Shown piece by piece: positions 1 through 35,811 of a DNA stretch of 35,811 nt (within the stretch, counting starts at the first letter, position 1; each line of letters begins with the position of its first letter). This DNA comes from Planctomicrobium piriforme. Lineage in GTDB: Bacteria; Planctomycetota; Planctomycetia; Pirellulales; UBA1268. The stretch covers positions 1-35,811 of the forward strand of contig CAMBPQ010000029.1 of NCBI GenBank assembly GCA_945869735.1, read 5' to 3'. The notes beneath the pieces are model-generated. The model had not been told where the DNA came from. It saw only the letters and a list, made by a program, of their open reading frames with translations, and did not search any database. Both the position numbers and the translations under genes were made by a program.

Positions 1-215
1 TCACGATCGCGACGTCTTTCAAGCGACGGATAGACGAGCTGCCCGCGATCGATATTCACAGCCTCTGACCCCAGCTGGGCGCGAGGGATCAACGAAGCCG
101 CCACGCGCCCGGACTCGAAGAGATTCTGCGCCGACGGCCGAAAAACGCCACTGCAAGGGGTCAGCCAGGCGTTCCTGGATCTGCTGTTTCGGGACAGGAA
201 GACCGGGCACTCAGC
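1..215. other. window edge, no supported gene
   Basis: The segment lies downstream of the hemQ stop and reaches the window edge. The only open frame is a 63-residue minus-strand stretch rich in Arg and Pro with no recognisable fold or ribosome-binding site, so I do not call a gene. No repeat or terminator-like hairpin is obvious. Confidence 0.5.
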
Positions 216-1163
216 TCACGAGCCGCCCATCAGCTCGGAATCGGTTACGGACGTGCCATTGGCCGGGCTATCCTTCACGTGGCAGTGGGCGAGGACCTGC
301 TCCGGCGTGCTCACGTAGCCCGTGTAGAACGGTCCAAACTCGGCGTAGCGGGCGCTCGCCTCGTCGAATCGCATCGTGTAAACGATCTCCTTGAGCCATT
401 CAGGGCGCCGTGCCCAGAGGGTCACGCCCCACTCCCAGTCGTCGAGCCCGACCGACACGGTGATGAGTTGCGTCACGCGGCCACCAAACTTCATGCCGGA
501 GGCCCCGTGCTCGGCCATCAGCCGGCTCCGCTCCGCCCAGGGCAGCGTGAACCAGTTCTCGCCCACCTTCCGCTTCTTGTTCATGGGATAAAAGCAGACG
601 TTCGGCCACGGCGGCAGTTCCGGCTCGAGTCGCGCTTGCCGCATGGCCGGCTCACGGGCCGTATAGCCCTGCACCTTCGCCTTGTAGGACGGGCTGTCGG
701 CTACCTCACCCTCGGCCACCAGCCGCGCGGCATATTGCTCGACCGTGGGGACGTACTCGCTCACCTCGGTGAGACTCACAAATGAATACGTGGGCACGAG
801 CGCCGAGCCGAGCGGGCCGACGAGCAGCCGCTGGTGCACGTCGTCGACCTTGAGCGGATCCGGGTCCATCGCCATCACGCCGAAGTCGGCCTTGTGGCCG
901 GGCACGATCCAGGTCTGCAGCCGCGTGGGCGCGTGCGGCCCAGCCGGGTCGAGCGCCTCGGCGAACTGCCGAACACCAGCGGCCCGAGCCGCCGGCGTCA
1001 GGCCAGCCAGTCGCTCCCGGTCGAAGGCGTAAAACAGGTGGCTGCAATGCCACCCGGTGCACGGCTGGATCGCCGTTTCAACCGCGGCATGCGCGGCCCC
1101 GTGGGCGGCGTGCCCCCCGTGTGTGGCTGCGGCGGGTGGCTGGGCGGCGGGTTGTGTCACCAT
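216..1163 (-). CDS. hemQ: coproheme decarboxylase / chlorite dismutase-family heme protein (HemQ)
   Basis: Predicted 315-aa cytosolic enzyme that would oxidatively decarboxylate Fe-coproporphyrin III to heme b, the last step of the coproporphyrin-dependent heme pathway. The block YPMNKKR followed by ENWFTLPWAERSRLMAEHG matches the HemQ region that holds the catalytic Tyr (Y192 here) and the proximal His ligand (H219). GLDDWEWGVTLW follows, as usual for the family. The protein is longer than the ~250-aa Firmicute form because of a His/Ala-rich N-terminal tail and an insertion around 145-185. The open frame runs upstream to about 1529, but the ATG at 1163 is chosen because it has a GGAG about 9 nt upstream and the residues before it are not protein-like. 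It is transcribed divergently from the WXG operon. A plain chlorite dismutase is less likely given the Tyr-containing HemQ motif. Confidence 0.88.
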   Translation of the reverse strand: MVTQPAAQPPAAATHGGHAAHGAAHAAVETAIQPCTGWHCSHLFYAFDRERLAGLTPAARAAGVRQFAEALDPAGPHAPTRLQTWIVPGHKADFGVMAMDPDPLKVDDVHQRLLVGPLGSALVPTYSFVSLTEVSEYVPTVEQYAARLVAEGEVADSPSYKAKVQGYTAREPAMRQARLEPELPPWPNVCFYPMNKKRKVGENWFTLPWAERSRLMAEHGASGMKFGGRVTQLITVSVGLDDWEWGVTLWARRPEWLKEIVYTMRFDEASARYAEFGPFYTGYVSTPEQVLAHCHVKDSPANGTSVTDSELMGGS

Positions 1164-1341
1164 CAGGCTCCAGGAGAGGCGGGCGGCTGCTCGAAGGCCG
1201 GAGTCTACGCTGCAATCCGGCGGATTCCCAGCGTGCCGCCGCAGCCGGGCGACTGTCCACGCCGGGCGATCCCACGCTAAGATGCGAGCCTCTGGCAAAG
1301 GTGCCACGAGCACGTCGCGAACACACAGGGGAACCGCCATC

Positions 1342-1614
1342 ATGGGACAGGCAATCGTCGATCCGGCCGAACTTCGCCGCTTCGCGGGCAGCCTGCGGAA
1401 GTTCAGTGAGGAAGTCGTGGCCCAAATGCAGATGGTGCAGCGGCAACTCGCCGCCTTGAGTGCCACTTGGCGCGACCAGGAGCAGCAGAAGTTCGCGGAG
1501 GAGTTCGAGGCACAGCTGGGCACGTTCAAGCGGTTCGCCGAATCAACGGGCGAGTACGTGCCCTACCTGATCCGCAAGGCCGAGCGGGTCGAGGAGTATC
1601 TCCAGCAGCGCTGA
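1342..1614 (+). CDS. WXG100-like small helical protein
   Basis: A 90-aa protein, all helical by composition, without signal peptide or membrane segment. It has two amphipathic helices separated by SATWRDQ at 40-46, a W-x-D turn replacing the usual W-x-G, followed by an acidic/aromatic helix with regularly spaced Phe (F51, F55, F62, F66). Length, central Trp turn and position at the head of an operon ending in an FtsK/EccC-type ATPase all fit the WXG100 (EsxA/EsxB) family, whose members are dimeric substrates or components of type VII secretion. No C-terminal YxxxD export signal is obvious, although E71-Y72 and Y75 lie near the end. The ATG at 1342 has AGGGGAA upstream. Gene-level confidence is high; the family call is moderate because the sequence is short. 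Confidence 0.75.
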   Translation: MGQAIVDPAELRRFAGSLRKFSEEVVAQMQMVQRQLAALSATWRDQEQQKFAEEFEAQLGTFKRFAESTGEYVPYLIRKAERVEEYLQQR

Positions 1615-1690
1615 CAGTCCGCCGTGGACGAATAACCGTCGCCGCCCGCACGGCTGCGATTCGCGGATGGCAGGCAGGGAGAGGATACCG

Positions 1691-2302
1691 ATGTCGACAC
1701 AGGCAGACGTCAAATCGATCGACACGCTGGCCTTCATCAAGGCCGCGTTCGCCGTGTTTGGCCACGACAGCGGTCAGGCCATCTCGGAAGTCGAAATGCA
1801 GGGGCAGCGGGCCGTCGAGTGGATCACGGTCGACCAGGCCGCCTACTGGAAAGCCGAGATGCGCAAGGCGACCGAACTCGTCAACAAGGCGATCAAAGAC
1901 CTCGAGTATTGCCGCGCGTTTAAGAAGGTGGGCAACAACCAGCCTTCGTGCATCGAGGAGAAGAAGGCGCTGGAAAAGGCCAAGCAGCGGCTGGCGCGGG
2001 CCGAGCAGAAGGCCGAGGCCGTGCGTCGCTGGACGCCCCTCGTGCAGCAGCAGTTCCGCGAGACCTGCGTGCGGCTGGTGCGGTTTCGCGAGGTGATCGA
2101 CGTCGACTGCCCGCGTGCTATGTCGCAACTCGAGAAAATGCTCAAGGCGCTCGATGCCTACCGGCAGGTGTCCTCTCCGACCGGGGGTGCCGAGGGTGGC
2201 GGCTCGGCGGGTGGCCAGAGCGTTACCCGGCAACTCGACGAGCCACGGCCCGTTTCACCGGCCGCGCCGCCCGCCGACGGCCAGCCAGGAGCATCCTCAT
2301 GA
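1691..2302 (+). CDS. coiled-coil protein of unknown function in the WXG/ATPase operon
   Basis: A 203-aa soluble protein I do not recognise. Residues ~1-135 are strongly helical with charged heptad-like stretches (EEKKALEKAKQRLARAEQKA). Two cysteines lie at intermediate positions, and the last ~50 residues are a low-complexity Gly/Ser then Pro-rich tail. No signal peptide or membrane span. The ATG at 1691 is preferred over an in-frame ATG 24 nt upstream because a purine-rich AGGGAGAGG stretch precedes it at good spacing. Its stop overlaps the next start in ATGA fashion (2299-2302), showing translational coupling. Given the neighbours it could be a longer helical substrate or an adaptor between the WXG-like proteins and the ATPase. 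That is inference from context only. Confidence 0.75.
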   Translation: MSTQADVKSIDTLAFIKAAFAVFGHDSGQAISEVEMQGQRAVEWITVDQAAYWKAEMRKATELVNKAIKDLEYCRAFKKVGNNQPSCIEEKKALEKAKQRLARAEQKAEAVRRWTPLVQQQFRETCVRLVRFREVIDVDCPRAMSQLEKMLKALDAYRQVSSPTGGAEGGGSAGGQSVTRQLDEPRPVSPAAPPADGQPGASS

Positions 2303-2535
2303 GGGTCGGTGACCTCTCCAGCGGCGCGTCGAAACTGGCCAACGCGCTCAAACAGCTCAACCTCAAGTGGGAAGTCGCCGGCGAAGGCTGGCATGACGTC
2401 CGCGCAAAAGCCTTTCAAAAAGACAACATCGAACCGCTGACGCCGAGCGTCAAGGAGACGCTCGACGCCCTGGGCCGGCTCGCCGAGGTGCTCGACCGGG
2501 CGATCCGCGACGTGAGCGACTCCGACGGCATGTAG
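2299..2535 (+). CDS. second WXG100-like small protein (WxD turn)
   Basis: A 78-aa protein coupled to the upstream gene by a 4-nt ATGA overlap. Two predicted helices flank GEGWHDVRAKAF (29-39), again a W-x-D turn followed by an aromatic position, the arrangement seen in WXG100 and related helical hairpins. The C-terminal helix is acidic and heptad-like (LGRLAEVLDRAIRDV). There is no signal peptide. With the 90-aa protein at the start of the operon it could form an EsxA/EsxB-like pair. That pairing is inferred from gene order, not shown. The protein is slightly shorter than classical WXG100 proteins (~100 aa). Confidence 0.7.
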   Translation: MRVGDLSSGASKLANALKQLNLKWEVAGEGWHDVRAKAFQKDNIEPLTPSVKETLDALGRLAEVLDRAIRDVSDSDGM

Positions 2536-2575
2536 CCGTCGCCATTCCGCACCGCCCCCTGAGGAAGATCCCCGC

Positions 2576-5500
2576 GTGAGCACGACGCCCTCCGAACCAT
2601 CGTCCGCTGTCCCGTCGGTCTACGACCGCGGTCTTCTCCGCGGCCAGATCGACATTCTCCGCCGCGAGGCCGCGACTCGCGCGCGACTCGAAAACGAGAT
2701 CCAGACGGAGCACGACACACGGGTCGCCGAAGTCCGGCGGAAGTCCGAGGCCGGCCTCGCGGCGACGCACAAGAAATACGCCGGCGAGATCGAGGCGACC
2801 ACGCGGGAATATGCGGCCATCCTCCAGAAGGCCGCCGCCTATCTCGTCGCCGAGCAGAAGAAACTCGACGACCAGCGGGCGGCGATGGTCAAGAAGATCA
2901 CCCGCGAGTCGGAAAAGCTCGTGCAGCAGTCGAAGGAGGAGGACCAGTTCGAGGAGGGCTCCTTCCGGGAGGTCTTCAAGGAAAAGAAGAAGGATCCGCT
3001 GCGGCTGTTCGCCAAGGGGGAAAAGGATCTCGCCCGCTCAATCACCCAGATCGACGAATCGACCACCAAGGTCAACTCGTTCCTTGAAGGCCGGCGGCTC
3101 AAGGCCTTGGCGATCGATGCGTCCGCTCCGGCTGGAGCCTCGGAAGGCGACCTGATCCAGACCTTTGATCGGCTCCGGCTCGCGGTCGACGAGCAGGCGA
3201 AGGCGCTCCTCGGACTGCCGGCTGCGAAGACCGCCTTCGGCGGTGGGCTCCAGGCGGCGGCGATCGCCGTGCCCCTCCTGCTTGGGGTCGCGGCGGCTGC
3301 GGCGGCGTTCTTCCTGCTGCCGGGTGAACTCGGCCTCAAGGCTGGTGCGGCCGGCGCCGTGGCGGCGGTCCTCGCGGGCGGTGGCATCGGCGGCGGCCTC
3401 TGGACGATCGGCAGGATGCGGTCGCGGGTCCGCAGCCAGCTCGGCGAGATGGCGACGGAACTGGCCGCGACCGCCGGCCAAGCCGCGAGCCTCAAGCAGC
3501 CCTGCCTCGTCTTTCTCGCGACCCGTCGCGACCAGCAATCGGTGAAGCTCGAGGAACGCTTCAAGCATGAGACGGATCAGCGGTCGGCCCAGTCGGAGGC
3601 GAAGCGGGTCGCCATCCTCGCCAAGCGTGACAAGTCGCTCGCCGACCTCGAGGGCAAATACAAGGCCACGACCGAAGTCATCGCCGCCAAGGTGGCGGCG
3701 GCCCGGGACGCAGCGGAGATGAAGTATCCGCCCCGGCTGGTGGCGCTTGAGACGAGCCGCCGAGAAGACGTCGAGCGGCTTGAGCAGGAGCGGGACGAAA
3801 GCCTGGCGGCGGCCGTCGCACACCAGCGCGACCGCCACGCGGCAATGACCGCCCAGTGGCGTATGGCCCGCGAGCAGACGGCGATCATTTATGACGAGGC
3901 GAACCGGATCGATGCGACGGCCTTCCGTTCGTGGGACGAACTGGCCCGCGACGACGTGCCCCTGCCGGTCGAGCCGCCGCCCGGGCTACGTTTTGGGAGC
4001 GTCGCCCTCACCCTTGAGAAGCTTCCCGGAGGCGTGTCGAGCGATCCGGCGCTGAATGCCTTCGGTCCGATCTCCTGGACGCAGCCGGCCATCCTGCCAT
4101 GGCCCATCGAGTCGTCGCTGCTCATCAAGACGTCGCCCGAGGAGAAGGAGACCTCGTCCGCGATGATGCAGGCGCTCATGCTACGGATCGCCTCGGGCAT
4201 CCCGGCCGGCCAGAGCCGGTTCACGATTATCGATCCGCTCGGCCTTGGCAAACAGTTCGCCGGCTTCATGCACCTTGCCGACCACGACGAACTGCTCGTC
4301 ACCAGCCGTATTTGGACCGAGCCGCAGCTCGTCGAGCAGAAGCTCGCCGACATCACCGAGCAGATGGAGGTGGTGATCCAGAAGTACCTCCGCAATGAGT
4401 ATGAATCGATCGGCGCCTACAACGCCGACGCCGAGGTGCCTGAGCCGTATCGCTTCGTCGCCGTGGCAAACTTCCCGGCCAACTTCAACGAAACGAGCGC
4501 ACGGCGGCTGGCAAGCATCGCGTCGTCCGGGGCCCGCTGCGGCGTCTACGTGATTCTCTCGGTCGATCTGACCCAGCAGATGCCTTCCGGGTTTAGCCTC
4601 GCCGACATCGAGCAGCAGTGCACCACGCTCGTGCTCAAGAACGGCGTCTACACCTGGAAAGACGCGGAGTATTCCAAGTGGCCGCTGACGGTGGAGCAGG
4701 CGCCATCCGACGAGGTCTTCACGAAGATCATCCAACGGGTCGGCAAGGCGGCGAAGGCGGCCAAGCGGGTCGAGGTGCCCTTCGACCGGGTCGCGCCCGC
4801 CGAGGAGGACTGGTGGAAGGGGAGCACGGCCAGCGAGGTCCTCGCGCCCCTCGGGCCCGCAGGCGCCAAGAAGCTTCAGTTTCTCAAACTCGGCAAGGGC
4901 ACCAGCCAGCACTGCCTGATCGCCGGCAAGACGGGCTCGGGCAAGTCGACGCTGATGCACGCGATGATCACGAGCCTGGCGCTCCAATACAGCCCCAACG
5001 AGATCCAGTTCTATCTCATCGACTTCAAGAAGGGCGTCGAGTTTAAGCTCTATGACCACTACAAACTGCCGCACGCGCGGGTGATCGCCATCGAGAGCGA
5101 ACGGGAGTTCGGCCTCTCGGTGATGGAGCAGCTCGACCGCGAACTCAAGCGACGCGGTGACCTGTTCCGGGAACTCTCGGTGCAGGACGTGGCGGGTTTC
5201 CGCAGGACGGGCCATTCCGACCCGATGCCCCGCATCCTACTGATCATCGACGAGTTTCAGGAAATCTTCGTCGAGGACGACAAGATCGCGCAGGATGCGT
5301 CGCTGATTCTCGACCGTCTCGTCCGTCAGGGCCGTGCCTTTGGCATGCATGTGCTGCTCGGCTCCCAGACGCTGGGCGGATCGTACAGCCTCCCGCGGGC
5401 GACGATGGGGCAGATGGCCGTCCGAATTGCGCTGCAGTGCAACGAGGCCGACTCGAGCCTGATCCTCAGCGAGGACAACACCGCCGCCCGGCTCCTCACG

Positions 5501-6751
5501 CGGCCAGGCGAGGCGATCTACAACGACGCCAACGGCATGGTCGAGGGCAACAACCCGTTCCAGGTCGTGTTTCTCAACGACGATCGCCGTGAACGCTATC
5601 TCGGTGCGCTGCGGCAGCTCGCCGACCGGCGAACCGACATTCCGGCCGTGCCCCGGATCGTGTTCGACGGCAACCAGGCGGCCGACCCAGCCGGCAATCC
5701 GCTGCTCACCGAACTGCTGCACGCGGGCACCGTGCATGGCCACGAACTCGTCGCGCCGCTCGCCTGGTTTGGCGACGCGATCGCGATTAAGGATCCGACC
5801 GCGGCGATCTTCCGCCGCCAGGGCGGGGCCAACATGCTGATCGTCGGCCAGCGGGAGGATCTGGGCACGGCAATCCTGGCGATGGCAATGGTGAGTCTGG
5901 CTGCCGGCCACGATCCGTATCCGGGCGGCGGCTTCGGCCGGCCGGCGCGGTTCGTGCTCATGGAGCCGGCGATCGCAGAGGAGAAGCCAGATATCCTACT
6001 ATCGCAACTCGCAAACCACCTGCCGCATGAGATCGAAATCGTTGGTCGCCTGGGTGTGACCGACGCCTGTGAGCAGCTTGCGGCGGAGGTGAAGCGGCGG
6101 CTCGACGATCAGGTGCTCAACGGCGAGGCTGTATTCGTGATCGTCCGTGACCTCGGCCGGTTTCGCGAACTCCGCAAGAGTGACGGCGACTTCGGCTACT
6201 CACTCGGCGACAAGAAGGCTGGACCTGCCGACAACTTCCTCACGGTCCTCAAGGATGGTCCGTCGGTCGGCGTCCACATGATCATCTGGTGCGACTCGCT
6301 CACAAACCTGCAGCGGACATTCGACCGCAACGCGGTCAAAGAGTTCGAACTGCGGGTGCTCTTTCAGATGAGTGGCAACGACTCGAGCCAGCTGGTCGAC
6401 AGCCCGGTGGCTGCAAAACTTGGCCCTCAGCGAGCGCTCTTTATCCACGAGGAAACGGGCACGCTCGAAAAGTTCCGCCCCTACGCATTCCCGACCGGGG
6501 AGTGGCTCGACGCGGTAGCCGCAGAGATGCGAAAGCGGCCGCAGGGATCTCGCGTCGAGCGGCCGGCCCCGAAAACCCCAACAGCATCGACTGAAGCGGC
6601 TACCGCAGGCGATACTGAAACGGGTCTGGGCGGCTTCAGCGGGTTTGGCGGCGGCGGTGACTTCAACTTTTCGAAGATGCTCGACGACCTGCCGGGCGGC
6701 GCACCGGCGGACGACGGCTCCGGGCCTGCCCCCGAACCGCCGGCAGCGTGA
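2576..6751 (+). CDS. giant FtsK/SpoIIIE-EccC-like membrane ATPase
   Basis: A 1391-aa protein with GTG start and GAGGAAG ribosome-binding site at 2561-2567. Residues ~20-210 are charged coiled coil. Two hydrophobic segments at ~226-247 and ~254-276 form a membrane hairpin. A second coiled coil spans ~285-440. Three ATPase-like modules follow. The middle one is canonical FtsK/SpoIIIE: Walker A GKTGSGKST at 784-792, FYLIDFKKGVEF just after it, and Walker B LLIIDEF with D892-E893. The module before it (~500-720) has no P-loop. The module after it (~1080-1250) has GQREDLGT where the P-loop should be. The tail is Gly/Phe then Pro-rich. Three modules in series after a TM hairpin resemble EccC/EssC of type VII secretion rather than DNA-translocating FtsK, which has one module and a gamma domain. 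No EccB, EccD, EssB or mycosin gene lies nearby. Substrate translocation is inferred. Confidence 0.85.
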   Translation: MSTTPSEPSSAVPSVYDRGLLRGQIDILRREAATRARLENEIQTEHDTRVAEVRRKSEAGLAATHKKYAGEIEATTREYAAILQKAAAYLVAEQKKLDDQRAAMVKKITRESEKLVQQSKEEDQFEEGSFREVFKEKKKDPLRLFAKGEKDLARSITQIDESTTKVNSFLEGRRLKALAIDASAPAGASEGDLIQTFDRLRLAVDEQAKALLGLPAAKTAFGGGLQAAAIAVPLLLGVAAAAAAFFLLPGELGLKAGAAGAVAAVLAGGGIGGGLWTIGRMRSRVRSQLGEMATELAATAGQAASLKQPCLVFLATRRDQQSVKLEERFKHETDQRSAQSEAKRVAILAKRDKSLADLEGKYKATTEVIAAKVAAARDAAEMKYPPRLVALETSRREDVERLEQERDESLAAAVAHQRDRHAAMTAQWRMAREQTAIIYDEANRIDATAFRSWDELARDDVPLPVEPPPGLRFGSVALTLEKLPGGVSSDPALNAFGPISWTQPAILPWPIESSLLIKTSPEEKETSSAMMQALMLRIASGIPAGQSRFTIIDPLGLGKQFAGFMHLADHDELLVTSRIWTEPQLVEQKLADITEQMEVVIQKYLRNEYESIGAYNADAEVPEPYRFVAVANFPANFNETSARRLASIASSGARCGVYVILSVDLTQQMPSGFSLADIEQQCTTLVLKNGVYTWKDAEYSKWPLTVEQAPSDEVFTKIIQRVGKAAKAAKRVEVPFDRVAPAEEDWWKGSTASEVLAPLGPAGAKKLQFLKLGKGTSQHCLIAGKTGSGKSTLMHAMITSLALQYSPNEIQFYLIDFKKGVEFKLYDHYKLPHARVIAIESEREFGLSVMEQLDRELKRRGDLFRELSVQDVAGFRRTGHSDPMPRILLIIDEFQEIFVEDDKIAQDASLILDRLVRQGRAFGMHVLLGSQTLGGSYSLPRATMGQMAVRIALQCNEADSSLILSEDNTAARLLTRPGEAIYNDANGMVEGNNPFQVVFLNDDRRERYLGALRQLADRRTDIPAVPRIVFDGNQAADPAGNPLLTELLHAGTVHGHELVAPLAWFGDAIAIKDPTAAIFRRQGGANMLIVGQREDLGTAILAMAMVSLAAGHDPYPGGGFGRPARFVLMEPAIAEEKPDILLSQLANHLPHEIEIVGRLGVTDACEQLAAEVKRRLDDQVLNGEAVFVIVRDLGRFRELRKSDGDFGYSLGDKKAGPADNFLTVLKDGPSVGVHMIIWCDSLTNLQRTFDRNAVKEFELRVLFQMSGNDSSQLVDSPVAAKLGPQRALFIHEETGTLEKFRPYAFPTGEWLDAVAAEMRKRPQGSRVERPAPKTPTASTEAATAGDTETGLGGFSGFGGGGDFNFSKMLDDLPGGAPADDGSGPAPEPPAA

Positions 6752-6759
6752 CCGTGCGG

Positions 6760-6915
6760 CTAGAACGCATTCGACTTACGTGAATCGCCGGCTCGGGGGC
6801 GACAAAAGTCTCGTCGCCGAGGCGAGGATACGCCCAAGGTTCCTCGAGCGTTCGCCGACCCGCTTGCCTCCCTGCTCCCGGGTGCCGTCACACCGCTCCA
6901 CCAAAGGCAGATGCG
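6760..6915 (+). repeat. dispersed convergent-junction repeat, copy A (near full length)
   Basis: This 156-nt segment fills the gap between the converging ATPase and HtrA genes. Reversed, it aligns at roughly 80% by eye with 26785-26939. Shared blocks include GCATTCGACTT, CGCCGGCTCGGGGGCG, CAAAAGTCT, GATACGCCC and CCGCTCCACCAAAGGCAG. It begins with CTAGAACGC, whose TAG (6761-6763) lies in the ATPase frame four codons after the real TGA. A stem GGCGAC/GTCGCC with a 9-nt loop is kept in copy B through a G-U pair. The reading frame across it is not conserved in a protein-like way. Confidence 0.8.
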
Positions 6916-6917
6916 CT

Positions 6918-8027
6918 CTACCGTGGCCGGCGGCCGACCTGCACGGCGACCGCCTGCGGACTGCCATCGCGGACGATCTTGAGTTCGACGGTCGCGCCGA
7001 TCGGAGCCCTCGTGAGCTGGAGCACAAGCCCCGCCGGCTCGGCGACGGGCTCGTCATCGAACGACACGACCACGTCGCCGCGGCGGATGCCAGCCAGTGC
7101 GGCGGGCGAATTCGGCTCCACCGCCTCGACGACCACACCAAAGACACTCGGCCCCGACGACCGCAGGGCCATGCCGAGATAGCCCCGCTCCACGTAGCCG
7201 CTCGCAAGGATCGCGCTGCTCACCTGCCGTGCGACGTTGCTTGGGATCGCGAAGCCGATGCCGCTGTAGTCCTTGCCGACGATCGCCGTGGTGATGCCGA
7301 TCACGCGGCCGTGCACGTCCACGAGCGGACCACCCGAGTTGCCGGGGTTGATCGACGCATCGGTCTGGAGGAACTCCTGGTAGGGGCTGTTGAGCACTCC
7401 GCGACGCCCCACGGCGCTCACGATCCCGTAGGTCAGCGTGCGGTCGAGCCCGAACGGATTGCCGATCGCCCACACCATCTCCCCCACCTCAATCGAGTCG
7501 CTATCGCCCCAGGCCGCCGCCGGTAGTTCCCGGGCGTCGACTCGCAGCACGGCCATGTCGGTTGCGGGGTCGGCGCCCAACAGCTCGGCCGTGAAGCGAC
7601 GACCGTCGGACAGCGTGACGTCGATCTGGTCGCTGTTGGCGACCACGTGATAGTTCGTGAGGATCATCCCGTCGGATTCGACGATCACTCCCGATCCCAC
7701 CTGCTCGTCGGTGACGCCGACCGGTGACAGTCCGCGGAGGGCCGCGATCTCGTCGGCGACCGTCACCAGCCGCCGCTTCGACGTGACGTTGACGACCGAC
7801 GGGCCGATCAACCGGGCGAGCGTCGTGAAGAGCTTGCCCACCGCCGTCAGCTCGGCCCCGGCGGCCGCGTCGCGGATTGCGGCGATCTCGGCCCGGGTCC
7901 GCGCGTAGTGCATTCGGCCCACGAACGACGGCCAGGCAATCAGCCCCACGAGCGTCAATAACCCCGCAAAGAGAAACAGCGTCCGGCGGGCGGCCGCTGT
8001 ACGACGATCGTCTGGGACGTCTTTCAT
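6918..8027 (-). CDS. membrane-anchored HtrA/DegP-type serine protease with one PDZ domain
   Basis: A 369-aa envelope protease. An uncleaved hydrophobic anchor at ~17-36 (LFLFAGLLTLVGLIAW) places the rest outside the cytoplasmic membrane. The trypsin-like domain carries the full triad: H127 in TNYHVV, D157 in TDMAVL and S231 in GNSGGP. The oxyanion region INPGNSGG is intact. A single PDZ domain at ~280-367 has the carboxylate loop YLGM. Architecture matches DegS/HtrA-like quality-control proteases that cleave misfolded or signalling substrates. Its start overlaps the cinA stop by 4 nt (8024-8027), so the two are co-transcribed with cinA first. Its 3' end abuts repeat copy A. A second HtrA lies at 10770, so the genome has paralogues. 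Confidence 0.93.
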   Translation of the reverse strand: MKDVPDDRRTAAARRTLFLFAGLLTLVGLIAWPSFVGRMHYARTRAEIAAIRDAAAGAELTAVGKLFTTLARLIGPSVVNVTSKRRLVTVADEIAALRGLSPVGVTDEQVGSGVIVESDGMILTNYHVVANSDQIDVTLSDGRRFTAELLGADPATDMAVLRVDARELPAAAWGDSDSIEVGEMVWAIGNPFGLDRTLTYGIVSAVGRRGVLNSPYQEFLQTDASINPGNSGGPLVDVHGRVIGITTAIVGKDYSGIGFAIPSNVARQVSSAILASGYVERGYLGMALRSSGPSVFGVVVEAVEPNSPAALAGIRRGDVVVSFDDEPVAEPAGLVLQLTRAPIGATVELKIVRDGSPQAVAVQVGRRPR

Positions 8028-9238
8028 GCCTGCGGCTCCCGCCCCATCCGATTGCTCCCGGCCGCCTGCAGGCGGACGAGGTTTAAGGCTGTCTTCGTCG
8101 CCCTGGAGGCGGCCAGTTCGAGGCCACCGCCAAGCACGTGCTCGGTCACGGTCGTGCCGTCAGCAGTGGCAATCGCGATGTCGACCGCCTGACGGCCGTC
8201 GGCCGCCGGACGTACGGCGCCCACACCGAGCCCCACGGCCGCGTCAAACTCCCTCCGCGCCCGCTCGGCAAGCGATCGCGGGTCGACGGAGCTCGCTTGT
8301 GACAGGACAATGCCGCCCCGGAATGCCCCGGCGGTCGCTCGTCGCGCGGCCGCCTGCGCGAGCAGCGTCGCGACCCGGCCCGCCGTGCCGACCTCGACGC
8401 TCGCAACCGAGCCCCCGTCCGCGGCGACGGCTGCGAGCGTCGCATCCTCGATCTCGTCGTCTTCGACGCCGTACACAATCACTCCCAGGCATTCGCGGAT
8501 CGTCGCTTCAGTGGGCGCGATCTTCGCCAGGCAGTCGGCCTCGTCGCGGCCGCGGGCGGCGATCCGCAGCGTGATCGTCGCCTCATGGGCGGTGATGCCG
8601 ACGAGCGGATCACGCCCCCGCCGAATGAGGTCGGGAAGCATCGCCTCGACCGTACTCTCGCCCGCTCCAAAACACTTGATCCGGCGCTGCACGATTGTCA
8701 CCCGGCCCGGCATCATGCCGAGCAGCGCCAGCTCCACGGTGTCGCTCCACATCCGCTTCATCTCCGAAGGCACACCCGGCAGGGAGAAGACCCGGCATCG
8801 GCCACCAGCGCGATCGAGATCAATGTCGATACCGGGCGCTGTGCCATCGGGATTGGGGATGATCCGGCTGCCGCGGGGAAACAGCGCCTGCCGCCGGTTC
8901 GACTCCGGCATCGGCGCGTTGCGACGGGTGAATCGAGATTCGACGGCCACCAGCGCCTCCTCCGAGAGGTCCAGCGGCACGCCTGCCACTGCCGCCAACA
9001 CGTCCCGCGTCAGATCGTCGGCCGTGGGACCGAGACCGCCGGTCACCACCACGACGTCGGCTCGGCCGGCGGCTAGGCGAAACGCCTCGATCCCCGCCTC
9101 GAGTGTGTCGGGCACCGTGGTGTGGAACGTCACTGGAATCCCCAGCACGCCCAGTTCGGCCGCCATCCAGCGGCTGTTGGTGTCGAGCCGCTGCCCGGAA
9201 GTCAGTTCGTCCCCGATCGCAATCACTTCGGCGTGCAT
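8024..9238 (-). CDS. cinA: CinA-family protein (MoCF domain plus degenerate C-terminal domain)
   Basis: A 404-aa cytosolic protein with both domains of CinA. The N-terminal MoCF-like (COG1058) half begins MHAEVIAIGDELTSGQ and contains TGGLGPTADDLT at 66-77, typical of CinA ADP-ribose pyrophosphatase modules. The C-terminal ~150 residues occupy the place of the CinA NMN deamidase domain, and the terminal segment with ATKTALNLVRL fits. The hallmark AESCTGG segment, which carries active-site residues in NMN deamidases, is replaced by SVEVGTAG around 280-287, so deamidase activity is doubtful. The family takes part in pyridine nucleotide recycling and was named for competence and damage induction. 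It heads a two-gene operon with the HtrA protease. Confidence 0.88.
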   Translation of the reverse strand: MHAEVIAIGDELTSGQRLDTNSRWMAAELGVLGIPVTFHTTVPDTLEAGIEAFRLAAGRADVVVVTGGLGPTADDLTRDVLAAVAGVPLDLSEEALVAVESRFTRRNAPMPESNRRQALFPRGSRIIPNPDGTAPGIDIDLDRAGGRCRVFSLPGVPSEMKRMWSDTVELALLGMMPGRVTIVQRRIKCFGAGESTVEAMLPDLIRRGRDPLVGITAHEATITLRIAARGRDEADCLAKIAPTEATIRECLGVIVYGVEDDEIEDATLAAVAADGGSVASVEVGTAGRVATLLAQAAARRATAGAFRGGIVLSQASSVDPRSLAERARREFDAAVGLGVGAVRPAADGRQAVDIAIATADGTTVTEHVLGGGLELAASRATKTALNLVRLQAAGSNRMGREPQA

Positions 9239-9378
9239 CGTGCGTCGACAGGCTCCCTCGGCGGCGGCCCCACGCGGCCACCCATCACCACCCCTCTATA
9301 CACTCCGCGAAGCGCCGCGAACAGCCGCGGCGGACGCGGGGCTGGCCGCTTTCGACGTGTGCGGGAACAATACCGACC

Positions 9379-10572
9379 ATGCACATCGGACTTCTCGGCA
9401 GCGACGCGAGGATGGCGGAGATCGTGGCGGCAGCCATCCGCCGCCAAGACCGGGTCGTAGCGACCTGGGGAATCGACGACACGCACCTGCCCCGGGTCGC
9501 CTCTTGGGAATCGCTGCTCGACCCGGCCACCTGCGACGTGGTGCTCGTGGGCTCCGACGGCTGGGACCCATCGCGGGCCGACGCAGTCCGCGCCCTGGTG
9601 CAGGCCGGCCGACCGCTCGTGCTCGCACAGCCGCTCGAGCTCTCAATGCTCTGGGCCTACGAGCTCGACATGATCCGCCGCGACACCGGGAGCCTGCTCA
9701 TCCCTTGTCTACCCGAACGGCTGCATCCCTTCGTGGGCCGGCTTCGTGAGACAATCACAGCGGCACTCGCCGGCGTCGGCGACCAGGGCCCGGCGGAATC
9801 CCTCTTGCTCGAGCGCCGGATGCCAGAGCGGACGCGGGACGCAGTGCTCTCGCAGCTCTCCCGCGATGCCGACCTCATCCGGGCAATCGTCGGCGACCCG
9901 ACGAGGCTCTCGACGCTGGGCTCCGCCTCCCCGGATTCGGCATGGAACACGCTTGCCGTCGGCTTCACCAGCCCGACTCAGCTGCCCGTCCGTTGGCAGG
10001 TGGCCCCGGGCACCGAATCAGGGCTGACGCTGCGGCTTCAGGCAGCCCGCAGCGCGGTCGTGGTTGATGCCCCTGACGATTCCGCACGGCCGTGGACCTG
10101 GTCTGGCACGGCCGTCGATGTGGCCAGTTTCGACCGCGGTGCCACGATGCTCGCGGTGATCGATCGCACTCTGGCGGGCAAGGCCGCAGTGGCGGACGAT
10201 GGCGAGGCTGCCACCTGGGCCGATGCGGCGCGGGCGATCGAGCTCGCCGAGACCGTGCCGCGGAGCCTCGCCAGGGGCCGTGCGATCGACCTCCATCGGG
10301 AGGAGTTCTCAGAGATGGGCACCTTTCGCGGCACGATGGCCTCGCTGGGCTGCGGACTGATCATGGCCGCGCTGATGGTCATCGTCGTCGCCACGCTGCT
10401 GGCGGGGATCGCGCAGGAGTTTGGCTGGAAAATCGTCGGCACCGTGGCCGACTCCTGGCCCATGATCGTGCTTGTGGTGCTGGGCATCTTCCTCACCCTG
10501 CAACTGCTTCCACTTCTCGTGGGGGCCGACCGCAACGATGACGGCCCCGCTGCCCCGGACGGCGGAACATGA
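9379..10572 (+). CDS. Gfo/Idh/MocA-like Rossmann protein with C-terminal membrane hairpin
   Basis: A 397-aa protein. Residues 1-125 resemble the NAD(P)-binding half of Gfo/Idh/MocA oxidoreductases: MHIGLLGSD at the nucleotide-binding turn, then a CDVVLVGS strand and a helix leading to GRPLVLAQP, in the position of the family's KP-containing motif. The Gly-rich turn and the catalytic Lys are not canonical, so dehydrogenase activity is uncertain. The middle (~130-310) is unrecognised. Two long hydrophobic segments at ~321-343 and ~357-382 end the protein, which would tether the Rossmann domain to the cytoplasmic face. The ATG at 9379 is preferred over upstream in-frame codons, whose residues are Arg/Pro-rich. 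It is divergent from cinA. Confidence 0.65.
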   Translation: MHIGLLGSDARMAEIVAAAIRRQDRVVATWGIDDTHLPRVASWESLLDPATCDVVLVGSDGWDPSRADAVRALVQAGRPLVLAQPLELSMLWAYELDMIRRDTGSLLIPCLPERLHPFVGRLRETITAALAGVGDQGPAESLLLERRMPERTRDAVLSQLSRDADLIRAIVGDPTRLSTLGSASPDSAWNTLAVGFTSPTQLPVRWQVAPGTESGLTLRLQAARSAVVVDAPDDSARPWTWSGTAVDVASFDRGATMLAVIDRTLAGKAAVADDGEAATWADAARAIELAETVPRSLARGRAIDLHREEFSEMGTFRGTMASLGCGLIMAALMVIVVATLLAGIAQEFGWKIVGTVADSWPMIVLVVLGIFLTLQLLPLLVGADRNDDGPAAPDGGT

Positions 10573-10769
10573 ATCATTTCCCGGGCGGCGGCATGTTTTT
10601 CCGCGTCGCCCCTCCGACCATCCGCCGGGCCCCTCGGCTGGGAAAGTGTGCCGGCTGGCGGGCGCCTGATGAATCGCCGGGGCGCAGAGGTCGATCCTTT
10701 CTCCAGCGGTGTGGGGTCGCTGGCCGGTAGGCGGCGAATCACCCGACTGGACGGGGGAGTCAAATCTGC

Positions 10770-12080
10770 ATGCGGTGTCCGACGGCTTTCCTGCCGCTGG
10801 TTGTGGTCGCGGTCGCCGCGCTCGCATGCCCACCCGCCGAGGCTGAGTCTCGCCGCACAGCCATTGTGCAGGCCATCGAGTCACAACGTGATTCGGTCGT
10901 TAACATCCACGGCCAGAAGGTCGTGGGCGGTGATGCCGGCGACGAGAGCCAGCTCCGCCGCGTCAACGGGATGGGCACGGGTGTGGTTGTCGATCCGCAT
11001 GGGTACGTGGTAACCAACTATCACGTGGTGGAGGGCGTGCGGCGAATCGAGGTCACGCTCGCCTCCGGCAAGACGACCTCTGCCACGCTCGTGTCGCACG
11101 ACCCGCGGACCGACCTCGCCGTGATCAGGCTCGAGACTGACGAATGCCTGCCGGTCGCATCCATCGGCACTTCGGCCGACCTGATGATCGGTGAGACGGT
11201 GCTCGCCCTCGGAAATGCCTATGGCTACGAGCACACCGTCACTCGCGGCATCGTCTCGGCCCTGCACCGCAACGTGGAGGTGAGCCGCACCCAGCGGTAT
11301 GAAGACCTCATCCAGACCGACGCCAGCATCAACCCCGGCAACTCGGGCGGACCGCTCCTCAACATCAATGGCGAAGTGATCGGCATCAACGTGGCGGTCC
11401 GAGCCGGTGCCCAAGGCATCGGGTTCGCGATTCCGATCGACCGGGTGCTCGACGTGGTCTCGAGGCTCCTCTCGGCCGAACGGATCGACCACACCTGGCA
11501 CGGCCTCGTCGTCCGTGGGGACGCCCCGCGGGGCGCCGTGGTGGAGGCAGTCCATCGCGAGAGTCCGGCCGAAAGGCTGGGCATGCGGGCGGGCGACCTG
11601 ATCACGAAGATCGACGACGTGACCGTGTCGCATCAGCTCGACGTCGAGCGGGCCATGCTCGGACGCAAGGTGGGCGAGAGCGTGGCTGTGACCGTCGTAA
11701 GAGCGGGCGCCGCCGAGCGGTTCGACCTCCCGCTGGCGGAGGTCCGCCGCGACGCCGTGTCGCTCGACGACCGCTGCTGGGCAGAGATTGGCTTGCGACT
11801 CCAGCTCGTGCCAGCCGCCAAGATTCAGAAGCTCCAGGCCCGCTACCGCGGCGGGATGCTCGTGACCGCTGTCCGCGACGGTGGCCCCGCCAGCGAGCAG
11901 GGCATCCAGGAGGGCGACATCCTCGTCGGGCTCCACGTGTGGGAGACGATCGCACCCGAGAACATCGCCTACATCCTCGACAAGGCGGTGGAGGATCACC
12001 TCAACCCAATCAAGTTCTATGTGCTCCGCGGCCGCGAAACGCTCTTCGGTGAAATCGTCTCAGACACGGTCCGCCGCTGA
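10770..12080 (+). CDS. secreted HtrA/DegP-type serine protease with two PDZ domains
   Basis: A 436-aa periplasmic protease. A Sec signal peptide (MRCPTAFLPLVVVAVAALAC, likely cleaved after the AEA at 23-25) precedes the trypsin-like domain. The triad is complete: H85 in TNYHVV, D115 in TDLAVI, S192 in GNSGGP. PDZ1 spans ~243-322 and PDZ2 ~337-428, the DegP/DegQ plan. This contrasts with the single-PDZ anchored paralogue at 6918-8027. A GGGGGA ribosome-binding site precedes the ATG. About 197 nt separate it from the upstream gene and its own 3' gap is full of palindromes, so it may be monocistronic. The role in envelope protein quality control is inferred from the family. Confidence 0.93.
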   Translation: MRCPTAFLPLVVVAVAALACPPAEAESRRTAIVQAIESQRDSVVNIHGQKVVGGDAGDESQLRRVNGMGTGVVVDPHGYVVTNYHVVEGVRRIEVTLASGKTTSATLVSHDPRTDLAVIRLETDECLPVASIGTSADLMIGETVLALGNAYGYEHTVTRGIVSALHRNVEVSRTQRYEDLIQTDASINPGNSGGPLLNINGEVIGINVAVRAGAQGIGFAIPIDRVLDVVSRLLSAERIDHTWHGLVVRGDAPRGAVVEAVHRESPAERLGMRAGDLITKIDDVTVSHQLDVERAMLGRKVGESVAVTVVRAGAAERFDLPLAEVRRDAVSLDDRCWAEIGLRLQLVPAAKIQKLQARYRGGMLVTAVRDGGPASEQGIQEGDILVGLHVWETIAPENIAYILDKAVEDHLNPIKFYVLRGRETLFGEIVSDTVRR

Positions 12081-12090
12081 CGGTCGCTCA

Positions 12091-12148
12091 CGCGTGGGGC
12101 TTCTTGGAGGCACCCGACGCAGCGCCTCCCGTCAGGAAGCCCCACGCG
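12091..12148 (+). repeat. long imperfect palindrome downstream of htrA
   Basis: CGCGTGGGGCTTC (12091-12103) pairs perfectly with GAAGCCCCACGCG (12136-12148). Inside it, GGAGGC (12106-12111) pairs with GCCTCC (12124-12129). The structure starts 10 nt after the htrA stop, so it could act as a 3' stabiliser or terminator. No T-tract follows. Its right arm is shared with the next repeat unit, so the two hairpins are mutually exclusive. Confidence 0.7.
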
Positions 12149-12165
12149 CAAGCGTGGGGAATACG
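12135..12165 (+). repeat. 31-nt REP-like unit 1
   Basis: The unit has ends GGAAGCCC and GGGAATACG around a 14-nt core. It folds as CCCCACGC-GCAA-GCGTGGGG, an 8-bp stem closed by a GNRA-type tetraloop. The same ends at the same spacing recur in inverse orientation at 12210-12240. Confidence 0.65.
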
Positions 12166-12209
12166 CCCCCCACCCCGCTCCGCTCCGCGCCACGCCAGCG
12201 GTCGCCATC

Positions 12210-12240
12210 CGTATTCCCGTCGCCCGCGCTGCGGGCTTCC
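12210..12240 (-). repeat. 31-nt REP-like unit 2 (inverted)
   Basis: Read on the minus strand it has the same 8-nt GGAAGCCC and 9-nt GGGAATACG ends as unit 1 and the same total length. The core differs and folds as GCCCGC-AGC-GCGGGC. It lies 31 nt upstream of the thiL start. The two units together form an inverted pair like a BIME. Confidence 0.65.
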
Positions 12241-12271
12241 CGGACGCATCCCTGCGGCGACAATCGTTCGT

Positions 12272-13210
12272 ATGGAACTCGACTTCGTCGCCGGGCTGCT
12301 CGCCCGCATTCCTCCCGATCCACGACTCGAGGTGCCCCCCGGCGACGACGCAGCCGTGCTTCGGCCAACGGCCGGGCGGCGCACCGTCGTCACCGTCGAC
12401 ATGCTCATGGAAGGCGTTGATTTCATTCTCGGGCCAGACTGCCCACCACGGCTCGTGGGCCGCAAGGCGCTCGCCGTGAATCTCAGTGATCTGGCCGCGA
12501 TGGCCGCGCGGCCGGAGGCGGCGGTTGTGGCCGTCTCGCTGCCGCACCGCCACGGCGACGCGCTCGGCCGCGGCCTGCTCGATGGCATCCTCGAACTGGC
12601 GGCCGAGCACGGTGTCACGCTCGCCGGCGGCGACACCAACTCCTGGGATGGCCCGCTCGTGATCAGCGTCACGGTGATTGGCAGCGTGCCGCCCGGCCGG
12701 GCATGGCGACGTGACGGCGCCATGCCTGGCGACCTGCTCGTTGTCAGCGGCACCTGCGGAGGGAGCCTGCTCGCCCGCCATCTCGCCGTAACGCCCCGAT
12801 GCCACGAGGCACTCGCGATCGCGGAGCGGTTCACGGTTCATGCCGCGATCGACGTCAGTGACGGCCTTTCACTCGACGTGGCCCGCTTGATGCAGGCCAG
12901 CGGCACCGCGGCAGTGCTCGATCTCACGGCGATTCCGATTCACCCCGATGCCGTCGTGATGGCGGCGCAGCCGGGCGACGGCCGCAGCCCACTCGATCAT
13001 GCCCTCGCCGATGGGGAAGATTTCGAACTGGTGCTGGCGTTGCCACCCGAGGAGGCCCGGCGGCTCGTTGCCGAAGCGCCTACCATGGTCGGCACGCCGT
13101 TCACGATCATCGGAGAGGTCGTGAGCGGATCGGGGCTCGCCGCGCGGGCCGCCGATGGCACGGTCGCACCACTCGAACCGCGGGGTTACATCCATGACTT
13201 CGGTGCCTGA
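12272..13210 (+). CDS. thiL: thiamine-monophosphate kinase
   Basis: A 312-aa cytosolic enzyme that phosphorylates thiamine monophosphate to thiamine diphosphate with ATP. It has the PurM/ThiL fold signatures: PGDDAAV at 23-29, D43 with MLMEGVDF (the usual DxxxEGVHF metal/substrate region), NLSDLAAMAA at 70-79, LAGGDTNSWDG in the middle and DVSDGLSLDV in the C-terminal domain. Length is normal (~310-330). The ATG at 12272 is chosen because translation upstream runs through the REP-like palindromes and gives no ThiL-like sequence. The last 17 nt overlap tsaE, so the two are coupled. The call is confident from the motif set. Confidence 0.93.
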   Translation: MELDFVAGLLARIPPDPRLEVPPGDDAAVLRPTAGRRTVVTVDMLMEGVDFILGPDCPPRLVGRKALAVNLSDLAAMAARPEAAVVAVSLPHRHGDALGRGLLDGILELAAEHGVTLAGGDTNSWDGPLVISVTVIGSVPPGRAWRRDGAMPGDLLVVSGTCGGSLLARHLAVTPRCHEALAIAERFTVHAAIDVSDGLSLDVARLMQASGTAAVLDLTAIPIHPDAVVMAAQPGDGRSPLDHALADGEDFELVLALPPEEARRLVAEAPTMVGTPFTIIGEVVSGSGLAARAADGTVAPLEPRGYIHDFGA

Positions 13211-13757
13211 CGACCCGCTGTCTTTCATCGGTCACGTGGCGGTGCATGTGGCGAACGAACAGTCGCTACTCCCACTCACCGCCCGCCTCATCGAGATTCT
13301 GCCGCGGCCTGCGTTCCTCGCGCTCCACGGCGATCTGGGTGCCGGAAAGACCACGTTCGTGAAGGCAGTGGCCGGAGCCGCGGGCATCGATCCCGCGGAG
13401 GTCGTGAGCCCGACGTTTGGCCTCGTGCACGAGCACGCAGGCCCCGGGGCCGCCATCCTTCACGCCGATATGTATCGCCTACAAAGCGCCGATGACCTCC
13501 TGGAAATCGGCTGGCACGACGCCGTCGCCCGGGCCACCTGGGTGTTTGTCGAATGGCCGGAGCGAATCGCCGCGGCGTTGCCCGCCGACAGGCTGGACGT
13601 GACGCTCACGATCGATTCACCAACCGCCCGCACGATCGTGTTCACTAGCCGCGGTCCGCGGCACGACGCCGTGATCGACGCGTTGTTGTCCGCGAAAGAG
13701 CCGAGAAATTCCCTGAGCGGCGACACGCCTCAGAGCACGAGTTTTCGGACCGCGTGA
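13194..13757 (+). CDS. tsaE: tRNA threonylcarbamoyladenosine (t6A) biosynthesis ATPase TsaE
   Basis: A 187-aa P-loop protein of the TsaE (YjeE) family, which works with TsaB and TsaD in making t6A at position 37 of ANN-decoding tRNAs. Visible motifs are the Walker A GDLGAGKTT at 46-54, SPTF at 72-75, LHADMYRL at 89-96 and FVEWPER at 118-124, all diagnostic. The C-terminal ~40 residues extend past the usual core. It starts inside the 3' end of thiL (17-nt overlap). Its 3' end overlaps the convergent isochorismatase-family gene by 28 nt, which makes antisense interference at the termini possible. Confidence 0.94.
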   Translation: MTSVPDDPLSFIGHVAVHVANEQSLLPLTARLIEILPRPAFLALHGDLGAGKTTFVKAVAGAAGIDPAEVVSPTFGLVHEHAGPGAAILHADMYRLQSADDLLEIGWHDAVARATWVFVEWPERIAAALPADRLDVTLTIDSPTARTIVFTSRGPRHDAVIDALLSAKEPRNSLSGDTPQSTSFRTA

Positions 13758-14263
13758 AACTGCGGATGCTCGGCGGTGCGACACCATTCGAAGAGCACCG
13801 CCTCGGTCGTGATGAGAATGGCTCCCGACGACTCCAGCCGACGCAAGGCCACGTCGTGGTCGATGGCGTGCCGCGACGCCACGGCATCGACCGCCACAAA
13901 CACAGCGTAGCCCCGTGTGAGGAGGTCGAACGCCGTCTGCGCGACACAGACATGTGTCTCGAGGCCACAGAGCACGACGCTGGCCACACCGGCCGGAATC
14001 GACCCGGCGAAGGCTTCACAGCCGCAGCAACTAAACGCCATTTTCGGCACCGCAGGCGGCAAAACGGCGGCGAGCGGCGGGGCCGTGGGCCCAAGTCCCT
14101 TGGGGTATTGCTCCGTGAGCACCGTGGCGACGCCCAGCAGCCGCGCCGCCTCGGCGAGCCGCCCGCAACGGGCGATCAACCGGTCAGCGTCGGCCAGCGC
14201 CGGGAGCAGTCGCTCTTGGACATCGATCACGCAGAGCAACGACGTGGCGGGATCAAGTCGCAT
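13730..14263 (-). CDS. isochorismatase-family cysteine hydrolase
   Basis: A 177-aa cytosolic hydrolase of the isochorismatase/nicotinamidase superfamily. The catalytic triad is visible as D14 (CVIDVQERL), K74 (VPKMAFS) and C106 in GLETHVCV, with the cis-peptide region just before the Cys. EQYPKGLG at ~51-58 is typical of the YcaC/ISOC1-like branch. The substrate cannot be told from sequence. Nicotinamidase is unlikely because the metal-binding DxHxxxH segment is absent. The gene is last in the minus-strand run with ftsQ, murB and the Mur-like ligase (24 nt after ftsQ), though no functional link to peptidoglycan is evident. It converges on and overlaps tsaE. Confidence 0.85.
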   Translation of the reverse strand: MRLDPATSLLCVIDVQERLLPALADADRLIARCGRLAEAARLLGVATVLTEQYPKGLGPTAPPLAAVLPPAVPKMAFSCCGCEAFAGSIPAGVASVVLCGLETHVCVAQTAFDLLTRGYAVFVAVDAVASRHAIDHDVALRRLESSGAILITTEAVLFEWCRTAEHPQFHAVRKLVL

Positions 14264-14287
14264 CGCAAGGACTCCAGAGCGAGCGGG

Positions 14288-15172
14288 TCAGCCGGCGGGA
14301 ATCGAGGGCACTGCTGGTGGTGTCTCGGGTTCGGTGGTGAGGTCGACCGTCGTGCCCGACACTCCTTCTTTGGGCAACGCCCGCAGACGAGCGATTTTGG
14401 TGGCTGCCGTTGGCTCACCCGGTCGCTCATGCCCTGGTGCCGATCCAAAGACGATCATCCTTCCCGCGGCACCGACCAACTGCCAGGCCTGCACCTCGCC
14501 CTCCTTGCCGAGCGTGGGCCGGCACTCGATGAGCCCGAGCGGCTCCCAGTCAGGGCCCAACACCGCGGCCAGCGCCGCCCCCTGCCCCACCACGGGATCG
14601 CCCCACGGAAAACCCACCGTCCCTTGAGGCCCCGAGGCCACACCGCTGATCTTTGGATAGGCGGCGGCCACCTCGGCGGTGAAGTCGTCGCTGGGCAGGA
14701 CGACCCCCTCGGCGTCGATGGCGAGCAGCCCGCCGGGCACCCCCACCATAGCCACCGGCTCGCGACACCGCACCTGCACCCGCGCACCGGCCGGATGCCG
14801 TACCTCCACAGAGACCACCTCCCGCACCCAAGGGTGCATGTCAAACGCCCGCGCGAGCCGACGGACGAGCTCAGGATCGTCAAGCGGCAGCCCGTCGGCG
14901 AGGCTCGCGTCGCGAAGCGCCTCCAGTTTGAGATCACCACGGATCCACGGCGCCACGCCCTCGAGTTGGATCGCGTCGAGATGGAGTACGAGGTCGGCGT
15001 CACCCCGCACGCGTTCGCCGAGCTGCGACCATGCCATCCAGCCGCTGAGCACCGCCGCTACGACGACGACAAGCGCTGCGAGGCCTGCCCTGTGCTCATT
15101 GAGAAAGCGAACGAGACCGCTTACCGTTGGCGGCTCGGTCGGCTGGTCGCGGCGGCGTGGCGGAGGATTCAT
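14288..15172 (-). CDS. FtsQ-like single-pass POTRA protein
   Basis: A 294-aa bitopic protein: Arg/Pro-rich cytoplasmic tail, one membrane helix at ~30-48, then an extracytoplasmic part. The region around 60-140, with MHPWVREVVSVEVRHPAGARVQV and VPGGLLAIDAEGVVLP (the latter near 150-165), matches the POTRA-to-beta transition of FtsQ/DivIB, where a conserved strand after the POTRA domain ends in a phrase like yyLID.G.vl. It sits directly after murB (22-nt gap), as ftsQ does in dcw clusters. FtsQ bridges FtsK and FtsBL in the divisome. Most planctomycetes are reported to lack FtsZ, so its role here is open. The C-terminus (~265-294) is Pro/Thr-rich and probably disordered. Confidence 0.75.
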   Translation of the reverse strand: MNPPPRRRDQPTEPPTVSGLVRFLNEHRAGLAALVVVVAAVLSGWMAWSQLGERVRGDADLVLHLDAIQLEGVAPWIRGDLKLEALRDASLADGLPLDDPELVRRLARAFDMHPWVREVVSVEVRHPAGARVQVRCREPVAMVGVPGGLLAIDAEGVVLPSDDFTAEVAAAYPKISGVASGPQGTVGFPWGDPVVGQGAALAAVLGPDWEPLGLIECRPTLGKEGEVQAWQLVGAAGRMIVFGSAPGHERPGEPTAATKIARLRALPKEGVSGTTVDLTTEPETPPAVPSIPAG

Positions 15173-15194
15173 GGCACCCGGGGATCAACCCGAC

Positions 15195-16124
15195 TCACCA
15201 GACCTCGATCTGGGGCGTCAGCTCGATGCCGAGCTTCTCACGCACCCGCGCCCGCACAGTCTCGACCAGCGTGCGAACATCGTCGTCAGAGCAATGCGGA
15301 CCAGCCACAACGAAGTTTGCGTGCGGCGCGTAGACGGCGGCGTCTCCCGCACGCAGATCCCGCGCTCCAGCCTGTGACACGAGCGATTCCGCGGTGGTCC
15401 CCAGCGGATCCTTGAACATCATGGCGACGCTCCGTGTGCCGCTCGGCTGTGCCGAGCGGCCAACGATCCACTGCTTCTGCATCCGTTTCGTGAGCAGGGC
15501 CGGATCCTCCTCGTCGAGGTCGAGTCGGCAGCCGATGATGGTGCAGTCGTCAAGGTTGCTCCACCGCGCCTCAAAGGCCAGCCGCGCACGTTCGCGAACC
15601 TCGAGCGTGCCGTCGCCGAGCATCACCGTCACGTCGGCGACTCGCTCCCCGATGTCGCCACCATGTCCGCCGGCATTGCCGACGAGAGCCCCACCAATGG
15701 TGCCCGGCACGTCGACGAGTGTCTCCAGACCGCTCAGGCCCGCCTGCACCGCAGCCGACACCACATGCACGAGTTTCGCGCCGGCGCCAACCCGGATGAC
15801 GGGCGACTCCACGTGGATGCCACAGAACGACGGAGCGGAAAGCCTCACGACCATGCCGGCAAAGCCCGCGCCGGGAACGAGCACGTTCGAACCGCCGCCT
15901 ATGACACGCAACGGGATGTTCTTCTCGTGGCACCGTTTCACCACGCGGGCCAAGGCCTCGACATCGACCGGCTCGCAGAAAAACTCAGCCGCCCCGCCGA
16001 TTCCGAGCCAGGTGTGATGGGCCAGTGGCTCGAGGCAGGAGACGGCCACCCCGAGATCGTCAAACGGCGTGGCGGCCGAGAGCCTTGGCTCGGCAGCAGG
16101 TGTCGATCGGGAACGCTGATTCAT
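15195..16124 (-). CDS. murB: UDP-N-acetylenolpyruvoylglucosamine reductase
   Basis: A 309-aa FAD enzyme that reduces UDP-GlcNAc-enolpyruvate to UDP-MurNAc. The FAD-binding domain shows LGIGGAAEFF at 40-49, IGGGSNVLV at 75-83 and the GTIGGALVGNAG loop at 141-152. The substrate domain has QPSGTRSVAMMFKDP, where S232 is at the catalytic serine position, and the C-terminal PQIEVW supplies the catalytic Glu (E307). The shorter length fits a type II MurB. Two Met replace residues usually seen next to the Ser (normally GSVFKNP), a mild divergence. It lies between the Mur ligase homologue and the FtsQ-like gene, consistent with a dcw remnant. Confidence 0.93.
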   Translation of the reverse strand: MNQRSRSTPAAEPRLSAATPFDDLGVAVSCLEPLAHHTWLGIGGAAEFFCEPVDVEALARVVKRCHEKNIPLRVIGGGSNVLVPGAGFAGMVVRLSAPSFCGIHVESPVIRVGAGAKLVHVVSAAVQAGLSGLETLVDVPGTIGGALVGNAGGHGGDIGERVADVTVMLGDGTLEVRERARLAFEARWSNLDDCTIIGCRLDLDEEDPALLTKRMQKQWIVGRSAQPSGTRSVAMMFKDPLGTTAESLVSQAGARDLRAGDAAVYAPHANFVVAGPHCSDDDVRTLVETVRARVREKLGIELTPQIEVW

Positions 16125-16246
16125 CGCTCTGATTCCTCACGGCCCGCGACCGCCCCGGCCGGCGGACGGGTTCGGCGCGGCACTCACGCAGATAGATTGT
16201 GCCTCACCACGCGGTCCATCGTCCATGCCTCTCCCGCACGGGCGGC

Positions 16247-17746
16247 TCACGCGGCCCGTCGGCGGTCGAACGGCTCCACGGCGGGATGGGCGAGTTGGAA
16301 CCAACCGTCGACGAGGGCCCCCAGGGAGGCCCGACCGGCAGAGGGTCCAAAAGGCGCCGGCTCCCGGAGCACTTGGCCAAGCACGACCGCGCAGTCGTGC
16401 TCACCGAGCGAGGCGAGTAGTCGGTCGACGCGGGCATAGGCGGTGATGTCGGCAGTGGATGGATCGTCAGACGCCACCGACTCGGGCACGACGAGACAGT
16501 CGTTGCACCACCGCTCGAGACGCCGGCCAAACCCCCGGCCTCCGAGCCGCGCGGCCAGCCGCTCGTCGGCAAGAACCACCAGCCGGCCCCGCGTCAGGCG
16601 TCGCAGGCTTGAGAGCGTCGCCGAGACCGCGTGCATGCTCGATGGCGCGTCGATAAACACGGGCGTGTCCTGCCCTCTGTCGATCCGCTCCATCCGGCCC
16701 GGCACGCTCTTGGTCGCCTCGATGCCGCGCACGGCCCGCTCCAGCGTCACGCCATACCTCGCGGCCACAGCGGCAGCCAGGAGCGCGTCGCGCACGAACG
16801 GCACCGTCGGCGTGTCGATGGTGACCGGCACGATTTGCCCACCGCATCCCATGAGAAACGTCCTGCCAAACAGACTGCCTTCCACTGGCCGTGCCCAAAT
16901 ATCACAGTCGGCGGTCAGACCGGCAGTCAGGCACGTGGCCGACTCCGGAGCGGCGGCCAAGATGCGGCTGCGTTGCCGGACGCTCATGCCGGTCACGAGG
17001 CAGCCGCCCTCAGACAGCGTTTCCATGATTCGCGACGTGATCTCGCGATACGCGCGGTGCGAGCTGTGCTGGTCGAGGTGGGCGACGGCGAGATTCGTGA
17101 CCACGACGGTGTCACACGCCATGCCGGCCGTGACGTGGGCCGCGAGCATCCGGCTCGAGACCTCGACGATTGCGTGCGAGCAGCCTCCCGCTGCGAGCCT
17201 GGCCAACCAGCGGGCGAGCGCCGCCGGCGACGAAACATCGTCTGGCACGGCCTCGACATCGTCGGGGCCAAGACACCCCAGGTCGGAGAGCACGCCCACG
17301 CGGTGCCCCGCCTCGGTGAGGGCAGCGGCCGCAAGCCAGGCCGTCGTCGTCTTGCCGCTGGTGCCGGCGACCGCGATCACCCGCATCTCGCGTGATGGAT
17401 CGCCAGCCAATGCGTGGCAGAGGCGGGCCATCGACCAGTCGCTATCGGGCACGAGGCACAGCGGCACACCGTCGGTCGAGACGATTCGCTCGGCGATCAC
17501 GCCCGAGGCCCCACGGGCGATCGCCCGCGACACGGCCTCGTGTCCGTCGCCCCGCTCGGTGAGCCGTGCCACGAAGACGTCGCCGGTGCGGCACTCGTCC
17601 GGATCGTCCTGGCAGCGTCGCACCACGATGTCGTCGCAGGCGATGAACCGGGCCCCAGGAATAAACTCCGAGACCCGCACTCCGCGAACCTCGCTCCGGC
17701 CGTCTCCGACCTGACGAGCCCGTGCACCCTTTGAAGCATCACGCAT
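16247..17746 (-). CDS. MurE-like Mur ligase with eroded C-terminal motifs
   Basis: A 499-aa Mur-ligase-fold protein. The ATP-binding centre is intact (GTSGKTT, 128-134), and VEVSSRML (194-201) matches the EVSSHAL phrase specific to MurE. VPGRMERI (348-355) is also kept. Several expected motifs are altered. The TNL..DHLDYH block reads TNLAVAHLDQH. The carbamylated-Lys region after it has no obvious Lys. YAHTPDAL is replaced by IDAPSSMHAV, and the GCGGDRD..KRP and DNPR motifs that bind the amino acid are missing. It probably binds UDP-MurNAc-type substrate and ATP but may not be the housekeeping MurE. The start has a strong AGGAGG. It heads the operon with murB and ftsQ. Confidence 0.82.
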   Translation of the reverse strand: MRDASKGARARQVGDGRSEVRGVRVSEFIPGARFIACDDIVVRRCQDDPDECRTGDVFVARLTERGDGHEAVSRAIARGASGVIAERIVSTDGVPLCLVPDSDWSMARLCHALAGDPSREMRVIAVAGTSGKTTTAWLAAAALTEAGHRVGVLSDLGCLGPDDVEAVPDDVSSPAALARWLARLAAGGCSHAIVEVSSRMLAAHVTAGMACDTVVVTNLAVAHLDQHSSHRAYREITSRIMETLSEGGCLVTGMSVRQRSRILAAAPESATCLTAGLTADCDIWARPVEGSLFGRTFLMGCGGQIVPVTIDTPTVPFVRDALLAAAVAARYGVTLERAVRGIEATKSVPGRMERIDRGQDTPVFIDAPSSMHAVSATLSSLRRLTRGRLVVLADERLAARLGGRGFGRRLERWCNDCLVVPESVASDDPSTADITAYARVDRLLASLGEHDCAVVLGQVLREPAPFGPSAGRASLGALVDGWFQLAHPAVEPFDRRRAA

Positions 17747-17974
17747 GACGGCCTCCTGCCGGCGGGACCGGGGCTGCCGAGGCGGCCCGCGATCGGGGAA
17801 ACGAGTCCGTCCATGGACGTCGCTGGCGGCGGATTGTCACCAGGCGGAAAAGTGGGTCAAGGCCGTCTGTCCGCGAATCACAGCCGACCAGTGCCCCGCC
17901 CTCGCAGACAACCCGCCTTGCCAGCCTGAGCGTCCCCGGGCTACCGTCGCGGGGTCGAGAGGAGCGAACCAGAC

Positions 17975-18832
17975 GTGAACAACCAGAGCCTCGATCAAGC
18001 CGCCGATTCCCTGCGGCCAGCCGTGCTGTGGGTTGGCACGTGCATCGATGCGGAACTGGCCTTGGCGCGGATGTGGGCCGGTGAGTTGGCCGATGTCTAC
18101 GAGACGCCAACCCCGGATGCGGCGGTGGCGTCACCGCCCGAAACGCTTGGAAGGCGATCACCGGCGGCGGTTGTGCTCGCATCACCGACGCCGGCCAGCT
18201 GGTCCCTTGTCGACTGCATCACTCTCGCGCGCCGCTGGCCTCTGGCGCCGCTCGTGTCGGTTGCGGGAAGCCTGGTCGAGGGGCGACGGCGAAGCGGACC
18301 GGCCCTGCCCGGCATCGAAGAGGTTGCCTGGAACGAGCTCCCTGGTCGGATGGCATGGTGGATGCACGATCGTGCCCGAGGGCGACCGGGATCACTGGGC
18401 CTTCCAGCCACGTCCCGCCGCGAGGAGCGGCTGCTGGAGGCAGCCGGACGGGTGGCCGAGTTCGCCACGCGGCCAGGCCGACGCGTATCGGTGGCGGCAT
18501 CGCGGGCAGACGACGTCGAAAGCCTGGCCGATGTGCTGACGGCGGCAGGACGGCCACCGCTGCGGCGCACCTGCGGACGGCCCACGCTCGACGAACCGGC
18601 CGACATCCTGGTCTGGGACGTCTCGGAACTGTCCGCGGCAGACCTCACATGGCTGGCCATGCTCACCGCAAACCGCCCAGATCTCGCCGTCGTGCTGCTC
18701 GACTCCTTCCCGCGGGGCGATTCCACACTCGCGGTCCTCCGCGCGGGCGCCCGGGCGGTCATCTCCCGGCCGATGTCACTGGAAACGCTGGCGGGCATGC
18801 TGCTGCGGCTGGAAACGTCGCTGCCGGCATGA
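17975..18832 (+). CDS. receiver-domain-like protein of unknown function
   Basis: A 285-aa soluble protein with GTG start and a GAGAGGAG ribosome-binding site. I recognise no catalytic family. The C-terminal third (ADILVWDVSEL, then PDLAVVLLDSF, then VLRAGARAVISRPM and a final helix) follows the beta-alpha order of a CheY-like receiver. A Lys-equivalent position reads Ser/Arg and the phospho-acceptor site is uncertain. The N-terminal half (VLWVGTCIDAELALARM) also looks like a flavodoxin-like strand-helix start, so two degenerate receiver-like modules are possible. It precedes the lipoprotein gene by 45 nt on the same strand. Any signalling role is inference. Confidence 0.6.
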   Translation: MNNQSLDQAADSLRPAVLWVGTCIDAELALARMWAGELADVYETPTPDAAVASPPETLGRRSPAAVVLASPTPASWSLVDCITLARRWPLAPLVSVAGSLVEGRRRSGPALPGIEEVAWNELPGRMAWWMHDRARGRPGSLGLPATSRREERLLEAAGRVAEFATRPGRRVSVAASRADDVESLADVLTAAGRPPLRRTCGRPTLDEPADILVWDVSELSAADLTWLAMLTANRPDLAVVLLDSFPRGDSTLAVLRAGARAVISRPMSLETLAGMLLRLETSLPA

Positions 18833-18877
18833 GCCGCTGTGATTGACGTGGTCGGCGAGGTTCCTTATCTCTCCGCC

Positions 18878-19756
18878 ATGATGTTCGCCCGTATCCTTTG
18901 CATTCTGGCCGCCCCGGCTCTGGCCACCGCGATCGCGGGCTGCGCCCATCTGGAGAGCCATCCCGGGCTGCCTGCCGGCGTTGCGGCCACGCTGGTCGCG
19001 GCCGGTGCCGACTCCGGACTGCCAAGCCGCAGCGAAGTCACGGCGGGGCAACTCGTCATCCACGCTGATTTTCCGATCGCCGGCCAGCATCGGCTGGTCC
19101 GTGAACTCGACTCCCTGCGCACCGACGTGAGCCAGGATCTCGCCCTTCCCATCTCCGACGAGCCTGTGCACCTCTACCTCTTCGAAAACACATCTCGCTA
19201 CGACGCCTTCGTCGCCCGCCAGTATCCGACGGCTCCGGCCCGCCGGGCATTTTTTGTCGAAACCGACACCACGTTATCGGTGTTTGCGGCCTGGCAAGAC
19301 CGCGTCGCCGAGGACCTGCGTCATGAGACGACCCACGGCTACGTGCATGCCGTCGTGCCGGCTGTACCGCTCTGGCTCGACGAGGGCATCGCGGAATACT
19401 TCGAGACACCGCGAAGCGAACAGGGCCTCCACCACGGCCACGTGGCGCATCTTGCCGGCCGACTCCTGGAGGGCACCTGGCAGCCCGACATGGCTCGTCT
19501 CGATGCGCTCAATTCACCGGGAGAGATGTCGCAAGACCACTACGCGGAGGCGTGGTGCTGGGTCCATTGGCTGCTTCACTCCACCCCAGAACGCCGCACG
19601 CTCCTGCAAAACTATCTTCTCGCCGTCCGCCGTGATCCCAACACCCCACCGCTCGCGGTGTATCTGCGGCATGAGCTCCAGCCGTCGATCGATGCATCAG
19701 TTGAGGTGAAGGAGCATCTTTCCCGACTGGCCGCCACCGCCTCGACCGAGCGGTGA
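18878..19756 (+). CDS. lipoprotein with HExxH zinc-peptidase signature (DUF1570-like)
   Basis: A 292-aa exported lipoprotein. The signal peptide MMFARILCILAAPALATAIAGC ends in a lipobox-like IAGC, with C22 as the lipidated residue. The domain contains RHETTHGY, an HExxH at H149-H153. It is followed by PLWLDEGIAEYFE, whose Glu (E169 or E173) is well placed as the third zinc ligand of a gluzincin. This arrangement recurs in DUF1570-type planctomycetal proteins. The open frame extends to 18839, but the ATG at 18878 (or the next at 18881) gives a clean signal peptide and is preferred. The gene ends 1 nt before the convergent GNAT gene. Substrate unknown. Confidence 0.78.
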   Translation: MMFARILCILAAPALATAIAGCAHLESHPGLPAGVAATLVAAGADSGLPSRSEVTAGQLVIHADFPIAGQHRLVRELDSLRTDVSQDLALPISDEPVHLYLFENTSRYDAFVARQYPTAPARRAFFVETDTTLSVFAAWQDRVAEDLRHETTHGYVHAVVPAVPLWLDEGIAEYFETPRSEQGLHHGHVAHLAGRLLEGTWQPDMARLDALNSPGEMSQDHYAEAWCWVHWLLHSTPERRTLLQNYLLAVRRDPNTPPLAVYLRHELQPSIDASVEVKEHLSRLAATASTER

Positions 19757-19757
19757 G

Positions 19758-20705
19758 TCATCCGCGACGATAGAGCGTGCCGTGACTGGTCGTCTGGAAG
19801 CCCAGCTTCAGAAACAGTTGCATCGCTGCGTCGTTCGCCGCGACGACGTGTGCCTCGGCGATGGTCACGCCCTCCTGCGCGAGGTCGTGAAGCGCCTCGG
19901 CGATGAGGTAGTTGGCGAGGCCACGGCGCCGCCGATCTCCTTCGATGTCGACCCGCATCAGTCCAGCGGCCACCACCCCCCACGCGGTGGCGAGCGGCTG
20001 CATATCCCAGAAGGATCCATGGCCCAGCAGCGACTCGTCCTGGCCGCGGAGTTCGTACCGCCGCAGGGCGATCCCGGTGGTCGCGGCAGCCTCCCACCAA
20101 CTGCGGCGGGCGGGTTCGTCGATCACCCGCAGCGTGGTGGAGCGGCGGATCGCCAGTTGCAGACGGTTGACCGGCGGCCGAAAGCCGGAGAGCGAGCGTC
20201 GCATCACGGCGATCCGCTCGGCCTCGGCGTAGCCGGCCCGGGCAAACACCTCCTGCATGCGTGGTGACGAATCAAGAATCCCGGGCAGGCCGGAGCCACC
20301 GTAAAGTCCGAGGTAGAAGCCCCCGATGTCTGGCGTGCCGCCGCCGAGGATCGTCTGCGAACCGCGGCGGCGGAGGTAGTCTTCGCACCGCGCGAGCAAC
20401 GCGTCGCCGATCGCCGCGTGCTGGTCGTGGGGCACGACAACAACCACCATCGTCGTGCCGGTTGACGTCTCGATTCCCGACTTCGAGGCGTTGGGGCCGA
20501 ACGCCGCGTGCGCGAAGCCGACGGGCCGGTCGCCATCGAGCGCCACGATCAGCCCCTCGCGGTCGAAGTAGGGTCGCGAAAATACACAGGCTTCCAGCCA
20601 CGCGGCGGTCATCGGCTGAAACGCAGCCGGGCCGAGGTCGGCCGTCCGCCAGATGTCAGCGAGCCGCGGCGGGTCTTCATTGCGGAAGCAGCGATACTCG
20701 ATCAT
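19758..20705 (-). CDS. tandem GNAT-family N-acetyltransferase
   Basis: A 315-aa protein made of two GNAT-like halves. The N-terminal half (~1-150) has the beta4-like VVVVVPHDQHAAIGDALLAR acetyl-CoA loop region. The C-terminal half (~165-315) has MRVDIEGDRRRRGLANYLI, a better match to the (R/Q)xxGx(G/A) pyrophosphate loop, then AAMQLFLKLGF near the end. The C-terminal half is therefore the likelier active one. The substrate is not predictable. The ATG at 20705 overlaps the Rieske stop by 4 nt; longer in-frame starts only read through the Rieske gene out of frame. It is last in the long minus-strand run that starts with ispG. Confidence 0.85.
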   Translation of the reverse strand: MIEYRCFRNEDPPRLADIWRTADLGPAAFQPMTAAWLEACVFSRPYFDREGLIVALDGDRPVGFAHAAFGPNASKSGIETSTGTTMVVVVVPHDQHAAIGDALLARCEDYLRRRGSQTILGGGTPDIGGFYLGLYGGSGLPGILDSSPRMQEVFARAGYAEAERIAVMRRSLSGFRPPVNRLQLAIRRSTTLRVIDEPARRSWWEAAATTGIALRRYELRGQDESLLGHGSFWDMQPLATAWGVVAAGLMRVDIEGDRRRRGLANYLIAEALHDLAQEGVTIAEAHVVAANDAAMQLFLKLGFQTTSHGTLYRRG

Positions 20706-21043
20706 GCCCGCTGCTCCGTCGCTGCCGAGTCGGGGGCCGTAAGCCGCACGAAGATCGTGCCGTCGCGCTCGCAGACCTCGTGCACGGCCTGACGCATGGT
20801 GGCCGAGATGCGATGCCGCCCGGTGGTCACGTCGAACTGCCAGCCGTGCCAGGGGCAGGTCAGAATGGTTCCACAGAGCATCCCGGTGCCGAGCGGGCCA
20901 CCCTGATGCGGACAGAGGCCGTCGATCGCGTGGAGCGTGCCAGCGACGTTGGCGATGGCCACCATACGATTGCCGGCAACCCTTTCGATGCTCGTTCCCG
21001 GCAGGCATTCCGACGCCGCGGCGACGGGGATCCAGTCAGGCAT
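20702..21043 (-). CDS. small Rieske [2Fe-2S] ferredoxin-like protein
   Basis: A 113-aa soluble Rieske protein. Cluster ligands are C44 and H46 (CPHQGG) and C63 and H66 (CPWHGW), with 16 residues between the pairs. This is the spacing of NirD-like and dioxygenase-type Rieske ferredoxins. There is no TAT signal or membrane helix, so it is not the cytochrome bc subunit. It would carry electrons to an oxygenase or reductase not present in the window. It is coupled to the following GNAT gene by a 4-nt overlap and lies 49 nt after the acyltransferase. Confidence 0.9.
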   Translation of the reverse strand: MPDWIPVAAASECLPGTSIERVAGNRMVAIANVAGTLHAIDGLCPHQGGPLGTGMLCGTILTCPWHGWQFDVTTGRHRISATMRQAVHEVCERDGTIFVRLTAPDSAATEQRA

Positions 21044-21092
21044 GGCAGGCACACACAGGCGGGGCAGGGGCGGAGCGACGACCGCCCTACGC

Positions 21093-22085
21093 TCAAGCGG
21101 CAGGACGCGGTTTTGTCTTTTTAGCCTTTCCGGGCCGACACCGCCATCGGCGGTGGACCCACCAATACTGCGCCGGCTCCCGCCGGATGGCCTGCTCGAG
21201 AAGCGAGGTATACCACTGCGACAGCGCCGTGAGATCGCCGGTCTCCGGCCCGCCCGCGGCGGGATCGGCGACGCCCTCGAGCCGCAGGTCATAGTCGAAA
21301 AGCCCCGCCCGGCGGGTGGCCGTACAGACCAGCACCGGCGCCGACGCCGACAGGGAGAAGACGCCGATCGCCTTGTGGACGCTCGCAGGCTTGCCGAAAA
21401 AGTCGACCCAGCAGCCCCGCGGGCCGGCCGCCTGGTCGCCGAGTAGGCCGATGGCCCCGTTCTCATCCATGACCTGGGCCACGTCGGGCGCACTCCCCTT
21501 TTTGGGGAGGATCCGCTGGCCGCGCGACTCGCGAAACTCAGTGACAAAACGATCGAGTAGCGGGTTGTCGAGTTCGCGGGCCACCGAAAAGATTCGGAAG
21601 CCGAACAGCCCGAAGAGGTAGGCGGCCAGTTCGAAGTTGCCATAGTGCCCCGAGAGGATCACCGTCGGGCGGTCGAGCCAGAGCTGTCGCACAAACTGCT
21701 CCATCCCGTGAATCCGCAGGTGCCGCCGCCAGGTGGTCTTGTGAATCACGCGGTTGGCGTGGGCGATCTCCACGACCATCAGCAGGAGATGCTCCCACAT
21801 CCCCTGCGCCGTCTGCCGGCGCTCGTCGGCCGTCATCTCAGGAAACGCTGTCCGGAGGTTTTCGCGGACGACCGCCCGCCGGATCCGCAGCCGGTTGGCG
21901 AGCACGCTCGACAGCCTCCGCGCGCCCCGTTCGCACGTGCTCCGCGGCAGCGCCTGGATGACGCAGATCGACACGCGGACCGCCGCGTAGACGATCCGGT
22001 CGAGGCAGCGGGTGGAGAGCGTGCGACGGCGCAAGACAGGTCGTCCCTGACGGCTGGGGGGTCCGGAGCCCGCCGTGGCGGACAT
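21093..22085 (-). CDS. LpxL/HtrB-like lysophospholipid/lipid A acyltransferase
   Basis: A ~330-aa membrane-associated acyltransferase of the LpxL/LpxM family. The catalytic HxxxxE is SGHYGNFEL with H147 and E152. Supporting segments are VVRENLRTAFPEM, LGDQAAGPRGCWVDFFGKPA and the C-terminal QYWWVHRRWR, the YPEQWLWxHRRWK-like signature of the family. In Gram-negative bacteria these enzymes add secondary acyl chains to lipid A, fitting an organism with an outer membrane. A hydrophobic stretch near 35-45 may anchor it. The ATG at 22085 is a compromise: its ribosome-binding site is too close, and a TTG at 22115 in frame is the alternative. It lies 88 nt after the CPBP gene. Confidence 0.88.
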   Translation of the reverse strand: MSATAGSGPPSRQGRPVLRRRTLSTRCLDRIVYAAVRVSICVIQALPRSTCERGARRLSSVLANRLRIRRAVVRENLRTAFPEMTADERRQTAQGMWEHLLLMVVEIAHANRVIHKTTWRRHLRIHGMEQFVRQLWLDRPTVILSGHYGNFELAAYLFGLFGFRIFSVARELDNPLLDRFVTEFRESRGQRILPKKGSAPDVAQVMDENGAIGLLGDQAAGPRGCWVDFFGKPASVHKAIGVFSLSASAPVLVCTATRRAGLFDYDLRLEGVADPAAGGPETGDLTALSQWYTSLLEQAIRREPAQYWWVHRRWRCRPGKAKKTKPRPAA

Positions 22086-22173
22086 CCTCCATGGTCGCGA
22101 ATCCGGGACCTCCAAGGCCAGATCGGTTTGTCGCGGTATGCCGGATGAATCGGCCCGGTATGGCCCGCACGGT

Positions 22174-23001
22174 TCAGCCGGCCGGCACCACCACGGGCTG
22201 CGCCAGCAGCAGCACCACGCTCACCGCGTTGAATAGGGCGTGGAGCAGGATGCAGGGCACGATCGACCCCGTCCTTTGGGCGATGAACCCCAGCACGAGC
22301 GAAAAGGGGAAGAGCGGCACGTAGGCCAGGCCCTGCCCCGCATGCGCCGCCGCGAAGGCCAGAGACGAGAGCAGTACCGGCGCCAGGTCGTCGCCGCCGA
22401 GATACTTTTCGAGCCACCCCTGGAGGACCCGCCGAAAGAAGAATTCCTCGGCCAGCGGCGCGACGACGACCGCCGACACGATCACGATTGCAACAGCCGG
22501 CCAGTCCCGCTGCCCGTCGAGAAAGTCGACGATCGGATGTCGGTACTGCACCAGCGCGTTCAGCGCCGCGGCGAGCATGAGCAGCGGAAACACGACCAGG
22601 GCCACGCCACCCAGCGCCGTGCGAATGTCATCCCGCCAGTGGCCGCCGACGAAACCGAGCTCGTTCCATGTCGCCCCGCGAAAGAGCAGCCAGGCGCTCG
22701 TGCCGCCAGCGACACTCAGCGAGAGGCCGACGTTGGCCAGGAGTCGTTCCGCTAAAGGAGCCTGCGAGGGGACGATCTTGGCAAGCAGGGTCGCGACGAG
22801 CAGGTAGGCGACCACCGTCAGCGCCACGTCGCCCCCCTCCCAGATCACCGGCTGATGAGGGCGAAGCGGCACGAGCTCCTGCCCGTCCGCCAGCCGGCGT
22901 CTGACGCCGGCCACCGCCCACACAAACGCCACCACGGCGAACACCAGCACCGCCAACTGTGGCAGCACCTCACCGATCTCGGGCACCGCTGCGTCGGCCA
23001 T
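22174..23001 (-). CDS. CPBP-family intramembrane metalloprotease
   Basis: A 275-aa polytopic membrane protein with about seven to eight hydrophobic segments. The Abi/CAAX-protease motifs are all present: EEFFFRR (E185, E186, R190), FAAAH (H220) and LLHALFN (H254, N258). Bacterial members are glutamate intramembrane proteases related to Rce1, of varied function including bacteriocin immunity and regulated proteolysis. The ATG at 23001 shares its A with the pgsA stop (TGATG), so translation is coupled; a GTG three nt upstream is possible. Its place among lipid and isoprenoid genes hints at envelope maintenance, not a mobile immunity function. Confidence 0.9.
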   Translation of the reverse strand: MADAAVPEIGEVLPQLAVLVFAVVAFVWAVAGVRRRLADGQELVPLRPHQPVIWEGGDVALTVVAYLLVATLLAKIVPSQAPLAERLLANVGLSLSVAGGTSAWLLFRGATWNELGFVGGHWRDDIRTALGGVALVVFPLLMLAAALNALVQYRHPIVDFLDGQRDWPAVAIVIVSAVVVAPLAEEFFFRRVLQGWLEKYLGGDDLAPVLLSSLAFAAAHAGQGLAYVPLFPFSLVLGFIAQRTGSIVPCILLHALFNAVSVVLLLAQPVVVPAG

Positions 23002-23561
23002 CACCGCACCAGCGGTCGGGCGGCCATCAGATACTCAAGCCCCGACCACACGGTCGCGGCGACTGCGGCCCACGCAGCCCAGCCCGCGAGGACGGCGAGT
23101 GGCAGCCCGCCCAGGACGAACCCCGGCCAGGCCCGCTCCGCGAGCACGAGGGCGATCGTGCCGCACTGCAGCACCATTTTGAGTTTGCCCGACAGGGCTG
23201 CTGAGAAATCGTGGCCGGCCTTCTCCATCTCGGCCCGGATCGCGGTCACGACGAGCTCACGCACGACCACGACCACCACCATCCAAGGCGCGATCGCGGA
23301 GCCCGCGCCGGCGAGCAGCGCATACGAGCCGCAGACAATCACCTTGTCGACGAGCGGATCGAGAATCCGGCCGAGACGGCTCACCTGGCCGAAGCGGCGG
23401 GCGCACCAGCCGTCGACCCAGTCGGTCGACGCGGCCACGATAAACAGCCAGAACGCCGCCGTGGGTAGCCCGCGTTCGATCGCCACGAAGAGCACGATCG
23501 CGAGCATCAGTCGCAGCGACGAGAGGACGTTGGGAATCGTCCAGATCCGATCGCTCGCCAT
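23001..23561 (-). CDS. pgsA: CDP-diacylglycerol-glycerol-3-phosphate 3-phosphatidyltransferase
   Basis: A 186-aa integral membrane enzyme with about four to five hydrophobic helices. The CDP-alcohol phosphotransferase signature is complete: D47, D50-G51, A54-R55, G64, D68 and D72 in DWVDGWCARRFGQVSRLG and the residues after it. It makes phosphatidylglycerophosphate, the first committed step to phosphatidylglycerol. The N-terminus IPNVLSSLRL is typical of PgsA (usually NxPNxLTxxR). It lies 3 nt after the rimO stop and overlaps the CPBP gene by 1 nt. PgsA is favoured over PssA or cardiolipin synthase by its N-terminal phrase and length. Confidence 0.92.
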   Translation of the reverse strand: MASDRIWTIPNVLSSLRLMLAIVLFVAIERGLPTAAFWLFIVAASTDWVDGWCARRFGQVSRLGRILDPLVDKVIVCGSYALLAGAGSAIAPWMVVVVVVRELVVTAIRAEMEKAGHDFSAALSGKLKMVLQCGTIALVLAERAWPGFVLGGLPLAVLAGWAAWAAVAATVWSGLEYLMAARPLVR

Positions 23562-23564
23562 CGG

Positions 23565-25013
23565 TTAGGCCTCCGCCGGCACGCCGGCAAGGTCGTAGCC
23601 GCTGGCCGCGACGATTTCGACCGGCAAGATGCGACCCGTGAGCGGCGACTTGGGCGAGGTGCCGAACGCCGTCAGGTAGACCATGCAGTCGATGTCGGGG
23701 GCATCACCCTTTGTCCGAGCGATCCAGACGTCGTCCCGTTCGCCGCTCGGCCGGTCGACGATCACATCGAGCGTGCGGCCGACCTGCCTGCGGGCATGAT
23801 CGTGGGCGATGCCCTGCTGCACGAGCATCAGTTCGTCGCGGCGGGCTGCTTTCTCCTCGTCGGGCAGATGCCCGTCGAGCCGGGCCGCCGGGGTGTCGGG
23901 CTCCAGCGAATAGGGAAACACGCCCACCCGCTCAAACCTCCAGCGCTCTACGAAGTCGACCATCTCCTGAAACTGGTCCCGGGTCTCTCCCGGAAAACCC
24001 GCGATGAATGTCGTGCGAAGCACGAGGTCGGGAATCTGGTCGCGGAGTTTGCCCAGGAGTTGTTCCGTCGCCGGCCGGTTGACCCGCCTCTGCATCCGCT
24101 TGAGCACCGGGTCGCTGGCGTGCTGGAGCGGCATGTCGAGGTAGGGGACGATCTTCCGGCTCGTGGCAATCTTTTCGATGAGCCGGTCGGTGAAATACAT
24201 CGGGTAGAGGTACATCAGCCGGATCCACTCGAGCCCCTCGACCTCCTCAAGCGCGTCGAGCAGTTCCACGAGCCGCGTCTCGCCATAGAGGTCGAGGCCG
24301 TAATAAGTCGTATCCTGCGCGACGATCACGAGCTCCTTTACCCCATCCGCGGCTAACTCTCTCGCCTCGCGGATGACCTCCTCGATGGGCTTGGTGGCGT
24401 GCTTGCCCCGCATCTTCGGGATCGCGCAAAACGTGCAGGTCCGGTCGCAGCCCTCGGAGATCTTGAGGTAGGCCATGTGCCGGGGCGTGACCCGCATGCG
24501 GCCCGAGTCGTCGAGCGCCCGGGCAGGCGCTGGTCGGAAGATGCTCCGCTGGTCGCCGAGGCCGCCGATCAGCCGTTCCGCCGCCTTCGCGATCTCGTCC
24601 CGCGAAAACACGCCGATCACGGCATCGAGGCCGGGCAACTCCTGGAGCAGCCCTTCCTTCTGCCGCTCGGCGAGGCAGCCCGACACGATCACGCCCCGCG
24701 TCTCCCCCTGCTTCTTAAGCTCAAGCATCTCATGGATGGCCGCATACGACTCGGCTCGCGAGGCATCGATGAAGGCGCAGGTGTTCACGATCACGATGTC
24801 CGAGCCCTTGGGCTCCGCGACCAGTTGCCAGCCGTCGTTCCGCAGCAATCCCAGCATCCGCTCGCCATCGACGAGGTTTTTGGGGCAGCCCAGGCTGACC
24901 ATCGAGAACGTGCCGCGGCAGGTGGCGGGATCGAGGGGAGCCACGGCCGGCAGCGGGCCGCCCGCCACTCCGCACGACTCCCCGCTTGATTCGACAATCG
25001 GCAAGCGATGCAT
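23565..25013 (-). CDS. rimO: ribosomal protein S12 methylthiotransferase RimO
   Basis: A 482-aa radical SAM methylthiotransferase that modifies the conserved Asp of ribosomal protein S12. The N-terminal UPF0004 domain carries C43 (MVSLGCPKNLVDGE), C79 (VNTCAFI) and C113 (SGCLAE), ligands of the auxiliary cluster. The radical SAM CxxxCxxC is C189, C193 and C196 in GCDRTCTFCAIP. SLGCPKNLVD and the following block point to RimO over MiaB. A TRAM domain ends the protein. The ATG at 25013 is preferred to an upstream in-frame start at 25088 because that extension translates the ispG 3' end out of frame. Only 1 nt separates it from the ispG stop. The ~37 residues before the UPF0004 domain are unusual. 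Confidence 0.95.
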   Translation of the reverse strand: MHRLPIVESSGESCGVAGGPLPAVAPLDPATCRGTFSMVSLGCPKNLVDGERMLGLLRNDGWQLVAEPKGSDIVIVNTCAFIDASRAESYAAIHEMLELKKQGETRGVIVSGCLAERQKEGLLQELPGLDAVIGVFSRDEIAKAAERLIGGLGDQRSIFRPAPARALDDSGRMRVTPRHMAYLKISEGCDRTCTFCAIPKMRGKHATKPIEEVIREARELAADGVKELVIVAQDTTYYGLDLYGETRLVELLDALEEVEGLEWIRLMYLYPMYFTDRLIEKIATSRKIVPYLDMPLQHASDPVLKRMQRRVNRPATEQLLGKLRDQIPDLVLRTTFIAGFPGETRDQFQEMVDFVERWRFERVGVFPYSLEPDTPAARLDGHLPDEEKAARRDELMLVQQGIAHDHARRQVGRTLDVIVDRPSGERDDVWIARTKGDAPDIDCMVYLTAFGTSPKSPLTGRILPVEIVAASGYDLAGVPAEA

Positions 25014-25014
25014 G

Positions 25015-26193
25015 TCAGGCCTGTTCCGCGATGATCTTGTCGAGTTCTTCACGGAGCCGTGGCAGGATCGCCTCGTAGGGAAACGCACCGAGTTCGGCGC
25101 TCCGCTTCTTAAGGTTCACGTGCGTGGGCCCGCACCACAGGCCGAGATCGGCGTCGTCGGTCTCGCCTGGCCCGTTCACGCGGCAGCCCATCACCGCGAT
25201 CGTGATCCTGTGGTCGCGGGCGTAGGCGGTCATTTCCTTGACCTGCTTGGCAAGTTCGATGAAGGCCTCGTTCTCGACCCGTGAGCAACTCGGGCAGGAG
25301 ATGATGTTGAGCGACGCGAGGCCGTAGTCGACCACGCTCCGCACGCGGCCGGCGGCGATGTCGGCAAGGATCGCCTGGGCGGCGGCGATCTCCTGCGGCT
25401 TGTCGACGTTGGGCACCGTGAGCGACACCCGCACGGTGTCGCCGATGCCCCGGGAGATCAGCTGCTCGAAGGCGATCCGCGTCTTGATGATCCCATCAGG
25501 GGGCATGCCCGCCTCAGTCACGCCGAGATGGAGCGGCACGTCGGGCCGCTGGCTGCTGAACCGACGGTTGACCTCGATCACCTTCTGCGGATCAGAGTCT
25601 TTGAGCGACACGGCATACCGCGTGAAGCCGATCGAGTCGAGCAGGTCGCAATGCTCGAAGGCGCTGGCGAGCATCGGCCCGATCGAGTCGTCCTCAGCGA
25701 ACTGCTCTTTCTTCGCCGGGTCGACGCTGCCGCAGTTCACACCCACGCGGAGTGCGCAGTCATTGTCGCCGGCCACGCCGGCGATGAACCGCACCTTCTC
25801 CTGCCACGGCTTGGTCGGCTCGTGGTGGTAGAGGTGGCCGGGGTTGTAGCGGAGCTTGTCGACATGCGGGGCGACGTCGAGGGCGAGTCGGTAGTTTTCC
25901 TGGAGGTCGATGGCGAGGTTGGCCTGAGTTCCGGCCCGGATGGCGGGCAGCGCGGCGGCGTCCTTCTTTGAGTCGACGGCGATCCGCACCACCCCTGCCC
26001 CGGCCGCGTGCAGGGCGTTGGCCTGCTCGAGCGTGGCCTCGATGTTTTGCGTGTGGGTGGCGGTCATGCTCTGGGAGGCGATCGGGTGTCCGGCCCCGAT
26101 CGTGATGCTCCCGATCCGCACCGCCCGCGTTGGATGTCTCTTCAACTCGACCACGGCCTCTCCTCGCGACACACTGTGCTTTCCCGCCGACAC
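25015..26193 (-). CDS. ispG: 4-hydroxy-3-methylbut-2-enyl diphosphate synthase (flavodoxin/ferredoxin)
   Basis: A 392-aa [4Fe-4S] enzyme of the methylerythritol phosphate pathway, converting MEcPP to HMBPP. The TIM-barrel half has [14 protein letters not shown] and YNPGH. The cluster-binding half has CPSCSR (C300, C303) and GCRVNGPGE (C337, E344). The length and absence of an extra central domain match the short bacterial form. The start at 26193 is GTG; the first ~15 residues are variable, so a slightly later start is possible. It heads the seven-gene minus-strand run and is divergent from trmL over only 58 nt, so both promoters must be compact. Confidence 0.95.
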
Positions 26194-26251
26194 TTCCGGC
26201 GCTCTCCACCCTCAAAACAATAGCAGACGCCGTCCGGCCGGCGATACGCCC

Positions 26252-26731
26252 ATGCGGTATGTGCCCCGCCTCCATATCGTCCTGCACGAGCCCGAAATCC
26301 CTCCCAATGCGGGTAACGTCGGCCGAACCTCGGTGGCCATCGCGGCCAAGATGTGGCTCGTGCGTCCGCTCGGATTCCAGATCGACGACTATTACCTCCG
26401 CCGCGCGGGCCTCGACTACTGGGACGAACTCGAATGGGAGGTGGTCGATTCGTGGGCCCACCTTCAGGGGCGGCTCGCCGCCAGCGGTGCCGGCGGCATG
26501 TGGCTTTTTTCAGCCAAAGCCAAAAAGTCGTATCTCGACGTGACCTACGCCGAGGGAGACGTGCTCGTGTTCGGGAAGGAGTCGCAGGGGCTACCCGCCG
26601 AGATCACGGCGGCACATCCCGACCGTCTGTTGACGATCCCGTCGCGGCCGCAGGTCAGGAGCCTCAACGTCGCCAACTGCGCCGCGATCGTCGCCTACGA
26701 AGCGATCCGACAGTGGGGCGGCACGGTCTGA
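26252..26731 (+). CDS. trmL: tRNA (cytidine/uridine-34-2'-O)-methyltransferase
   Basis: A 159-aa SPOUT methyltransferase that methylates the wobble ribose of certain leucine tRNAs. The three SPOUT motifs are clear: PPNAGNVGRT at ~18-27, FGKESQGLP in motif 2 and RSLNVANCAAIVAYEA in motif 3, which forms the trefoil knot. The length is typical for TrmL, which lacks the extra RNA-binding domain of TrmH. The ATG at 26252 is chosen since the family starts just before the LHIVLHEPEIPPN strand. It is the only gene on its strand between ispG and the following convergent repeat. Confidence 0.94.
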   Translation: MRYVPRLHIVLHEPEIPPNAGNVGRTSVAIAAKMWLVRPLGFQIDDYYLRRAGLDYWDELEWEVVDSWAHLQGRLAASGAGGMWLFSAKAKKSYLDVTYAEGDVLVFGKESQGLPAEITAAHPDRLLTIPSRPQVRSLNVANCAAIVAYEAIRQWGGTV

Positions 26732-26745
26732 CACGGTCTTCAGAC

Positions 26746-26771
26746 GTCCCCACGGCGTCCGCCGTGGGGAC
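26746..26771. terminator. perfect palindrome after trmL
   Basis: GTCCCCACGGC and GCCGTGGGGAC form an 11-bp perfect stem with a 4-nt loop, 15 nt after the trmL stop. There is no T-tract on either strand, so it may be an intrinsic-like terminator, a 3' end stabiliser, or part of an extended form of repeat copy B, which starts 13 nt further on. Confidence 0.5.
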
Positions 26772-26784
26772 TGCCAGCCTCGAT

Positions 26785-26939
26785 CGCACCTGCCTTTGGT
26801 GGAGCGGCGAGATGGCACTTTGGAGGAGGGAGGCAAGGGGATCTGCGAACGCTGGAGAGCCACGGGCGTATCTTCGCCCCGGCGACAAGACTTTTGCCGC
26901 CCCCGAGCCGGCGAGTTACCAAAGTCGAATGCGCTCTAG
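26785..26939 (-). repeat. dispersed convergent-junction repeat, copy B (near full length)
   Basis: Read on the minus strand this starts GCTAGAGCGCATTCGACTT and ends CCACCAAAGGCAGGTGCG, matching copy A along its length. Its TAG (26936-26938) is the actual stop codon of the upstream minus-strand 99-aa gene. The GGCGGC/GTCGCC stem is kept relative to copy A with an A-U to G-U change. It fills the convergent gap between trmL and that gene. Confidence 0.8.
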
Positions 26940-27235
26940 CGGTAGCTGTTGTCGCCGTACTGCCGCACCCGCTCAGCGGCTCGATATGCATCGGTCCGTA
27001 GGTCGTTCCCGATGGCGGTGGCGCGATCTTTGTTGAAGTTGAACGTAGGCATACCGCCGTTAAACGAGATCGTGAGGATCCCGCTCGCGATCAGGAACGG
27101 GATCAGCAGGAGCAGGATTTTTGACCCAAACTTCGAGGTCGCGACTTTCTGCACCGGCGATGGAAGGCCCATCGTCGCGATGCCTGCGATTTGCTGCGTA
27201 TAGCTGGTCGTCGACTTCGTCTTTTTCTTGGCCAT
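26936..27235 (-). CDS. small single-pass membrane protein of unknown function
   Basis: A 99-aa protein. The N-terminus is basic (MAKKKTKSTT), followed by a region with conserved-looking GLPSPVQKVATSKFGSK. One membrane helix (ILLLLIPFLIASGILTI, ~40-56) is followed by a polar C-terminal part with NFNKDRATAIGNDLR and YRAAERVRQYGDNSYR. No signal peptidase site is evident; topology could be N-in. An AGGAG lies upstream of the ATG. It is downstream of the toroid-protein gene on the same strand (~147 nt), so co-expression is possible. I do not recognise the family. Its stop codon is supplied by the repeat. Confidence 0.65.
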   Translation of the reverse strand: MAKKKTKSTTSYTQQIAGIATMGLPSPVQKVATSKFGSKILLLLIPFLIASGILTISFNGGMPTFNFNKDRATAIGNDLRTDAYRAAERVRQYGDNSYR

Positions 27236-27279
27236 GTCACTCTTGCTCCTGGGCGTACCCTAGTCATCGGCAGTCGACC

Positions 27280-27299
27280 CAGCGGCGATTGAGCCGCTG
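27280..27299 (-). terminator. short perfect hairpin between the toroid gene and the 99-aa gene
   Basis: CAGCGGC and GCCGCTG form a 7-bp stem with a 6-nt loop about 84 nt after the toroid gene's stop. No T-tract follows on the minus strand, so terminator function is uncertain. Confidence 0.3.
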
Positions 27300-27382
27300 C
27301 GACGCCGCGGGTAGGAATGCCGTGGACCGCAGGGTTTGCGCAGAGGCCCGGACTTCCATCGGGGGGGCGCTGAGCCCGAAAA

Positions 27383-28996
27383 CTAAGGCGCCCGCGTCGG
27401 GCTCAGCACAGCGTCGCCATAGATCGGGAGATGGCGGTAGTAGACCTCCAGCATGAAGGTGCAGAAGCATGTCACAAACAAGCGACCACCGATGTGTCCC
27501 CACTTGTCGAGCGACGGATCCCAGGACCCCGCCTCGGGCCCCTTCCCGACCTGCTCCGTCGGGAGCACCTCCCGCATGCGGTCGTTCCATTGCCGCCAGG
27601 GGTCGGCCCCCATGTGGTGCGCCACCTGCGTGATGTAATACCACGCGTAGACGTCCTTGTCGTTCTCCCAGTCGATGAGCTTCGACGCGAGCAACAGCTC
27701 AAGCCCCTTGCTGAGCCGGCGATCATTCCGCTGCCAGCCGAGATACTGCCTGCAGAGCAATCCCTCGGCCGAAATCGCGTCGGTCACCTGCACGGGGGGC
27801 ATCTGCGGTGAATCGACTCGGTAGCCGTAGCGGGCGCCGTTCTCCACCGCCACGCTGTCGAGAAACCCCGAGATCCCCTCGAATGCCGTCGGAGGCACCT
27901 CGAGCCCGGCCATTTCGCCGCTCTTCAGCGCCATCATGTACCAGCCCGTCACCGACATGTCGCCGTCCTCACGGGGTGCGTAACGCCACGCGCCGTTGCG
28001 GCCCTGAGCCGCCACCGCATAGGCCAACGCGCGGCGAGCCGGCTCCGCATGAAACCCGTTCTTCGTCATGCCGAAAAGTTCACAGGCGGCGATCGTGGCC
28101 TGCGCATGGGAGTAGAGCGAATGATGCGAGGGAATCGGCGGGCTGAAATCAAAGTGGCCGTCGGGCAGCTGCCTGGCGACGAGTGCTTTCCAGCCCTTCG
28201 CCACGACGGCCTTGTGCTTCCCCTCCCGCGGCGTGTTGCCAGCGCCCTGGAAGGCGAGCAGCGCCATCGCCGTCGCCGCCAGCTTGTTTTCCTGCGACCC
28301 GCCGTCGATGTACGGTCCCTGGAGGCTCCAGAGCCCGTCCTTCTTATCCTGCTGCTTGGCGAGCCACTCCAGCGCACGGGCTACGGCCGCCTCGGTGGCG
28401 TCGCTGCCCCCGTAGGCGTTGACCAGCGCCTCGCGGCGGCCGACGTTCCGGCCATCGAGAAGCGAGCCCACGACCGGCGCTGTGGCTTCCGCCACGGCTG
28501 CTCCTGGCGCATCGATCGGTTCAGCGATGGCAGGTGGGGCCGCAATCGGATCCTCGACGGGCGGCTCCTCCGTCTTCACTTCCTCGGGCTCCGGCTCCTG
28601 CACCGGTTCTGGCTCGGGCACGATCTGCACACCGGGATCGGGCGCCTCGACGACCTCGGTCGACGCGAACGACAGGTCCAGGACGACAGTCTCCGGCTTT
28701 TTCGCTCTCACGATCCAGAGCGCCAGCGCGAGCAACACGACGATGTGGAGCGTGAGGCTTGCGGTCAGCGGCGGACTCCGCCGCACGAGCTCGTTGAGGC
28801 GGGCAGCCACACTCGCACGCACGGCTGGTTCGTCGCCGGTCCGGGCAAGCGACTCGTCCGACACCGCCGGCATCCCCGGCACCGCCCCCTCGGGTAGTTT
28901 TGGGGTGGCCCAGGGCAAACCGCCAACGAGCGTCGTGCGGCCCTGTCCACCTTTGGCGGAAAGGCCACGCGGGAGCGGCGGGGGCTGCGGATTCAT
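27383..28996 (-). CDS. TonB-like anchor fused to a terpene-cyclase-type alpha/alpha-toroid domain
   Basis: A 537-aa envelope protein. Residues 1-75 are a polar cytoplasmic part. A single membrane helix at ~79-97 contains SLTLH, that is S80-xxx-H84, the spacing of the Ser/His pair in the TonB transmembrane helix. It is followed by a Pro/Glu-rich stretch (VPEPEPVQEPEPEE, ~125-165), as in TonB. Residues ~200-520 form prenyltransferase/squalene-cyclase-like repeats (ALEWLAKQQDKKDGLWS, KLAATAMALLAFQGAGNT, ACELFGMTKN, VTGWYMMALKSGEMAG, DVYAWYYITQVAHHMG). The cyclase DxDD and DxTA motifs are not seen, so it is more likely a binding or structural toroid than an enzyme. Such repeat proteins are common in planctomycetes. 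Proton-motive coupling is inference. Confidence 0.75.
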   Translation of the reverse strand: MNPQPPPLPRGLSAKGGQGRTTLVGGLPWATPKLPEGAVPGMPAVSDESLARTGDEPAVRASVAARLNELVRRSPPLTASLTLHIVVLLALALWIVRAKKPETVVLDLSFASTEVVEAPDPGVQIVPEPEPVQEPEPEEVKTEEPPVEDPIAAPPAIAEPIDAPGAAVAEATAPVVGSLLDGRNVGRREALVNAYGGSDATEAAVARALEWLAKQQDKKDGLWSLQGPYIDGGSQENKLAATAMALLAFQGAGNTPREGKHKAVVAKGWKALVARQLPDGHFDFSPPIPSHHSLYSHAQATIAACELFGMTKNGFHAEPARRALAYAVAAQGRNGAWRYAPREDGDMSVTGWYMMALKSGEMAGLEVPPTAFEGISGFLDSVAVENGARYGYRVDSPQMPPVQVTDAISAEGLLCRQYLGWQRNDRRLSKGLELLLASKLIDWENDKDVYAWYYITQVAHHMGADPWRQWNDRMREVLPTEQVGKGPEAGSWDPSLDKWGHIGGRLFVTCFCTFMLEVYYRHLPIYGDAVLSPTRAP

Positions 28997-29046
28997 CCTT
29001 GCGGCCTACAAAACAGTGGGGTTATGCCGGGGTTCCACCCGTGGGC

Positions 29047-29075
29047 TTCTTTTCCATGGTTGGAGTGTGTATTAT
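29047..29075 (+). promoter_or_regulatory. possible sigma70-type promoter for the initiator tRNA
   Basis: TATTAT at 29070-29075 is one base off the -10 consensus and stands out in this GC-rich sequence. The -35 candidate TTCTTT (29047-29052) has a 17-nt spacing but is weak. Palindromes CCGATC/GATCGG and ATTCG/CGAAT lie between it and the tRNA. The tRNA would start ~59 nt downstream, requiring 5' processing. Confidence 0.3.
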
Positions 29076-29133
29076 TCCGATCAGTTGATCGATCGGATAT
29101 GCCATTCGAAGCGAATTGATCAACCAATACTGT

Positions 29134-29207
<74 letters not shown>

Positions 29208-29213
29208 CTTTAC

Positions 29214-29251
29214 GCCCGCCCGGCCATCCTGGCCCGGGCGGGCTTTTTTTT
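29214..29251 (+). terminator. intrinsic terminator of the initiator tRNA
   Basis: GCCCGCCCGG pairs perfectly with CCGGGCGGGC over a 10-nt apical segment and is followed by eight T residues (29244-29251). This is the clearest Rho-independent terminator in the window. A further palindrome CGCGGCA-TCG-TGCCGCG follows immediately. Confidence 0.93.
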
Positions 29252-29271
29252 GCGCGGCATCGTGCCGCGTT

Positions 29272-29379
29272 TCGCAGGGCACGCTCACGATCGACACCCA
29301 GACGGCCAAGGTCACGCTCCAGCATCAAGAGAACGACACCGAGGGCCGTGATTCAGCCCGGGAGTTCACGCTCTGGTGA
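29272..29379 (+). pseudogene. 3' fragment of an unidentified, probably phage-type gene
   Basis: An open frame without start reads TLTIDTQTAKVTLQHQEN and continues through EGRDSAREFTLW to a TGA at 29377-29379. The codon composition is protein-like, and the stop overlaps the next start in GTGA fashion, as between adjacent phage genes. Upstream it runs into the tRNA terminator, so the 5' part is lost. The family is not recognised. Confidence 0.4.
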
Positions 29380-29817
29380 CGCACCCTTCACCACCACGCT
29401 GTTTCGTCAGCCAAGAAGTACGGCGGCGAACCGGGCGAGTACATCCCGCTGCACGAATGGCTCGACGGCAGCAAGGCCCACATGGCTGACTTCCGGCACC
29501 GGGCACTTCGCCATCATTCCGAGGGCATTTTTCTGCTGGAAGAATTCTTCAGGATCACGACGGTGCTCTCGACCGGCCGTAGGCTCCCTGTGAGATCCAT
29601 CGGCGAGCAGCACGTTCTCGAAGACCTTGGCCGGATCCCCACGGTGCACGACTGGCTCGGGAACATTCGCCCGGAGCCATGGATGCTAGGAAAAGACCGC
29701 GAGCACGTCAGCGAGTCGTGGCGCCGGGAAACAGGCCGGAATTCACAACAAATACCGGGATGTACCTGCTCGGCCACTACTCGCGTCGGCTCGCGACGGG
29801 GCCCAACCGGCAGGTGA
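29376..29817 (+). pseudogene. DUF6915-like (phage-associated) gene with an early frameshift
   Basis: The frame ending at 29817 encodes HHHAVSSAKKYGGEPGEYIP, then LHEWLDGSKAHMADFRHRAL, then a middle with SIGEQHVLEDLGRIPTVHDW and IRPEPWM. I recognise this as the DUF6915 type found in phages and their relatives. The natural start would be GTG at 29376, giving M-T-H-P, but that frame diverges after CACCCTTC. One extra base near 29388 separates the start from the conserved body. The only in-frame ATG is at 29482, after ~30 conserved residues. The C-terminus beyond PEPWM also looks unrelated. It is probably a decayed relic. An assembly indel is the alternative. Confidence 0.6.
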
Positions 29818-29858
29818 GAGTGAAGGTGCCCGGTTGGTCATAACGCCGACCTTCACTC
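29818..29858. terminator. hairpin after the phage-type relic
   Basis: GAGTGAAGGT (29818-29827) and ACCTTCACTC (29849-29858) form a perfect 10-bp stem with a 21-nt loop. It directly follows the stop of the relic reading frame and borders repeat copy C. There is no T-tract, though the flank CACAAAA is mildly A-rich. It may function as a bidirectional terminator. Confidence 0.45.
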
Positions 29859-29860
29859 AC

Positions 29861-29915
29861 ACAAAACCCCTGCCGCCCCCGAGCCGGCGATATACCTCAC
29901 TCAAAAGCGCTCTAG
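29861..29915 (-). repeat. dispersed convergent-junction repeat, copy C (truncated)
   Basis: On the minus strand this reads GCTAGAGCGC, a diverged spacer, then TCGCCGGCTCGGGGGCGGCA, matching the first ~50 nt of copies A and B. The remainder is missing and replaced by the flanking hairpin. Its TAG (29912-29914) is the stop codon of the minus-strand beta-helix gene. Confidence 0.7.
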
Positions 29916-31858
29916 CGGCGGCGGGGCAGGATGCGGATGCCACTGGTGACGAGGGGCGTGAACGCGGGCACGGCGGGATTGCCGGCGAGGTCGGCGATCG
30001 CCGCGCCCGGCGGCAACGCGATCTGCCGCGTCAGACGGATGCCCGCCGGCGCCGACAGGCCTGGAGGCACCGTCCAGCGAAACAGCAGCCTGTCGGTACC
30101 GCTGCCGGAGACATATTCCGCCCGCTGGAGGGCGCGGCCGACCATGAAGGCCAGCCGCGGCCCGCCCACAACGGTCACCGCCTCGCTGAACCGTACCGTA
30201 AACACGAGAACGGCGCCGGGGCGATAGACGGCCGCCCGGGGGGCGACGACGGCCAGGATGCTCGGCCGCAAGGAGTCCACTGGCGGCGGGACCACCGGCA
30301 GCGGGTCGACGGGTGGCGTCACGCCCGCCGCGACGAAGGCGCCGGGCGCCTGCGGGCCGAGCCGGGCTACGCCGGCGTGATCGAACCGCACACTCATGTC
30401 GCTGCGGCCGACCGGCACGGCGGGCCGCGTGGGCGCGGCTGCCCAGGCGAAGCTGGGAATCACCACGCTGGTCGGGGGCACGAACGATGCGGCCAGCCGA
30501 TAGTCGCCGCCGGCAAGGTCGACAAACGCCGGCCGCACCGTGTTGATCGAGTTGGTCGCGACGACATCGGCCGCCAGGGCTGCCGGCTCGATACCCAACT
30601 CGTGCCCGACCGGGCCGTTCCAAATGAGATTGCCGCGGATCACGAGGCCGTCGTCGGCTCGGGCTGGAGAAGGGATATTGGAGCCGGCTGCCGGCGTTCG
30701 CGGTGCGGCCACGGCGAACTGCTGCCAGCGACTCGCGGCGCCCGGGTTGAAGACGACGTTGTTCACGATCACGACGTTCTTGTTGGGGATCGACTCCTCC
30801 CGGCCCGGCGTCGCCGTCCCCCAGCCACCGACGGTGAGATTGGCGGCGCAGGTCGCCGCGTCGCCGTCGCAGCTTCGCAGCCCGTGGACCACCTCGATCA
30901 CGTGGCTGCGGCTGCCCACGTTCACGAGCGTGTTGTGGGCCAGGAGGATGTTGAAGCCGCCGTTGACGCCGATCCCGGCGCCCTCGACGTCACGAATAAC
31001 ATTGTTCGTGAAGGCGATGTCGTAGGCCTCGTAGTGGAGCCAGGGGGCCACCATGAACTCGAAGCCAGTGCCCTGGCCGGCCGTGAACCCGCCGGTGCCC
31101 GCGTCGAAGAACTCGTTGCCGGTGATCGTGAGATAAGCCGAGCCCCCCTTGGCGTACATCGCCCAGTCGCCGGAGCGGTGGATCCGGCTGCCGACCACGT
31201 GGCCATACTGGACCGCCACGAAGTCGACCGCATTGTCCCAGGCGCCCGAGATGTCGCAGTGCTCGATGTAGACGTGCTGCGATTGATTGACCTTGAGGGC
31301 CTCCTGGGGCACCGCGTAGGTCGCGATCTGGCCGGTGCCACGGATCGTGGTGTCGCGGAGGAGCACGTGCGAACTGGCCTGGATCTGCACGACGTCGCCC
31401 CCGCCGGCGGTCACCTCGAGGCCCACGAGGTGAAGGTGGCGGCAGTCGAAGTTGTTGAGGCTCGGTAGCCGGGCCGTGCCGGGGCCGTCGGCGGCCCGGA
31501 TGATCACGGGCGCCGTGAACGTGCCGTGGCGGCTCTCCCAGAAGTGGGGCACGGCCGACTGGGGATAGGTGCCGGCCACGAGGTTGATCCGGACACCTTG
31601 GGAAAGCGTGGTCCGCGTGGGCACCCGGCGCCAGGCCTCGGATAGCGTCTGCACGGCCAGTTCTCGGGAGGCCCCGCTGCGAGCGTCGCTCCCGGCCGCG
31701 GGATCGACCCAGAGCTCAACCACGTCGGGCGAACCCGTGTCGTAGACGGGCAGGAGCCCCGTCCCGCTCATCACGCGACGCTGCTCGCAGGCCTCGAACG
31801 CGAGCGGCCGCGGCCGTCCGGCGAGTCGCCGGCGATGCCGAATCATGCAGGTTCCCAT
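29912..31858 (-). CDS. secreted right-handed beta-helix protein with C-terminal Ig-like region
   Basis: About 648 aa from the ATG at 31858; the ATG at 31846 and an upstream start at 31927 are alternatives. The Arg-rich N-terminus followed by LAFEACEQRRVMSGTG matches the short segment near the start of many planctomycetal exported proteins. Next comes WVDPAAGSDARSG, a common opening of parallel beta-helix (DUF1565-like) domains, then PbH1-type repeats over ~100-400, with phrases such as VLLRDTTIRGTG, YLTITGNEFFDAG, DIAFTNNVIRDVEGAGIGVN and VVIVNNVVFN. The last ~130 residues (VFTVRFSEAVTV, LTRQIALPPGAAIADLAGNP) resemble Ig-like repeats. Beta-helix proteins of this kind are often polysaccharide lyases or adhesins; no catalytic set is evident. 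The stop codon lies in repeat copy C. Confidence 0.82.
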   Translation of the reverse strand: MGTCMIRHRRRLAGRPRPLAFEACEQRRVMSGTGLLPVYDTGSPDVVELWVDPAAGSDARSGASRELAVQTLSEAWRRVPTRTTLSQGVRINLVAGTYPQSAVPHFWESRHGTFTAPVIIRAADGPGTARLPSLNNFDCRHLHLVGLEVTAGGGDVVQIQASSHVLLRDTTIRGTGQIATYAVPQEALKVNQSQHVYIEHCDISGAWDNAVDFVAVQYGHVVGSRIHRSGDWAMYAKGGSAYLTITGNEFFDAGTGGFTAGQGTGFEFMVAPWLHYEAYDIAFTNNVIRDVEGAGIGVNGGFNILLAHNTLVNVGSRSHVIEVVHGLRSCDGDAATCAANLTVGGWGTATPGREESIPNKNVVIVNNVVFNPGAASRWQQFAVAAPRTPAAGSNIPSPARADDGLVIRGNLIWNGPVGHELGIEPAALAADVVATNSINTVRPAFVDLAGGDYRLAASFVPPTSVVIPSFAWAAAPTRPAVPVGRSDMSVRFDHAGVARLGPQAPGAFVAAGVTPPVDPLPVVPPPVDSLRPSILAVVAPRAAVYRPGAVLVFTVRFSEAVTVVGGPRLAFMVGRALQRAEYVSGSGTDRLLFRWTVPPGLSAPAGIRLTRQIALPPGAAIADLAGNPAVPAFTPLVTSGIRILPRRR

Positions 31859-32009
31859 GGCGACGCTGTCCTGTCTTCCGAACGCGTTTGCCTTGCCCCG
31901 CTCGAATAGTAGCGAGGCAGCGACCACAAAGCCACCGACCTGCTCCCCTTAAACGAGGCCACTCCGGGAGTGAGAATCCTGGGTGGCCGTAACCAAGGGA
32001 GGGCAAGAG

Positions 32010-32282
32010 ATGCCACGAGGGAAGGCGAAGCACATTATCCCGAAGCTCCGAGAAGTCGAAGTTGAGCTGGGTAGGGGCAAGACTGTCGCCGAGGCAGTGA
32101 AGAAGATCGGCGTGACCGAGCAGACCTCCTACCGTTGGAAGAAGAGGTTTGGTGGTCTGCGGATGGATCAGGCGAAGCGGTTGAAGGAGCTCGAGAAGGA
32201 GAACTCCCGGCTCAAGCGACTGCTGGCGGACGCAGAGTTGGACAAGGCAATCCTTCGGGAAGTCGCCGAGGGAAAATTCTGA
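32010..32282 (+). mobile_element. IS3-family transposase OrfA (remnant element)
   Basis: A 90-aa OrfA with the HTH_Tnp_1 helix-turn-helix: KAKHIIPKLREVEVELGRGK, TVAEAVKKIGVTEQTSYRWK, then the leucine-zipper region DQAKRLKELEKENSRLKRLL and ending DKAILREVAEGKF. The ATG at 32010 has a strong GGGAGGG. The frame is intact, so the protein may still be made. It lies between the beta-helix gene and the ABC exporter, with OrfB almost entirely gone, so the element cannot transpose on its own. A 13-nt palindrome CACTCCGGGAGTG at 31960-31972 lies upstream; terminal inverted repeats are not demonstrable. Confidence 0.88.
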
Positions 32283-32360
32283 GCCCGCCGCATCGCCGCT
32301 CTTCTTCCAGCGGCGAAAGTGAGCTGGCACAGCGAGCCTGCGGCAGAGCCACGTCTCCCG
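32279..32360 (+). pseudogene. scrap of IS3-family OrfB
   Basis: In the -1 frame relative to OrfA the sequence starts LSPPHRRSS and ends near RACGRATSP. This is a weak but positional match to the OrfB start (LSPxRRRxAV, then a segment like SERRACRVLGQPRST) of this IS3 group. About 27 residues are recognisable with deletions. The DDE catalytic core is absent. The ABC permease starts ~37 nt later. Confidence 0.4.
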
Positions 32361-32396
32361 TCACGCCTCTTCCTCTGGGGCCGGTAGACTACCGGT

Positions 32397-33533
32397 ATGT
32401 TCTGGATCGCCTGGAAAATGCTGATCGGAAACCGAGGCAAATACCTCGGCATCGTCTTCGGCGTGGTCTTCGCGGCCCTCCTCATCGCGCAGCAGTCATC
32501 GATCTTCTGCGGGCTCATGTCGCTCACCGTGAGCCAGATTCGCGACGTCCAGGGGCCGGGCATCTGGGTGATGGATGCCCACGTCCAGTTCGTCGACGAC
32601 ATCAAGCCGCTCGCCGACACGGAGCTCTTCCGCGTGAAGAGCGTGCCGGGGGTGGACTGGGCGGTGCGGTTCTACAAGGGCATCGCCCGGGCCCGGCTCG
32701 AGGAGGGCACCTACGAGCAGATGATCCTGCTGGGCCTCGATGATGCGACGCTCGTCGGCGCCCCGGCCGGCATCCTCATGGGCTCGATCGCTGACCTCCG
32801 CAAGCCCGACGCCGTGATCATCGACGATGCCGGCTACACGCGGATCTGGCCGGGCGAACCCTTCCGCCTCGGGCGGGTCTTCGAGATGAACGACCATCGG
32901 GCCGTGATCGTCGGCATCACGAAGGCCAGCCGCACGTTCCAGAGCTTTCCGATTCTCTACACGCGCTACAGCCAGGCCGTGCGGTTCGCGCCGCCGGAGC
33001 GGAAGGTGCTCTCCTTCATCCTCGCCAACCCAGCCGCGGATCTCGATCCCACGGAGGTCTGCCGCCGGATCGAGGAGCGGACAGGCCTCCAGGCCCTCAC
33101 CCGCGAGCAGTTTCTCGAGAAGACGATCCGTTACTACCTGGCGAAGACGGGCATTCCGGTGAACTTCGGTATCACCGTCTTGCTCGGCTTTTTCGTCGGC
33201 ACGGCCATCGCTGGGCAGACGTTTTATCTCTTCACCGTGGAAAACATTCGCCAGTTCGGGGCGCTCAAGGCGATGGGTACGAGCAACTGGACGATCCTCG
33301 CCATGGTGCTCTCGCAGGCGCTCAACGTGGGGCTCGTCGGCTACGGCGTCGGCGTCGGCCTGGCCGCGCTCTTCGGCTGGTGGTCGCGGAGCATGACACG
33401 GCTCTCGTTCTTCATGCCCTGGCAGGTGCTGGCGCTCACGGCGGCGGCTGTGTTCGTGATCGTGCTCGTGGCGAGCGTACTCTCCGTGCGGAAGGTGCTC
33501 GTGCTTGATCCCGCCGTTGTATTTCGTGGATAG
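32397..33533 (+). CDS. ABC exporter permease, FtsX/DevC-like
   Basis: A 378-aa inner-membrane protein. One membrane helix at ~18-36 (GIVFGVVFAALLIAQQSS) is followed by a large extracytoplasmic MacB-type periplasmic domain (~40-250). Three helices follow at ~258-280, ~300-325 and ~340-370, the FtsX fold. VENIRQFGALKAMGTSNW is the coupling-helix segment typical of DevC/MacB permeases. With the ATPase and the membrane-fusion protein that follow, it should form a tripartite exporter. The gene order permease-ATPase-MFP differs from cyanobacterial devBCA. It starts 37 nt after the IS remnant. Confidence 0.9.
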   Translation: MFWIAWKMLIGNRGKYLGIVFGVVFAALLIAQQSSIFCGLMSLTVSQIRDVQGPGIWVMDAHVQFVDDIKPLADTELFRVKSVPGVDWAVRFYKGIARARLEEGTYEQMILLGLDDATLVGAPAGILMGSIADLRKPDAVIIDDAGYTRIWPGEPFRLGRVFEMNDHRAVIVGITKASRTFQSFPILYTRYSQAVRFAPPERKVLSFILANPAADLDPTEVCRRIEERTGLQALTREQFLEKTIRYYLAKTGIPVNFGITVLLGFFVGTAIAGQTFYLFTVENIRQFGALKAMGTSNWTILAMVLSQALNVGLVGYGVGVGLAALFGWWSRSMTRLSFFMPWQVLALTAAAVFVIVLVASVLSVRKVLVLDPAVVFRG

Positions 33534-33563
33534 TGGATCGTGGTCTTCCGGGGATAGCAGCCG

Positions 33564-34298
33564 ATGCCCGCTTCTCAACTCGTCCATGATCCCGCCGCCG
33601 TCGCGATCCGCGTGCGGGGCGTGACCAAGGAATTCGGCAGCGGCGAATCGGCCACGTGGGCCCTCCGGGGCGTCGACCTCGACGTGCCCTACGGAGAGCT
33701 GCTCATGCTCGTCGGCCCGAGCGGCTGCGGGAAGACCACGCTCGTCTCGATCGTCGCCGGTACGCTCGAGCCCACCGCCGGCGACGTGAACGTGATGGGG
33801 CACGATCTCGTCGCCATGTCAAATGGCCGCAAGGTGCGGTTTCGGCGAGACAACGTCGGATTCATCTTCCAGTCCTACAACCTGCTCCCGTCGCTCACCG
33901 CCGTGGAGAACGCCGCGGTGCCACTGCTCATCGCCGGCTGGCGACGCCGACACGCCCTGGAGGCCGCGGCCGAGGTGCTCGAGGCCCTGGGCTTGGGCGA
34001 CCGACTCGCCAACCTGCCGACCGAGCTCTCGGGGGGGCAGCAGCAGCGGGTGGCAATCGCCCGGGCGCTCGTGCACGAGCCGCGGCTGTTGGTTTGCGAC
34101 GAGCCCACGAGCGCCCTCGATGCCGAGAACGGCCGGATCACAATGGAGCTCATCCAGCGGATCGCCGTGCAGCCCGACCGGGCGGTGGTCGTCGTCACAC
34201 ACGACTCGCGAGCCTATGCGTTTGCCGATCGGATCGCAGCCATGGAAGATGGGCGGATCGTGTCGGTCACCACCGGTTCCGAAAGTCTGCCTGCATGA
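33564..34298 (+). CDS. ABC exporter ATPase, LolD/DevA/MacB-like
   Basis: A 244-aa ATPase with every motif intact: Walker A GPSGCGKTT at 51-59, Q-loop Q103 (IFQSYNLLPSLTAVEN), signature LSGGQQQR at 155-162, Walker B LLVCDEP with catalytic E180, and H-loop H213 (VVVVTHD). The Q-loop phrase FQSYNLLPSLTAxEN is typical of the LolD/MacB/DevA subfamily. It starts 30 nt after the permease stop and overlaps the next gene by 4 nt (ATGA). It powers export by the same-operon permease; the substrate (lipid, glycolipid or peptide) is unknown. Confidence 0.96.
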   Translation: MPASQLVHDPAAVAIRVRGVTKEFGSGESATWALRGVDLDVPYGELLMLVGPSGCGKTTLVSIVAGTLEPTAGDVNVMGHDLVAMSNGRKVRFRRDNVGFIFQSYNLLPSLTAVENAAVPLLIAGWRRRHALEAAAEVLEALGLGDRLANLPTELSGGQQQRVAIARALVHEPRLLVCDEPTSALDAENGRITMELIQRIAVQPDRAVVVVTHDSRAYAFADRIAAMEDGRIVSVTTGSESLPA

Positions 34299-35437
34299 CG
34301 ACGGCTTCCTCTTCATCCGAACGCACTCCCCCTGCCCCGCGGCCCCGCCGCCTCAACCGCCGCCGCAGCGTGGGCGACGTGCTGACGCAGTTTTTCCTGC
34401 CGGTCATGGCGGTCGGGCTGCTCGGCTTCGCCGGCTGGTACGTCTGGAAGACCCGCGTGGTCACGCTCGACCCGCCGCCGCCGATCGAACCGGCCCACAG
34501 CCCCTTTCTCGACACGGTCGCGGCGGCCGGCGTCGTCGAGGCCCAGACCGAGAACATCGCCGTTGGCTCGGCCACGCCCGGTGTCGTCACGCAGGTGCTC
34601 GTGAAGGTCGACGACCAGGTGACGCCCGGCACGCCGCTTTTCCGGCTCGACGACCGCAAGCTCCAGGGAGATCTCGCCGTGAAGCAGGCCGCGGCGGCCC
34701 GGGCCACGAGTGAACTGGTGCGGCTCGAGGCCGAGCCCCGCAAGGAAACCATTCCGGTCATCGTCGCCCAGGTCAACGAGGCGAAGGCGACCATGGCCAT
34801 GGAGACCGACGCCCTCAAGCGGGCCGAGGAGACCTTCGCCCGCAAGGTCACGACCGAGCAGGACGTGATCGCCCGTCGCGAGGCGCTCGCCGCCGCCCGG
34901 GCCAGGCTCGACAGGGCGCAGGCCGACCTCGACCTCCTCGAGGCCGGCTCATGGATCTACGATCGCGACGTGGCCCGGGCCGCGGTCACCACGGCCGAGG
35001 CCGAGATCGCCCAGATCGAGACGGAGCTCGACCGCCTCATCGTGCGAGCCCTCGTGGCCGGCCGCGTGCTTCAGGTCAACGTGCGGCCGGGGGAATACGT
35101 CGCGGCGCCGGCCAACCAGCCGCTCGTGATCCTCGGCAACATTGACCGCCTCCACGTGCGGGTCGACATCGACGAGTTCGACATCGCCCGGTTCAAGCCA
35201 TCGGCTCCGGCGTCGGCGGTGCCGCGGGGCAGCCTCCAGGAGCGGTATCCGCTCGAGTTCGTCCGCATCGAGCCGTTCGTCGTGCCCAAGAAGTCGCTCA
35301 CCGGCGAAACGACCGAGCGTGTCGACACCCGCGTGCTCCAGGTGATCTACGAGTGCGACCCCACCGGCCGGCCACCCCTCTTCGTCGGCCAGCAGATGGA
35401 GGTCTACATCGACGCCCGTGACACTGCCGCCCCCTGA
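34295..35437 (+). CDS. HlyD/DevB-family membrane fusion protein
   Basis: A 380-aa periplasmic adaptor. A basic N-terminus and a membrane helix at ~31-51 anchor it in the inner membrane. Residues ~70-120 form the first biotinyl-lipoyl half (PGVVTQVLVKVDDQVTPGTP). A coiled-coil hairpin spans ~120-255. The second lipoyl half follows (VAGRVLQVNVRPGEYVAA), then a beta-barrel domain (LHVRVDIDEFDIARF). The C-terminus with LFVGQQMEVYIDA closes the barrel. It would link the permease to an outer-membrane channel; no TolC-like gene is in the window, though the operon may continue. The ATG at 34295 is coupled to the ATPase stop; the longer open frame upstream is an antiphase read of the ATPase gene. Confidence 0.93.
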   Translation: MTTASSSSERTPPAPRPRRLNRRRSVGDVLTQFFLPVMAVGLLGFAGWYVWKTRVVTLDPPPPIEPAHSPFLDTVAAAGVVEAQTENIAVGSATPGVVTQVLVKVDDQVTPGTPLFRLDDRKLQGDLAVKQAAAARATSELVRLEAEPRKETIPVIVAQVNEAKATMAMETDALKRAEETFARKVTTEQDVIARREALAAARARLDRAQADLDLLEAGSWIYDRDVARAAVTTAEAEIAQIETELDRLIVRALVAGRVLQVNVRPGEYVAAPANQPLVILGNIDRLHVRVDIDEFDIARFKPSAPASAVPRGSLQERYPLEFVRIEPFVVPKKSLTGETTERVDTRVLQVIYECDPTGRPPLFVGQQMEVYIDARDTAAP

Positions 35438-35811
35438 CGCCGCGGCAGCCATTTCATTGCCTCGGAAGGATAGGACGGTCAATGGCATATCCGCAAGCGT
35501 GGGACGGGTGCTGATTGGCTTCTGAGCATTGCGGGCCGTGTGTGGGGCTGTCTTTTGGGGTGCCGAGCGGCCTCAGCGCGACCCGAAATCCCTTGCCGAA
35601 TCGCCGCTGTTCGCGATCGGCGCAGACGGCCCCCCAGTGGAAACGCCGCGGCAATCCGCGGAAGCAACTTGGCCCACGCGATTCGGGAGGTGTCGTACCA
35701 TTCGGCCGCTCGATGCGTTCGAGCGCCGGGTGCTCGGCGTGCTCCGCGTCCATCTCGACCAGCTGGCCGAGCGGGGGCTGGTGATCTGGCTCTCGCCCCC
35801 CCCGCCGCGGC
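35438..35811. other. window end, no confident gene
   Basis: The 374 nt after the membrane fusion protein hold no gene I can support. From about 35694 to the end, the + frame reading TIRPLDAFERRVLGVLRVHL and then LAERGLVIWL is protein-like and stays open, so it may be the 5' part of another gene whose start is unclear. CGCAAGCGTGGG at 35492-35503 also occurs in REP-like unit 1. Confidence 0.35.

What the first reader, a model, noticed from the sequence alone, without database searches (positions are those of the whole stretch)
1342..6751. Candidate minimal ESX/type VII-like export operon
Two small WxD-turn helical proteins (90 and 78 aa) flank a 203-aa coiled-coil protein and are followed by a 1391-aa membrane ATPase with an EccC-like plan. 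All are in one tightly packed operon, with a 4-nt overlap inside. None of the other known type VII parts (EccB/D/E, mycosin, EssA/B, EsaA) are near. If real, this would be a secretion machine reduced to substrates plus motor in a diderm bacterium.
Basis: partly seen in the sequence, partly recalled or inferred. Interest (0 to 1): 0.75.

Follow-up and report, generated by a model that had tools for sequence, protein, structure and literature searches.

The report
Four-gene WXG100/EccC-like cassette
The window holds a conserved four-gene unit, found across the Planctomycetes-Verrucomicrobia group, in which a motor protein related to the engine of type VII secretion is encoded with two tiny WXG100-type proteins and a long hairpin-shaped protein; a related unit on a plasmid of another bacterium carries a toxin domain at the hairpin protein's position, but nothing yet shows that the unit exports anything.

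Summary
The four genes are real, under strong purifying selection, and nearly always the same set. P1 (90 aa) is a WXG100-family protein. P3 (78 aa) is a second small protein with an invariant WxD. P2 (203 aa) is modelled as a long two-helix hairpin with a disordered tail. [quoted passage not shown] P1-P2-P3 sit directly before P4 in 52 of 57 testable loci, mostly Planctomycetota and Verrucomicrobiota. P1 and P4 co-occur in 38 of 41 genomes that hold either, even where unlinked. No EccB/D/E or EssA/B genes are nearby.

It is not a newly reduced ESX system. A 2012 survey already noted 'solo WXG' proteins with a three-domain, middle-active FtsK ATPase in planctomycetes and verrucomicrobia. New here: the fixed four-gene anatomy, P2 and P3, TM-less forms, and a plasmid relative in which the P2 position carries a nuclease with an immunity gene. 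The known T7 export motif is absent from P1 and P3. Most likely P1/P3 hand P2 to the P4 motor. Export across the membrane is plausible but unproven; an intracellular conflict or stress role is the main rival.

The parts
1342..1614 (+). P1, 90 aa WXG100-family protein with WRD turn; nearest solved relative H. pylori HP0062 (same WRD)
   Evidence: Pfam PF06013 E 9.4e-8, over cut-off; PDB profile hit 3fx7 E 1.2e-9, EsxB 1.6e-7; 108 of 117 orthologs exactly 90 aa
1691..2302 (+). P2, 203 aa; two antiparallel helices (aa 10-76, 88-161) plus disordered Pro-rich tail; likely cargo/effector position
   Evidence: AlphaFold2 mean pLDDT 87, helices ~97; no informative Pfam/NCBIfam/PDB homologue for the window protein; C-terminal Imm33-like domain in Phycisphaerae orthologs
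2299..2535 (+). P3, 78 aa second WxD small helical protein; overlaps the P2 stop by 4 nt
   Evidence: W31 and D33 invariant; sub-threshold WXG100 E 0.003; profile-profile with P1 83% probability
2576..6751 (+). P4, 1391 aa EccC-like ATPase: coiled coil 1-225, TM hairpin ~225-285, coiled coil to ~440, D1 (degenerate), D2 (intact P-loop 784-792), D3 (degenerate), low-complexity tail

Best explanation
The cassette is the Planctomycetota/Verrucomicrobiota branch of a little-studied T7-like kind of system: a solo WXG100 protein with an FtsK/HerA ATPase that has three domains and only the middle one active. Shown: the four genes form one conserved, co-inherited unit; P1 is WXG100; P4 has the EccC order (TM pair, stalk, DUF-like D1, active D2, inactive D3). 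Inferred: P1, perhaps as a dimer and perhaps with P3, acts as adaptor. P2's long hairpin is the targeting part of the cargo, in the way an LXG domain is; its C-terminal part is the variable payload (a nuclease at the same position in a Helicobacter plasmid relative, an Imm33-like domain in Phycisphaerae, a disordered tail here). P4 forms a ring at the inner membrane and uses ATP hydrolysis in D2 to pull or remodel P2, most likely translocating it across the inner membrane. That last step is the least certain.
For: Synteny: P1-P2-P3-P4 in the same order in the genus, family and order, in most distant loci of the phylum, and in 52 of 57 testable loci found by P4 alone, including Verrucomicrobiota and a Lentisphaerae MAG. 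Co-occurrence in the same 294 genomes: P1 in 40, P4 in 39, both in 38 (Fisher p 3e-44), including genomes where the two are unlinked. P1. P4 fold: D1 matches the EccC5/EccC3 DUF region (Z 15-16), D2-D3 match EccC and EssC ATPases 2-3 (Z 28-29); only D2 keeps Walker A and B, in 66 of 66 sequences. TM hairpin in 63 of 65 full-length relatives from the wider scan. Cargo reading of P2: the Helicobacter plasmid has P1-like, then a helical protein with WHH/Colicin-DNase C-half, SUKH immunity, a 77-aa ORF and a P4-like gene; Rhodococcus has a P2-profile match E 1e-8 with a different C-half; Phycisphaerae P2 carry Imm33-like domains.
Against: No channel partner was found: YukD and YukC are absent from the genome, with working controls, and no fifth gene recurs beside the cassette. 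The T7 export motif YxxxD/E is in 0 of 117 P1 and 1 of 117 P3 C-termini. P4 has no TM segment in several genomes of the window's own genus, in L184 and L202, and none was found in the Caballeronia, Helicobacter or Deinococcus relatives. The window's P2 has no recognisable payload. The P2-position proteins of Helicobacter and Caballeronia do not match the P2 profile convincingly. Plasmid relatives sit in defence-like or Ter contexts.
Confidence: 0.5

Rival explanations
1. An intracellular conflict or stress-response complex that exports nothing: the ATPase, tethered or not to the membrane, holds or remodels P2 through the WXG proteins and releases its effector activity on infection or damage.
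For: P4 relatives without a TM segment. On the Caballeronia plasmid the unit stands beside a CARF-nuclease, VWA, PP2C, kinase and helicase. On the Rhodococcus plasmid it stands beside TerD and DUF475 genes. Published WxG+FtsK genes occur with the TerY-P triad, whose modules are linked to restriction or suicidal action against phages (PMC4978471). No export motif.
Against: The TM hairpin is kept in nearly all PVC members. The window lineage keeps the cassette in almost all genomes with no toxin domain and no defence neighbours recognised. No PADLOC model specific to such a system matched.
Confidence: 0.33
2. A DNA translocase of the FtsK type whose small partners regulate DNA pumping.
For: FtsK motor domains give the highest structural Z for the middle domain.
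Against: No FtsK gamma domain match. D1 and D3 are inactive. Nearly every relative has a separate FtsK-like ORF, mostly about 900-1000 aa. Profile E-values favour EccC/EssC over FtsK by more than 20 orders of magnitude. The partner is a WXG100 protein.
Confidence: 0.05
3. A decaying remnant of a former full ESX/T7SS that lost its membrane parts.
For: The known T7SS partners are missing.
Against: Strong purifying selection, strict co-inheritance across the phylum and beyond, and a PVC clade of P4 separate from the plasmid relatives. A similarly small set exists in other phyla.
Confidence: 0.03

Closest known systems
'Solo WXG' plus YueA-like ATPase with three HerA/FtsK domains, only the middle active (Zhang et al. 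2012, PMC3482391, Table 1 note 6)
   Same: WXG100 protein, three-domain ATPase with only D2 intact, presence in planctomycetes and verrucomicrobia.
   Different: Here P2 and P3 are fixed partners, the unit is present in nearly all members of the window's family, and P4 has a coiled-coil/TM-hairpin N-terminus.
H. pylori HP0062/HP0066 and the WxG+FtsK genes of the TerY-P island (PMC3397514, PMC4978471)
   Same: HP0062 is the best solved match to P1 and has the same WRD bend; it clusters with an FtsK/SpoIIIE protein.
   Different: The H. pylori island also holds kinase, phosphatase, TerY and nuclease genes; the P4 relative on the Helicobacter plasmid examined here has no TM segment found.
T7SSb of Bacillota (EsxA, EssC; LXG toxins) and subtypes T7SSc-j (PMC11217815)
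   Same: WXG100 protein plus membrane ATPase as the common core.
   Different: No YukD/EsaB, YukC/EssB or FHA domain found; one active ATPase site, in D2; no YxxxD/E in P1 or P3.
Mycobacterial ESX (EccC)
   Same: Order TM pair - stalk - DUF-like domain - ATPase domains; P1/P3 pair reminiscent of EsxA/EsxB.
   Different: Probably one ATPase domain fewer than EccC; no EccB/D/E or mycosin neighbours.

Membership tests
Solo-WXG / three-domain FtsK-HerA ATPase systems (PMC3482391) | WXG100 protein encoded with the ATPase | tested here: met
Solo-WXG / three-domain FtsK-HerA ATPase systems (PMC3482391) | ATPase with three FtsK-like domains, only the middle active | tested here: met
   AlphaFold2 model with three RecA-like domains; Walker motifs only in D2, 66 of 66
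Solo-WXG / three-domain FtsK-HerA ATPase systems (PMC3482391) | mobile, sporadic distribution | tested here: inconclusive
   near-universal in the window's genus and family, patchy in the phylum (40 of 294), P1 and P4 homologues on plasmids of other phyla
Type VII secretion system (T7SSa/b) | EccC/EssC-type ATPase with TM pair | tested here: met
   met for the window (TM hairpin ~225-285; EccC-like domains), but the TM pair is missing in some close relatives
Type VII secretion system (T7SSa/b) | WXG100 protein | tested here: met
   P1 over Pfam cut-off
Type VII secretion system (T7SSa/b) | EsaB/YukD and EssB/YukC (T7SSb) | tested here: not met
   no match in the genome, control B. subtilis rang
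Type VII secretion system (T7SSa/b) | EccB (T7SSa) | tested here: inconclusive
   no match, but no control rang
Type VII secretion system (T7SSa/b) | C-terminal YxxxD/E export motif in the small partner | tested here: not met
   0 of 117 P1, 1 of 117 P3 in the last 35 aa
Type VII secretion system (T7SSa/b) | ATPase-dependent export of the small proteins | not testable with these tools
   needs a secretion assay
FtsK/SpoIIIE DNA translocase | C-terminal gamma domain | tested here: not met
   no gamma-domain match in P4; separate FtsK-like ORF in nearly every relative
LXG polymorphic toxins | LXG domain | tested here: not met
   no PF04740 match in P2 or anywhere in the genome, control rang
Polymorphic-toxin-like effector with helical N-part and variable C-part (P2) | different C-terminal domains on a shared N-part | tested here: inconclusive
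   Imm33-like in Phycisphaerae and a different C-half in Rhodococcus share the P2 profile; the nuclease protein in Helicobacter is P2 by position only

The most novel reading that the evidence does not exclude
A toxin-free, vertically inherited housekeeping version of a mobile toxin-delivery cassette: a one-motor, four-protein machine that moves a long hairpin protein across the inner membrane of diderm PVC bacteria without any of the known type VII channel proteins.
Probability: 0.25. Interest if true: 0.8.

Novelty: new variant of a known kind. Interest (0 to 1): 0.5.

Why it matters
Type VII secretion is treated as a Gram-positive and mycobacterial system. Here its two universal parts occur as a conserved four-gene unit across the Planctomycetes-Verrucomicrobia group, with homologues on plasmids of other phyla. 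That makes two open questions testable in one small unit: what a WXG100 protein and its ATPase do without the other machinery, and whether the ATPase alone can translocate a protein. It also gives a defined gene set for asking what HP0062 and HP0066 of H. pylori do.

Tried and rejected
P2 against Pfam, NCBIfam and PDB by sequence and fold: only generic coiled-coil matches. P3 against PDB: nothing significant. P1 in phages: none. P4 relative in phages: only partial FtsK-like matches. Search for a fifth conserved partner beside the cassette: none; other gene families recur in at most 11 of about 100 loci. A C-terminal HxxxD/ExxhxxxH pattern occurs in about a third of P1 and of P3 and was not used as evidence. 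Canonical FtsK paralogue, decay of a full T7SS and LXG membership were considered and rejected (see rivals and membership). The literature search found no paper devoted to this unit in planctomycetes; Sutcliffe 2011 on the distribution of WXG100 systems is cited by papers in the library but was not available to read.

Full report
What is there. Four + strand genes, P1 (1342-1614, 90 aa), P2 (1691-2302, 203 aa), P3 (2299-2535, 78 aa) and P4 (2576-6751, 1391 aa, GTG start), form one tight operon with a 4-nt P2/P3 overlap. Comparison with the nearest relative gives dN far below dS for all four. The flanking genes lie on the other strand and are conserved only within the window's genus and near relatives.

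What the proteins are. P1 passes Pfam's WXG100 cut-off; its profile hits H. pylori HP0062 (E 1e-9), Bacillus EsxB (E 2e-7) and, more weakly, EsxA structures. P3 keeps an invariant W-x-D in every aligned row, is a sub-threshold WXG100 match, and aligns with P1 by profile at 83% probability, so its membership of the WXG100 fold is likely but not proved. P2 is predicted with high confidence as two antiparallel helices of 67 and 74 residues followed by a disordered tail; no informative structural relative was found. P4 has a coiled-coil N-terminus, a TM hairpin near residues 225-285, and three RecA-like domains. The first resembles the EccC DUF region, the second and third the EccC/EssC ATPases. 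Only the middle domain has intact Walker motifs, in all 66 sequences compared.

How conserved it is. In 40 relatives the ATPase is nearly universal in the window's family and common in the order, and nearly every genome also holds a separate FtsK-like ORF, mostly about 900-1000 aa. The order P1-P2-P3-P4 is kept in all but one of the loci of the genus, family and order with enough flanking sequence; the exception is L051. In the same 294 genomes of the phylum P1 occurs in 40 and P4 in 39, with 38 in common (p 3e-44). Two of the three mismatches are contig ends and the third is a highly fragmented assembly. In G063, G190, G254, G144 and some others P1 and P4 are far apart yet both present, which argues for a functional link rather than hitch-hiking. 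A scan of a collection of 84,980 species with P4 alone gave 80 loci, mostly Planctomycetota, with several Verrucomicrobiota, one Lentisphaerae and one MAG labelled Anaerolineae. Of 57 with at least 1.7 kb before P4, 52 have P1, P2 and P3 there and 5 have none of them. No fifth gene recurs.

Relatives outside the group. A Caballeronia plasmid has a P1 homologue (E 4e-28) and a P4 homologue (E 1e-144) in one gene run with a 437-aa ORF (codon count) and two small ORFs between them, followed by a CARF nuclease, VWA protein, PP2C phosphatase, kinase and helicase. A Helicobacter plasmid has a P1-like gene, a helical protein ending in a WHH/Colicin-DNase domain, a SUKH immunity gene, a 77-aa ORF and a P4-like gene. 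A Rhodococcus plasmid has P4-like, P2-profile (E 1e-8), small and P1-like genes next to TerD and DUF475. A Deinococcus plasmid has a P4-like gene with P1-like and P3-like small ORFs after it. In Phycisphaerae P2 is often extended by an Imm33-like domain. These observations suggest that P2 holds the cargo position and that its C-terminal part is exchangeable. For Helicobacter and Caballeronia the P2 and P3 equivalence rests on position only.

Membrane anchoring. The TM hairpin is present in 63 of 65 full-length P4s of the wide scan but absent in several genomes of the window's own genus, in L184, and in L202, whose start is uncertain. None was found in the Caballeronia, Helicobacter or Deinococcus relatives; the long N-terminal part of the Rhodococcus P4 was not resolved. 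In the tree the TM-less forms of the window's genus do not form one clade but are mixed with TM-bearing ones, and their first ~226 residues are only about 33% identical to the window's while the rest is above 70%. This suggests loss or exchange of the N-terminal module. It weighs against P4 being an obligate membrane channel.

Export signals. YxxxD/E is in 0 of 117 P1 and in the C-terminus of 1 of 117 P3. YukD, YukC and LXG are absent from the genome while controls rang; EccB could not be judged. So membership of classical T7SS is not claimed, though P4 may work like EccC.

Relation to known work. Zhang et al. [quoted passage not shown] A Helicobacter pan-genome paper (PMC4978471) calls WxG plus FtsK a minimal T7SS set and names HP0062 and HP0066. 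HP0062 is described with a WRD bend and an FtsK/SpoIIIE neighbour (PMC3397514). The window's cassette belongs to this kind. What this analysis adds is the four-gene anatomy with P2 and P3, the strict co-inheritance, the predicted structures, the TM-less forms, the missing export motif and the toxin/immunity relative. I found no experimental study of it.

Verdict. The type VII-like reading is right at the level of homology; 'reduced export machine' is unproven. Best model: WXG adaptors deliver the P2 hairpin to the P4 motor at the inner membrane (0.5), with an intracellular conflict or stress complex as the main rival (0.33).

Noticed in passing
L043-L048, L050 (window's genus): P4 lacks the TM hairpin and has a strongly diverged N-terminal ~226 aa while the ATPase part stays above 70% identical; these forms are mixed with TM-bearing ones in the P4 tree, suggesting N-terminal module loss or exchange.
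   Followed up: partly
L033:7273-7971 (G016): P2 and P3 are read in one open frame of 232 aa instead of two overlapping genes; either a natural fusion or a frameshift in the assembly.
   Followed up: no
L051 (G031), 7662-11603: P4 homologue without P1-P3 beside it, shortly downstream of a large polyketide/fatty-acid-synthase-like gene.
   Followed up: no
window 6550-6720 (P4 C-terminal tail): Low-complexity Gly-rich tail ending in a short conserved motif (about DFxFxKxLDD) in the window's family but not in other families.
   Followed up: no
L061, L062 (G032, G022): Very large (about 1650-1790 aa) proteins with a C-terminal FtsK domain, a different kind of FtsK-like protein from P4.
   Followed up: no
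L207 (Caballeronia plasmid pSBC2-5), 11267-24264: Cluster with WXG100, P4-like ATPase, Card1-like CARF nuclease, VWA, PP2C, Ser/Thr kinase and helicase: a candidate conflict or defence island.
   Followed up: partly
window 216-1163 and 6918-9238, - strand: Flanking genes (a 315-aa protein, a PDZ-type trypsin-like protease and a cinA-like gene, names from my own reading of the sequence) kept around the cassette within the genus only; probably unrelated neighbours.
   Followed up: no

What the first reader, a model, noticed from the sequence alone, without database searches (positions are those of the whole stretch)
6760..6915. A ~155-nt repeat sits in every roomy convergent junction and starts at a stop codon
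Copies at 6760-6915, 26785-26939 and 29861-29915 share a common start. Each lies where two genes converge, in sense orientation after one of them. The other two convergent junctions in the window have overlapping or abutting genes and no space. In two copies the TAG of CTAGAGCGC is the stop codon itself; in copy A it is an in-frame TAG four codons after TGA. This looks like a 3'-end element that terminates or protects transcripts, or a mobile repeat targeted to gene ends.
Basis: seen in the sequence. Interest (0 to 1): 0.7.

Follow-up and report, generated by a model that had tools for sequence, protein, structure and literature searches.

The report
Stop-codon-hugging mini-transposon in a planctomycete
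The repeat is a small, gene-less jumping DNA (about 160 bases, probably some 290 copies in this planctomycete genome) that borrows the machinery of an IS630-type transposon; it lands on the DNA word (C/T)TA(A/G), which at gene ends is a TAG or TAA stop codon, so it often sits exactly at stop codons without harming the gene.

Summary
The repeat is real and genome-wide: 105 copies in 1.144 Mb of the window's own genome (36% sampled), on both strands. It is a ~157-bp element with imperfect inverted ends (YTAG-AGCGCAT...). Copies favour convergent junctions (43 convergent, 49 co-directional, 5 divergent). 38 of the 40 stop codons that coincide with an element end are TAG or TAA, although 71% of stops are TGA. 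CTAG stops are occupied in 40% of cases, TGA stops in 0.3%. Many orthologous sites in a close relative lack the element. Elements carrying an IS630-family (DDE_3) transposase in congeners have the same ends; the own genome keeps only a decayed IS630 copy, one end of which matches the repeat 23/23 bases. So this is an IS630-derived MITE targeting TA in YTAR. Stop-codon contact follows from target choice plus survival where genes are not broken; convergent enrichment is probably purifying selection. A terminator or RNA function is not supported: no intrinsic terminator, no excess folding, no Rfam match, no covariation. Two points stay open: TA is usually kept at only one end (the other reads TC or GA), and an 85-nt core is identical between species, restricted to one family, and sometimes lacks the mobile ends.

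The parts
6763..6918 (-). MITE copy A, full length, inverted relative to copy B; flanked by TA at both ends (6761-6762 and 6919-6920)
   Evidence: 84% identical to copy B; profile score 148 bits
6918..6920 (-). TAG stop codon of the trypsin/PDZ-type protease gene 6918-8027, formed at the end of copy A
   Evidence: translation; the syntenic site in relative G022 keeps TAG at the same place without the element; Pfam
26782..26936 (+). MITE copy B, full length; TC at the left flank (26780-26781), TA at the right (26937-26938)
   Evidence: absent at the orthologous site in L114, where a further ~45 bp beside it are also missing
26936..26938 (-). TAG stop codon of the small gene 26936-27235, formed at the end of copy B; the relative has TGA at the same codon
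29871..29912 (+). Copy C: only the right end of the element (~43 bp)
   Evidence: profile match to model positions 114-156, 21 bits
29912..29914 (-). TAG stop codon of the beta-helix protein gene 29912-31927, formed at the end of copy C
   Evidence: Pfam
26827..26911 (+). Approximate position in copy B of the 85-nt core that is conserved across genera of the family

Best explanation
The repeat is a MITE (a non-autonomous miniature transposable element) of the IS630 / Tc1-mariner superfamily in a planctomycete. Its inverted ends (GAGCGCAT...) are recognised in trans by an IS630-type transposase, of which this genome now shows only decayed remnants. The transposase inserts the element at TA within YTAR, best CTAG. 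Because the element's first base is G, insertion at the TA of a TAG or TAA stop rebuilds TAG and leaves the protein unchanged. In a 67% GC genome YTAR is scarce, and about a quarter of the sites that can be hit without breaking a gene are stop codons. Selection then removes insertions inside and upstream of genes, leaving those at gene 3' ends and above all between convergent genes. Shown here: distribution, target context, orthologous sites without the element, ends shared with IS630 elements. Inferred: mobilisation in trans, and selection as the cause of the junction bias.
For: 105 dispersed copies. Inverted ends. 38 of 40 abutted stops are TAR; occupancy CTAG 20/50, TTAG 5/15, CTAA 5/37, TTAA 2/7 against GTAG 5/81 and TGA 2/641. 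Syntenic sites in relative G022 lack the element, most cleanly C4:63287. IS630-type (PF13358) elements in congeners carry the same ends on both sides of the transposase (L164, L167; one end in L166); a decayed own copy (L173) has one end matching 23/23 bases. IS630 family members insert at TA and IS630 prefers CTAG (PMC2170065 and the 1991 paper it cites). The known pneumococcal MITE RUP is linked to IS630-Spn1 and is enriched between convergent genes (PMC3049150).
Against: A TA duplication, expected for IS630, is not seen at both ends: TA stands at exactly one end in 39 of 54 full copies and at both in only 3; the other end is mostly TC or GA. No transposase intact enough to move the element was found in the own genome. 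The core is more conserved across genera than the ends, which a plain MITE does not predict.
Confidence: 0.88

Rival explanations
1. A functional 3'-end RNA element, kept at gene ends because it terminates transcription or protects mRNA ends, especially between convergent genes.
For: Strong 3'-end and convergent bias; a core conserved across genera; the core can be drawn with an outer stem (96% of cells pair).
Against: No intrinsic terminator; folding not better than shuffled sequence; no Rfam match; pairs almost invariant, so no covariation above control; copies occur in both orientations relative to the gene; many orthologous genes lack it.
Confidence: 0.05
2. A REP/REPIN-type repeat moved by a Y1 (RAYT) transposase, whose ends supply TAG stops as reported for GTAG REPs.
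For: Intergenic, downstream of genes, ends supply TAG stops, as in GTAG REPs (PMC3733652).
Against: No Y1 transposase in the own genome and none in 13 of 22 congeners; the 11 Y1 loci fetched carry no such ends, whereas several IS630 loci do.
Confidence: 0.03
3. An IS630-type MITE that, in addition to its YTAR target, is actively directed to gene 3' ends (for example by transcription or a host protein).
For: Convergent YTAR sites are occupied 53%, co-directional 21%, divergent 6%.
Against: Among TAR stops the base before TA decides occupancy (CTAG 40%, GTAG 6%), as plain target preference predicts; YTAR stops (32 of 109) and other intergenic YTAR sites (about 65 elements against 226 unoccupied sites) are occupied to a similar degree. 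Depletion in divergent regions is what selection against promoter damage predicts.
Confidence: 0.08

Closest known systems
RUP of Streptococcus pneumoniae (107-bp MITE with ends like IS630-Spn1)
   Same: Short non-coding element with ends like a resident IS630 element, dispersed, over-represented between convergent genes (PMC3049150).
   Different: Other sequence and host; larger (~157 bp), modular inside, with a core conserved across genera; exact contact with TAG/TAA stops quantified here.
IS630 (Shigella) and ISY100 (Synechocystis)
   Same: TA target with CTAG preference for IS630; DDE transposase of the same family (PMC2170065).
   Different: The repeat carries no gene; it usually shows TA at one end only, while ISY100 had a normal TA duplication in 34 of 39 products.
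GTAG REPs and BOX elements
   Same: Intergenic repeats downstream of genes whose ends supply stop codons (PMC3733652; PMC3049150: 36 BOX copies carry a gene's stop).
   Different: REPs are 20-40 bp palindromes linked to Y1 transposases; BOX is modular with other ends. No Y1 link here.

Membership tests
IS630-derived MITE | Short, non-coding, dispersed in many copies | tested here: met
   ~157 bp, 105 copies in 1.144 Mb
IS630-derived MITE | Terminal inverted repeats | tested here: met
   Both ends read YTAG-AGCGCAT inward, imperfect beyond
IS630-derived MITE | Ends shared with an IS630-family element of the same genome or genus | tested here: met
   L164, L167 on both sides of a DDE_3 transposase, L166 one end; own decayed copy L173, 23/23 bases
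IS630-derived MITE | Insertion at TA | tested here: met
   YTAR context at stops; C-TA-A at the cleanest empty site
IS630-derived MITE | Duplication of the target TA at both ends | tested here: inconclusive
   Both TA in 3 of 54 full copies, one TA in 39; the three longer G022 elements read through have TA at both outer ends
IS630-derived MITE | Absent at orthologous sites of relatives | tested here: met
   Several syntenic sites in G022 without the element
IS630-derived MITE | Movement by the IS630 transposase in trans | not testable with these tools
   Needs an experiment
REP/REPIN with RAYT | Associated Y1 transposase | tested here: not met
   None in the own genome; Y1 loci of congeners lack these ends
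Intrinsic terminator or structured RNA | GC-rich hairpin with T tract, or covarying structure | tested here: not met

The most novel reading that the evidence does not exclude
The 85-nt core is an independent, selected element (protein-binding site or RNA) of one planctomycete family that IS630-type ends have captured as cargo. It is 100% identical over 84-85 nt between species, was found only within this family among the genomes sampled from the order, and also occurs without the mobile ends and in tandem arrays. A second open oddity, TA at one end and TC or GA at the other, could mean a non-standard joining step.
Probability: 0.2. Interest if true: 0.6.

Novelty: new member of a known kind. 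Interest (0 to 1): 0.38.

Why it matters
It gives a clear, countable case of how target choice (YTAR) and genome composition can place a mobile element exactly on stop codons, which mimics a functional 3'-end element. It warns against reading gene-end placement as function. The core conserved between species and the one-sided TA are concrete, testable leftovers.

Tried and rejected
RNA role: Rfam, single-strand folding, RNAalifold and mutual information in the own genome (RNAalifold beats column shuffles at z about -3 to -4 but with a weak energy, and the mutual-information signal is mainly swapped central blocks), pair counts across genera. Y1/RAYT origin. Target duplication by correlation of the two flanks, lengths 2-8 at many offsets: one weak signal (z 2.6) among many tests; the test has little power if the target is invariant. 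Autonomous parent by pairing loose ends in the 1.14-Mb sample: only chance-like pairs. IS630 interior as source of the core: no similarity beyond the ends.

Full report
WHAT WAS CHECKED. Copies A (about 6760-6920) and B (26779-26939) are full-length and inverted relative to each other, 84% identical. Copy C (29871-29914) is only the last ~43 bp. In all three, TAG formed at an element end is the stop codon of a minus-strand gene (6918, 26936, 29912).

HOST. The window is contig C29 of a 3.17-Mb, 128-contig genome. Named relatives are planctomycete MAGs, mostly labelled Planctomycetia or Planctomycetaceae (some carry the label Kuenenia); the closest is JAIOPD010000033.1, 88% identical in the query protein.

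GENOME-WIDE. I sampled 1.144 Mb of the genome by stretches and searched it with an iterated profile: 105 copies, about one per 11 kb, so some 290 genome-wide by extrapolation. The consensus is about 157 bp. It begins CTAG-AGCGCATCTGCCTTTGGTGGAGCGG and its other end, read inward, is CTAG-AGCGCATTCGACTTACGTGGATCGCCGG, so the ends are imperfect inverted repeats. Inner modules vary between copies: alternative left arms, alternative central blocks, an optional insert of about 22 nt.

POSITION. With a simple hexamer gene model of my own (904 genes), 43 copies lie between convergent, 49 between co-directional and 5 between divergent genes; 2 are in a called gene and 6 at sample edges. By length of intergenic DNA one expects 18, 53 and 26 (chi-square p = 6e-12). 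Of 40 stops that coincide with an element end, 38 are TAG or TAA, although stops are 641 TGA, 165 TAG and 92 TAA (p = 9e-19). The base before TA matters: CTAG stops are occupied 20/50, TTAG 5/15, CTAA 5/37, TTAA 2/7, but GTAG 5/81, GTAA 0/34, ATAR 1/33, TGA 2/641 (Y against R before TA p = 1.6e-8). So the element goes to YTAR, best CTAG. YTAR stops are occupied 32/109, other intergenic YTAR sites to a similar degree (about 65 elements against 226 unoccupied sites). There are about 411 YTAR sites in genes and only two copies lie in a called gene. Occupancy by junction is 53% convergent, 21% co-directional, 6% divergent. Selection against damage to genes and promoters fits this (inference).

ORTHOLOGOUS SITES. 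In L114, window 24375-26736 and 26938-27358 align on either side of a gap where the ~200 bp with copy B are missing; the minus-strand gene ends at the same codon (TGA there, TAG here). The missing stretch is longer than the element: about 45 bp next to it, containing a hairpin, are absent too, so this site is not a clean insertion. In G022, the genome in which L114 lies, 26 of the 105 sites are syntenic in the stretches fetched. Many lack the element, though the sequence between the flanks is often not simply the flanks joined. The cleanest is C4:63287: CCGAC-TAAACTC there, CCGAC-GAGAGCGC...GCGCTC-TAAACTC here. At element-bearing TAG stops the relative has TAG 3, TAA 3, TGA 3 at the same position. 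One site carries the element in both genomes (C10:58814). At another stop (C5:25463 and L156) the two genomes carry elements in opposite orientation, which suggests independent hits on the same CTAG.

PARTNER. PF13358 (DDE_3, IS630-type) searched over the genus gave elements with the same ends on both sides of the transposase region: L164 (1399 and 2392, about 1 kb) and L167 (238 and 1254), plus one end in L166; in L164 and L167 the transposase lies in two reading frames. The own genome holds a decayed copy on C26 (L173, about 1004-1825), one end of which matches the repeat 23/23 bases, and a further transposase fragment on C5. Eleven Y1-transposase loci, used as a control, have no such ends, and the own genome has no Y1 transposase. 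IS630 is known to insert at TA with CTAG preferred (Tenzen and Ohtsubo 1991, title as cited in PMC2170065; ISY100 in the same paper). The relative G022 has near-identical, longer (about 400-460 bp) elements with the same ends, several running off contig ends, which suggests recent activity.

FUNCTION. Nothing supports an RNA role: no Rfam match, folding not better than shuffled, no terminator, no covariation above control. Enrichment of mobile repeats between convergent genes is known (RUP, SPRITE and IS elements in pneumococcus, explained there by tolerance; PMC3049150), and stop codons supplied by repeat ends are known for GTAG REPs (PMC3733652) and BOX.

OPEN POINTS. (1) In full copies the dinucleotide next to the element is TA at exactly one end in 39 of 54, at both in 3, at none in 12; the other end is mostly TC or GA (Fisher p = 0.0006, pooled with 14 further copies p = 0.0004). 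In the clean site the target TA is present once and GA stands at the other side. Transitions (CA, TG) are rare among these ends, so point mutation alone is an unlikely cause; it looks like a feature of the joining step or of how copies survive. I have no proven explanation. The three longer G022 elements that could be read through have TA at both outer ends. (2) The core is 100% identical over 84-85 nt between this species and congeners G008 and G009, over 82 nt in G018, and 98% to another genus, whereas flanks at sites syntenic with G022 are 77-90% identical. It is found in 51 of 296 genomes sampled from the order, all of them in the same family, and also occurs without recognisable mobile ends and in tandem arrays.

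LIMITS. 36% of the genome sampled; crude gene calls; end classes by automatic motif placement; no expression data; the genome is a draft assembly.

Noticed in passing
window 12084-12239; many places in the sampled genome: A second, palindromic intergenic repeat family (consensus CCAGGAAGCCCCAAGCGCGAGCGCGGGGAATACGGG...), 263 profile matches in the sample (palindromic, so many places are counted on both strands), beginning 4 bp after a gene end in the window; sometimes fused to the MITE.
   Followed up: partly
G022: L143, L144, L146, L148, L149, L155, L156, L158: Near-identical 400-460-bp composite elements with the same ends, several cut off at contig ends: probably recently active.
   Followed up: partly
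54 full-length copies of the own genome, e.g. C4:63287-63442: TA is kept at only one end of most copies; the other end reads TC or GA, a pattern that point mutation does not readily explain.
   Followed up: partly
L221 (G021:C13), L232 (G008:C30), L218, L228, L229, L230: The 85-nt core occurs in tandem arrays (~99-bp and ~140-bp spacing) and as single copies without recognisable mobile ends.
   Followed up: partly
window 26747-26775: A GC-rich hairpin (GTCCCCACGGCGTCCGCCGTGGGGAC) beside copy B is also absent from the relative L114.
   Followed up: no
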